DNA of 47,535 nucleotides from Lentisphaerae bacterium GWF2_38_69. Lineage in GTDB: Bacteria > Verrucomicrobiota > Lentisphaeria > Victivallales > GWF2-38-69. Both the position numbers and the translations under genes were made by a program. The stretch spans positions 1-47,535 of the forward strand of contig MHBE01000065.1 in the NCBI GenBank assembly GCA_001803205.1, written 5' to 3'. Every line of letters starts with the position of its first letter. The stretch's first letter is position 1. This document shows positions 1 to 47,535 of this stretch, piece after piece. The notes beneath the pieces were generated by a model, which did not search any database, was not told the DNA's origin, and saw nothing but the letters and a program-made list of their open reading frames with translations.

Positions 1-125
1 GTTCTTCTTTAAAATTTTTTGTCGAATCTTAAAATGAACTCTTATGAATATTTTTAAACCATTTTTATATCAAGTCCACAATTTGTTACGCTGGCAAATA
101 ATGCGCATGTTCCTGAATACAAAAA

Positions 126-149
126 GCCGACAATCAGGAGATTGCCGGC
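126..149 (-). terminator. Rho-independent terminator of the 870-aa exported protein gene
   Basis: Two 10-base arms (126-135 and 140-149) enclose a 4-base loop. Read on the minus strand, one pair is a G-U wobble and the stem is followed at once by a run of five U. It lies about 20 bases past the stop codon of the minus-strand gene that ends at 168, so it most likely ends that transcript. Confidence 0.85.
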
Positions 150-167
150 AAAATTGCTTTGTTAATT

Positions 168-2780
168 TTATTGAGCTGTCATTTGCTTAGATGAACCATA
201 AATTGCAGGTACAAATAAAGCAAAAGACTGATCCCTGTCCCAGGCGTACTCAGGAATGAAAGCTGGACGGGTGGCTGGCACATTTTTGTTTATCTGCATC
301 TGTTTGTATTCGCGCGGATTAATCATGAACCCGTAGTATTTTATTGAATAATTGCGACTTAGTCCATTAACCTGATGCGTAACATATCCATACCCGTTTG
401 TAGTGGAACTGTTTGTATAAGTGCGGCTGCTACTTTGAGTGGTTACTTTCCCTTCAGACTCAGGGCCGAAGACACTGAACTTCCAATATCCGCCGTGTCC
501 TTCGTTTATTACATCATTCCTGTTTGTAAACTGAGTAAAATCCATATCAAATGTATGAGTTTCCTTCCAGTCATATCCGAAATGTTTATCCGGAGAGGAA
601 GGCGCAAGCCATTTAACTGCCCTGTCTTTGAAGGTATCCTTGCCAGGTTGGACTTTCATATCTGCAAGTTCCTTTAATTCTCCAAGGATTCTATAATTGT
701 GATAATATCCGTCATCAACGAGTTTTATCAGTTCGGCTTCTTTTTCAAATTCGAACAAATTTCCAACTCCTTTCCACCAATTGTCTTTATTTTCAAGTCC
801 ATCAGTCATTGCGCTGTATATCTTCTGATCCTGATCCCATGTGTTGCCTGGATTATAGAGATCGAAATAATTGAAATATCCCTGGGACTGATCAGAGAAA
901 ACGCCTCCGGCAATAGGAATGATATTATAATTAATTCCTCTGTGGATACCCCATCCCCGCACCGTTGTTGCTATTTTTTCATCCCATACAAGTTCTCCTA
1001 TAGTAAGTATGGGGTGTTTCCCTTCAAAGAAAATGATTCCTTTGTCCCTGTTCTCTTTAATATTCTTATTATCAAAAGTCACAGTATTAAAAACGCTTGC
1101 TGTGAATACATCCCCCGATCCTTTTGTAATCATATTATTCAGATAACCTTTATATCCGGCGTGAGCTTCTACAGGAAGCACTGCTCCTTTTCGGCCATAC
1201 CCCATTGACCATTCTGAGCTAATGCCTGAACCGGTCTCAACTCCAGATGTTTTTACATTCTTGAAATTAACGGAGAGCTTTAAGTCGGCACTCTCGCCTT
1301 TTATCAAAGCAGTCGGAGAATATCCCAGGAATATAGCCAATACCTGTCTTCCCTGTTCATCGCACCTTCTTAAAGCTTCTCCTTTAGCATCTTTACTGTA
1401 TTCGCCTATAAGCTGTCCTTCTTTCTCCGTGGATTTTTTCGTTTGGATCTGGCCAATAAAACAATCCTTTTTAGCCTTAAATTTATCTCCAACATATCCT
1501 TCAATTTTAGTGCCAGTAATGCTGTCACCTTTTATCCATAGATTCTTCCCTTCATCCATGGAAATTTTTGGGCCTCTGCAATCAAATAGTATCGTACTGC
1601 AACTACCGAATAATCCTGCTATTTTTTTAGAAAAATCATTAAAGGCAGTACAGTCTTCCCAATATTCATAGAAGCTATTTTGAGTATAACATGCAGATAT
1701 TAAACTATTGAATCTCCTATTTGCATTATCATAAGTAAATGTATGTTTATTAATAAATATATTCCAGGAATATTCACGAGCTCTGCTTCCTATAGGTCCT
1801 CTCACATGATATGAGTAAATATCTGCCCATGATTCCATTGTATAATAAGCATATGTAGGTTTATTATCATCTATATAGCCTCCGAGTCCGCTTGCTCCGC
1901 CCCCACATATCCCTCCCCAAGTAGTATGAGTGTTTTTTGCCGGTTCAACATATTTTTTATCATAACCTTCTAAAACATTATACCGATTGGTAGTGCATCC
2001 GAATAAATCATCCTTATTCGGGCAACCGGCATTCATTTTAATGTTATGAAAGAAAATATAGTTTGCTATACCCCAGAAATCACCGTTTGTGCCATTTGGA
2101 GTACCATATTGCCTGCTGACTTCAACAAAGATTGGCGGGCAACGCTTATCGTTATCCTCTGCGCCTATAGTAACGGAGTTTAGATCTATCACATCTATTC
2201 CCTTGATACAAAAGTCAAAGTTCCAGTAATTAACATATTTGAGTTTGCGTTCCTTTATACATTTGGCTGTATCATCATAAATTTCTTCATATTGAAATAA
2301 AAAGCATTTATTTGATTCACATGAGCTGCTTACAGCCCAGATATCCTGCTTATCTCCAAAGCGTTCACGCATGTCGAACCAGAATATCTGCATATAACTG
2401 TGACCCCAAGATCCATGAATATATGTCATTTGATCTAGCATTTTACCTTCAATATTAATAATAGAAGTTTTGTTTCCATCCCATGTGCAACTTCCAGAGG
2501 CATTAACATTGTCTACAAGGAAAAGTTTTCCTACAAGTTCTAAAGGTTTAACTTCAGTGTAATTCAGCATCGCTACATATTTCCCGCCGAGGTTGCCGAC
2601 AATAACTACTTTTGCATTGCCATGGCTCTGCAGGAACATCCTTGAACCGCCTTTCCCCAAAACAAAACTATTTCCCTGATTATCAAGATATGTTGAATCT
2701 GCAAATGCGTTTCCAACGCCTGCGATAGCGATAAATAATCCTGTTATAAGAATGATTAATTTTTTGATTGCTGTTTTCAT
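168..2780 (-). CDS. Large exported protein of unknown function (870 aa)
   Basis: I do not recognise a family. The start has a good ribosome binding site (AAGGAG upstream of ATG at 2780). Residues 1-27 form a Sec signal peptide: Lys-rich start, hydrophobic core, likely cut after AFA. The mature part is rich in aromatic residues, Gly and Asn and has many Cys, often in near pairs (SCESNKC, GCTTNR, SACYTQ), so disulfides in an oxidising compartment are plausible. There are no transmembrane helices after the signal peptide, no LPXTG and no clear repeat. The C-terminus contains FIPEYAWD, which recurs as FIPDYMWN in the fragment at 5267-5536, so this belongs to a small local family. A terminator follows it. 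Function cannot be assigned; a surface or periplasmic role is inferred from the export signal only. Confidence 0.85.
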   Translation of the reverse strand: MKTAIKKLIILITGLFIAIAGVGNAFADSTYLDNQGNSFVLGKGGSRMFLQSHGNAKVVIVGNLGGKYVAMLNYTEVKPLELVGKLFLVDNVNASGSCTWDGNKTSIINIEGKMLDQMTYIHGSWGHSYMQIFWFDMRERFGDKQDIWAVSSSCESNKCFLFQYEEIYDDTAKCIKERKLKYVNYWNFDFCIKGIDVIDLNSVTIGAEDNDKRCPPIFVEVSRQYGTPNGTNGDFWGIANYIFFHNIKMNAGCPNKDDLFGCTTNRYNVLEGYDKKYVEPAKNTHTTWGGICGGGASGLGGYIDDNKPTYAYYTMESWADIYSYHVRGPIGSRAREYSWNIFINKHTFTYDNANRRFNSLISACYTQNSFYEYWEDCTAFNDFSKKIAGLFGSCSTILFDCRGPKISMDEGKNLWIKGDSITGTKIEGYVGDKFKAKKDCFIGQIQTKKSTEKEGQLIGEYSKDAKGEALRRCDEQGRQVLAIFLGYSPTALIKGESADLKLSVNFKNVKTSGVETGSGISSEWSMGYGRKGAVLPVEAHAGYKGYLNNMITKGSGDVFTASVFNTVTFDNKNIKENRDKGIIFFEGKHPILTIGELVWDEKIATTVRGWGIHRGINYNIIPIAGGVFSDQSQGYFNYFDLYNPGNTWDQDQKIYSAMTDGLENKDNWWKGVGNLFEFEKEAELIKLVDDGYYHNYRILGELKELADMKVQPGKDTFKDRAVKWLAPSSPDKHFGYDWKETHTFDMDFTQFTNRNDVINEGHGGYWKFSVFGPESEGKVTTQSSSRTYTNSSTTNGYGYVTHQVNGLSRNYSIKYYGFMINPREYKQMQINKNVPATRPAFIPEYAWDRDQSFALFVPAIYGSSKQMTAQ

Positions 2781-2850
2781 ATTTAGCTCCTTTAGTTGAA
2801 CTTGTTTTAAAATAATTACTTAGATGTGCTTAATATGATCCAAGTATTTA

Positions 2851-3228
2851 TTAGCAAAGGAGCTGGCAGTTGAAGTAGCTTAATGGTATTGATGATAGTT
2901 TGTGAGGTTTATTAAAAACAATATTGATCTTATTGTTTGCAGCATAAGAATCGAAAACATAAGAATCCTTTAATAGCGCATAAGAAGTAAATTTTTCACT
3001 ATTAAAGATTCTTCTCGTTTGAATACAGCAATCGTCATCATAAATATATGAGCAGATTTCATCTCTCTCAGCATCGGGATTGCCGGTAAATTCAATCATT
3101 GTGAATTGAGAACTTAATATCTCTTCTGTATAGCAAATCTCTACTGAGAGAAAAGAGCAGATAAACAGCCCCGTCAACAGCAGCATCGCCATCTGAAAGA
3201 TTCTGATTTTGCCTGTCAGTTTCTTCAT
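2851..3228 (-). CDS. Small exported hypothetical protein (125 aa)
   Basis: Unrecognised. Residues about 8-30 form a hydrophobic stretch after a basic start (MKKLTGKIR), which fits a signal peptide or membrane anchor. The rest is about 90 residues with several Cys (CSYIYDDDCC near the middle, CQLLC at the very end), so disulfides are possible. A purine-rich AAAGAG lies just before the ATG. It is 70 bases upstream of the 870-aa exported protein gene on the same strand and may share a transcript with it. Its promoter region faces that of the XRE-PAS regulator at 3420. Confidence 0.6.
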   Translation of the reverse strand: MKKLTGKIRIFQMAMLLLTGLFICSFLSVEICYTEEILSSQFTMIEFTGNPDAERDEICSYIYDDDCCIQTRRIFNSEKFTSYALLKDSYVFDSYAANNKINIVFNKPHKLSSIPLSYFNCQLLC

Positions 3229-3307
3229 CTCTTTTCTCTCTTTATATTATTTCTGCTTCCTGCCAATAATTATATTACGCCAATTTATGAAATATTATCT
3301 CAAATGT

Positions 3308-3340
3308 TGATATATCAGTATTATTAACATTTTATTGTTA
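3308..3340. promoter_or_regulatory. Two palindromes in a divergent promoter region
   Basis: The 191-base gap between the minus gene starting at 3228 and the plus gene starting at 3420 is very AT-rich. It contains a perfect 10-base palindrome (TGATATATCA, 3308-3317) and an inverted repeat TAACA-6-TGTTA (3325-3340). Such sites between divergent genes often bind the adjacent helix-turn-helix regulator. Binding by the 3420 product is inference. Confidence 0.3.
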
Positions 3341-3419
3341 TCTATAATCACTAATATGTTTACTATTATCTATTTTATATTAACATTTAATTATATTAAA
3401 ACATCCAGGAGGGAAGATT

Positions 3420-4613
3420 ATGGAATTCTACAGGGGAAAATTCATAGAACTCAGAAAGCAGAAAAAGATAAAACTTGCCGCATTGGCAAGAAAGATAAGC
3501 ATGTCCAGAATAACACTGTGGCACTGGGAAAAAGGCACCAGGATTCCATCAGAGAAGCAAACAAGAGAGCTTGCCAGAAGTATGGGAGTATCGGTTGACT
3601 CATTTTCAGACCTCAAACGGGAAGCCCCTATTTCAGAAAAAGGAATGGGCGAAGAGGGAAAAACCTTCTCCAAGTGGATATCTTTCGATGATCAGGAGAT
3701 AACTGAAAGAAAGAGCTGCCAGTCACAACTCCTCGAAGGTATTTCCAAACAATTTGAAGAATCTTCCCTTTCCGTCAAAATCATGAGGATCCTCCTTAAT
3801 TACGGCGAAGTTATGCTTTATGTAAAAGATTCTTCTCAAAAATACATCGCTGCAAGCAAGGAATTCCTCAATTTGGTTTCAATGCCCTCTGAAATAAGCG
3901 TACATGGTCAAACTGACCTCAAACTTTTTCCTGCCAGGGATGCCAAAGAGAACCTTGAAGAAGACGAAAAGGTTATATTAACTGGCGAACGGGTTAAAAA
4001 TCGTGAAGGATATATCCCCGGAAGCAGAAAACAAAAATGGGGTATCATTTCAAAAATTCCTACTTATAACGCAGAAGGAAAAATCACAGGACTAGTCGGG
4101 TCATTTATAGATATTTCCAGGCGGAAAAACGCCGAATATCTTGCCGACATGCTCAGAAAAGGGCTGGACCTTTTAAATGATCAAGTGATTTTCATGGGCA
4201 CAGGCAGGCATATTACATCCGAACACGAATCCTTTTTGCCTGAAAAAATGATTTATATTTCACAAAATGAGTTAGTCAAAAGATTTTATTCACAAAAGCC
4301 GGATGCTTCTTTAGACGATATAGCCAAGTTAGTCAATTCCCTTAAACTGGAAAGTCCGCAACATGATTTTGACTCCCTGAAAAACCAAGGCTACTCAAGA
4401 ATCCATTACAAAATAAAGGCACCTGACAATGAGAACGAAACTCTCAATGTTCGAGCTACTCTTTACCACGCCCCTGAAGCTGATCTATATTTCGGCTTTA
4501 TTGAGATCGACAAACTCCGCAATACTGTTGAAAAAATCACCTCCCTCCTACGAGAAAAACATGTTGATGAATCAATAATCCAGGAAATCCTGAGTCAAAA
4601 TTTCGATTCCTGA
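3420..4613 (+). CDS. XRE-family helix-turn-helix regulator with PAS sensor domain
   Basis: Likely a cytoplasmic transcription regulator that reads a small-molecule or redox signal. Residues 1-60 are a lambda-repressor-like (XRE) helix-turn-helix (LAALARKISMSRITLWHWEK). Residues about 120-240 look like a PAS fold with its usual end (GLVGSFIDISRRK). The last 150 residues are not recognised. There is no kinase, GGDEF or membrane segment. The ATG at 3420 follows a strong AGGAGG site and is preferred over an overlapping reading frame from 3335. It is transcribed away from the exported-protein genes, whose shared gap carries palindromes, so it may control them. Family recognition is firm for the HTH and fair for the PAS domain. 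Confidence 0.85.
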   Translation: MEFYRGKFIELRKQKKIKLAALARKISMSRITLWHWEKGTRIPSEKQTRELARSMGVSVDSFSDLKREAPISEKGMGEEGKTFSKWISFDDQEITERKSCQSQLLEGISKQFEESSLSVKIMRILLNYGEVMLYVKDSSQKYIAASKEFLNLVSMPSEISVHGQTDLKLFPARDAKENLEEDEKVILTGERVKNREGYIPGSRKQKWGIISKIPTYNAEGKITGLVGSFIDISRRKNAEYLADMLRKGLDLLNDQVIFMGTGRHITSEHESFLPEKMIYISQNELVKRFYSQKPDASLDDIAKLVNSLKLESPQHDFDSLKNQGYSRIHYKIKAPDNENETLNVRATLYHAPEADLYFGFIEIDKLRNTVEKITSLLREKHVDESIIQEILSQNFDS

Positions 4614-4660
4614 CACTCAAAACTTCATATTTACAAGATTTCTCCTTATTTTCTTTTTAT

Positions 4661-4673
4661 TGACATAGTGTCA
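4661..4673. promoter_or_regulatory. Candidate TetR operator upstream of the truncated tetR gene
   Basis: Inverted repeat TGACA-TAG-TGTCA lies 32 bases before the start of the TetR-type gene. TetR regulators commonly bind such palindromes in their own promoter. The left arm overlaps a TTGACA that could be a -35 box, which would fit repression. A second short inverted repeat, AGTA-AA-TACT, follows at once. If the regulator is broken, as it seems, the site may now be an orphan. Confidence 0.4.
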
Positions 4674-4705
4674 GTAAATACTCACTTACATAAGAGAAAG
4701 AAAAG

Positions 4706-4975
4706 ATGACAGACAGACAAATAGAAATACTTGAAGCAAGCGTAAGGCTCGCTGCGAAGAATGGCGTTCAGGCTATGACGATAAAGAATATTTCTTCTGA
4801 AATAGGCTTGACCGAAGCGGCGCTTTACAGGCACTTCCAGTCCAAGAGGGATATACTGCTCGGAATCATCCACCTCTTCACTCTGACATCTGAAGGTGAT
4901 TTCAAAGCTATATCGATGGACACTTCTTCTGCACTGCTTTTAGATATGCATTGGCACCTATGTTCAAATCATTGA
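4706..4975 (+). pseudogene. Truncated TetR-family regulator (DNA-binding domain only)
   Basis: Residues 1-60 are a textbook TetR N-terminus: helix-turn-helix with IKNISSEIGLTEAALYRHF and the start of the next helix (KRDILLGIIHLF). Typical members have about 190-210 residues, but this frame stops after 89, and from about residue 62 the sequence no longer looks like TetR. From about 4890 the DNA instead reads as part of an exported-protein fragment on the other strand (4908-5162). I infer a deletion or rearrangement that cut off the ligand-binding domain. A short HTH-only protein could still be made, since the start region and candidate operator are intact. Confidence 0.7.
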
Positions 4976-5162
4976 ATTGCGCAATTGATTTCTCTGTATC
5001 CCATATTGGCTTTTCAGAGGCAGCAAAAACTCCCGGGTTCTTATTGCCTTCGTCAAAATTATTATTTCCTGCCTTGCTATCTTCTGCATTAACTGATAAT
5101 AAAAAAGGAGCAAATATTGAAGTAACAGCGCATATAGTCTTTTGAAAACAGTCTTTACAGAT
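4908..5162 (-). pseudogene. N-terminal fragment of an exported protein
   Basis: A minus-strand frame of 84 codons reads as a signal peptide (hydrophobic core ending FAPFLLSVNA) followed by an Asn/Lys-rich segment with IAQFNDLNIGANAYLKAV, then stops at TAG (4908-4910). A strong AAGGAGG (5174-5180) stands at the right place, but the in-frame codon there is ATC at 5160-5162, with no ATG, GTG or TTG nearby. The gene therefore appears both to have lost its start and to have been cut at its 3' end by the junction with the tetR fragment. Whether it belongs to the same family as the 870-aa protein is not shown. Confidence 0.5.
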
Positions 5163-5222
5163 TTTCTTTCTGTCCTCCTTTATCGCATTTAAATTTATGG
5201 TTTTATATCATTATAACAAAAA

Positions 5223-5246
5223 ACCGGCAGTTCAAAAACCGCCGGT
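5223..5246 (-). terminator. Rho-independent terminator after the 5267-5536 fragment
   Basis: Arms ACCGGC (5223-5228) and GCCGGT (5241-5246) pair, with a further GTT/AAC inside. On the minus strand the hairpin is followed by a run of five U. It lies about 20 bases past the stop of the fragment at 5267, the same layout as for the 870-aa gene, so both members of the family kept their own terminator. Confidence 0.8.
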
Positions 5247-5266
5247 CAAAATCAAATGGTTAGAAA

Positions 5267-5536
5267 TTATTCTGCATGGACTTTGCCTATTATTTCATAG
5301 GCCATGAGCCAATAGTCCATGGAGTTATTCCACATATAGTCAGGGATAAACGAAAGGTTTGCGCTTCCTGTTCTATCTTTATAATTAGCTTTGAGTTCGC
5401 TAACGGGGATTTTGTAAACAACAGGCTTTATCAGAAGATTTTCCTTTAAATCCTTGCCCGGAGTTTTTGAACAAGGAATCATCAATGACCAATGAAAGAA
5501 GATTTGATTTGCAGAATAGATTGGTTGATTTCGATT
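5267..5536 (-). pseudogene. C-terminal remnant of a paralogue of the 870-aa exported protein
   Basis: The open frame runs from 5536 to a stop at 5267. A TTG at 5485 has no ribosome binding site and would yield only 72 residues. Its end matches the end of the 870-aa protein in spacing and motif: FHWSLMI against KYYGFMI, then FIPDYMWN against FIPEYAWD, then about 20 residues to the stop. It lacks a signal peptide, and the upstream sequence does not continue the frame. I therefore read it as the 3' end of a second copy whose body was deleted. It keeps its own terminator. Confidence 0.6.
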
Positions 5537-5686
5537 TTATTTAAGAGTATAGAAACTGCTAAGAAAAATGCTAAGATGTCTTAAAAAATTGACTTGGAAA
5601 TTGGATGTTCCTTGTTGATCATTAGATATTTCAGAAGGAAATAATATTAATGAACTATCGCACATCGTAAATGACAATGAACCTTG

Positions 5687-5718
5687 ACAAATTTGCTCGC
5701 GGCTTCGCTGCTCTAAGA
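5687..5718. repeat. 32-bp dispersed repeat, copy 1
   Basis: This segment matches 17124-17155 at 30 of 32 positions. The shared core is GCGGCTTCGCTGCTCTAAGA, which holds a small hairpin (GCGGC-TTC-GCTGC, one G-U). Both copies sit within 20 bases of the stop codon of a minus-strand gene and touch a heptanucleotide array, here AGACTAT, AGACTAA at 5716-5729. Confidence 0.75.
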
Positions 5719-5733
5719 CTATAGACTAATCAA

Positions 5734-7149
5734 TCATCTGTTCAGATGAAAATCGGTTTTTCTGCCTTTCACGAAGAAAAGATATGTTAGAATTATAACT
5801 ACTACACAGGCAACTCCGGAATAAAAGACAGTCCTCTGAGTAGGATCAAAATACATTGAGAAGACAATAATCAGATTCGCAGCTAGGCAGAATATCGGAA
5901 TAACCGGATGCAGGATTACTCTGAACTTAAGTTTATCCGGATCGCCGCCGTGTTTAACATAATACCGTCTGAAACCCAGATGCGCGGCTCCTATCATCGC
6001 CCAGATGAGGCAGCCTATGAGTCCTGAAGCGTTCATTATCATAAGTATAATTTTCTCCGCTCCGAAAAACTTTATCAGAAGCGCCATCAGCATAAGAGCA
6101 AGAGTAATAAAAACTCCATATATAGGAACCATATGCCTGTTTGTTTTTCCAAGGAACTTCGGAGCCAGGCCTTCGTGGGACATTGACCATAGAAGTCTAG
6201 AACAGGCGTAAAGCGATGAGTTTATAAGAGATAGACAGGCTGTTATTATGACAAAGTTCATAATGTTATAAGCATAAGGTATATTAGCAAATGAAAAGAT
6301 CTGGGCAAACGGGCTCTGACTCAGCCCTGCTTCCTTATATGGAATTATCATTGCCAGCACAATAGTCGAAAGAATATAGAAAAGGAAAATCCGAAAACCT
6401 ACCTGTTTTATAGCTCTTGGAACATTTCTCTCTGGATTTTTCGACTCACCTGCTGCTATTCCGACAAGTTCAGTCCCCTGAAAAGCCACAGATACTGTCA
6501 CCATCGCAAGAAATACCGAAGTCAAACCATTTGGAAACCAGCCGTCAGCGTAAAATGTTTTAAATCCTGCAAGAGTTCCTGCCTGGTGGGGTACGAATCC
6601 AAATATGATCATCACTCCGACGACAATGAAACACAATATCGCAGCAACCTTAATTCCGGCAAACCAGAATTCAGCCTCACCGAAATTGCCGACAGGCAAA
6701 AGGTTTAACAAAGTAAGTCCACCTGAAAAAACTAGACACCAAACCCAGTCCTGCACCATAGGAAACCATGCATGCATTATCATAGCAGAAGCCACCAGAG
6801 CAGCGGCTCCTGAAGTTCCCCAATTCAGCCAGTAGAGCCAGCCTGTGGCATAACCTGCCATAGGAGAAATAAATTTTGAAGCGTAAGCCTGAAAAGATCC
6901 TGATATCGGCATAGCCACGGCCATTTCACCAAGACTAAGCATCGCGGCATACATTATCATGCCGCCGACTATGTAGCCTATGACAGCGCCGAGAGGCCCA
7001 GCTGTCGTCAATACATCCCCTGCTCCGATAAAAAGCCCCGATCCGATAGCTCCGCCTATTGCTATCATCGTCAGGTGGCGGGTTTTCATCCCTCTTGTTA
7101 AGGCTTCCTCTTTCTCGTCATAATATTTTGAGACATCCTCTTCTGCCAT
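5734..7149 (-). CDS. Amino-acid permease, APC superfamily (AAT type)
   Basis: Inner-membrane proton-coupled amino-acid importer of 471 residues, normal for the family, with about 12 hydrophobic helices. The N-terminal motif RHLTMIAIGGAIGSGLFIG is the substrate-binding first helix of the AAT group (LysP, RocE, GabP, S-methylmethionine permeases), and GTELVGIAAGESKNP is the conserved region after helix 6. The substrate cannot be told from these motifs. It stands alone on the minus strand, with a 32-bp repeat just past its stop and a pair of palindromes in its upstream gap. Confidence 0.93.
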   Translation of the reverse strand: MAEEDVSKYYDEKEEALTRGMKTRHLTMIAIGGAIGSGLFIGAGDVLTTAGPLGAVIGYIVGGMIMYAAMLSLGEMAVAMPISGSFQAYASKFISPMAGYATGWLYWLNWGTSGAAALVASAMIMHAWFPMVQDWVWCLVFSGGLTLLNLLPVGNFGEAEFWFAGIKVAAILCFIVVGVMIIFGFVPHQAGTLAGFKTFYADGWFPNGLTSVFLAMVTVSVAFQGTELVGIAAGESKNPERNVPRAIKQVGFRIFLFYILSTIVLAMIIPYKEAGLSQSPFAQIFSFANIPYAYNIMNFVIITACLSLINSSLYACSRLLWSMSHEGLAPKFLGKTNRHMVPIYGVFITLALMLMALLIKFFGAEKIILMIMNASGLIGCLIWAMIGAAHLGFRRYYVKHGGDPDKLKFRVILHPVIPIFCLAANLIIVFSMYFDPTQRTVFYSGVACVVVIILTYLFFVKGRKTDFHLNR

Positions 7150-7240
7150 AAATACTTCCTTTAACTTTCCTTAAAGCATTATACAAATCTTACTGTTTAT
7201 TAATTCCTTCAATTATAATTGATTCTCCCGCTGCAAACTC

Positions 7241-7276
7241 ATTTTTTCGAAAAAATATCAGAATTTATCTGATATT
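7241..7276. promoter_or_regulatory. Two overlapping perfect palindromes between divergent genes
   Basis: A 16-base palindrome, A T6 CG A6 T (7241-7256), overlaps an inverted repeat with 9-base arms AATATCAGA/TCTGATATT and loop ATTTA (7254-7276). They lie between the permease gene (start 7149, minus) and the leader-peptide gene (start 7365, plus). They could be an operator for either gene or, for the arm repeat, an RNA hairpin. Confidence 0.35.
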
Positions 7277-7312
7277 CACTCTTCGTATATTTTTTATTTT
7301 TGGCTTTTGGTC

Positions 7313-7358
7313 TATAATTTATTCTCATAGAGAGAGCAAACTAATTAATAGGGAGGAG
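7313..7358 (+). promoter_or_regulatory. Promoter -10 box and strong ribosome binding site for the small peptide gene
   Basis: TATAAT at 7313-7318 is a perfect -10 box. The -35 region is only a T-run. GGGAGGAG at 7351-7358 is a strong Shine-Dalgarno site with 6 bases to the ATG at 7365. Together they support translation of the 58-codon frame. Confidence 0.55.
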
Positions 7359-7364
7359 TTAATC

Positions 7365-7541
7365 ATGAAAAAGGAACAAAAGAAACATGAGTCAAAGAAC
7401 GATGTCAAGAAGTCTAAAAATGGCAACAAGTCAGATACGCAACAAGATAGGATTGTAACAGAAGTTGAGTTTAGCAAAATTTCAGGAGGCTCTGGTGTGA
7501 TGCACATACCTGGGATTGGGATAGAAAAGGATCTGCAGTAG
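7365..7541 (+). CDS. Double-glycine leader peptide (bacteriocin/RiPP precursor-like), 58 aa
   Basis: A 58-codon gene with a near-ideal ribosome binding site. Residues 1-30 are very Lys/Asn/Gln-rich and look disordered. Residues 31-42 (VTEVEFSKISGG) match the double-glycine leader pattern of exported peptides, hydrophobic-x-x-x-E-F/L-x-x-I-x-G-G, cut after GG by C39-type peptidase ABC transporters. The predicted core is only 16 residues (SGVMHIPGIGIEKDLQ), without Cys. The leader is longer than the usual 15-30. No transporter, peptidase or modifying enzyme lies beside it, so a partner would have to be elsewhere. A second frame (+2) runs on past the stop with Trp, Cys and His, so a frameshifted longer core is possible. 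The gene is well supported; the role is inferred. Confidence 0.6.
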   Translation: MKKEQKKHESKNDVKKSKNGNKSDTQQDRIVTEVEFSKISGGSGVMHIPGIGIEKDLQ

Positions 7542-7850
7542 GTTCACTTCATCATACACTGTGCCAGTCAGGCTTTTCTCTGTGGGTACATCGAAATCTT
7601 CTTAAAACGGGGCGTTTTTTTATTGTTATGACGATTTTCGTGTTGCAGTAGACGAGTTTGACCCGGATTTATTAATCACTGAGAAACGGTTTACTCTTGT
7701 GACATGCGTGAGACGCACCGCAGGAACCAAAAAAAACGACCCAAAATCTACAAGTGCTTTAAGGGTAAGAAAAAGATTAGAACGCAGATAGCGCAGACTT
7801 GCCCCGAGGCCTATTATTATACCCCAGGATACGACTGAAATTAATCAATA
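7542..7850. other. Intergenic region with weak terminator and possible gene decay
   Basis: No intact gene seen. A 6-bp hairpin AAAACG-GGG-CGTTTT followed by T residues (7604-7620) may end the peptide transcript. A plus-strand frame without a start codon is open from 7606 to 7791 (61 codons plus stop). It contains FDPDLLITEKRFTLVTC, faintly like the TLxTC active-site motif of sortases, and then turns basic; it may be a remnant. Two 9-base units (AACGCAGAT, AGCGCAGAC; 7781-7798) look like a degenerate 9-mer repeat. Confidence 0.35.
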
Positions 7851-9059
7851 TCAAGATCCGAATGCTTTTAGCAATCTATCCATAGCCTCTTTGATATTTT
7901 TCATGCTGGTTGCCATGTTTAAACGAAGAAAACCCACTCCTTCATTTCCGAAAGCTAAACCTTCGTCGAGTCCTAAACCTGCCTTGTCCAGCAGCAAATT
8001 GTTGATTTCGCTCCTGCTTAGCTCAAGTGCAGACATATCAATCCACAGCAGATATGTGCCTTCAGGTTTAAAGAGCTTTATCTTCGGCATATTGTTCTTC
8101 ACGAAAGCTTCAATATAAAGGTAATTGCTCTCGATATAGCTCATAAGCTCCTTGAGCCAGCTCTCTCCATGCCGGTACGCAGCTTCAGTAGCGATAAGCC
8201 CGAAAATATTTACTTCATTTGCTCCTGATGAACTCAGTACATTATCAAAAAGTTCTTTGAGTTTGGGATTAGGGATTATGATGTTCGAAGTATATAAACC
8301 GGCAAGATTAAAAGTTTTGCTTGCCGCGGTACATGTTATGGAAATATCCGCGAACTCTTTGCTTATTGAAGCAAAAGGAGTATGCCTGCTCCAGGAATAA
8401 ATAAGGTCCGAATGTATTTCGTCAGAAACGACTATTACTCCGTACTTGAGACATATCTCTCCTATTTTTAGGAGTTCTTCCCTGCTCCAGACTCTGCCCA
8501 CCGGATTATGCGGATTACATAAAATAAAGAGCTTCACATCGCGATTTCTGACAATATGCTCAAACCCCTCAAAATCCATTGCGTATGTCTCACCATGATT
8601 TATTAAACAGTTAAGTTCAAGGCTTGCCCTGTTGCACTCAGCCGCAGAGAAGAAGGGATGATAGACGGGCGGTTGGATAATTACTTTTTCTCCATGCCCT
8701 GCAAATGTTTTTACTGCTATTTTCAAAGCAGGAACAACGCCGGGGGTTATAGTGATATCATTCGGATTAATTTTCCATCCATGTCTCTTCCACATCCAGT
8801 TTGATACCGATTCATAATAGGAAGACGCTGCATAAGTGTAACCATATATACCGTGTTGTATTCTCTTTGATAAAGCCTCAATGACCTTTTCAGGGCATTC
8901 GAAATCCATATCTGCAACCCACATTGGAAGAATCTCTTTCTTTGAATCTATCGCTGAGGAAAGTTTTAAGGAGAAACAATTGGAAGGATCCCTGACAAAA
9001 TCCCATTTGACAGAATCTGTACCTTTCCTATCGAGAGTTCTTATTTTCGCTGAAAACAT
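7851..9059 (-). CDS. PLP-dependent C-S lyase, MalY/PatB family
   Basis: Fold-type I PLP enzyme that usually cleaves the C-S bond of cystathionine, cysteine or cysteine conjugates to give pyruvate, ammonia and a thiol. The 402 residues are of normal length. Family motifs are all present: LPMWVADMDF near the N-terminus, GIYGY, CNPHNPVGRVW, SDEIHSDL and the PLP-lysine site SKTFNLAGL. MalY and PatB cannot be told apart. It is the last gene of a minus-strand trio, 15 bases after the DUF362 ferredoxin gene, so it is probably co-transcribed with that gene and the thioredoxin-fold gene. The context hints at sulfur or thiol chemistry. Confidence 0.92.
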   Translation of the reverse strand: MFSAKIRTLDRKGTDSVKWDFVRDPSNCFSLKLSSAIDSKKEILPMWVADMDFECPEKVIEALSKRIQHGIYGYTYAASSYYESVSNWMWKRHGWKINPNDITITPGVVPALKIAVKTFAGHGEKVIIQPPVYHPFFSAAECNRASLELNCLINHGETYAMDFEGFEHIVRNRDVKLFILCNPHNPVGRVWSREELLKIGEICLKYGVIVVSDEIHSDLIYSWSRHTPFASISKEFADISITCTAASKTFNLAGLYTSNIIIPNPKLKELFDNVLSSSGANEVNIFGLIATEAAYRHGESWLKELMSYIESNYLYIEAFVKNNMPKIKLFKPEGTYLLWIDMSALELSRSEINNLLLDKAGLGLDEGLAFGNEGVGFLRLNMATSMKNIKEAMDRLLKAFGS

Positions 9060-9074
9060 AATTATCTATCCTTT

Positions 9075-10190
9075 TCAAAAAAATAATCTGGTGCGAAGCG
9101 CTAGGGCTTTATGAGGACAAGATTCTATGCAACACATGCATAAAATACATTTTGAGGATGTTAATTTGTATATTTCTCTTCTTTTGTAAATCGCCCTCTG
9201 ACTGCATATCCTAGCACATATACCGCATTTTACACATTTATCATAGTCAAATTTAGGCCTTGTTTTTATCGCCATTGTAACGATAAAGAAAAGTTTTTCG
9301 GGAATCTTAAATAGAAAATCAGCTTTCGATCTTTTGTACTGGACTTTTCCTATTTCTTCAAACCCTTCTCCTTTTTTGTCAATCATTGACATATCTGATA
9401 AGCCAAAGCCAAGTTCTGATGCTTTCTTTATATGAAGGATTTCATCTGCCTTATAGCCGTAAACAGCGCACGCGCATGAATCCAGCGCCACACCATCACA
9501 AGACGCGAAGAGAAGCCCTGTCCTGAAAGGCATACCTGAATTGGGACCGTCTCCTTCCATTGAAAGAACAGCATCCATGATAACAAAATCAGGTTTCAGC
9601 AAACCATAGAGCCTGCCTATAAAGGAAGACATCTTTTTCGGTGACGGGTAAATTGAATGAAAGTGACTCTTAGCGTATCCAATGACTAAACCGTAAGAAT
9701 TCTTTACTGAACCGGTAATTTTTGTAAGAGAATGTGTTTTCAGTTTAGGAATCGACACTATCGCATCAAAGCTGTCAAGTTCTTTCAGCACAGGGATTTT
9801 GATATTTATTTTGCCGTCGCTGAAATCAATGGTTTTCTGATTTTCAAAAGGAATCAATTGAACACCTTCTTCCTCACAGACTTTTCCGATTCCAGTCGTA
9901 TTCCAGAGTTTATCCCAAGGATGAAGTCCGGCAGGGCTATCTCCTACTGTGATATGAGCGCCTATGTGTTTTAATTCTCTAATTACAGCTCTGACTACTT
10001 CGGGATGGGTTGTCACCGCATTCTCAGGTTCTCTGGCCGAAAGGATATTAGGTTTCAATAGTACCCTCGCCCCTTTTCTGATACTTTTGGGAAAACCTCC
10101 GGCTAATACTATGGCTTCACGAACCTTTAAACTTAAGAGTTCAGGATCATAACTTGCGCATTTTGTACATGCAACCGGTATTTTGTTCAT
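9075..10190 (-). CDS. DUF362 protein with C-terminal 2[4Fe-4S] ferredoxin domain
   Basis: Residues about 1-300 form the DUF362 domain (VLLKPNILSAREPE near the start, then VGDSPAG, SIPKLKTHSLTKITGSVKN and a conserved GDGPNSG). The last 60 residues carry two four-cysteine clusters, CVKCGICARIC and CILCMCCIESC, each ligating a 4Fe-4S cluster with the expected distal Cys-Pro in the second. The family is widespread in anaerobes, and its reaction is not established. It is probably a cytoplasmic iron-sulfur electron carrier or enzyme. It lies 25 bases after the thioredoxin-fold gene and 15 before the C-S lyase gene on the same strand. No clear ribosome binding site precedes the ATG, which suits translational coupling. 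Confidence 0.9.
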   Translation of the reverse strand: MNKIPVACTKCASYDPELLSLKVREAIVLAGGFPKSIRKGARVLLKPNILSAREPENAVTTHPEVVRAVIRELKHIGAHITVGDSPAGLHPWDKLWNTTGIGKVCEEEGVQLIPFENQKTIDFSDGKINIKIPVLKELDSFDAIVSIPKLKTHSLTKITGSVKNSYGLVIGYAKSHFHSIYPSPKKMSSFIGRLYGLLKPDFVIMDAVLSMEGDGPNSGMPFRTGLLFASCDGVALDSCACAVYGYKADEILHIKKASELGFGLSDMSMIDKKGEGFEEIGKVQYKRSKADFLFKIPEKLFFIVTMAIKTRPKFDYDKCVKCGICARICSQRAIYKRREIYKLTSSKCILCMCCIESCPHKALALRTRLFF

Positions 10191-10215
10191 CAGCAGTAGA
10201 ATTAAAAATGGCTAG

Positions 10216-11385
10216 TTAGTTGGATTTATCTGAAGAAATAGCTTTGGCCTGTTCATAGTACTGAAGCGCTAATGTGGCTACTTCTTTATCATTATTGTTA
10301 TCCATTATATCGATAGCTTCTTTCTGTAGCTTTATCGCACAGTCCATCCTTCCTACTAGATATTCACATCTGGCATTGGTTTGGAGATAGTTGCCCATAT
10401 CACTGCTCTTCTGGTCAATTTCTTTTTGCAGTTCCACAGATCTGTCACACATCCTCAATGCTTCTCTGAGGTCGGTTATCTGAAAAGGTACAACCTGAAT
10501 AAGCCGGTATGCCATAGTGCTGAGAGCTGTCGCTGAGTTCTGAAAAGTCTGATAGTAGTTCTTGCTCATCTCCTCTATATATTTTTTGCCTTTTTCATTC
10601 ATAATCCCCATTGTTATATCAAGCTCAAGATTATAGAGGTAAAACTGAATATAATTATTGCTTGCGGCAAAGCGGCGAGATTCTCGTATAAGGGATATGC
10701 ACTCGTCAATCTTATTGTCTTTTATCAGTTCGTCTATCTTGTAATCAAGAGCTACCCTGTCCGTCGGGTCAATTTTGTATATTTCTTCAACCACTTTCAG
10801 CTGACCTTCCTTATCGAGTGTCTGAGCCCTGGTTCTTATATCTGCATGGAGTTTTTCTATTTCAAACTGTTTCTCTGCTTCATAAGTACCACCGAGAATA
10901 TTCACTAACACTCTGTTTACTTCCAAAGGTTCACCTTTCCAGATAAGCTTTTTGTTTTTATCAAAAATGAAAAATCTGGGGATTGTATCTTCTCCTCCGA
11001 GATATTCATTTGATGTCTTATTATGATCATCGACACCCACATAGATTTTCGTGTTGGGATATCTATTGAAAAAAGTCTTTACTCTTTGCGCGTTTTCTGA
11101 AGAAATACCTATAAATCTAACATCGGTGTCTCTGAACACACCTGTCATTCCATCAACAAAACTAATCGTATCCTGGCTGATATTCGCCCATGTGGCAAAG
11201 AAGAATACTACATAATAATCGGCCTTAAGGACATTTTTTACGCCTTTTTTAGCGTATAGCTCAACCGGTCCGTTTTTTATCCATTGCGAAACAAACAAGC
11301 CGGGGGCTTTTTGCCCTACTTCAATTGCAAAAATTCTCGAGGGAAGAAGGAGAGCCAGAAATAATAGAAATACCCGCAATTTCAT
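10216..11385 (-). CDS. Exported TlpA/AhpC-like thioredoxin-fold protein lacking the CxxC motif, with helical repeats
   Basis: Residues 1-20 are a signal peptide (hydrophobic core ending RIFA). Residues about 22-170 form a TlpA-type thioredoxin fold with the family context FFATWANIS, where the usual WCxxC is replaced by WANIS. Both redox cysteines are gone (Ala and Ser), while the cis-Pro region DTIPRFFIFD is kept. Residues about 180-385 are helical, TPR-like. It is therefore probably a binding or scaffold protein in the periplasm rather than a disulfide reductase. It is the first gene of a three-gene minus-strand unit with the DUF362 ferredoxin and the C-S lyase. The fold call is firm; the TPR call is moderate. 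Confidence 0.8.
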   Translation of the reverse strand: MKLRVFLLFLALLLPSRIFAIEVGQKAPGLFVSQWIKNGPVELYAKKGVKNVLKADYYVVFFFATWANISQDTISFVDGMTGVFRDTDVRFIGISSENAQRVKTFFNRYPNTKIYVGVDDHNKTSNEYLGGEDTIPRFFIFDKNKKLIWKGEPLEVNRVLVNILGGTYEAEKQFEIEKLHADIRTRAQTLDKEGQLKVVEEIYKIDPTDRVALDYKIDELIKDNKIDECISLIRESRRFAASNNYIQFYLYNLELDITMGIMNEKGKKYIEEMSKNYYQTFQNSATALSTMAYRLIQVVPFQITDLREALRMCDRSVELQKEIDQKSSDMGNYLQTNARCEYLVGRMDCAIKLQKEAIDIMDNNNDKEVATLALQYYEQAKAISSDKSN

Positions 11386-11650
11386 TTTTTCATACCTAAT
11401 GTTTGTTTTAAATACTCAAAGAAAGCTTAATGGAGAATTAAAAAATATAAGCTCTTTGCGTGCTCTGCAAACTTATACTCATGAATATTTGATTTTTATC
11501 TATAATCTGAAGAAGATCAGGTAATTTGTGGTTTTTGTAAGTATCCTTTGAATTAATAGTTGTCTTAACTTCTGTAAAGGTATAGCTTATTAACTTGGTA
11601 GCGCTATTTTGAGCTTAAATTATTAAAATAAATTTACTGGAGACACCTTT

Positions 11651-12688
11651 ATGAAAAAAATGAAAGCTTTAGTAAAATCCAAACCAGAACCTGGTCTATG
11701 GCTGGAAGAAGTACCTGTTCCTGAAATAGGAAACAACGATGTGATGATTAAGATTTCCAAAACTGCCATATGCGGGACAGATATCCATATTTACAACTGG
11801 GACGCATGGGCTCAGAAGACTATTCCTGTGCCAATGCATGTAGGTCATGAATTCGTTGGACATGTTGAGGCTTATGGAAACAATGTAAAGGGGTTTAATA
11901 AAGGCGAACTCGTCTCAGGCGAAGGGCATATTGTTTGCGGCCATTGCAGAAACTGCCTGGCAGGCAGAAGACACCTCTGCTGCGACACAAAAGGAGTAGG
12001 CGTAAATAGACCTGGGGCATTTGCTGAATATCTCGTAATCCCAAAATCCAATGTCTGGCACTGCGATCCAAAAATACCTACCGACATACTTTCAATATTC
12101 GATCCGCTGGGAAATGCCACGCATACTGCTCTTAGCTTTGACATGGTCGGAGAAGATGTGCTTATTACAGGAGCAGGTCCTATAGGCATAATGGCTGTAG
12201 CAATAGCCAAACACGCAGGCGCCAGATATGTCGTTATTACCGATGTCAATGACTATCGTCTAGACCTTGCTAAGAAAATGGGTGCGACCAGAACAGTCAA
12301 TGTCGCAAAGGAAAAGCTTTCTGAAGTAATGGCAGAACTGGGAATGAAGGAAGGTTTTGATGTAGGCTTGGAAATGTCCGGAAATTCAGCTGCATTCAAT
12401 CTGATGTTGGAAAACATGTTTCACGGAGGAAGAATCGCCCTGCTTGGGATAATACCTCAGGGCACGGGGATTGATTGGGATAAAGTGGTATTTAACGGCT
12501 TGCATATCAAAGGCATATATGGAAGAGAAATGTATGAGACATGGTACAAGATGACCAGTCTGATACAATCAGGCGTAGATTTCTCCCCAGTAATTACACA
12601 TCACTTCAATTATGAAGATTTCAGGGAAGGCTTTGAAATTATGCGCTCCGGAAAATCCGGCAAAGTAATAATCAACTGGGAAAACTAG
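11651..12688 (+). CDS. tdh: L-threonine 3-dehydrogenase
   Basis: Zinc alcohol-dehydrogenase-family enzyme (345 aa against 341 in E. coli) that oxidises L-threonine to 2-amino-3-ketobutyrate with NAD+. Catalytic zinc ligands are seen in [13 protein letters not shown] (Cys41) and [10 protein letters not shown]. The structural zinc site is [16 protein letters not shown]. The NAD-binding Rossmann motif is [18 protein letters not shown]. The ATG at 11651 follows a GGAG. It lies 37 bases before kbl, the next enzyme of the pathway. The 265 bases upstream are AT-rich with a TATAAT at 11501 but no convincing -35, so its promoter is not fixed. Confidence 0.97.
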
Positions 12689-12725
12689 AATCGATAAGAA
12701 TTTTACAGGAGGAGAAGAATTTATT

Positions 12726-13910
12726 ATGTACGGAAAATTTCAGTCACACCTTATTGAAGAGCTTAACAGCATCAAACAGGCAGGGCTTTTTAAATCTGAA
12801 AGAGTAATTGTAACTCCTCAGAAAGCAAAAATTAAAGTCAGTACGGGTAAAGAAGTAATCAATATGTGCGCTAATAACTACCTTGGACTCTCTGACAATA
12901 AGGAAGTTATTGATTATGTCAAAGCAAACCTGGACAGCAAAGGTTACGGGCTCTCTTCAGTTCGTTTTATCTGCGGAACACAGGATATCCACAAAGAACT
13001 GGAAAAAGAAATAAGCTCTTTCCTTAATACTGAAGACACGATACTGTACAGTTCATGTTTCGATGCTAATGGAGGGCTCTTCGAAGTTCTTCTTTCTGAA
13101 GAAGACGCAATAATAAGCGACGCCCTTAACCACGCAAGCATCATTGACGGAGTAAGACTCTGCAAGGCAAAGAGATTCAGATATGCTAACAATGACATGG
13201 CAGAGCTGGAAAAATGCCTGATCGAAGCTAAAGATTGCCGTTTTAAAATGATTGCCACTGACGGTGTTTTTTCTATGGACGGAGTCATAGCCAATCTTTC
13301 TGCTATATGTGATCTAGCTGAAAAGCATAACGCCCTTGTCATGGTTGATGATTCCCATGCAGTCGGCTTTATTGGCAAAACAGGCAGAGGAACTCATGAA
13401 TACTGCAATGTCATGGGCAGAGTTGACATTATTACAGGGACGCTTGGTAAGGCTCTTGGCGGCGCAAGCGGAGGTTATACGAGCGGAAGAAAAGAAATTA
13501 TAGACCTTTTAAGACAGCGTTCACGCCCATATCTTTTCTCAAATACCCTCGCTCCGGCAGTAGCTTTAGGATCACTCAAAGTCTTTGAAATGCTGAAAAA
13601 ATCTACAGCCTTAAGAGACAAGCTTGAAGAAAATACTAAATACTTCAGAGCAAATATTTCAAAGATCGGACTTGATGTAAAACAAGGCGTTCACCCCATT
13701 GTTCCAATAATGCTTTATGAAGCACCTCTATCTCAGAAAATGGCTGAAAAGATGTTGGAGAAAGGCGTATATGTAATAGGTTTCTTCTTTCCTGTTGTTC
13801 CCAAGGGTCAGGCCAGGATCAGAACTCAGATTTCTGCTGCTCACAGCATAGAAGATCTGGATTTCGCGATAGCTAAATTCGCGGAAGCCAAAAAGGAACT
13901 GGGAATTTAA
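12726..13910 (+). CDS. kbl: 2-amino-3-ketobutyrate CoA ligase (glycine C-acetyltransferase)
   Basis: PLP enzyme of the alpha-oxoamine synthase family that splits 2-amino-3-ketobutyrate with CoA into glycine and acetyl-CoA, completing threonine breakdown begun by tdh. Seen: [26 protein letters not shown], the PLP contacts [12 protein letters not shown] and the lysine motif [14 protein letters not shown]. Length of 394 residues matches the E. coli enzyme (398). Start chosen by AGGAGGAGAAG upstream. It is followed 16 bases later by the ACT-domain gene, so tdh-kbl-ACT-PFL probably form one operon. Confidence 0.97.
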
Positions 13911-13926
13911 CAATAGAATCAAAAGA

Positions 13927-14493
13927 ATGACTAAAGAATACTTAATATCAGTTATTACCAAGGACAATGTCGGAATAATAGCCAACATATCCGGAACAAT
14001 AGAAAAACTCAAAGGAAATCTCGGTCAGCTAAGAGAGCATGTACTTGGCGGATACTTATCCATGATTCTCCTTGCTGAATTTCCCGTGAAACTTGAAAAA
14101 GAGGAAATAGAAAATCAGCTCGGTGAAAATTTCCGAAAATTCTCCGATGAAAAGTTTTCTCTGCTTGTCTGGCCTTCAAAATACAATCATATCTCTGATA
14201 ATATGGATTTTACATACGGTGATAATTATATTTTAACAGCATGCCCGAAAGACAGAAAAGGCCTTGTTGCAGACATTTCGGCCTTCTGTTCCAAACATAA
14301 ATTAAATATCCTTAACCTGAATACTCAAACAAGAAATTCTGTTTATAATATGATCTTTATTCTTAAAGCATCAAACTCGTCGCCTATAAAGCTTATCAGG
14401 GAAGAATTAAAACTCCTGGAAGAAAAATTGGGCACAAAACTGATGTTTCAACATTACAGGATATTTAAAGCCACAAATGAAATTAAAATTTAG
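13927..14493 (+). CDS. Tandem ACT-domain protein (GcvR-like)
   Basis: Two ACT domains: residues about 5-75 (ISVITKDNVGIIANISGTIEK) and 98-175 (LTACPKDRKGLVADISAFC). The layout and 188-residue length resemble GcvR, the glycine-responsive antiactivator of the glycine cleavage system. ACT domains bind amino acids, and this protein has no catalytic domain. It lies between kbl, which makes glycine, and a PFL/UPF0210 gene. A short ACT protein next to a UPF0210 gene is a known pairing in other bacteria. A role as sensor of glycine or threonine for the neighbouring enzymes is inference from context. Confidence 0.85.
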   Translation: MTKEYLISVITKDNVGIIANISGTIEKLKGNLGQLREHVLGGYLSMILLAEFPVKLEKEEIENQLGENFRKFSDEKFSLLVWPSKYNHISDNMDFTYGDNYILTACPKDRKGLVADISAFCSKHKLNILNLNTQTRNSVYNMIFILKASNSSPIKLIREELKLLEEKLGTKLMFQHYRIFKATNEIKI

Positions 14494-14517
14494 CGTTTCT
14501 TTCAGAGGGATAATTCT

Positions 14518-15900
14518 ATGCTAAGACCAGATCTGATTCTCGATACAATTCAAATGATATCTCAGGAAAATCTTGATGTCAGGGCTATTACGATGGGAAT
14601 AGATTTAATGGACTGCAAATCAGATACCGTCAATAAAACATGCTCAAACATAATTGCAAAAATAAAAAATTACGCAAAAAACCTAGTGCACGCATGCGAT
14701 GAAGTTGCAGAAAAATATTCTATTCCGGTAGTCAATAAAAGAATCTCTGTCACTCCTATTTCTCATATTGGAGCAGGATTCGACTCCAAAGGTTTTGTTG
14801 AACTTGCAATAGCTATGGACACTGCGGCCGAGATAGTAGGCATCGACCTTATAGGAGGATTTTCAGCAAATGTGGAAAAGGGCATCAGTAATGCGGATAT
14901 GGCTCTTTTCGAATCTCTGCCTGCGGCCTTGAGCAAAACAAAAAAGGTAAACTCTTCCATTAATGCAGGATCTACCAGATACGGTATAAATATGGATGCC
15001 GTTAAAATCCTGGGGCATAAAATTAAAGAAATAGCAAATGCCACTTCAAAAGAAGGTGGCTTCGGAGCTGCCAAGTTCGTAGTATTCTGCAATCAGCCCG
15101 GAGATAATCCTTTTATGGCAGGAGCAATGCATGGTTTGGGCGAAGCCGAAGCAGTTATTAATTGCGGTGTAAGCGGGCCCGGAGTAATAGCAAGAGCAAT
15201 TGAAAGAAAAATCAAAGAGTTTGACAGAAATGAATCATTTGGCATTCATGGCCTGGCTGAAGAAATCAAGCAGGCATCTTTCCGCGTAACGAGGTGCGGT
15301 GAACTCATCGGAAGAGAAATAGCAAAATCTCTAGGGATTCCCTTTGGCGTTGTGGACCTCTCACTGGCTCCTACTCCAAAAGTCGGAGACAGTATAGGAG
15401 AAATAATCAAACTGCTTGGAGTTGATGTAATTGGAGCTCCTGGCTCAACTGCAATTATAGCCATTCTTAATGATGCTGTAAAAAAAGGCGGAGCTTTCGC
15501 CAGTCAGTGCGTAGGAGGGCTTAGCGGAGCCTTTATCCCTGTCATGGAAGATGCTGAACTTGCTTCTGCCGCAAAAGACGGAACCCTGTCAATTGAGAAA
15601 CTTGAAGCTATGACGAGCGTGTGCTCTGTAGGGTTCGATATGATTCCTGTTCCGGGAGATATAGATGCTGAAACAATTTCAGCTCTTATTGCTGATGAAC
15701 TTGCTATAGGTATGATTAACAGCAAAACAACTGCCGCAAGAATAATACCTGTCCCAGGAAAAAAAGCAGGTGAAATGGTTTCTTTCGGAGGATTGTTCGG
15801 TGAAAGTGTGGTTATGCCTGTAAAAAATGCCGGAAAATCTTCACGACTAATCAATTTCGCAGGAAAAATACCTGCCCCTATACACAGTTTAAAAAACTAA
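14518..15900 (+). CDS. PFL family protein, UPF0210/DUF711
   Basis: Conserved family of unknown reaction, distantly like the pyruvate formate-lyase fold but without its glycyl-radical motif. Typical features: a start like LILDTIQMISQENLDVRAIT, then MGIDLMDC, then SINAGSTRYGINMDAV and GCGELIGREIAKSLGIPFGVVDLSLAPTP (the last in two pieces). Length of 460 is standard (about 450). Ribosome binding site AGAGGG. It follows the ACT gene by 24 bases in the tdh-kbl unit, which suggests a link with glycine or threonine metabolism, but the substrate is unknown. A 7-bp inverted repeat lies just after its stop. Confidence 0.93.
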   Translation: MLRPDLILDTIQMISQENLDVRAITMGIDLMDCKSDTVNKTCSNIIAKIKNYAKNLVHACDEVAEKYSIPVVNKRISVTPISHIGAGFDSKGFVELAIAMDTAAEIVGIDLIGGFSANVEKGISNADMALFESLPAALSKTKKVNSSINAGSTRYGINMDAVKILGHKIKEIANATSKEGGFGAAKFVVFCNQPGDNPFMAGAMHGLGEAEAVINCGVSGPGVIARAIERKIKEFDRNESFGIHGLAEEIKQASFRVTRCGELIGREIAKSLGIPFGVVDLSLAPTPKVGDSIGEIIKLLGVDVIGAPGSTAIIAILNDAVKKGGAFASQCVGGLSGAFIPVMEDAELASAAKDGTLSIEKLEAMTSVCSVGFDMIPVPGDIDAETISALIADELAIGMINSKTTAARIIPVPGKKAGEMVSFGGLFGESVVMPVKNAGKSSRLINFAGKIPAPIHSLKN

Positions 15901-15912
15901 AGGATCTGACTG

Positions 15913-15937
15913 CTCAGACCTGTCTGACTTGTCTGAG
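15913..15937. repeat. Inverted repeat between the PFL gene and rfbA
   Basis: Arms CTCAGAC (15913-15919) and GTCTGAG (15931-15937) with an 11-base loop that itself repeats TGTCTGA. There is no U-run, so it is a weak terminator or an mRNA processing hairpin that could set different levels for rfbA. Confidence 0.4.
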
Positions 15938-15959
15938 ATAAACAAAAAGGAGATTTTCA

Positions 15960-16835
15960 ATGAAAGGGATTATACTTGCAGGTGGTTCAGGCACCAGGCT
16001 CCACCCTGTTACTCTCTGCACGAGCAAACAGCTTCTGCCCATATATGACAAACCGATGATATACTATCCACTCTGTACACTCATGGAAGCCGGCATCAAA
16101 GAAATTCTGATAATTTCAACGCCAAGAGATCTACCGGCATTCAGAAACCTTCTGGGAGATGGTTCCAAGTGGGGAATCTCCCTTGAGTACAGAGAACAGC
16201 CCAGCCCTGACGGACTCGCACAGGCATTTATTATAGGTGAAACCTTCATAGGAAAAAGCAGTGTTTGCCTGATACTCGGAGATAATATTTTTCATGGCTC
16301 TGATTTTGATAAAACCCTTAAAGCCGCCGTTCAAAAGTTGAACGGCGCAACTGTATTCGGTTACTATGTAAGTGATCCCGAGAGATATGGGGTAGCAGAA
16401 TTTGACAAAAATGGAAATGTTATGAGCCTGGAAGAAAAACCCAGAGAACCCAAATCAAATTACGCAGTAACGGGTTTGTATTTTTATGACAACAGTGTTG
16501 TTGAAATCGCAAAAAATCTTAAGCCTTCACCAAGAGGCGAACTGGAAATTACCGATGTAAATAAAATTTATTTGACTCTCGGACAACTTCAACTTGTTAA
16601 ACTAGGCCTTGGTTTTGCCTGGCTTGATACAGGAACTCATAAATCCCTAATGGAAGCATCAATGTACTTCTCTGTCCTTGAAGACAGACAGGGGCTGAAA
16701 GTTGCCTGCCCTGAAGAAGTAGCATGGAGAGAAGGATTTATAAATGATTATCAGCTTGAGCTTTTAGCCAACGAAACTTTCAAAAGCGGCTATGGCAGTT
16801 ATCTCATGAGAATCCTTGAAAAGAAAAACAAATAG
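15960..16835 (+). CDS. rfbA: Glucose-1-phosphate thymidylyltransferase
   Basis: Makes dTDP-glucose from dTTP and glucose-1-phosphate, the first step to dTDP-rhamnose and other dTDP-sugars for surface polysaccharide. The nucleotide-binding motif [20 protein letters not shown] stands at residues 8-27. The metal/sugar contacts [17 protein letters not shown] and the [20 protein letters not shown] region are present. Length of 291 equals RfbA/RmlA. AAGGAG precedes the ATG. The later rml genes are not in the window, so the gene is isolated from its pathway here. Its stop codon overlaps the first base of a palindromic repeat. Confidence 0.96.
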
Positions 16836-16904
16836 AGACGCAAAATCCCTGGCCGACCCGAGTCGTCTCGGGCAGGCCGTTGTCAACGGGCAGGCTTGCG
16901 TCTC
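16835..16904. repeat. 70-bp nested palindromic element after rfbA
   Basis: Outer arms GAGACGCAA (16835-16843) and TTGCGTCTC (16896-16904) enclose two perfect hairpins: CCCGAG-TCGT-CTCGGG (16857-16872) and CCGTT-GTC-AACGG (16877-16889). Folded, it would be a three-way junction. Two inner segments recur on the other strand inside the U32 gene: TCCCTGGCCGAC (12/12) and GTCAACGGGCAGGCT (14/15). It is GC-rich against its surroundings. It may be a non-autonomous mobile palindrome; it also could serve as the rfbA 3' end. Confidence 0.7.
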
Positions 16905-16913
16905 ATCAAAACC

Positions 16914-16933
16914 AGCCGCAAAATGTTGCGGCT
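16914..16933. repeat. Perfect 8-bp hairpin
   Basis: AGCCGCAA-AATG-TTGCGGCT. It follows the nested palindrome by nine bases and shares the GCAA/TTGC core, so it may be a tandem relative. The rest of the 323-base gap up to 17158 holds a heptamer array and a 32-bp repeat, with no gene. Confidence 0.6.
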
Positions 16934-17092
16934 CTACATTGCGAACAGCTTTACTACCATACCCAATAGCAAGGCGGAGATCTGTCCATATCCATACCAC
17001 TATCCGTAAAAAGCATGCATTAAAAACAAGCTTTTTACTTCTAGTAGTCGTTACCAGTTTACTATTGATGAAATCGATTAGGTTATTTCAGC

Positions 17093-17120
17093 GGTCAACT
17101 GTGAACTGTCAACGGTAAAC
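17093..17120. repeat. Heptanucleotide array, 4 units
   Basis: Units GGTCAAC, TGTGAAC, TGTCAAC, GGTAAAC. On the other strand they read GTTGACC-like, the same unit as in the array at 32444-32499. Confidence 0.6.
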
Positions 17121-17123
17121 CAT

Positions 17124-17155
17124 ACAAATTTGGTTGCGGCTTCGCTGCTCTAAGA
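17124..17155. repeat. 32-bp dispersed repeat, copy 2
   Basis: Matches 5687-5718 at 30 of 32 positions. It begins four bases after a heptamer array and ends three bases before the stop codon end of the ATP-grasp gene. As with copy 1, it sits at the 3' end of a minus-strand gene. Confidence 0.75.
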
Positions 17156-17158
17156 TAC

Positions 17159-18313
17159 TTATACTTTCTCGTTAATATACTGGCAGGCTTTAAGAAGAGT
17201 ATCTTTGTCAGGATGTCTGATAATATAGGTATCATTACCCATTGCAGCCGCAAAAGCTTCAGGGATTCTGGTGTACTGAACTACCATATCACCGAATTGG
17301 CTCATAATATCCTTATGAGTGTGTTTGTATGTGTTCTGGTCTCTTCTTGAGACATTGGATACATTATATTTTCTGCTGTATGAGAGGAAATTTCTATTCT
17401 GAACAACTAGTTCCGCCCAGATTTTGAAGAGATTGACATCAGAGACATAGTTAAGCATATCTATCGAGAAACCGCCAGGAACTCTGACATTGATTTCAAT
17501 TGCCCAATAACTTCCATCAGGCCTCTTAAAAAATTCGCAATGGAAAAATCTTTCTCTGACATTGAATCCCTTGACCATCGCCCTTCCGGCAGCTTCAAGG
17601 TTAGGATCAATATCTCTTTTGTAGTAATAGAACATATCTCTCTTTTCATTGAGAATATCCAGAACATTATCGCTGAGTTCAAAGGAAGAGTAATACATTA
17701 TTTTTCCGTCCTTATCGACCAGTCCGTCAAAAGTAACGGTTGTTCCATCTACAAAAGGCTCAATGATAAACCCGTGGGGAAGATCCCTTAGCAGGTCATT
17801 AAGCTGCTGTTCATTCTTGACTTTATAAGTATAACTTGCTCCTACTCCCCTGTCTGGTTTTACAATAAAGGGAAAACCATATCTTGATACAAAATCGTGC
17901 AGTTCATCAGGATGCTCAATAAGAAGAGCTTCGGCAGCGGGAATTCCGAACTGTTTGAAAACTTTCTTCATCCCTGTCTTACTCTGATTTAGAAGGAGAT
18001 CTTCCGGTTTCTGTCCATAAATATTGAAATCCTGCCTTATCTGAGCTTCGAGAGCAAGCCAGTATTCGTTGTGAGAATCAATTCTATCAATCCTTCCGTA
18101 TTTATTAGCAAAATAGGCAATAGTTCTATAAACGATTTCGTAATCGTGCATGTCCAACTGGCAGTACTCAGTAATACATCCGAGCAATTCAGGCCTGAAT
18201 TCGGTCCCTGGCGCATCGCCGATTGCAAGAACATTTGCTCCGGCATTCTTTAATTCTACACAGAAATGGTAGAAAGAAGGCGGAAAGTGGGGAGAGATGA
18301 AAACAAAATTCAT
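17159..18313 (-). CDS. ATP-grasp carboxylate-amine ligase of unknown substrate
   Basis: Cytoplasmic ligase of 384 residues. The N-terminal third is a Rossmann-like pre-ATP-grasp domain (FISPHFPPSFYHFCVELKN). The ATP-grasp domain follows, with PFIVKPDRGVGASYTYKV as glycine-rich loop, FIIEPFVDGTTVTFDG, and the Mg-binding end WAIEINVRVPGGFSIDML. Such enzymes join an acid to an amine through an acyl-phosphate; the substrates cannot be told from the sequence. The ATG follows AAGGAG. It lies 21 bases after glnS on the same strand, so gltX-glnS-ligase is a likely operon. A link to glutamate or glutamine as substrate would be speculation. Confidence 0.88.
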   Translation of the reverse strand: MNFVFISPHFPPSFYHFCVELKNAGANVLAIGDAPGTEFRPELLGCITEYCQLDMHDYEIVYRTIAYFANKYGRIDRIDSHNEYWLALEAQIRQDFNIYGQKPEDLLLNQSKTGMKKVFKQFGIPAAEALLIEHPDELHDFVSRYGFPFIVKPDRGVGASYTYKVKNEQQLNDLLRDLPHGFIIEPFVDGTTVTFDGLVDKDGKIMYYSSFELSDNVLDILNEKRDMFYYYKRDIDPNLEAAGRAMVKGFNVRERFFHCEFFKRPDGSYWAIEINVRVPGGFSIDMLNYVSDVNLFKIWAELVVQNRNFLSYSRKYNVSNVSRRDQNTYKHTHKDIMSQFGDMVVQYTRIPEAFAAAMGNDTYIIRHPDKDTLLKACQYINEKV

Positions 18314-18334
18314 TATGCTGCTCCTTTTTATTTT

Positions 18335-20029
18335 TTAATTATTCCCGCTGCTCTCTATCTTTGCCCATGTGTCTTTGAGAGCAACAGTCCTATTAAAAAT
18401 AATTCTATCATAGTTGGAGTCTTTGTCCACAGTAAAATATCCCAACCTTTCAAACTGAAAATGTTCAAGAGCCTTTACATTCTTCAAACCTGGCTCGGCT
18501 TTGCAATCGGAAAGGATTTCCAGTGAATTAGGATTCATGTAATCAAGAAATGTCTTTCCTTCTTCGACATCATCGGGATTTTCCTTGCTAAAAAGCCTGT
18601 CATAGAGCCTGACTTCCACATCCAGAGCTGATTTTTCTGCAACCCAGTGAATTGTGCCTTTTATCTTTTTACCTTCAGGAGGATTGCCGCCTCTTGTTGA
18701 TGAATCATATGTGCAGTGAACTTCTGTTATTTCTCCACTTGTGTCCTTAACAAAACTTTCGCATTTGATTATATATGCATATCTGAGCCTGACTTCCTGA
18801 CCAGGTGTAAGCCTGAAATACTTCTTGGGCGCGACTTCCTTAAAATCATCTTTTTCAATATATAAAACCTTTGAAAACGGCACTTTTCTGGTTCCTGCAG
18901 ATAAATCCTCAGGGTTATTTACCGCGTCCAGTTCTTCGACTAAATCATCCGGATAATTATCAATTATCAGTTTAAGAGGATTTAAAACGGCCATTACCCT
19001 TGGAGCTGTTTTATTCAAATCTTCTCTTACGCAAAATTCGAGCAGTGACAGGTCAATCACATTTTCTCTCTTTGCCACGCCAACCTTATCACAAAAAGCA
19101 CGGATTGCTTCGGGAGTGTACCCCCTTCTTCTCATGCCTGAAATTGTCGGCATTCTCGGATCATCCCAGTTTTTTACATGGTTCTCCTTTACAAGCTGCA
19201 GGAGTTTTCTCTTGCTCATAACAGTGTAATTTATGTTAAGCCTTGCAAATTCAATCTGCTGAGGGTGACATGCGACATTGAGTTCATCCAGAAACCAGTC
19301 ATAAAGAGGTCTGTGAATTTCAAACTCAAGAGTACAAATCGAGTGGGTAATACCTTCGATTGAGTCAGAAAAACAATGAGCAAAATCATACATCGGATAA
19401 ATGCACCACTTATCTCCTGTTCTGTGATGGTGCGCCTTTTTAATCCTGTAGATAACGGGATCTCGCATGTGAACATTCGGAGAGGACATGTCAATTTTCG
19501 CTCTTAATACTTTAGTCCCTTCTTCGAATTCACCGTTCTTCATTCTGATGAAAAGATCCAGATTTTCTTCTGCCGGACGGTTTCTGTGCGGACTTTCTTT
19601 GCCGATTTCCGTCAGGGTGCCTCTGTAGTCCCTCATTTCATCACTGGTAAGTTCGCATACATAAGCCTTGCCCTTCTTAATAAGCTCGATCGCGTAATTG
19701 CATAATGCATCATAATAGTCCGAAGCATAGTAGAGGTGGTTTCCCCAATCGAACCCCAGCCACTTTACATCTTCCATGATCGAGTCAACATATTCGACAT
19801 CTTCCTTTGCAGGATTAGTGTCATCAAATCTCAGATGGCATCTGCCGTTAAAATCTCTGGCTATTCCGAAATTAAGGCAAATCGATTTGGCATGCCCGAT
19901 ATGCAAATATCCATTCGGTTCGGGAGGAAATCTTGTTACGACTTTTCCTTCATTTTTATTGACCTTTAAATCTTCAACAATCTTTGCTCGTAGAAAATCA
20001 AGTGACGGCTTTTCTGTTACATTTTCCAT
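18335..20029 (-). CDS. glnS: Glutaminyl-tRNA synthetase
   Basis: Class I synthetase charging tRNA-Gln with glutamine. Signature motifs: [15 protein letters not shown] (HIGH at residues 43-46), LRFDDTNP, and the KMSKS-type loop VMSKRKLLQ. The C-terminal anticodon-binding beta-barrels are complete (564 aa; E. coli 554). I place the start at ATG 20029 because GGAG lies 10 bases before it and the N-terminus then matches the family. An upstream in-frame ATG at 20047 has no ribosome binding site and lies inside gltX. The gene starts 5 bases after the gltX stop, so translation is probably coupled. Presence of GlnRS means Gln-tRNA need not be made by GatCAB. Confidence 0.95.
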
Positions 20030-20033
20030 ATAT

Positions 20034-21689
20034 TTAAAATACTCCATTAATTATTGTAAGCAGTTTTTCTAATCTGTTAATAATTCTATCTTTCCCTAAA
20101 ATTGCCATAGTGTTTGCAAGATCAGCTCCGGAAGGTGTTCCTGTCAAAACTATTCTAAGAGGCTGATTAAGTTTTCCTTCCTGGAGAGAAAGCTCTTTTT
20201 CTGTATCTCTGATAGATGATTCATAACAAGCAGCGCAAGCAAACGAGCGTTGTCTAAAAATTCTCATAAATTCCGATAAAGCTCCAATAGTTGAATCCTT
20301 TTCTTTAAAGGCTTTCTTCAATCCTTTCTCATCATATGAAAAGGCCTTTGAGTTTAATTCAGCAGTATATCCTCCTGTTCCGCTAAACAAAGGTGACTCA
20401 TCGAAAAAGAAATACTTCCAGTCTGCTACCTGCGAAATCAACTTTACCCTGCTCTTCATTAGTTCTGCGACATCTGAAAAAAGTTTTGAATCTAAAGAAG
20501 AGTCAAGCCAGAGCTGTTTTTCTGCTTCCGTCCGAGCCAATGAAAGAAAAATGTCATCCTGAAGCTCAGCCATGTAAAGTCCATTAATATTAAGAAGTTT
20601 AACTATATCAAACTGCGCGGGAGCGCTTTTTACTCTATCCAGGCTGAAAGCCTCTACCATTTCAGATCTTGTCATCTTTTCACGGTTGTCGCCAGGAGAC
20701 CACCCTAAAAGAGACAGATAATTAAACAATGCATCAGAAAGGTAGCCCTTCTCTCTAAAGTCGCCTACAAAAGCATCTCCGTCGCGCTTGCTGTAGGGTT
20801 TTCCCTGATGATTTACTATCATCGGCATATGACCATAATTCGGGATATCTGCTCCCAATGCCCAGAAGAGGAAAAGATGTTTATATGTATTCTCCACATG
20901 GTCATCCCCTCTTATAATGTGCGTAACTTTTTGTGTAATGTCATCATAAACATTTGACAGATGAAAAATAGGTGATGAATCGCTTCTAAGAATAACAAAG
21001 TCTTTCATTGTATCAAGAGGTTTTGCCAGTTCTCCCTTTATTAGATCCTTGTAAAAAACCTCACGCCGGATAAATGATATCTTAGAGCAGTTTTCAAAAC
21101 TAAAGGCGCAATCGCTCTTGTGTATTTCACTGATATGTTTTTCAAGTTCAAAGACAACTGAACCATTCTCATCATAGACTTTTAAGCCCTTGAATCCGGC
21201 AAGTGAAGCAGCCGTTTCAACAGATTTCTTTTTTTCATTGATATAGAAGAACTTCAAACCGTCCAAAGCTATCCTAACAGGTTTACCAGGATCAATATTA
21301 AACTCTGCGACCCCTACTTCACGCACATTTTTTACGGTAGAGCAATCGTACGGTAATTTGAAAACTATTGTTTTTTTATCTGAATTGTCGCTGTTTTTTG
21401 AGGAATAGGCATTCCCATGGGAAAGCATCTTCATAGCCGCTTTAATGTGAAGCTCTTCCTGAGATGACTGATAGAATATATCGCTGTCATGATCTAAACC
21501 TAACCAATCCATACATTCAAGCAATCGGTCAATTGCTTCCTTTGTGGACCTTTCCTTGTCCGTATCTTCTATCCTGAGCAGGAACTGCCCTTTGGTGTGC
21601 CTTGCAAAAAGCCAGTTAAAAATCGCGGTTCTAATATTTCCGATATGGACATTGCCTGTCGGTGATGGAGCAAATCTTACAATATTCAT
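20034..21689 (-). CDS. gltX: Glutamyl-tRNA synthetase, divergent and long
   Basis: Class I synthetase for tRNA-Glu. Motifs: [20 protein letters not shown] (HIGN in place of HIGH), [26 protein letters not shown] and the KMSKS equivalent [11 protein letters not shown]. It is 551 residues against the usual 470-500. After GNAYS the normal zinc-binding Cys set (YxCxC) is missing, and residues about 95-210 carry an unusual segment. The C-terminal anticodon domain is present but divergent. Start ATG 21689 follows AAGGAA. Next gene glnS overlaps or abuts it. It is the only GluRS here; whether it charges tRNA-Glu alone cannot be judged. Confidence 0.93.
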
Positions 21690-21860
21690 AAATTAATTCC
21701 TTATAATTTGAGTTTGTTTTTGTTTTGACAATAAGTAGTTAATTTAGAATACATGATTTAAAAGACATGCCTTAAAAGGGATTTTTCTCTATTTTTTGTA
21801 GATTTTGAGATAACTTTGGAATATTATTTTGATGCTTTTGTCCTCATACTCTTAGCTATA

Positions 21861-21956
21861 ATTATACCCAAAGGGTATTTGAATATTGGTTTTATTTCGC
21901 ACATATGAACTCATTTTGTGTAGATATTTTTCGAAAATCATTTCGCTTTAAGTATA
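21861..21956 (+). repeat. 96-bp dispersed repeat, copy A
   Basis: Aligned by eye without gaps, it matches the reverse complement of 42803-42898 at 92 of 96 positions. It begins with a hairpin ATACCC-AAA-GGGTAT (21864-21878). Both copies lie next to the start of a gene. No ORF long enough for a transposase is inside, so it is a non-coding interspersed element. Confidence 0.85.
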
Positions 21957-21973
21957 CTATAATTGCCTGCATC

Positions 21974-22162
21974 ATGATAATTATAAAACACAAAAAAGCT
22001 GTGAGTTTTAACAAAATTGCCCTGCTTTTCAGTGTACTTTGCTCTGTGGCAATGCTTGTTTTTACAAACATTGCCTGTCTCCCTCCTGAAATGGCAAAGG
22101 TTCAAACTTCCAGTGGAATAACTGGTTTGATTCTTGCAGTTATTATCTCCGGACTCTGGTAG
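21974..22162 (+). CDS. Possible small two-helix membrane protein (62 aa)
   Basis: Starts just after the 96-bp repeat; the same frame is open back to an ATG at 21905 inside the repeat (85 aa). The likely product has two hydrophobic segments (ALLFSVLCSVAMLVF and ITGLILAVIISGLW) joined by a short polar loop. There is no ribosome binding site at either start. A TATAAT lies at 21958-21963, very close to the ATG. Unrecognised; it could be spurious. Confidence 0.35.
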   Translation: MIIIKHKKAVSFNKIALLFSVLCSVAMLVFTNIACLPPEMAKVQTSSGITGLILAVIISGLW

Positions 22163-22163
22163 T

Positions 22164-22205
22164 GGTTGGTGGCGCGTGGTTGGTGGATAGGGGGAAGGGG
22201 GAAAT
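22164..22205. repeat. Heptanucleotide array, 6 units
   Basis: Units GGTTGGT, GGCGCGT, GGTTGGT, GGATAGG, GGGAAGG, GGGAAAT in strict 7-base phase, starting two bases after a stop codon. Strongly G-rich on the plus strand, unlike the surrounding AT-rich DNA. Confidence 0.6.
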
Positions 22206-22511
22206 TGTTTTGTAAATATTTTTTGAGAATTTCATTGGCGAGTCAAAGGGGTGTGAATTTTGTCCACACTTGCCAGGAGGAGTGGTCGTTTTTTGCCGTT
22301 TTTATAAAATAACCATATGCATGAAATGATGATTCAGTCTCAGATTCTGATATTCTAATTTAACTCTTCAGCAATCCAAACAAAGATTATACCATCGGCA
22401 ATTCCGGAAACCTGCACATTGGGAATTTTTACTATTTTTGTTGATTTTTTGCAGAATAAATAAAAACTACTATATTATTTGCTCTGAAATTAAAATTAAA
22501 CAGGAGGCATT
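22206..22511. other. Intergenic region before the BI-1 gene
   Basis: I see no gene. It is AT-rich, with a small inverted repeat GTGTG/CACAC (22251-22269) and, near its end, the CAGGAGG ribosome binding site of the next gene. The promoter of that gene is presumably here, but no clear -35/-10 pair stands out. Confidence 0.4.
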
Positions 22512-23213
22512 ATGCTTTATCAGAATTCAGCAATGGATATGGGCGAAGCCCGTGTCAGAGAGAGTAATTTTATAACAAGAGTTTACGGGTGGATGTCATT
22601 TGCCCTGGCAGTAACAGGCTTAACTTCATTCTATGTGGCCTCAACCCCTGCCCTCATAAAAGCAATAGCCACAAACCAGATTCTAATGATCGTCATAATT
22701 ATTGCCACAGTAGGCTTGGTTTTTGGCATGTCGCTTGCAATAAATAAAATAGCGTATTCAACAATGTTTATTATGTTCATTGCGTACTCTGTTTTGAATG
22801 GAGTTCTATTTTCGACAATATTTCTTATTTACACAATGAATTCAATTGCATCTGCTTTCTTTGCCACAGCAGGCACATTCGCAGTAATGAGCTGCTATGG
22901 TTGGTACACCAAAAAAGATCTTACATCTATCGGGAGCATATGCTATATGGGGATCTGGGGAATAATAATAGCTTCAATTGTTAATTTCTTTTTTGCCAGC
23001 AGCACACTTTACTGGATTATCACTTATGCAGGCGTTCTGATTTTTGTAGGACTTACGGCTTATGACACTCAGAAAATAAAAGCCATGGCTTCTCATTTTG
23101 CAATTAATTCCGAGGAAGGCAAAAAATCCGCTCTTATGGGAGCTCTGACTCTTTATCTTGACTTCATAAACCTCTTCCTTATGCTCCTTCGCATATTCGG
23201 AGACAGGAAGTAG
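22512..23213 (+). CDS. Bax inhibitor-1 family membrane protein (YbhL/YccA type)
   Basis: Inner-membrane protein of 233 residues with seven hydrophobic helices. Family hallmarks: N-terminal FITRVYGWMSFALAVTGLTS, and near the end LTAYDTQKIKAMA and ALTLYLDFINLFLMLLRIFG with the Asp pair that forms the pH/Ca2+ sensor in characterised relatives. Members act as calcium leak channels or modulate the FtsH protease; which applies here is unknown. Strong CAGGAGG ribosome binding site. Monocistronic, followed by a gap with repeats and a gene remnant. Confidence 0.95.
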   Translation: MLYQNSAMDMGEARVRESNFITRVYGWMSFALAVTGLTSFYVASTPALIKAIATNQILMIVIIIATVGLVFGMSLAINKIAYSTMFIMFIAYSVLNGVLFSTIFLIYTMNSIASAFFATAGTFAVMSCYGWYTKKDLTSIGSICYMGIWGIIIASIVNFFFASSTLYWIITYAGVLIFVGLTAYDTQKIKAMASHFAINSEEGKKSALMGALTLYLDFINLFLMLLRIFGDRK

Positions 23214-23296
23214 AAATTACGAAAAAGGGGGAGGTTGAAGAAGGAGAATTAATTCCACATTAAGCAAATCCATAAAGAACGGGGCATAACAATCTG

Positions 23297-23324
23297 ATTC
23301 CCTCTTCCCTTTTCCGTCTTCCGT
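23297..23324. repeat. Heptanucleotide array, 4 units
   Basis: Units ATTCCCT, CTTCCCT, TTTCCGT, CTTCCGT. Shares TTTTCCGT with the array at 32444-32499. It ends six bases before the stop codon of the minus-strand gene remnant at 23330. Confidence 0.55.
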
Positions 23325-23329
23325 TAGTT

Positions 23330-23443
23330 TTAATCAAGTTCACGGTCAAGGACTGTCGTAACATATTTGAACTTCCAGGAACCGTCAACTTTAAGTAGAT
23401 GAATCAGAACAGATATATAGTTAAGTATTAAAGGATTTTCCTT
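23330..23443 (-). pseudogene. C-terminal remnant of an unidentified gene
   Basis: On the minus strand a frame reads as a protein end, with NYISVLIHLLKVDGSWK, then FKYVTTVLDRELD and a stop at 23330. This resembles the last two beta-strands of an NTF2-like or SnoaL-type fold (VDGSWKFKYV), but 37 codons are too few to be sure. Upstream of 23443 the frame runs into a homopolymeric A/T tract and no start is present. The rest of the 23214-23536 gap holds a heptamer array and an A/T hairpin (23432-23461), with no other gene. Confidence 0.45.
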
Positions 23444-23536
23444 TTTTTTTAAAAAAATCCTATTTCTCCTCTGATTTCCAGATAAAATATATCATATCTT
23501 TTATTGAAAAACTTTATCAAAAACGGGGGGAGAATT

Positions 23537-25141
23537 ATGCAACAAAGATCAATACCATCTATTGGACTTCTATTTATATCAGTAAGCGCAATCCTGGGGT
23601 CAGGCTGGTTGTTCGGCTCATTCTATGCCGCTCAGGCAGCGGGACCTGCGTCTATAATGTCATGGATAATAGGCGGGGTTTTTGTAATAATAATTGCTTT
23701 TACCTTTGCTGAACTTTGTTCTTCAGTACCGGTTTCAGGTTCGAGCGTAAGAATACCGCAAATGACTCATGGGACAGTTGTTGGCATTTTCTGCTCACTA
23801 AATACATGGTTCTGCTATGTTACATTAACTGTGATTGAAACAATGGCTGTAATGCAATATCTTTCGTTCTATTTTCCAGCTGTAATGCATATAGAAAAAG
23901 GAGGACTAACCCTAACAGGATACACAGTAGCAACTATTCTTTTGTTCTGCATGAGTGTAGTCAATACTTATTCAGTAAAATATATAGTCAGATTTAATAC
24001 ATTCCTGACTCTCTTAAAAATAGTAATCCCCATATTTGTGAGCATTCTGTTTGTTAATGCATATTTTAGTATACACTCAGCATCAAATCCTCAAGTATTT
24101 GCTGCTATTTCATTCGCTCCATTCGGCTGGCATGGCATATTTGCGGCAATATCCGTCGGCGGCATAGTCTTTTCATATAATGCCTTCAAGCAGGCAGCTG
24201 AAATGGCAGGAGAAGCTAAAAATCCAAGCTTCTCAGTACCTTTTGCTATAGTAGGCTCAGTAGTACTCTGTATGATTATTTTTTTATTCCTTCAGATAGG
24301 ATTCCTCTCATCACTTACCAGCAATGATCTTAAAAATGGTTGGAGCACGCTGACTCTTCTGAATAATCAAAGCCCCTTCGTAAGTCTGCTTGTGGAGCAC
24401 AAAATAAATTGGGCTATTCCAATCCTCTATTTCGCCGCAATTATTTCTCCTTTGGCCGCAGCTCTTATATATTGCACAAGTGCAGCGAGATCCTTATATG
24501 GAATTGCAGCAAACGGTTATGCACCGCAACTTCTTCTTAAACTCAACAAGAATGGAGAATCTGCACTTACAGTCTGGATTAACTTTATTCTGGCTGTCAT
24601 TATTTTCCAGTTTTTCAAAAATTGGGATCAGATATCAAATCTTCTGACATGTCTCTTTGCCATATCCTATGGCCTTGCGCCGGTATGCATGGTTGCGCTC
24701 AGAGTGCAGCTTCCATCAAGGCCAAGACCTCTGAAACTCCCCTTCGGCTATATTTGGGGATATGTCGCTTTTTTCCTGACAACTCTCTTTATCTACTGGG
24801 TTGGGTGGGATACTATTTCGAGCGTGGTTTGGTTCTTCCTGTTTTGCCTTATAGCAACTATCATTTTTCAGAAAACATCCAGAACCTCTGCTTCTGAAAT
24901 TAAAACAGATTGGAAAGCTTCAATTTGGCTATGGGCTTACCTTGTTGTTATAGTCATAGCCTCCAAGCTAGGCGACTACGGCAATGGGGCAGAAATCATG
25001 ACAGGGTTATGGAGCGTAATATTTTTGGCTGTATGCTCTGCAATAGTATTTGCCATGGCCGCTAAATTCACCTTACCTGCCCAAAAAATACAAATTCAAA
25101 TCGATGCTGCTATTTCATCAAAGAACGATAGTGGACACTAA
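23537..25141 (+). CDS. APC-superfamily amino-acid permease (YveA-like)
   Basis: Inner-membrane transporter with about 12-13 hydrophobic helices; 534 residues from the chosen start. First helix IGLLFISVSAILGSGWLFGS and the motif QAAEMAGEAKNPSFSVP after helix 6 mark the APC family; the overall order resembles aspartate-proton symporters of the YveA type. Substrate not certain. I place the start at ATG 23537 because GGGGGGAG lies just before it; the upstream in-frame TTG at 23504 has no such site. An 8-bp hairpin follows the gene. Confidence 0.9.
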   Translation: MQQRSIPSIGLLFISVSAILGSGWLFGSFYAAQAAGPASIMSWIIGGVFVIIIAFTFAELCSSVPVSGSSVRIPQMTHGTVVGIFCSLNTWFCYVTLTVIETMAVMQYLSFYFPAVMHIEKGGLTLTGYTVATILLFCMSVVNTYSVKYIVRFNTFLTLLKIVIPIFVSILFVNAYFSIHSASNPQVFAAISFAPFGWHGIFAAISVGGIVFSYNAFKQAAEMAGEAKNPSFSVPFAIVGSVVLCMIIFLFLQIGFLSSLTSNDLKNGWSTLTLLNNQSPFVSLLVEHKINWAIPILYFAAIISPLAAALIYCTSAARSLYGIAANGYAPQLLLKLNKNGESALTVWINFILAVIIFQFFKNWDQISNLLTCLFAISYGLAPVCMVALRVQLPSRPRPLKLPFGYIWGYVAFFLTTLFIYWVGWDTISSVVWFFLFCLIATIIFQKTSRTSASEIKTDWKASIWLWAYLVVIVIASKLGDYGNGAEIMTGLWSVIFLAVCSAIVFAMAAKFTLPAQKIQIQIDAAISSKNDSGH

Positions 25142-25186
25142 TAATTAAACGCTCTGGAAATAATTGCCAAACGAATTTAAATTGCC

Positions 25187-25214
25187 GGAGAGTTTCAGTT
25201 TTCTGGAACTCTCC
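25187..25214 (+). terminator. Hairpin after the APC permease gene
   Basis: Perfect 8-bp arms GGAGAGTT and AACTCTCC with a 12-base loop, 46 bases after the permease stop. The following ATTTGT is a poor U-run, so termination efficiency is uncertain. Confidence 0.4.
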
Positions 25215-25251
25215 ATTTGTATATAAAGTGACTTAAGAAATCGAGAGTGAC

Positions 25252-26556
25252 ATGAAAATTATCAGTTATAGAGAAAAAGACTTCAAAGATAAACTGAATA
25301 AACTTTTTTACAGAAAAGCCTTTTCAGATGACATTGCAAAAGAAACTCTTCCGATAATAGAAGATGTAAAAAACAGGGGAGATATCGCAATATCGGAATA
25401 TATTTTCAAGTTTGATAAAGCTTCTATCGAACCGGGCAACTTCCTCTTAACCGAAGAAGAAATTAATGAAGCCGAAAAAAAAGTTTCAGAATCGAAAAAA
25501 AATGCAATTCTCACTGCCATAGAGAATGTAACGGATTTTGCCCTCAGGCAAAAACCAAAAAACTGGAAATACTCACCCAGAACAGGAGTTGAACTCGGAG
25601 AAAAATTTTCTCCATTTTCCCGAATAGGCGCTTACATCCCGGGAGGGACTGCTCCTCTGGTTTCTACATCTATTCATACAATGGCTATCGCTAAAGCTGC
25701 AGGTGTAAAAAACATCATAGGAACCACTCCGCCGGATAAAGAGGGAAAGATAAATCCCGAACTCATATACGCGATGAAACAGTCCGGAGCAGTAGAAATT
25801 TATAAGATGGGTGGGGTTTACGCCATAGCCGCCCTCGCTTACGGGACACAAAGCATCAGGAAAGTTGAAAAAATCGTCGGGCCTGGAAATGCCTATGTGA
25901 CAGCCGCTAAAAAATTTGTTTATGGTGAGGTAGCAATAGATATGATTGCAGGCCCGTCTGAAGTCATGATAATAGCAGACATTTCGAATAATCCTGATTT
26001 CGTCGCCGCAGATTTGCTTTCACAGGCAGAACACGGAAGCGGACATGAACAAGCTGTTCTTATTTCAACTTCTCATGCTCTGATAGAAAGAGTAAAAGAC
26101 TCTCTTGAAAAGCAGATGAAGAAACTCAATCGAGCAGCAGCCCTAAAAAAAGTGACATCAGAAAGCCTTGTTTTGATTGAAACTGAAAGTGTAGAACAGT
26201 CCATAGAGATTGCAAATTCCTATGCTCCGGAACATCTTGAGATCATGTGCAAGGACAATGAAAAGGTATCTGATAATATAACCGCGGCAGGAGCCATTTT
26301 CCTGGGAGAATATACACCAGAAAGCGTCGGAGATTTTGTAGCCGGCCCAAGCCATGTCCTGCCAACCGGCGGAAGCGCCAGATATTTCAGCGGAATTACG
26401 ATAGAAACATTCCTAAGGAGATCAAGCCTGATCAAATATTCCAAACAAGCCCTGGAACGGGAAATCCCATTTATTGAACGATTTGCCGACATGGAAGGAT
26501 TAGACGCCCACGGAAACAGCGCTCTTATAAGATTTGGAGATTATATCGGATTCTAA
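25252..26556 (+). CDS. hisD: Histidinol dehydrogenase
   Basis: Last two steps of histidine synthesis: oxidises L-histidinol to histidine with 2 NAD+. The zinc site motif SQAEHGSGHEQ, GPGNAYVTAAK, AGPSEVMIIAD and YAPEHLEIM are intact. Length of 434 equals the E. coli enzyme. GAGAG precedes the ATG. It is followed 26 bases later by hisC, and these two are the only his genes in the window, so the rest of the pathway is elsewhere. Confidence 0.97.
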   Translation: MKIISYREKDFKDKLNKLFYRKAFSDDIAKETLPIIEDVKNRGDIAISEYIFKFDKASIEPGNFLLTEEEINEAEKKVSESKKNAILTAIENVTDFALRQKPKNWKYSPRTGVELGEKFSPFSRIGAYIPGGTAPLVSTSIHTMAIAKAAGVKNIIGTTPPDKEGKINPELIYAMKQSGAVEIYKMGGVYAIAALAYGTQSIRKVEKIVGPGNAYVTAAKKFVYGEVAIDMIAGPSEVMIIADISNNPDFVAADLLSQAEHGSGHEQAVLISTSHALIERVKDSLEKQMKKLNRAAALKKVTSESLVLIETESVEQSIEIANSYAPEHLEIMCKDNEKVSDNITAAGAIFLGEYTPESVGDFVAGPSHVLPTGGSARYFSGITIETFLRRSSLIKYSKQALEREIPFIERFADMEGLDAHGNSALIRFGDYIGF

Positions 26557-26582
26557 GAAGTTAAAAATTAATAGCTAATATT

Positions 26583-27665
26583 ATGAGTATTTACATTAGA
26601 AAGAATATCAGAGACATAGATGGTTACACTCCGGGAGAACAGCCCAGAGAGAAAAATCTGATCAAACTCAACACTAACGAAAATCCATATCCTCCCTCGC
26701 CTAAAGCAATGGAATTCTTAAAAGGATTTAACTCTGAAAAACTCAGGCTCTATCCTGATCCAATGGCTGATAATCTCAGGAAAACCATTGCAGAACTACA
26801 TGGATTTCATATTGATAATATAATTGCCGGTAACGGTTCTGACGATATTCTCAATATCGCCATTAGAACTTTCTTGAACGAAGACGAAAAGATAGTCTGT
26901 TTTGATCCGTCCTACTCTCTCTATCCGATTCTAGCGAGACTTCAGAACGCCAATACACATTCAATTGATCTCTCTGAAGATTTTTCTTTGCCGGAAAACT
27001 TCCTGACATCAGGTCTTGATAAGTTATCAGAGCAAAGAAAGCTCAAGCTTTTTCTGATAGCCAATCCGAATGCTCCTACGGGCAACGCTTTTTTAATTAA
27101 AGATATTGAAGTAATTTGTTCAAAATTCAAAGGAATAGTTCTTGTAGATGAGGCATATGCTGATTTCGCCGAAGACAATGCCATGAGGCTTCTAGAAAAA
27201 TTTGATAATCTTATTATATCCCGCACTCTTTCAAAAAGTTATTCTATGGCAGGCGTCAGGCTCGGATGGGCTGTATCTAATAAGTCAATCATCAGAGAAA
27301 TGATAAAGGTAAAGGATTCATACAATGTAAATATGATTTCACAGTTCCTTGCCATAGAAGCGTTGAAAGACCGGCAATACTTTGCTGAAACCGTTTCCAG
27401 AATTAAAAAAGCAAGAAGCATCCTTGTTCATGAACTTGTCAAACTGGATTTTAAGATAATCCCGTCTCAGGCAAACTTCTTATTTGTTTCCCCCCCGGAA
27501 GGAAACGGAAACGATCTGTTTCTTTTTCTGAGAACTAAAAATATTATAGTCCGTTACTTCCCTGCGCCAAAAACCAAAGCTTTCATCAGGATTACAATAG
27601 GCAGAGAAGAAGATATGCAAGAACTGCTCAACTGCTGCAGAGAATACTTAAAAACCAGACAATGA
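26583..27665 (+). CDS. hisC: Histidinol-phosphate aminotransferase
   Basis: PLP enzyme, fold type I, that makes histidinol phosphate from imidazole-acetol phosphate with glutamate. Seen: LNTNENPYPPSP, NGSDDILNIA, NPNAPTGNAF, LVDEAYADFA and the PLP-lysine motif SRTLSKSYSMAGVRLGW. Length of 360 is normal. It shares an ATGA stop/start overlap with the zinc-ribbon protease gene downstream, so the two are translationally coupled. No clear ribosome binding site precedes it. Confidence 0.95.
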   Translation: MSIYIRKNIRDIDGYTPGEQPREKNLIKLNTNENPYPPSPKAMEFLKGFNSEKLRLYPDPMADNLRKTIAELHGFHIDNIIAGNGSDDILNIAIRTFLNEDEKIVCFDPSYSLYPILARLQNANTHSIDLSEDFSLPENFLTSGLDKLSEQRKLKLFLIANPNAPTGNAFLIKDIEVICSKFKGIVLVDEAYADFAEDNAMRLLEKFDNLIISRTLSKSYSMAGVRLGWAVSNKSIIREMIKVKDSYNVNMISQFLAIEALKDRQYFAETVSRIKKARSILVHELVKLDFKIIPSQANFLFVSPPEGNGNDLFLFLRTKNIIVRYFPAPKTKAFIRITIGREEDMQELLNCCREYLKTRQ

Positions 27666-29479
27666 TCTGCAAAAATTGTAAAACTCTAAATAAATCAGGT
27701 TCGCAGCACTGCATCAATTGCGGTTATGAACTATCCGCATATTCTTCAGGATTCTCAACAAAAACAATAATATCCGCAGTTATAATCCTTTTACTTTTAG
27801 CAACTGCTCTGTTCTATCTTTTTTCCCATCAAAGCAGCAAACAGAAATCAGTAACCGCCCATACCTCATCTTTGCAAGAACAACAGTCGATAACTGAACG
27901 AAAAGTTGTAACATCTGCTAAAGATGTATCAGGTTTTGAAAAATTGAAGATCTCTTTTAGTGATAATACTTCTAACTCTCTGGATATCTATATCTCCGGC
28001 AGAAATCTTATAGCAGTCCCTGCTGATATGCTCAAAAATATAAAATCAATCATCTGTTATGATAATATAGGTCAAATTGAAATATCAGATGCCTACTGGG
28101 ATATAGACAACCCTCTTGTATTTCTCGGTTTTCCTATAAAAAGCAGACAGATAAATCCATCTATAAATGCTTATAATATTTCTAAATGGTCTTCCTCTGC
28201 CCCTCTTTATTCTCTTACTGCCGAAACAGATATCCCTGAAGAAATCTCTTCTTTTAAGATAATTGAGAAAAAAGGAGATCTGCTGGTTATATCTTTAGAG
28301 TCCCCATTTGTAGACAATAATTGTATCCTGATACAAAACAATCATCTGGTCGGCTGGGAATTCACTCGCGATAATAAAAGAACAGCTTATCTATGGTTGG
28401 GAGAGGAGCATAGTAATCCGTCTGAAGAACTAAAAATATCAACGCGTCTTATTTCCATGTTCTTTTCTGAAAAAAGAAGCCTTGCAAGCAGCACCATGTC
28501 TCTAAATTCTGACGAGCTAAAAGAAGATTTAATAAGCTGTGTCAAACTCCTATCTTCTAACAACATAAAAGATCAAGCACTGTTATCCAAAGCATCCGGA
28601 CTGATCCTCATTTTGTCCTCAAGAATTAAAGAAATAGGGTTAGACAAAGTATTGGCAGATGAACTTAATCCAAAACTGATAACTGCTCTTCAAAATGAAG
28701 AGATACTAAAAATTTATGAAAGGGCAACACTAAATGCCTATGGCTACGAAAAAGCCATAAAACAACTTAATTTGATAATATCCATGAAAAGTTCATCAGA
28801 CTCTTTCAATGATAAAGCATATGCATTTATGGCCGGGCTTTATGAGGATTGGATGGAATCGCTTCTTGCTAATAACAGACCATCAGACGCGCTTGGCGTT
28901 TATTTAGCAGCTTCTAAAGCATTGCCGGACGAACAGAAAATAAAACTTCTCGGCATCGAAATATATATCGGACTGGACAATCCGGAAAAAGCTCTGAGCA
29001 TCATGAATTCCACATCTTTTGACAGTATCTATCGCCCCACGCTTGAGAAACTCAGAAAATTAATATCTGACATGATTGGGAAAAAGAATAAAATAGTAAT
29101 CAAATTCAGACCCAACCCGTCCAATACAATACTTCTTGACTGCGTCCTGAATGGTTCAGTCAGACAAAAATTCATAGTAGATACCGGAGCTACTCTTGTA
29201 AGTATTCCGTCTGAAACAGCAAAAAAACTCAGAATAGTCCCGTCTGCTACTCGCCTAAGAGCTATTTCCACTGCCAGCGGGATATTCATGGCAAAAGAAA
29301 TTATCATTGAATCCATAACTATAAACAATCAAAATGTTTACAATATTCCTGCTGTTATAATAGATCTTCCTGACGACAGAAATTTAGGACTCCTTGGGAT
29401 GAGTTTCCTCAATAGATTCAATGTGGAACTGAACAGCAATTCAGGAGAGTTGCTGCTAACGCCGAAAGAAATTAACTGA
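27662..29479 (+). CDS. Membrane-anchored zinc-ribbon protein with C-terminal retroviral-type aspartyl protease domain
   Basis: Architecture: residues 1-20 are a zinc ribbon (CKNC and CINC), a single transmembrane helix follows at about 34-54, then residues about 90-245 form an unrecognised beta-rich domain and 280-460 a helical region. Residues about 490-600 are a clan AA aspartyl protease with the active-site motif FIVDTGATLVSIP (Asp507) and the partner glycine motif LGLLGMSFLNRF. One DTG per chain means it should act as a dimer. The N-terminus is cytoplasmic if the ribbon binds zinc there, putting the protease outside. It is coupled to hisC by an ATGA overlap, though no histidine-related role is evident. 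Substrate unknown. Confidence 0.8.
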   Translation: MICKNCKTLNKSGSQHCINCGYELSAYSSGFSTKTIISAVIILLLLATALFYLFSHQSSKQKSVTAHTSSLQEQQSITERKVVTSAKDVSGFEKLKISFSDNTSNSLDIYISGRNLIAVPADMLKNIKSIICYDNIGQIEISDAYWDIDNPLVFLGFPIKSRQINPSINAYNISKWSSSAPLYSLTAETDIPEEISSFKIIEKKGDLLVISLESPFVDNNCILIQNNHLVGWEFTRDNKRTAYLWLGEEHSNPSEELKISTRLISMFFSEKRSLASSTMSLNSDELKEDLISCVKLLSSNNIKDQALLSKASGLILILSSRIKEIGLDKVLADELNPKLITALQNEEILKIYERATLNAYGYEKAIKQLNLIISMKSSSDSFNDKAYAFMAGLYEDWMESLLANNRPSDALGVYLAASKALPDEQKIKLLGIEIYIGLDNPEKALSIMNSTSFDSIYRPTLEKLRKLISDMIGKKNKIVIKFRPNPSNTILLDCVLNGSVRQKFIVDTGATLVSIPSETAKKLRIVPSATRLRAISTASGIFMAKEIIIESITINNQNVYNIPAVIIDLPDDRNLGLLGMSFLNRFNVELNSNSGELLLTPKEIN

Positions 29480-29598
29480 ACTTTGTATATAATTATCTAG
29501 CAAAGTTTACAGCTGTAGAGTATCCTTTATTTAAATTAGATGTTTATTCAAAATTCTCTCAGCTTTTCTGGCTGTTTAAAAAGAAAGGGAATCTTTAT

Positions 29599-30606
29599 AT
29601 GAAACTTGGTAAAGAAAATATGTATCCGCTCCTCTTTAAACCAATTTACAAAGAAGTCATCTGGGGCGGCAATATGATCGAATCTCATCTGGGAAGAGAA
29701 GTTCCCAAGCGCGATATGCCCATTGGTGAAGCATGGGAAATCGTTGACAGACCTGATGCTCAGAGCATTGTCGAGAGCGGGTCTCTTCAGGGAAAAACTT
29801 TAAGAGAACTTATTGAGACTTATGAAAGCAGTATTGTCGGCCAAAACTACACTGGAAAACCATTCCCTCTTCTTGTAAAGATAATTGATGCCGGACAAAG
29901 GCTCTCGCTTCAGGTTCATCCTGATGAAGCCGCATGCAGAAAGCTCAAGGATGCACAGCCCAAAACAGAGATGTGGTATATAATAGCAGCTCATAAAGAT
30001 GCAAAGATTTACTGCGGCCTAAGCCACAAAGCTACAAAAGGAAGTTTTATCAATACCTGTCAGTCACTAGATGTAGAAAAGTATCTTCAGACTCACAGGT
30101 CAAATCCGGGGGATGCTTTCTTCATTAGCGCTGGAACGGTTCATGCAATCGGGGAAGGAAACCTGCTTTTTGAAGTCCAGCAAAACTCTGATACAACTTA
30201 CAGGATAAGCGACTGGGGTCGAGTCGGCTCTGATGGCAAATCCAGGGAGCTGCATCTGGAGAAAGCTATGGAATGTATTCATTTCATTCAGAGATCTTCG
30301 TCAAAAATTACCGGAGTTACAGGTACAGTTCCGCATAACAGGAAATTCCCGATAATCCAATACTGTTCTTTCTTCAAAGTTGATGACCTCAGGCTTGCCG
30401 GCAAATGGGACGATACAACGATCCATAAAGGTGTAGGCTCTTTCCAGATTATCACAGCTGTAAACAGAAGTGTCAAAATCCAGAAAGAGAACGACACATG
30501 GGAAATCCCAAGGGGGCGCAGCGCCCTGCTCCCGTCCTCATTCGGCCAATACTCGATTTTGGCGGATGAAACTACAGAAACAACAGTCCTGAAAACACAG
30601 GCATAA
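29599..30606 (+). CDS. manA: Mannose-6-phosphate isomerase, class I
   Basis: Cupin zinc enzyme that interconverts mannose-6-phosphate and fructose-6-phosphate, feeding GDP-mannose synthesis or mannose use. Seen: MYPLLFKPIYKEVIWGG at the N-terminus, zinc ligands in LQVHPDE and PGDAFFISAGTVHAIGEG, and LFEVQQNSDTTYRISDWGR. The 335 residues match the short bacterial type. AAGGGAA precedes the ATG at 29599; the internal ATG at residue 7 is a possible alternative start. argS follows by 27 bases. Confidence 0.95.
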   Translation: MKLGKENMYPLLFKPIYKEVIWGGNMIESHLGREVPKRDMPIGEAWEIVDRPDAQSIVESGSLQGKTLRELIETYESSIVGQNYTGKPFPLLVKIIDAGQRLSLQVHPDEAACRKLKDAQPKTEMWYIIAAHKDAKIYCGLSHKATKGSFINTCQSLDVEKYLQTHRSNPGDAFFISAGTVHAIGEGNLLFEVQQNSDTTYRISDWGRVGSDGKSRELHLEKAMECIHFIQRSSSKITGVTGTVPHNRKFPIIQYCSFFKVDDLRLAGKWDDTTIHKGVGSFQIITAVNRSVKIQKENDTWEIPRGRSALLPSSFGQYSILADETTETTVLKTQA

Positions 30607-30633
30607 TCACTTCTAAATATTTATTAAAGCTCT

Positions 30634-32427
30634 ATGAATCTAAGAATTGTTGGAGACCTTGCGTCTTTTCTATCAGCTAAATTCAATGTCCCTAAGGAAA
30701 AAATCAATATCCAGCTTGAGATATGCCCTGCCAACATGGAAGGGGAACTTACAGTAAACTGTTTCAAGCTTGTTCCAATATTGAAAAGCCGGCCGGACAC
30801 TGTTACAGATGCTGTCCTCGAATTTATAAGCTCCCACGATGATGTCATCAGTGCCGGAAAAATCAAGGCCTTTGTAAATTTCGTTCTGAAGGTTGCTTCC
30901 CTTTACAGAGACACAATTTCAAAACCGCGACTCATTCTTGAATCAGCAAAGTTCCCGGAAAAGGATAAAAGAAGAGTTCTCATAGAATACTCAGCGCCCA
31001 ATACCAATAAACCTCTTCATCTCGGGCATCTGAGAAACAATACGCTGGGAATGTCTCTTGCCTCTCTCCTGAAGAGAGCCGGTCACGATGTATTTGCTGT
31101 CAACCTTATAAACGACAGAGGAATACATATCTGCAAATCCATGCTGGCGTATATGAGGTTCGGCAATGGAGATACACCTGAATCCACCGGCAAAAAGGGA
31201 GACCATTTCGTTGGAGATTTCTATGTGAAATTCGATCAGGCTCTTCGAAAAGAGCTTGCTGAACTCAGAGAAGCCAGACCTGACCTAAAAGATAAAAGCG
31301 ATGAGGATCTTTTCGCACTTACTGCCATAGGACAGGAAGCACAGGAAATCCTTAGAAAATGGGAAAACGGGGATCCCGAAACTATTGCTCTCTGGAAAAT
31401 GATGAATGAGTGGGTAATAAACGGTTTCTCCCTTACCTACAAACGCATGGGAGTGACCTTTGATAAAGTCTATTTCGAAAGCGATACATATAAAATGGGA
31501 AAAGATGTAGCAGTTAGTGGAGAAAAAGCCGGATTATTCAAGAGAAGAGATGACGGAGCGATTATTGCAGACTTAAAACCTTTCGGATTAACAGAGAAAG
31601 TATTGCTTCGTTCTGATAATACCAGCGTTTACATTACTCAGGATATCGGAACAACGCTTATGAAAGATGAAGACTTCCATCCCGACCAGCAAATCTGGGT
31701 AGTCGGAGACGAGCAGATCCATCACTTTAAAACACTTTTTGCCATACTCAAAGTCCTGGGTTATAAGTGGGCAGACAAACTCTATCACCTTGCTTACGGC
31801 ATGATAAACCTTCCCTCCGGGAAGATGAAAAGCAGGGAAGGCACAGTCGTAGATGCTGATAATTTGTTTGACGACATGCATGAGCTTGCAAAAAACGCCG
31901 CGATAGAGAGACTAGGAGAAAACATTCCCGAAGACATTGACAGACGCTCTGAAATGATTGCCATGGGAGCATTGAAATTCATGCTGCTGAAATTCAATCC
32001 GAAAACAACTATAATGTTCGACCCTCAGGCGTCCATTAAATTTGAAGGAGACACAGGCCCTTATGTCCAGTATGTCTGCGCGAGGATCAATTCAATCCTG
32101 AGAAAATATTCTACTGAAGGTAAAACCCTCTCTCCTGAAGTTAACTGGGGTTTGATGGAAACTAAATATGAAAAACAGCTTGCCATTGTAGCTTCCTTAT
32201 ATCCTGAAGCTTTGCTGTCTGCTGCTGAAAAACTTGACTGCTCTGTTCTTGTGAACTATCTGCTCGACCTGGCTAAAGCCTATAATTCATTCTATAGGGA
32301 GTGTTCGGTGCTTAATGCAGAGACTGAAGATCTTAAAATGGCCAGGATTGCCCTGAGTTCTGCAGTAAGAGACATAATAGCTGACGGATTAAAAACCCTT
32401 ACAATCGATATTCCTGAAGCAATGTAA
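30634..32427 (+). CDS. argS: Arginyl-tRNA synthetase
   Basis: Class I synthetase for tRNA-Arg. The N-terminal additional domain (residues 1-115) is followed by the HIGH motif in APNTNKPLHLGHLRNN, then LINDRGIHICKSML, the KMSKS equivalent KMKSREGTVV and the C-terminal DALR helical domain, ending in Met as in most ArgRS. Length of 597 is within the family range. No strong ribosome binding site is seen before the ATG. Gap to the M15 lipoprotein gene is only 4 bases, so they are likely co-expressed. Confidence 0.96.
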   Translation: MNLRIVGDLASFLSAKFNVPKEKINIQLEICPANMEGELTVNCFKLVPILKSRPDTVTDAVLEFISSHDDVISAGKIKAFVNFVLKVASLYRDTISKPRLILESAKFPEKDKRRVLIEYSAPNTNKPLHLGHLRNNTLGMSLASLLKRAGHDVFAVNLINDRGIHICKSMLAYMRFGNGDTPESTGKKGDHFVGDFYVKFDQALRKELAELREARPDLKDKSDEDLFALTAIGQEAQEILRKWENGDPETIALWKMMNEWVINGFSLTYKRMGVTFDKVYFESDTYKMGKDVAVSGEKAGLFKRRDDGAIIADLKPFGLTEKVLLRSDNTSVYITQDIGTTLMKDEDFHPDQQIWVVGDEQIHHFKTLFAILKVLGYKWADKLYHLAYGMINLPSGKMKSREGTVVDADNLFDDMHELAKNAAIERLGENIPEDIDRRSEMIAMGALKFMLLKFNPKTTIMFDPQASIKFEGDTGPYVQYVCARINSILRKYSTEGKTLSPEVNWGLMETKYEKQLAIVASLYPEALLSAAEKLDCSVLVNYLLDLAKAYNSFYRECSVLNAETEDLKMARIALSSAVRDIIADGLKTLTIDIPEAM

Positions 32428-32431
32428 GAAA

Positions 32432-32989
32432 ATGAAGAGGATCGTTGACCGTTTTCCGTTGACCGTTGCCTGTTGCCTGTTGCCTGTTGCCTGCTGTCTT
32501 TTATTTTCATGCGTATCAGAAAAAACAAAAGATATACTCGTCTCATACAAGAGCAGTAACATTGAAGGGTACGAAAATAAACCCGTAATAATTGATTCCG
32601 AATTCCTTTCTGCAATGTACAGAATTGACCATTATGCCAAAATCAATGGTGTGAAAATAATAGTTACAAGTTCCTTCAGGACGCCTGACCAGACACTCGA
32701 AGAAACTATAGTTCCTCCATCCAAACGCTCCAACCATCTTGCAGGCCATGCTATAGATATGAATGTTGAATTTAACGCAATCCTTTATGATTCAAAAGTT
32801 TTAAAAAAATCAAACCTCAACAGACTCCCTCCGAATGTCAGGAATTTTATTAATGACATCAGGAATGATAAAGGTTTGCGATGGGGAGGCGATTTTTCCA
32901 ATGAAGACCCTGTGCATATAGACGATAACCTCAACAGCAATCCCATCGCATGGCAAGAGAGATTCGATGCCTGCCAGTACGGCAGATAA
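32432..32989 (+). CDS. Lipoprotein with M15-type peptidoglycan peptidase domain
   Basis: Probably an envelope lipoprotein that trims peptidoglycan peptides. Residues 5-27 are a signal peptide ending in a lipobox (LLFSC, Cys27). Its core has a 7-residue repeat, VACCLLP then VACCLLF, because it is coded by a heptanucleotide array. Residues about 70-180 match the M15 D-Ala-D-Ala/L-Ala-D-Glu peptidase group: SSFRT, then SNHLAGHAIDMNV (zinc His and Asp) and WGGDFSNEDPVHID (zinc His). At 185 residues it is a compact member. Start ATG 32432 has a weak ribosome binding site and lies 4 bases after argS. Confidence 0.82.
   Translation: MKRIVDRFPLTVACCLLPVACCLLFSCVSEKTKDILVSYKSSNIEGYENKPVIIDSEFLSAMYRIDHYAKINGVKIIVTSSFRTPDQTLEETIVPPSKRSNHLAGHAIDMNVEFNAILYDSKVLKKSNLNRLPPNVRNFINDIRNDKGLRWGGDFSNEDPVHIDDNLNSNPIAWQERFDACQYGR
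32444..32499 (+). repeat. Heptanucleotide array of 8 units inside a signal-peptide coding region
   Basis: Units in order: GTTGACC, GTTTTCC, GTTGACC, GTTGCCT four times, GCTGTCT. The 56 bases code for residues 5-23 of the M15 lipoprotein. Since 7 is not a multiple of 3, gain or loss of one unit would shift the reading frame, and three units equal seven codons. Confidence 0.85.
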
Positions 32990-33112
32990 AGTTTTGCCGG
33001 ACATGATGCAATAAAGACTCTATCAAAAAATCCTCTGCTTGATAACTTATTCATTTCTACTACAATATGAAATACTTATTGTCGTTCAGCATAACATAGA
33101 GGAGAATATCGA

Positions 33113-36100
33113 GTGAAGATAAGAAATAAACTATTCACGGCACTGCTGATTCTTGCTATATTTCCCATTATTATTGTAAGCACAATCCTATTCTTTAAAG
33201 CCAAAAAATCAATTGAGTCTGAAAAACTCGAGGACATGAATATCATCGCAAACTTCAAGGTAAAGATAATTGAAGATTTCATAAATAGTCTGAGTAGGGA
33301 TTTAACTATTTTTCAGCACTCTTACATCATTAGAAAAAACATTTCAATATTAACAGAATTCATAAATGACATTAAGAATCCTGCTTTTGCTAAAGCTACA
33401 TCTATTTTAAATTCAGGGGAACCAAAATCTTATGCTCAAAAAAAGGATGTCATTGATCTTATGCTTATAGATACGAAAGGGATTATTATTTATACCTCTT
33501 CCGATAGCCATAGAGAAATAGAACTGGGAAAAAAAGCACCTCTAGCCTCTAAGAACAACCTGTCCCAATGGCACAAAGGTCTATGGATTTCCGAAATCAT
33601 AAAGTTCGATAATAGATATGAAATATTAATGGTTATTCCTATATACTACGATAGTAATACAATTGAAGGATTTGTTTCTATTGAAGTAGATATGAACGAA
33701 ATTTATAAACTATTAGAAAAAAAAGTAGGATTAGGCCGCTCAGAAGAAACAATAATAGGGACAAAAACAGAAAACAAAGCACAGTTCTTTTCCCTATTAT
33801 TATACCCTGAAGAAGCGCAATATAAGAAAGAAATACCTTTGTCTGAACCGTATGCCATTCCAATGTTAGAAGCCGTTAGGGGAATTAACGGAAGCGGAAT
33901 AGCACTTGATTACCGAAGAGAAAAAGTCCTTGCTGCATGGAGGTATATTCCTTCAATGAAATGGGGACTTGTAGTGAAAATTGATGCAAGCGAGGCTTTT
34001 CTTCCTGTTTACAACATTCGGAATACGGCCATACTGATTGTCATCATACTTCTTCTGGCATCAATATTTGCTGCACTTATAATATCAGGTTCTATTACGA
34101 AACCGATCCACACACTGCTCGGCTGCATAAAAAAACTCTCTGAAGGATCCTTTGATCAGAAAGCAGGAATTGTATCTAATGATGAAATCGGAATGCTGTC
34201 AAATTCTTTTGATGAGATGACTTCAAAACTTAAAAACATTACAGCATCCCGCGACGAACTTAATTTAGCGCTCAACAACCTGAAGACATCCAGAGAACAT
34301 GAATATAAACTTGCATCAAATCTTAGAGAGTCGGAACTTAAACTAAAATCAATATTCGATATGGCAAATGACGGAATATTAATTGCCGACATAGCAACAA
34401 AACAGTTTGTGATGGCGAACCCGGGGATTTCCAGAATGATTGGCTATCCTAAGGAGTCACTTCTTAAAATGAAAGTCGATGACATACACCCTGAGAAACA
34501 TCTGCGTCTGGCACTTGATGAGTTCGAGAAAGCAGCAGAAGGCAACTCGTCAAAAGCCATGAATATACCTGTAAAACGAAAAGACGGCACTATCTTTTAT
34601 GTAGATATTTCAATGTCAAACATTATAATTGATGAGCGCCCCTGCCAACTTGGCATATTCCACGACATTACTGAACGCAAGAGGATAGATGAATTACTAA
34701 GTCAATCTACTATATTCAGACAAGGAATAATAGATGCTATTTCGTCCAATATATGCGTAATGGATAGCAGAGGAAAAATAGTCGCTGTAAACAAAGCATG
34801 GAAAGAGTTTGCAGCCGCAAATGGATCTGTTTCGCAAAATATAGGAATAGGAGCTAATTATTTTTCTGTATGTGAAAATGCTGTCGTAGGTGAGGATAGA
34901 GAAACTTCATTGAAAATTTTAGAAGGCTTAAGGAATCTTCTGAGCAATAAAATATCCTTATTTTCGTATGAATACACATGCCATTCGCCTTACAAAAAGA
35001 GGTGGTTTTTACTTAGAGCAAAACGCATAAGTAGAACTTTGATCACAGACGAAAAGTTCATTGTTACGGCTCATACCGATATTACCGAACTAAAGTTACT
35101 GGAGGAAAAACTTATTATTGCAAAAGAAGCAGCAGATTCAGCAAATGAAGCAAAATCCAAATTCCTTTCTACCATAACGCATGAACTAAGGTCGCCGCTA
35201 AATTCAATCCTGGGTTTTACAGAGATTCTAGTAAAAGAAATGTACGGACCGATGAATGAGAAACAGAAAGAATTTGGAGCCGATATTCTGGAAAGCGGGC
35301 ATCATCTCCTTTCACTTATCAATGATGTTCTGGATATGGCAAAAATAGATGCAGGAAAAATGGATCTCAATATTTCAGATATTAATCTCAATTCGCTGAT
35401 AAATATAAGCAAGTCTCTTATTAAAGAGCAATGCCTTGATCGCAATATTAAACTTGGTAAATCTTTAGACTCCGGTATCCCGATAATAACAGCAGATGAG
35501 CGAAAGATAAAACAGGTAATATATAACATGCTTTCGAATGCGCTAAAGTTCACTTCAAATGGCGGAGAGATACAAATTAATTCATATCTGAAAGGAGATA
35601 ATGTCATAATTTCAGTCCATGATACTGGAATAGGCATAGAAGAAAAAGACAAAGATATCGTCTTCACAGAATTCGGACAGATTGATTCGGCTCAATCCCG
35701 GAAATACCCGGGCAGCGGGATTGGTATGCCGTTATCTAAAAAACTTATGTCGCTGCATGGAGGGAAAATATGGTTTGAAAGCCCCGGAGCAGGAAAAGGA
35801 ACTACATTTTTTATATCACTGCCCCTGCAGAGGGCACCTGAAGTAAAGCTTGATTCAGATAAAGATAAACTTATGGTAGGATGGAGCAATGGATATTGCT
35901 TAAATGTGAAAGACATTGATGACCAACATAAAAAGCTCATTGATTTCGTAAGCGTTCTTAACGAAGACTTAGATTTTAGAGTAAAAGACCAAGTAATAAA
36001 AAATGTCTGCAAAACTTTGATAGAATACACTCACTATCATTTCGGAACAGAAGAAAATCTTATGAAAAAGTATTCCTATCCCGAAATAGAATCTCATATA

Positions 36101-36271
36101 AGTGCTCATAAGGCCTTTGTTAACAAAGTTAATGAATTTATATCAAGGCTTAGCGCCGATAAGAATCTGGATAAGGATATATTACAGTTTGTAATTGACT
36201 GGCTGATAAACCATATCCTTAAAGTTGACAGCATGTTATGCAAATTCCTTAATGATAAAGGCATATACTAA
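33113..36271 (+). CDS. Hybrid-type sensor histidine kinase with Cache, HAMP, two PAS and C-terminal hemerythrin domains
   Basis: Inner-membrane sensor of 1052 residues. Order: helix 7-28, periplasmic Cache-like region to about 305, second helix about 305-330, HAMP to about 385, PAS about 410-525, PAS about 540-665, HisKA with the phospho-acceptor in ITHELRSPLNSILGF (His690), HATPase with MLSNALKF, DTGIGI and GSGIGM, then from about 922 a bacteriohemerythrin domain. Its di-iron ligands are visible: DDQHK, YTHYHFGTEEN, ESHISAH and NHILKVD. Hemerythrin binds O2 or NO, so kinase output may depend on these gases as well as a periplasmic ligand. There is no receiver domain. Start is GTG with GAGGAG upstream. 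The REC-HD-GYP gene 206 bases downstream is the likely partner. Confidence 0.93.
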   Translation: MKIRNKLFTALLILAIFPIIIVSTILFFKAKKSIESEKLEDMNIIANFKVKIIEDFINSLSRDLTIFQHSYIIRKNISILTEFINDIKNPAFAKATSILNSGEPKSYAQKKDVIDLMLIDTKGIIIYTSSDSHREIELGKKAPLASKNNLSQWHKGLWISEIIKFDNRYEILMVIPIYYDSNTIEGFVSIEVDMNEIYKLLEKKVGLGRSEETIIGTKTENKAQFFSLLLYPEEAQYKKEIPLSEPYAIPMLEAVRGINGSGIALDYRREKVLAAWRYIPSMKWGLVVKIDASEAFLPVYNIRNTAILIVIILLLASIFAALIISGSITKPIHTLLGCIKKLSEGSFDQKAGIVSNDEIGMLSNSFDEMTSKLKNITASRDELNLALNNLKTSREHEYKLASNLRESELKLKSIFDMANDGILIADIATKQFVMANPGISRMIGYPKESLLKMKVDDIHPEKHLRLALDEFEKAAEGNSSKAMNIPVKRKDGTIFYVDISMSNIIIDERPCQLGIFHDITERKRIDELLSQSTIFRQGIIDAISSNICVMDSRGKIVAVNKAWKEFAAANGSVSQNIGIGANYFSVCENAVVGEDRETSLKILEGLRNLLSNKISLFSYEYTCHSPYKKRWFLLRAKRISRTLITDEKFIVTAHTDITELKLLEEKLIIAKEAADSANEAKSKFLSTITHELRSPLNSILGFTEILVKEMYGPMNEKQKEFGADILESGHHLLSLINDVLDMAKIDAGKMDLNISDINLNSLINISKSLIKEQCLDRNIKLGKSLDSGIPIITADERKIKQVIYNMLSNALKFTSNGGEIQINSYLKGDNVIISVHDTGIGIEEKDKDIVFTEFGQIDSAQSRKYPGSGIGMPLSKKLMSLHGGKIWFESPGAGKGTTFFISLPLQRAPEVKLDSDKDKLMVGWSNGYCLNVKDIDDQHKKLIDFVSVLNEDLDFRVKDQVIKNVCKTLIEYTHYHFGTEENLMKKYSYPEIESHISAHKAFVNKVNEFISRLSADKNLDKDILQFVIDWLINHILKVDSMLCKFLNDKGIY

Positions 36272-36401
36272 AAATTAGGCATCATGCAATAGAGCGAAAT
36301 CCGATAAAACAATAAAAGAGGCTAAAAGATATTACGATAGATGTTTCAGAAAGCGATAAAAACATTCTGATTGAAATATGTAAAAGTCAATAAGATTTTA
36401 T

Positions 36402-36457
36402 TTTACCTATTGCCTTGTGCCTATAGACTATTGTATGATAAATAATATATGATAAAC
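36402..36457. repeat. Degenerate heptanucleotide array, about 8 units
   Basis: Units TTTACCT, ATTGCCT, TGTGCCT, ATAGACT, ATTGTAT, GATAAAT, AATATAT, GATAAAC. It shares CTATAGACTA with the short array at 5716-5729 and xTTGCCT with 32444-32499. It ends 19 bases before the REC-HD-GYP start codon, so it may carry that gene's promoter or leader. Confidence 0.5.
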
Positions 36458-36476
36458 CAAATAATAATATAGAAAA

Positions 36477-37553
36477 ATGAACATCCTTATTGTAGATGAC
36501 GAAAGAAAGAATCTGAAACTTTTGGAAGTATTGTTATATCCCAATTATAATGTATTTAAAGCAATCGATGGGACTTCTGCGCTCGATATTCTTAACACAA
36601 ATAAAGTAGATTTGGTTCTTCTGGATATAATGATGCCTGGCATGAGCGGTTATGAAGTTTGCTCCGTTATCAAGAAGAACAAAAGTACAATAGACATTCC
36701 GGTTATTATGCTTACTTCTCTTAATGATGATGAAAGCCAGGTCAAAGGATTATCCCTTGGTGCTGCTGATTTTATAACAAAACCTTTCAAGCTAGAAGTG
36801 CTTGAAGCAAGAGTAAAAACTCAACTTTCACTTAAGAAAGCACAAGACGAACTCAAAAACTTCAATTCAAAATTAAAAGTAATGGTTAAAGAAAGAACCA
36901 GAGAGTTGGAAGTCACACAGGAAGTAACGATTGAATGCATGGCTTCTCTAGCGGGATACAGAGATATTGAAACAGGCTACCATATCAAAAGGACACAGAC
37001 TTATGTCAAAGAACTGGCAATTCAACTGAAGGAACACCCTAAATTTAAAGACTATCTTGACGACACTACAATTGAGATGCTCTATATCTCTGCTCCGCTT
37101 CATGACATAGGAAAAGTTGCCATACCGGATGCTATTCTTCTTAAGCCTGACAAGCTCACTGACGAAGAATTTGCGATAATGAAAAATCATCCTGTTATCG
37201 GATGTGAAGCCATAGCTAAATCCGAAAAAAGGCTCAAAGGTAATTCATTTCTCAGATTCGCCAGAGAAGTAGCTGTGGCACATCATGAGAAATGGGACGG
37301 TTCAGGCTATCCATATGGTTTGAAAGGAGATAATATTCCTATACCAGGCAGACTTATGGCAATTGCTGATGTTTATGATGCTCTCGTAACAAAGCGCCCA
37401 TACAAGGAGCCATTCTCTCACGAGAAAGCTGTCGGGATAATTACAGAAGGCAGAGGCACTCATTTTGACCCCGAAATTGTGGATGCATTCCTTTCTGTTC
37501 AGGATAAATTCAGGAAAATAGCACTTCGGCTGTCAGATGACAAAACAAAATGA
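36477..37553 (+). CDS. Response regulator with HD-GYP c-di-GMP phosphodiesterase domain (RpfG-like)
   Basis: Residues 1-120 are a receiver domain with acidic pocket Asp7/Asp8, phospho-acceptor Asp50 in LLDIMMPG and the conserved Lys in FITKPF. Residues about 145-340 are an HD-GYP domain with the metal-binding His-Asp in LHDIGKVAIPD (209-210), HHEKWDGSGYP (GYP at 277-279) and the following RLMAIADVYDAL. Such proteins hydrolyse cyclic di-GMP when phosphorylated. The upstream hemerythrin histidine kinase on the same strand is the probable donor of phosphate. The start ATG lacks a good ribosome binding site and follows a heptamer array. Confidence 0.94.
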   Translation: MNILIVDDERKNLKLLEVLLYPNYNVFKAIDGTSALDILNTNKVDLVLLDIMMPGMSGYEVCSVIKKNKSTIDIPVIMLTSLNDDESQVKGLSLGAADFITKPFKLEVLEARVKTQLSLKKAQDELKNFNSKLKVMVKERTRELEVTQEVTIECMASLAGYRDIETGYHIKRTQTYVKELAIQLKEHPKFKDYLDDTTIEMLYISAPLHDIGKVAIPDAILLKPDKLTDEEFAIMKNHPVIGCEAIAKSEKRLKGNSFLRFAREVAVAHHEKWDGSGYPYGLKGDNIPIPGRLMAIADVYDALVTKRPYKEPFSHEKAVGIITEGRGTHFDPEIVDAFLSVQDKFRKIALRLSDDKTK

Positions 37554-37776
37554 CATTTAACATTTTGCAGCAGTTAACAACAATCCATCTCTATATTTAC
37601 GATTCCCGTCTCTCTATTGCTCCCGATGGGCGAGGCGGATGGTTAAAAAAAGGCGTCCAAATAGAAAAAGTGCCATGTCTAATTTCCTGTTATTTATCCT
37701 GGCTTAAGGCTAAATTGTTTATCCAGGTAAGGAGTTCTGTGGCTTGCAGTTTTTTAGTAAAAGCGCAGCATGATCC

Positions 37777-39606
37777 TTACATATTTACTTTAGTAGTAAC
37801 GCCGTGAAGTTCGGACGCAGGCAGATTATAGAATTTCACATAGGAGGGAAGAAGAAGCTTCATTACCGCAAAGAACTTCCAGATTGGATTGGATGAATAA
37901 ATGTCTTCAATTCCATAGAATATAACCTTTTCCCTAATCCATGAAACTCTGAATATTTTCTCTATATCTTCCATTTCCATATACCCCATTTTTATCTCAA
38001 AAAGCCTGAGCCCTTCAGCTATTGGCTGTTTGAATCCATAACTTACTCCCCATGGTCCATCCATTCTGGATATGGAGACAAAAATATTATCTTCGTAAAT
38101 TATCTGATTTTTTATCATTGTATGCAGAACATAAGGTGGAATTAGTTTTTCATCTCTGACAAGATATATTGCGGTGCCTTTTATTTTGGGCAGTTCCTTG
38201 TAAACTTCATTATAACAAAGAAGAAATCTATCGAGCGGAACAGGGTTCATAAGCCGGAACAATCTCTTCTGTCCTTTCATATACACAATCATGACAATAA
38301 AGGGAATGCAGGCCAAAAGCAGAGACCAGTAGCCGCCAAAGGGGATTTTGAGCATGGTGGATGCAAAGAACAGTCCCACAATAAAGGTAACAAAAATTGT
38401 GCAAATCAACTTAAAATACATTCTTCTTATAGTGAAGATTATAGCCATCATAGTCCCTGCAAGGAACATTGCTCCGGTCACTGCCAGGCCGTATGCTGCC
38501 GCAAGGCTTGAAGAATCTTTGAACTCTAGGATAATCAAGACGATAAAAAATAGAAGAAACCAGTTGACAGATGATATATATATCTGCCCTTTCATCCTGG
38601 AGGAGGTAAAATCTATTCTCATAAGAGGTAGTATTCTCAGATTGATAGCCTGATAGACTATAGAGAATATTCCGCTTATCATAGCCTGAGATGCAATTAC
38701 CGTAGCCATAATACTCAGGACGAGGAATGGGATGTAAAGTACAGCTGTCTGCTGAAACACCATACCGAAGAGCAGATTATGGGAAGATTTATGGGTCAGC
38801 ATATATGCTCCCTGCCCCATATAATTAAGGACAAGAGCTATAATGACAAAAAACCATGCATAAGTAATAGGTTTTCTTCCCAAATGCCCCATATCGGCAT
38901 AGAGAGCTTCACCGCCAGTGGCACAAAGTATCACTTCAGAAAGAGTAAAAAAACCTAGCCATCCATGGTTTATAAGAAAATCAACACCATACAAGGGATT
39001 CATACACTTAAGAATCCATGGAGAATCAACAAGATATATCGTCCCATATATTGCCAGAGCCAAAAACCATATCATCATTATAGGAGAAAAGGCTCTGGCA
39101 ACATTGTCTGTCCCTTTTTTCTGATAACTCAAAAGCAAAATAGCTATAACAGAAGCTAAAAGGATCAAAAAGCCTTGTTGAACTCCTTCGGCTCCGGGAA
39201 TGAGTTTTATGCCTTCAACAGCGCTGAGTATAGATATGGCTGGAGTTATAATTCCATCGCCAATCATCAGAGATATGCCTATATAAGCAAGGAAAGAGAC
39301 AAATACCACACCTTTTCCCTTTTTCATATACGAAGTAAGAATATCCAAAAGAACTACGATTCCCCCCTCTCCTCTTCTACTTAGACTCATTGCCAGCCAA
39401 ATGTATTTCATGGTCACAACTGTCAGCAATGTCCAGATGATCAGTGAAAGGATAGAAAGTACATTGCTCTCTGTAGGTTTTAACAAGAGAAAAATAACGG
39501 TCAGTGTGTAAATCGGGCTTGTCCCAATATCTCCAAAAACTACGCCTAAAGATTTAAAGGCTCCTTTTATCAGAGATTCGTCTTTGATATGGGGTTCTGG
39601 TGTCAA
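37777..39606 (-). CDS. kup: Low-affinity potassium transporter Kup
   Basis: Inner-membrane K+/H+ symporter of the KUP/HAK/KT family, 609 residues with 12 hydrophobic helices and a C-terminal cytoplasmic tail of about 150. Typical motifs: LGVVFGDIGTSPIYTL at the N-terminus, RRGEGGIVVLL, GDGIITPAISILSAVEG and ATGGEALYADMGHLG. Start is TTG at 39606 with GAGGAG five bases before it. Its upstream gap (146 bases) is shared with the small zinc-ribbon gene on the other strand. It is monocistronic. Confidence 0.96.
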   Translation of the reverse strand: MTPEPHIKDESLIKGAFKSLGVVFGDIGTSPIYTLTVIFLLLKPTESNVLSILSLIIWTLLTVVTMKYIWLAMSLSRRGEGGIVVLLDILTSYMKKGKGVVFVSFLAYIGISLMIGDGIITPAISILSAVEGIKLIPGAEGVQQGFLILLASVIAILLLSYQKKGTDNVARAFSPIMMIWFLALAIYGTIYLVDSPWILKCMNPLYGVDFLINHGWLGFFTLSEVILCATGGEALYADMGHLGRKPITYAWFFVIIALVLNYMGQGAYMLTHKSSHNLLFGMVFQQTAVLYIPFLVLSIMATVIASQAMISGIFSIVYQAINLRILPLMRIDFTSSRMKGQIYISSVNWFLLFFIVLIILEFKDSSSLAAAYGLAVTGAMFLAGTMMAIIFTIRRMYFKLICTIFVTFIVGLFFASTMLKIPFGGYWSLLLACIPFIVMIVYMKGQKRLFRLMNPVPLDRFLLCYNEVYKELPKIKGTAIYLVRDEKLIPPYVLHTMIKNQIIYEDNIFVSISRMDGPWGVSYGFKQPIAEGLRLFEIKMGYMEMEDIEKIFRVSWIREKVIFYGIEDIYSSNPIWKFFAVMKLLLPSYVKFYNLPASELHGVTTKVNM

Positions 39607-39752
39607 AATGCTCCTCTGTTATAAGAAGTAAAATTTCCTAAGAAAGCTTATTCTAAAATATTGATATGCCTTTCTAGGTCATATAGGTTTTATAATTAAA
39701 AAAACATTAAACAATTATTTCTTATTTTATACTTTTTTCAAGAGAAATTACA

Positions 39753-39962
39753 ATGAAATATCTACTATGTCCGAAATGCGCAGTTCACAGATTTTTTGTA
39801 AAGAGCGGAGATAAGAATATCTATTTTCATGTTGCCTTTAACGGCAGCCTGATACCTACAGCCCAGTCCAATGCCGATTTAAGCTCAGTCAATACCGAAG
39901 AAATATCCTGTTCAGGCTGCTCATGGTCAGGCAATAGCGCCCGTCTGGTAAACTTTTTCTAG
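39753..39962 (+). CDS. Small zinc-ribbon protein (69 aa)
   Basis: Unrecognised family. Two CxxC pairs, CPKC (residues 7-10) and CSGC near residue 53, followed by Trp, form a plausible zinc ribbon. No membrane or signal segment. It is transcribed divergently from kup and its last codons overlap the end of the dus gene on the opposite strand by 4 bases. The ribosome binding site is weak (AAGAGAAA). Metal-site conservation makes a real protein likely. Confidence 0.65.
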   Translation: MKYLLCPKCAVHRFFVKSGDKNIYFHVAFNGSLIPTAQSNADLSSVNTEEISCSGCSWSGNSARLVNFF

Positions 39963-40957
39963 ACTGCTCCTGCAGGCGTGTTCCTGAAAACAACTCTATG
40001 CTGTTTAAGAAAATCTTCAGAAGGTCCTCTTTCGACTTCTGTCAAATACGCTTCAAAGTTAGCCCAAGTTGAAATCTTCGTTGCCTTATTTTTCATTTCT
40101 CCTCCATACCCCCTGCCCTTGACATAGCTTACTGCAATCTTTCTTGCCATTTTCATTCCCCACTTTTCGCCATAGAGACCTATCATTTCTCCGATATGCA
40201 GGCGCATTTCAGCGACAAGTTCATCTGTCGGGACAATGCCTTCGTGTTTTCCCAGGAGCTCTTCAAAGAGCCAGGGATTTCCCATAGCGCCTCTTGCAAG
40301 CATTACAGCCGAACAGCCCGATTGACTTCTTAATGCATCATAAGTTTCCTTATCAAAAGCTCCGCCGTTTGCTATGACCTGAATCTTCAGATTTTCCCTG
40401 ACAGCAGAAATAATTTTTGGGTGACTTGACCCCAGATACATTTTCTCGTAAGTCCTGCCATGAATAGTCAAAGCCTGGATTCCTGCTGCTTCGAGTTTCT
40501 TTGCCAGCACAATAGTAGAGTCAGGGTTATTCTCGTCCTGAATTCTGATTTTAGCAGTAACAGGTATTCTTGATTTTTTAATCATCGCTTCAATTATTCT
40601 GCAGGCAAGTTCAGGCTCTTTTGCCAGCCCTGCGCCTTTTCCTTTCTTTGCAACCTTGGGAGTAGGACACCCCATATTAAAATCCAGGACATCAAAATTA
40701 TATTCATTAACAATGTCCACAGCCTTGCTCATCTGCTCCAAATCCCGCCCCACAAGCTGTACCCCCAGCCATTTTTCGCTTTCATCGCGCTCAAGGAGTT
40801 TGAAACTTTTCTTTCTGACATAAACTATTGAGGAAACATCCACCATTTCCGTAAAAGCGTAAACACAGCCATGCCTCCTGGCAGAGAGCCGGTATGGGAT
40901 ATCCGTATATCCTGCCAGCGGAGCAAGAATCAATGCGTCATTTTCGTAAATAGCCAT
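39959..40957 (-). CDS. tRNA-dihydrouridine synthase
   Basis: FMN-dependent enzyme that reduces uridines in tRNA D-loops. TIM-barrel with LAPLAGYTDIPYR at the N-terminus, the catalytic motif NMGCPTPKV (Cys97), KGAGL, ALTIHGRTYEKMY and IANGGAF, plus the FMN-phosphate site VMLARGAMGNPWLF. Length of 332 is normal. Which subfamily (DusA, B or C) is not certain. Single gene, convergent with the zinc-ribbon gene and divergent from dsbD with a 66-base gap. Confidence 0.95.
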   Translation of the reverse strand: MAIYENDALILAPLAGYTDIPYRLSARRHGCVYAFTEMVDVSSIVYVRKKSFKLLERDESEKWLGVQLVGRDLEQMSKAVDIVNEYNFDVLDFNMGCPTPKVAKKGKGAGLAKEPELACRIIEAMIKKSRIPVTAKIRIQDENNPDSTIVLAKKLEAAGIQALTIHGRTYEKMYLGSSHPKIISAVRENLKIQVIANGGAFDKETYDALRSQSGCSAVMLARGAMGNPWLFEELLGKHEGIVPTDELVAEMRLHIGEMIGLYGEKWGMKMARKIAVSYVKGRGYGGEMKNKATKISTWANFEAYLTEVERGPSEDFLKQHRVVFRNTPAGAV

Positions 40958-41023
40958 TTTTGCAATTTCTTTTTTAAATGCGATATTTTAAAAAACATTA
41001 AATTTCTATTAAGGTAAAACATA

Positions 41024-42790
41024 ATGAACAAATTTCGTAAACATTTTTTGTTCTTTTCAGTAATTTTTCTTTTCCTTGCAATAAATCTATGCGCGAACCC
41101 TCTTCCTGCGGATGAGGCTTTCAAGCTCACTGTCAGCCGCACGGGAAGCTCAATTATTCAGGCTAAATGGGATATTGCCCAACATTATCACCTCTACAAG
41201 AGTGAAATATCTATAGCATTAGCTGAAAACAACGGAACTGTACTTGGAAAAATCGATTATCCTCCGGGGATACCTCAACACAGTGATGTTCTCGGCAGTT
41301 ATGATGTTTATGAAAATACTCTTTCAGTAAACATCCCTGTTGAGAAATGGGGAAAAGGCCAGACTCAGCTGGTCTTTAACTATCAGGGATGCAAAGACGA
41401 TTCAGCCTGCTATCCTCCGATAACAAAAGTTATTTCAATTGACCCGCCTTCTCAATCTGCAGTTTCTGCCGTTTCTTCTCCTACATTATCTTCTACGGAG
41501 CAGCTGCTTGCAAGCGGTAACATTCTGCTGATACTATTTAGTTTTTTTATTTTCGGGATTTTCCTTTCTCTCACACCGTGCGTTCTGCCTATGATACCGA
41601 TTCTTGTCGGAATCATAATGGGACAGAAAAACCTGAAAACCTCCAAAGCGCTCCTGCTTTCACTTTCCTATGTCTTAGGTATCGCTATTACTTATGCCGC
41701 GGCAGGAGTAGTCACAGCCATGCTTGGCAGCAGCATACAGTCAATTTTGCAGAACTTCTGGGTCATAATGTTCTGCGGCCTCATATTTGTTCTGCTTGCT
41801 TTAAGTTTATTCGGCCTTTATGAGCTTCAGCTTCCCTCATCGCTGATGACAAAACTAAACAAAGCTTCTCTGCAACAAAAACAAGGCTCATATATCGGAA
41901 CATTCCTTATGGGAGCAATCAGCAGTTTGATAGTTTCTCCATGTGTAAGCGCCCCTCTTGCCGGAGCGTTGATATATATTGCTACTACAGGGGACATCTT
42001 CCTTGGCGGAGCGGCTTTATTCTTTCTGGCTCTGGGAATGGGCGTGCTGCTTGTAATAGCCGGAGTGACCGGAGGAAAACTTTTCCTTAAGACAGGCAAG
42101 TGGATGGTTACCATCCGTTATTTCATTGGTGTAATGATGCTGGCAATGGCCATCTGGCTTGTTTCAAGAGTTATACCGGATTTCATCACATATCTGATGT
42201 GGGCAATCCTCATGATCGGCACAGGCTATTATGCTGGTGCTTTTGAGCCCGGAAGAGATGATTCGGCAGGGATAAAGTTTAGGAAATTAATTGCATTTCT
42301 CGTCTTGCTGTCAGGAGTCGCTTTTGGCCTGATGACTTTTATAGGTCATATAGGTCTCATAAATCCTATAAAGTCTATGGAATATCAGGCCGTCTCCGCC
42401 CCATCAGACGATTCTCTCTTCAGTGCCGTGACTAACCTCTCTGAGATGGAAGATCTCATCAGAAAAGCTATCAAGGAAAATAAGCCGATAATGATAGACT
42501 ATTATGCCGATTGGTGCACTTCATGCAGGGAAATGGATGGCACTACCTTCAAAAATCCTGATGTCAGATATGCCCTTAAACAGTTTATGGCAATAAGAGC
42601 CGATATAACAAAAAATGACTCCGCCTCCAGGGAACTTAAAGCTAAATACAAAGTTTTCGCTCCTCCATATTTTATATTTCTTGACAACAAAGGCAATCAG
42701 CTGAAGGATTCCACATTAGCAGGAGAAATCAACGCTAATGACCTTCTTGCTCAGCTTAACATTATAAGCTCTGTTTATGGTTCTAATTAA
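41024..42790 (+). CDS. dsbD: Thiol:disulfide interchange protein DsbD
   Basis: Carries electrons from cytoplasmic thioredoxin to periplasmic thiol proteins. Signal peptide about 1-24. Residues 25-150 are the alpha domain with the active Cys pair in YQGCKDDSACYPP. The membrane beta domain has eight helices with its redox cysteines in LSLTPCVLPM and IVSPCVSAP. The C-terminal gamma domain is a thioredoxin fold with DWCTSC. All six catalytic cysteines are present and the length (588) equals the E. coli protein (565 plus). It is followed by a 96-bp repeat and then a DsbA-like gene, a probable partner for its electrons. Confidence 0.96.
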   Translation: MNKFRKHFLFFSVIFLFLAINLCANPLPADEAFKLTVSRTGSSIIQAKWDIAQHYHLYKSEISIALAENNGTVLGKIDYPPGIPQHSDVLGSYDVYENTLSVNIPVEKWGKGQTQLVFNYQGCKDDSACYPPITKVISIDPPSQSAVSAVSSPTLSSTEQLLASGNILLILFSFFIFGIFLSLTPCVLPMIPILVGIIMGQKNLKTSKALLLSLSYVLGIAITYAAAGVVTAMLGSSIQSILQNFWVIMFCGLIFVLLALSLFGLYELQLPSSLMTKLNKASLQQKQGSYIGTFLMGAISSLIVSPCVSAPLAGALIYIATTGDIFLGGAALFFLALGMGVLLVIAGVTGGKLFLKTGKWMVTIRYFIGVMMLAMAIWLVSRVIPDFITYLMWAILMIGTGYYAGAFEPGRDDSAGIKFRKLIAFLVLLSGVAFGLMTFIGHIGLINPIKSMEYQAVSAPSDDSLFSAVTNLSEMEDLIRKAIKENKPIMIDYYADWCTSCREMDGTTFKNPDVRYALKQFMAIRADITKNDSASRELKAKYKVFAPPYFIFLDNKGNQLKDSTLAGEINANDLLAQLNIISSVYGSN

Positions 42791-42802
42791 AATTTACCAA
42801 TT

Positions 42803-42898
42803 TATACTTAAAGCGAAATGATTTTCGGAAAATATTTACACAAAATGAGTTCATATGTGCGAAATAAAACCAATATTAAAATACCCCTTGGGTATAAT
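42803..42898 (-). repeat. 96-bp dispersed repeat, copy B
   Basis: Reverse complement matches 21861-21956 at 92 of 96 positions without gaps. It fills nearly the whole 122-base gap between dsbD and the DsbA-like gene. Read on the plus strand it ends with the hairpin ATACCC-CTT-GGGTAT and a TATAAT (42893-42898), 14 bases before the ATG at 42913, so it has become the 5' region of that gene. Confidence 0.85.
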
Positions 42899-42912
42899 AG
42901 GAGTGTTGTAAT

Positions 42913-43542
42913 ATGTTTAAAAAACTTTTTTCTGTAATCCCTGCCTTTTTAATTCTCGTCTCTCTTCAGGCAGCTAACTCAAAAACGCCCGATCTGGAAA
43001 AAAATAAACAGACTCTTGATTCTCTCTACAGTTCGGATTACGAAACTTTTACTGGAAATAAGGATGCAAAGGTTGTCATTTTTGACTTCTTTGACTACAA
43101 CTGCGGAGACTGCAAAGACATCTTTCCAAAACTTCAGGAACTCATAAAAAACAACCCCGATTTAAAGATTGTTTCTATAGAATACCCAATCCTCAGGCCT
43201 CCTGCCATGTATGCCGCAAAAGTAGCAATAGCGGCTCTCAGCCAGGGTAAATACGATGAATTACACAGGGCTTTTATGTCCCGTCAGGGCCGTTTCGCTT
43301 CAGAAGATGAAGTTAACGCTCTTGCGCAAAATCTTGGAGTGGATGTTTCAAAAGTAAAAACAGACGATACCATAAAGCAGTATCTATTAAAAAATCTCGA
43401 ACTCGGCCATAAAATCGGAATAACAAATGTGCCAAATCTCTTCATAGGCAAAGCTTCTGAACCTCACAATACATCAGTGATAGTCGAACCTAAACCTGAC
43501 GAGCTGCAAGCTCTTATCAACAAATATCTAAATAAAGAATAA
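42913..43542 (+). CDS. Periplasmic DsbA-family thiol:disulfide protein
   Basis: Signal peptide residues 1-21 (ending LQAANS). Residues about 40-205 are a DsbA-type thioredoxin fold with active site NCGDCKD and the cis-Pro loop TNVPNLFIG. The Com1/ScsC/BdbD group is the closest in style. With DsbD just upstream, a reductase or isomerase role (kept reduced by DsbD) is more likely than an oxidase, since no DsbB is here. AGGAG precedes the ATG by 10 bases. It is 5 bases before the CDF transporter gene, so they are co-expressed. Confidence 0.92.
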   Translation: MFKKLFSVIPAFLILVSLQAANSKTPDLEKNKQTLDSLYSSDYETFTGNKDAKVVIFDFFDYNCGDCKDIFPKLQELIKNNPDLKIVSIEYPILRPPAMYAAKVAIAALSQGKYDELHRAFMSRQGRFASEDEVNALAQNLGVDVSKVKTDDTIKQYLLKNLELGHKIGITNVPNLFIGKASEPHNTSVIVEPKPDELQALINKYLNKE

Positions 43543-43547
43543 AGGTT

Positions 43548-44525
43548 ATGTCCTGCAATCACACACACAATCACGACGAACTCCCTGAAGAACATCATGA
43601 ACATTCTGAACCGCATACACATGCAGGGCATTCTCATTCGCACTTTGATGAAAATGCTTCATCACTCAAAATACTATTTACAATCATTCTCAATCTGATT
43701 ATAGGCGCTGCTGAAGTCATTGGCGGCATATTCTCAGGAAGCCTGTCGCTCATATCCGATGCCCTGCACAATTTTTCTGATGCTCTAGCTATCATCATCT
43801 CCTATATTGCTATTAAAATAAGTAAAATCACACAGACAGAAGGTTTCACATTCGGTTTCAAACGCGCCGAAATCCTGGCTGCATTGATCAATGCTTCAGC
43901 GCTGCTTGTCATAAGCATTTTCCTTATATGGGAAGCTATAGAACGATTCTATGAACCAAACACCATTGGCGCAACTGTAATGTTCATTGTTGCCTTAATC
44001 GGTTTGATAGCCAATATTTTAGGGGCTTTGCTCCTTCGAGCCGATTCAAAGAATAGCCTAAACCTGAAATCCGCGTATCTGCACCTTTTCAGCGATGCCG
44101 TAACAAGCGTAGCAGTAATTCTCGGAGCCATCTGTATTCATTACTGGAGGATATACTGGCTTGACCCTCTTCTCACCATAGCCATTTCTATTTACATCCT
44201 GATTGAGTCCTTCAAAATTCTCAAACATACTCTTATCATACTTATGATGGGCAAACCCGATCACATATCGCTTACAGATGTAAAGACAGCACTTGAAGCT
44301 ATCTCTGAAATAGACAACATCCATCACTGTCATCTCTGGATGCTTACGGATAAACTCTTTCATTTTGAAGCCCATATAGATATAAATAATATTAACAATA
44401 CAGACACAGACAAAATTCTACATAAGGCAGAGCAAATACTTAAAGATAAATTCGGTATTACTCATTCTACATTGCAGATAGAAAAATCGCGCTGTGATTC
44501 AAAGGAACTTCTTAATCATGTCTAA
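43548..44525 (+). CDS. Cation diffusion facilitator (Zn2+/Co2+/Cd2+ exporter)
   Basis: Six-helix metal/proton antiporter of the CDF family (CzcD/ZitB type), 325 residues. The first 35 residues are His-rich (HTHNHDELPEEHHEHSEP and more), a cytoplasmic metal-binding tail. Transport-site motifs are SDALHNFSDALAI in helix 2 and HLFSDAVTSVAV in helix 5, both HxxxD, typical of zinc transporters. The C-terminal cytoplasmic domain has HHCHLWMLT. It begins 5 bases after the DsbA-like gene and overlaps the start of the U32 gene by 8 bases. Confidence 0.95.
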   Translation: MSCNHTHNHDELPEEHHEHSEPHTHAGHSHSHFDENASSLKILFTIILNLIIGAAEVIGGIFSGSLSLISDALHNFSDALAIIISYIAIKISKITQTEGFTFGFKRAEILAALINASALLVISIFLIWEAIERFYEPNTIGATVMFIVALIGLIANILGALLLRADSKNSLNLKSAYLHLFSDAVTSVAVILGAICIHYWRIYWLDPLLTIAISIYILIESFKILKHTLIILMMGKPDHISLTDVKTALEAISEIDNIHHCHLWMLTDKLFHFEAHIDINNINNTDTDKILHKAEQILKDKFGITHSTLQIEKSRCDSKELLNHV

Positions 44526-46875
44526 AGATTATCAAAAGAAAAAACCCGAACTCCTGGCTCCTGCAGGAAGCTTAGCCGCCGGAATCACAGCTATAGACTA
44601 TGGAGCTGATGCTGTTTACGGTGGATTAACCAAGTTTAACGCTCGTGAAAGGACAGAAAACTTCACTCTGGAAGAAATGTCAAAGATGATCGCCTATGCT
44701 CATAAATTCGACAGAAAAGTATATCTGACTTTCAATACCCTTGTTAAGGAAAACGAAATCGAAGAAGCCGCAGAAAATCTATTTGAAATATCAAAACTAA
44801 AACCTGACGCTGTAATTGTTCAGGATCTCGGAATAGTGCATCTGCTTAAGACATATTTTCCTTTCATGCCAATACATGCTTCGACTCAAATGAGCATTCA
44901 CAACAGCGCGGGAATTAATTTCGCTAAAAAACTCGGAATGAAACGAGTCATCCTCGAAAGACAGCTGACCCTGGACGAAATCAGAACCATTAAAAAGAAT
45001 TCACAGCTGGAACTGGAAATATTTATCCACGGCGCCTTGTGCTGTTCCATCTCCGGAAACTGCATCCTCTCTTCATGGAGCGGCGGCTTCAGCGGAAACA
45101 GAGGCAAGTGCAAACAGCCATGCAGAAAACCTTATACATGCAATGGAATTACCAACTACACTCTTTCCACAAGAGATTTATGTTCAAGCGAAACAATTTC
45201 AGCATATAAGGACATCGGCATAAATTCATTGAAAATCGAAGGCCGCCTGAGAAAACCTGACTACATAAAAACAGTTGTTTCAGCATATCGTTCCCTACTT
45301 GATTCAGATTCACCTGCAACTCTTTCAAAATCTAAACAAACTCTTCAGGGAGCTCTGGGCAGAAAGCTGATCGAAGGCTTCACCGCCAGAGAATCTTTCA
45401 AAGATATGGTCGAACCTGATGCCCTTGGGATCACAGGCAAAGAGTGCGGAAAAGTCCTTGATATTAAAGAAGGTGGATTTAAAGCTCTGATAACAAGTTT
45501 TATCCACATCGGCGACAGAGTCAGAGTCCAGCCCCCGAGCGGAGAGGAAGGCGAAGCCTTCACTGTTACTGAAATCTTTGTAAACAATAAAATTGAAAAG
45601 AAATGCTTTAAAGGGACGACATGTTTTATCAAGGCTCTCAAGCAGATTCCTCCTAATGGCATCATTTACAAAATAGGCGAAAGCGGCGGCGACATGGTTT
45701 CTGCCATCTCCCATCTGCCGAAACTCAAACATAAGATAGATCTGAGTATCACTGTTTCAAAAAACGGTATAAAAGCTGAATTACCGAAATTCAAACATCT
45801 CCAATGGACAGATTCTGAACCTATCTCGGAAGCAAAAAAACAGCCCGTTTCCAAAGAAACTGTCGCCGAAGAATTCACATCAGCTAAATCGGAGCTCTAT
45901 GAAACAGGCAAAATAGATGTATCCATTGCAGGTAATCTCTTTATCCCTTCGAGCGTGCTCAAACAGAAACGCAGGGATTTCTGGGATTGGCTTATTCCTA
46001 AACTTGACGACTCCTTCTTCTTCATGGATTCAATCGAAGGTTTTTCCAGATTCAAATCCGATTATTCAGAATTAAACAATGGTAGGGTGCTATCTCCGAG
46101 AGCGCCGGGTGACTGTGGTCACCTTCTATTAGCGGACGATTGCGGAGCCAGCCCGTTGACGACTGAGTCGGCCAGGGAGCCGTCCCTTCCTAAACTCAGC
46201 AATATTAAAAACGACCAAAAAACAACTGTTCTGCTCAGAGAAGGAGAAACCTCTCCAATAGAAGGCGCTCTCTTATCCAATACCCTCGACGATTTCGATT
46301 CAAACACTCAGGAGATAACTCTCCCTGAATTATGTTTTGAATATGATTTGGACAGAATAGAACGCAAGATAAAAATAGCTGTCGATAAAGGAATAAAAAA
46401 CTTCAGAGTTACCGCGCTCTATCAGTTTGAACTGCTTTTAAAATACAAAAAACTCAATATTTCTACTTCCTATCCCCTGCCAACTGTAAACTCTCTGGCT
46501 GTCAGAGAAATAATGAATTCAGCAAGAAGGGCCGGATTTAACCTCAGCACAGTTCAGGCATGGATTGAACTTGAGAAAGAGGCAATTCAAAGTTTCTGCG
46601 CTAAAAGTTCAATTCCAGTAGAAATTTACAGATACGGAAGACCCTTTCTCTTCGTAACGCGCGCGCATCTGACAGCAAAAGGAGTTATGAGAGATAAAAA
46701 AGGAATAGGCTTCATCGTTAAGAAAGATTCGAAAAAAGCGCTTGCAATTATCTACGGAGAAAAAGTTTTTCTTTCAGAAGGCTTCGAAGAATACAGCTCA
46801 TTCTATGACTTCATCAACGCAGACCCTGGCGAAACCCAAACCACATCTTTCAACCTGAATTACGCATTGTTCTAA
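44518..46875 (+). CDS. Peptidase U32 family protein (RlhA/YhbU-like, with long C-terminal part)
   Basis: N-terminal U32 domain (residues about 10-270): ELLAPAGSLAAGITAIDYG, ADAVYGG, STQMSIHNSAG and the Cys-rich motif HGALCCSISGNC then GNRGKCKQPCR, whose four cysteines bind an iron-sulfur cluster in relatives. RlhA and TrhP hydroxylate rRNA or tRNA using this family of fold; others are called collagenase-like peptidases. A DUF3656-like second half follows. Residues about 522-561 are coded by a palindromic insertion. Start: ATG at 44518 with AAGGA 11 bases before; a GTG at 44494 is less likely. It overlaps the CDF gene. RNA hydroxylation is a family-based guess. Confidence 0.88.
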   Translation: MSKDYQKKKPELLAPAGSLAAGITAIDYGADAVYGGLTKFNARERTENFTLEEMSKMIAYAHKFDRKVYLTFNTLVKENEIEEAAENLFEISKLKPDAVIVQDLGIVHLLKTYFPFMPIHASTQMSIHNSAGINFAKKLGMKRVILERQLTLDEIRTIKKNSQLELEIFIHGALCCSISGNCILSSWSGGFSGNRGKCKQPCRKPYTCNGITNYTLSTRDLCSSETISAYKDIGINSLKIEGRLRKPDYIKTVVSAYRSLLDSDSPATLSKSKQTLQGALGRKLIEGFTARESFKDMVEPDALGITGKECGKVLDIKEGGFKALITSFIHIGDRVRVQPPSGEEGEAFTVTEIFVNNKIEKKCFKGTTCFIKALKQIPPNGIIYKIGESGGDMVSAISHLPKLKHKIDLSITVSKNGIKAELPKFKHLQWTDSEPISEAKKQPVSKETVAEEFTSAKSELYETGKIDVSIAGNLFIPSSVLKQKRRDFWDWLIPKLDDSFFFMDSIEGFSRFKSDYSELNNGRVLSPRAPGDCGHLLLADDCGASPLTTESAREPSLPKLSNIKNDQKTTVLLREGETSPIEGALLSNTLDDFDSNTQEITLPELCFEYDLDRIERKIKIAVDKGIKNFRVTALYQFELLLKYKKLNISTSYPLPTVNSLAVREIMNSARRAGFNLSTVQAWIELEKEAIQSFCAKSSIPVEIYRYGRPFLFVTRAHLTAKGVMRDKKGIGFIVKKDSKKALAIIYGEKVFLSEGFEEYSSFYDFINADPGETQTTSFNLNYALF
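46081..46200 (-). repeat. Palindromic element inserted in frame in the U32 gene
   Basis: GC-rich stretch with hairpins GGTGAC-TGTG-GTCACC (about 46108-46123) and CGACT-G-AGTCG, and outer arms GGACG/CGTCC (about 46134 and 46181). On the minus strand it shares TCCCTGGCCGAC (12/12) and GTCAACGGGCTGGCT (14/15) with the element after rfbA at 16835-16904. The frame stays open, adding about 40 residues (including ADDCGASPLTTESAREP) that look foreign to the domain. Exact ends are not resolved. Confidence 0.65.
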
Positions 46876-47268
46876 AAAACATTCTTAACCACGAATTATT
46901 CGAATTACTCGAAAATATAAAAAATCTTATTTTTCGTGTTTTTCGTTGCCTGATACCAATTTGCGTTCAATTAGCAACTTGGTGGAAGTTTACCCTCTGT
47001 CGTAACCGATTTATTAATGGCTATTACGGCGAATAGCCCTCCAAATCATAGTAAGTTTATTGATTGCAACTGGGTTATTATTCCGACTTTGTGTAGCATT
47101 GAATGAGACCCTCTCCAGTAAGTCCAAAATACAGTCAAACAAGACTCATACATCTCCATAAATTTTTAATTTAATCCGGGTTCGTGATAGACAAACTTTT
47201 CTGAAGAAACTAAATATAAGCGAAATAGACTGTTATTGCCCAAAATCAAAAATTTAAGGAGGTTTCCC
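46876..47268. other. Intergenic region with 9-mer repeat and hairpin
   Basis: No gene seen. At 46892-46918 three 9-base units (CACGAATTA, TTCGAATTA, CTCGAAAAT) lie in tandem, facing an A/T hairpin CGAAAAT/ATTTTTCG that may end U32 transcription. A perfect 7-bp hairpin GGCTATT-ACGGCG-AATAGCC occupies 47019-47038. The ribosome binding site of the next small gene (AAGGAGG) is at 47256-47262. Confidence 0.4.
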
Positions 47269-47451
47269 GTGCAAAAAGTCAAATCAGCTAAAGAATTGTC
47301 AAAAGGTCTTAAATGTGTTATTTATGACACTCTGCTTCTTGCTGGTGCATTAAAACAACTAAGAGAGAATTACAAATGCAACAAAGAGTATCCGTTTGTT
47401 TATAAGCAGATTATCTTTGAAATGGCTTTGATCAAAATAAGATCAATGTAA
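47269..47451 (+). CDS. Small hypothetical protein (60 aa)
   Basis: Unrecognised. Starts at GTG 47269, chosen because a perfect AAGGAGG sits six bases before it; an in-frame upstream start at 47236 has none. The product is basic and mostly helical (KSAKELSKGLKCVIYDTLL, then LKQLRENYKCN), with two Cys and no membrane segment. It could be a small regulator or RNA-binding protein, but nothing proves it. The 84 bases after it up to the window end are AT-rich. Confidence 0.5.
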   Translation: MQKVKSAKELSKGLKCVIYDTLLLAGALKQLRENYKCNKEYPFVYKQIIFEMALIKIRSM

Positions 47452-47523
47452 GCGTCAAATATGACCCATCTTTTTTTCCTAGAGTTTGAGAGATAATTTT
47501 TCTCATGTTCGATTTTAACAAGC

Positions 47524-47529
47524 AGGAGG
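47524..47529 (+). promoter_or_regulatory. Ribosome binding site of a gene starting beyond the window
   Basis: AGGAGG followed by AAAAAG at the very end of the window. The start codon should lie within a few bases of the end. Confidence 0.55.
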
Positions 47530-47535
47530 AAAAAG

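Follow-up and report, generated by a model that had tools for sequence, protein, structure and literature searches.

How does a GC-rich palindrome come to lie within the coding frame of a conserved gene and leave that frame open? The in-frame survival of mobile palindromes is famous from Rickettsia and is usually seen as a curiosity of obligate intracellular bacteria. The question arises here from a stretch of 47,535 nt (the window), belonging to a genome in 66 contigs that is 95% complete, in which an initial annotation had placed such a palindrome at 46081-46200, in the frame of a U32 gene. The product of this gene matches the Pfam families PF01136 (Peptidase_U32, E 5.6e-67) and PF12392 (DUF3656, E 6.6e-10), and the ORF runs across the palindromic element with no break, a GTG at 44494 being a possible upstream start. 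By its combination of U32 and DUF3656, it is a putative RlhA-like rRNA-modifying enzyme. The host was placed as a Lentisphaerota-type bacterium because the named top homologues of the U32 protein are mostly from Victivallales / Lentisphaerota MAGs. The explanation that we hold with considerable confidence is that the U32 segment is a dispersed GTAG-tagged REP dimer (BIME/REPIN), probably brought by RAYT-driven spread and inserted in frame in a linker; it is now probably immobile and encodes a probably neutral loop. The features of the locus are collected in Table 1.

Table 1. Coordinates in the window of the U32 gene, its palindromic element and the palindrome after rfbA.
Feature	Position	Strand	Details
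Palindrome after rfbA	16835-16904	.	Other hairpin (GAGACGCAAG^ATTTTGCGTCTC) with a 48-nt version of the nested unit at 16847-16894, minus strand
U32 peptidase / DUF3656 family gene carrying the insertion	44518-46875	+	785 aa; PF01136 + PF12392; uninterrupted ORF
Net inserted stretch	46078-46191	+	114 nt = 38 codons, residues 521-558 (NGRVLSPRAPGDCGHLLLADDCGASPLTTESAREPSLP); ends approximate by a few nt
Whole palindromic element, a BIME (two REPs head to head, with nested unit)	46081-46190	+	Genome-wide copies; alignment module by module
Left REP hairpin	46081-46106	+	GTAG tag at 46082-46085; CM R2 match 32.7 bits; hairpin-family covariation
Spacer mini-hairpin	46107-46123	+	GGGTGAC-TGT-GGTCACC; common to other copies, e.g. 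L002, L004, L054, L055
Right REP hairpin, inverted	46134-46190	-	Stem partly decayed; tag GGAAGG vs GGTAGG; compared with canonical GGACGGCTGCGGAG-AGCCGTCCCTACC
Nested 30-nt hairpin unit	46148-46177	+	Inserted in the right REP loop at GGAG^AGCC; CM R1 match 49.5 bits; empty 14-mer

The element in the U32 gene (GGTAGGG...CCCTTCC) is GC-rich and 110 nt long. Its start, its GC-richness and the intact frame were as first described, and its end was moved to 46190, 10 nt earlier than proposed. The element is open in only two of the six reading frames, one of which is the frame used by the U32 gene. The left REP carries GGTAGG at 46081-46086, with GTAG beside the hairpin, and the right tag reads GAAG in place of GTAG. 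The loop of the right REP is found without the nested unit as an exact 14-mer (TGCGGAGAGCCGTC) at other loci. The two blocks reported to be shared with the palindrome after rfbA, GTCGGCCAGGGA (12/12) and AGCCxGCCCGTTGAC (14/15), were both confirmed, and they belong to one nested unit of 30 nt; outside that unit, the rfbA palindrome is a different hairpin from the U32 REP, and its own empty 14-mer, ACGCAAGATTTTGC, is likewise present elsewhere. Taken whole, the U32 copy folded no better than shuffles (RNA z=-0.84), and its right half as DNA showed no folding excess over shuffles (z=+0.5); canonical REP arms fold well as single-stranded DNA, with z about -3. Rfam gave no match anywhere in the window. 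Directly after the rfbA palindrome, a second hairpin of the GTAG type occupies 16915-16938 (GTAGAGCCGCAACATTTTGCGGC on the minus strand), and this hairpin type is also found on contig C3, where it adjoins another repeat.

Protein comparisons show that the U32 segment is an insertion relative to homologues, the empty site being seen at the protein level. In a set of 110 proteins, the median length of the linker, measured from conserved position 516 to conserved position 602, is 47 residues as against 85 in the window protein (+38), the next highest length being 80, and homologues sharing the segment, which would have spoken for a native origin, were not seen. In a first protein search, the homologue from a sister genus of the same family (G001) aligned at residues 4-519 and 569-784, blocks that are separated by 11 residues in the G001 protein and by 49 in the window protein. 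The closest U32 homologue, 57-60% identical, has a gap at the insert, and alignment with ten U32 homologues places a gap at the same position; the gap that the initial annotation had predicted at residues of about 522-561 is thus exactly where it was expected in the closest relative. The insertion had been said to add about 40 residues and to do so without breaking the frame, of which the latter holds and the former becomes a net figure of 38, the excess of 114 nt being made up of AAT, the element and T (codons 521-558). Few regions of the U32 family vary as much as this linker. An AlphaFold2 run on an alignment of 36 sequences gave the protein a mean pLDDT of 87.6, with residues 524-556, which begin shortly after a helix at 498-517, as the only internal stretch below 50, a drop that is partly expected where there are no aligned relatives; the 38 inserted residues, to which this stretch belongs, are a predicted disordered or floppy loop.

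Further copies of the element, the absence of which had been named as evidence against a mobile origin, were found in the genome, some of them in frame in coding genes. A 131-nt query in BLAST matched 23 other places in the genome at E<=1 (best 7e-13), with matches on other contigs, and a longer query gave 68 genomic matches. The CM of the hairpin end (R2) had 56 matches at E<=5 (best 1.5e-5) and that of the nested unit (R1) had 25 (best 4e-12); together, CM and BLAST matches define about 45 clusters or loci of this family, here called REP-A. Chance resemblance is excluded by the genomic copies at E down to 7e-13 and by the CM matches. R2 serves only as a sequence-like detector, its automatic structure being wrong for the hairpin, and a separate test of the hairpin used a fixed structure: 100% of the cells were paired, with 15 double changes and a score of 0.787 vs 0.195 for shuffled alignments, a score reached by 0 of 500 shuffles. 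The helix has 6 bp, and with double changes at four of the six pairs it is seen that the stem is kept by compensatory change. The GTAG tag is present in eight of nine aligned arms and is GCAG in the ninth. Many REP-A copies are inverted (head-to-head) pairs with spacers of variable length, and a small GGTGAC/GTCACC hairpin lies within several of these spacers. No consistent target-site duplication was found among the REP-A copies compared.

The link to a transposase comes from the sister genus. On contig C59 of G001, a REP-A match is 28/28 identical, and REP-A dimers flank both sides of a 156-aa ORF that matches NCBIfam NF047646 (REP-associated tyrosine transposase) with 85.2 bits, the cut-off being 80. 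The transposase link is shown for the REP-A family and not for the window's own genome, where no cognate RAYT with REP-A beside it was found among the three Y1 transposase genes examined. One of these, on C21, lies between palindromes that follow the two-arm plan of REP-A and carry GGAG tags instead; another, on C35, is flanked by a different repeat family, and the third, on C13, has a palindrome at the gene start. The C21 locus (L053, positions 1-2132 of the contig) holds a RAYT gene with pairs of GGAG-tagged palindromes on both sides. Before this gene, where the contig starts, comes the 3' end of another, almost identical RAYT, a tandem duplication of the RAYT-REP unit.

By the features tested, the U32 element is a member of the GTAG REP / BIME (RAYT) superfamily. 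It resembles the GTAG REPs and BIMEs (REPINs) described with RAYTs in its GTAG tag by a short stem-loop, its many copies and its head-to-head dimers (PMC3733652, PMC2817692, PMC3116915), and also in that REPs flank a RAYT gene and that most copies lie between genes, while some lie in frame within genes and add residues to the product. Intragenic in-frame GTAG REPs are known in several species, most of them in Opitutus terrae (Verrucomicrobia), and it was suggested that they may be neutral, lying in flexible linkers (PMC3733652). The host lineage differs here, that paper making no mention of Lentisphaerae or Victivallis, and, unlike in known GTAG REPs, a nested unit of 27-30 nt is common to the loops of three hairpin families. 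The likeness to Rickettsia palindromic elements (RPE) drawn in the initial annotation stands as an analogy of outcome and not as membership. RPE and the palindromic elements of Wolbachia are also about 100-150 nt long, lie in frame in unrelated conserved genes and add a probably neutral peptide (PMC10969869, PMC2229807), whereas the U32 host, judged by its mostly Victivallales / Lentisphaerota homologues, is not one of the Rickettsiales, and its element is a dimer of GTAG-tagged REPs that is tied to a RAYT in the sister genus; RPE-4 and RPE-6 have been assigned to the CGTC superfamily, for which no transposase is known (PMC3733652). ERIC and Correia elements within genes are similar as short non-autonomous repeats fused in frame in protein genes (PMC2229807), but they are classed as MITEs, which bear terminal inverted repeats and a target-site duplication, and neither a GTAG tag nor a RAYT link is described for them. 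The kind of event is therefore already documented in other bacteria; the U32 case is unusually well resolved, and what is new about it is mainly the nested loop unit and the recurrent strike on one linker.

The same genome holds other palindromes in frame. In hypF (C52:58516-58592; L244 / L287), a REP-A dimer lies on the same strand and in the same frame as the U32 copy and encodes NGRAVSPKRP...SLP, to be compared with NGRVLSPRAP...SLP in U32 (pattern NGRxxSPxxP...SLP); the region measures 97 aa vs 60-77 in six homologues. In murE (C62:34418-34508; gene at L068:166-1743), the palindrome in frame is of a second family, GTAYCAYGGGCG, a pattern with 30 genome matches vs 2 for the reversed control. 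The distance from DNPR to AGKGH in MurE is 72 aa, as against exactly 44 in 29/29 homologues, an in-frame insertion of 28 residues. Two reverse-transcriptase paralogues (C6:40955, L257, and C22:28436, L213) have the second palindrome in common, in frame, and a nested unit of 27 nt, adding nine residues in frame, is present only in the C22 copy, so that the two form a natural empty/filled pair. In-frame insertion in unrelated conserved genes was found for U32, HypF, MurE and the two reverse-transcriptase paralogues, at least four kinds of gene; these in-gene cases come from targeted loci, and the survey covers in-frame insertions.

The nested unit occurs in 16 distinct copies, with lengths of 27, 30 or 48 nt, each a multiple of three, which may be due to chance given so few length classes. 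In 14 of the 16 copies AG stands directly before the unit, at the end of the left flank, and in 15 the right flank begins with A; for nine copies, across three hairpin families, the exact joined 14-mer without the unit is present elsewhere in the fetched parts of the genome. These AG^A flanks and exact empty 14-mers suggest that the unit inserts in hairpin loops at a fixed site, either by its own movement or by recombination copying between loops.

A related lineage adds a second history at the U32 linker. In one genus from another family of the order (L023, L025, L026; genomes G018, G023 and G027), the U32 linkers consist of another palindromic repeat, AAGAACAGCCC...GGCATGTTCTT. Genomic copies match the segment of G027 at 79% over 82 nt (E 6e-15) and that of G023 less strongly (E 9e-7); in G018 the gene carries the same segment with a further repeat inserted inside. 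Since the linkers of this genus are made of a different repeat, the U32 linker was struck independently by unrelated palindromes and stayed open. It is tempting, although on balance doubtful, to see in this a general pattern, in which palindromic mobile repeats of unrelated families recurrently provide new protein linkers in the order, the U32 linker having been extended at least twice independently and kept across species, and in which the unit of 27-30 nt, always a multiple of three and inserting at a specific site (AG^A) in REP loops of several families, would make for modular, frame-safe elements.

RAYTs elsewhere act on single-stranded hairpin DNA at the GTAG tag (PMC2817692, PMC8266576). 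By analogy, the REP dimer would have spread through a RAYT acting in this way; it inserted, probably by chance, in the linker that runs from the end of a helix (residue 517) to the C-terminal domain. The insert would have survived because its net 114 nt (38 codons) keeps the frame, the frame taken is one of the two that are open and the linker tolerates a change in length. The nested 30-nt unit may have entered the loop of the right REP before or after the entry of the dimer in the gene, and the decay of the right tag and stem would have followed insertion. As this tag and stem are mutated, the U32 copy is probably immobile now, and we infer that its 38 residues are probably a neutral passenger loop. 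Selection might instead keep the palindrome for a role that the peptide or the mRNA hairpin has acquired, be it that of a functional linker or of a signal for RNA stability or translation. Such a role would agree with the open, in-frame state of the insert and with the different palindromic repeat in the same linker of another genus (the G027 match above), but the sequence and length of the insert vary between lineages, 108/110 homologues have nothing that long, the segment is predicted to be disordered and the hairpin of the U32 copy has decayed, and we regard this role as unlikely.

The mode of entry and the very reality of the insertion were weighed on similar grounds. The view that the element is not a RAYT-linked REP but a classical MITE, which a DDE transposase moves and which has terminal inverted repeats and a target-site duplication, would find support in the imperfect inverted ends (GGTAGGG...CCCTTCC) and in the pentamer TAAAC on both sides of the U32 copy. 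TAAAC was rejected as a target-site duplication, however, since on the left side it stands apart from the element and since the 118-nt insertion that it implies would break the frame; with other copies lacking a consistent duplication and REPs flanking a RAYT in G001, an origin as a MITE is quite improbable. The repeats of a 66-contig assembly can cause misjoins, and the locus could also be a decaying pseudogene, but the flanks are the collinear halves of one gene, in one frame and with conserved residues intact, and the same is seen in murE and hypF; a misjoin was rejected on this collinearity, and artefact or decay is very improbable. A native origin of the segment, as an old part of the protein that resembles the repeat by chance or composition, is suggested by the variability of the linker and is refuted by the genomic repeat copies and the homologue linker lengths together; matches on other contigs at E down to 7e-13, the exact modular match and the absence of the segment in homologues leave it next to no probability.

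The REP dimer in the U32 gene thus brings to an uncultured Lentisphaerota-type bacterium the outcome known from Rickettsia, here with RAYT-linked GTAG REPs, in at least four kinds of gene and with one linker affected twice independently. These insertions offer a clean natural set with which to test whether segments of this kind are neutral passengers or supply raw material for new parts of proteins, and the nested loop unit, for which exact empty sites exist, makes it practicable to study how a very small element enters the loops of other elements. The window also contains repeats of other kinds. An inverted repeat of 96 nt (21861-21956 vs 42803-42898) is 96% identical, AT-rich and unrelated to the REPs, and a direct repeat of 32 nt (5687-5718 vs 17124-17155; ACAAATTTG.T.GCGGCTTCGCTGCTCTAAGA) is 94% identical.
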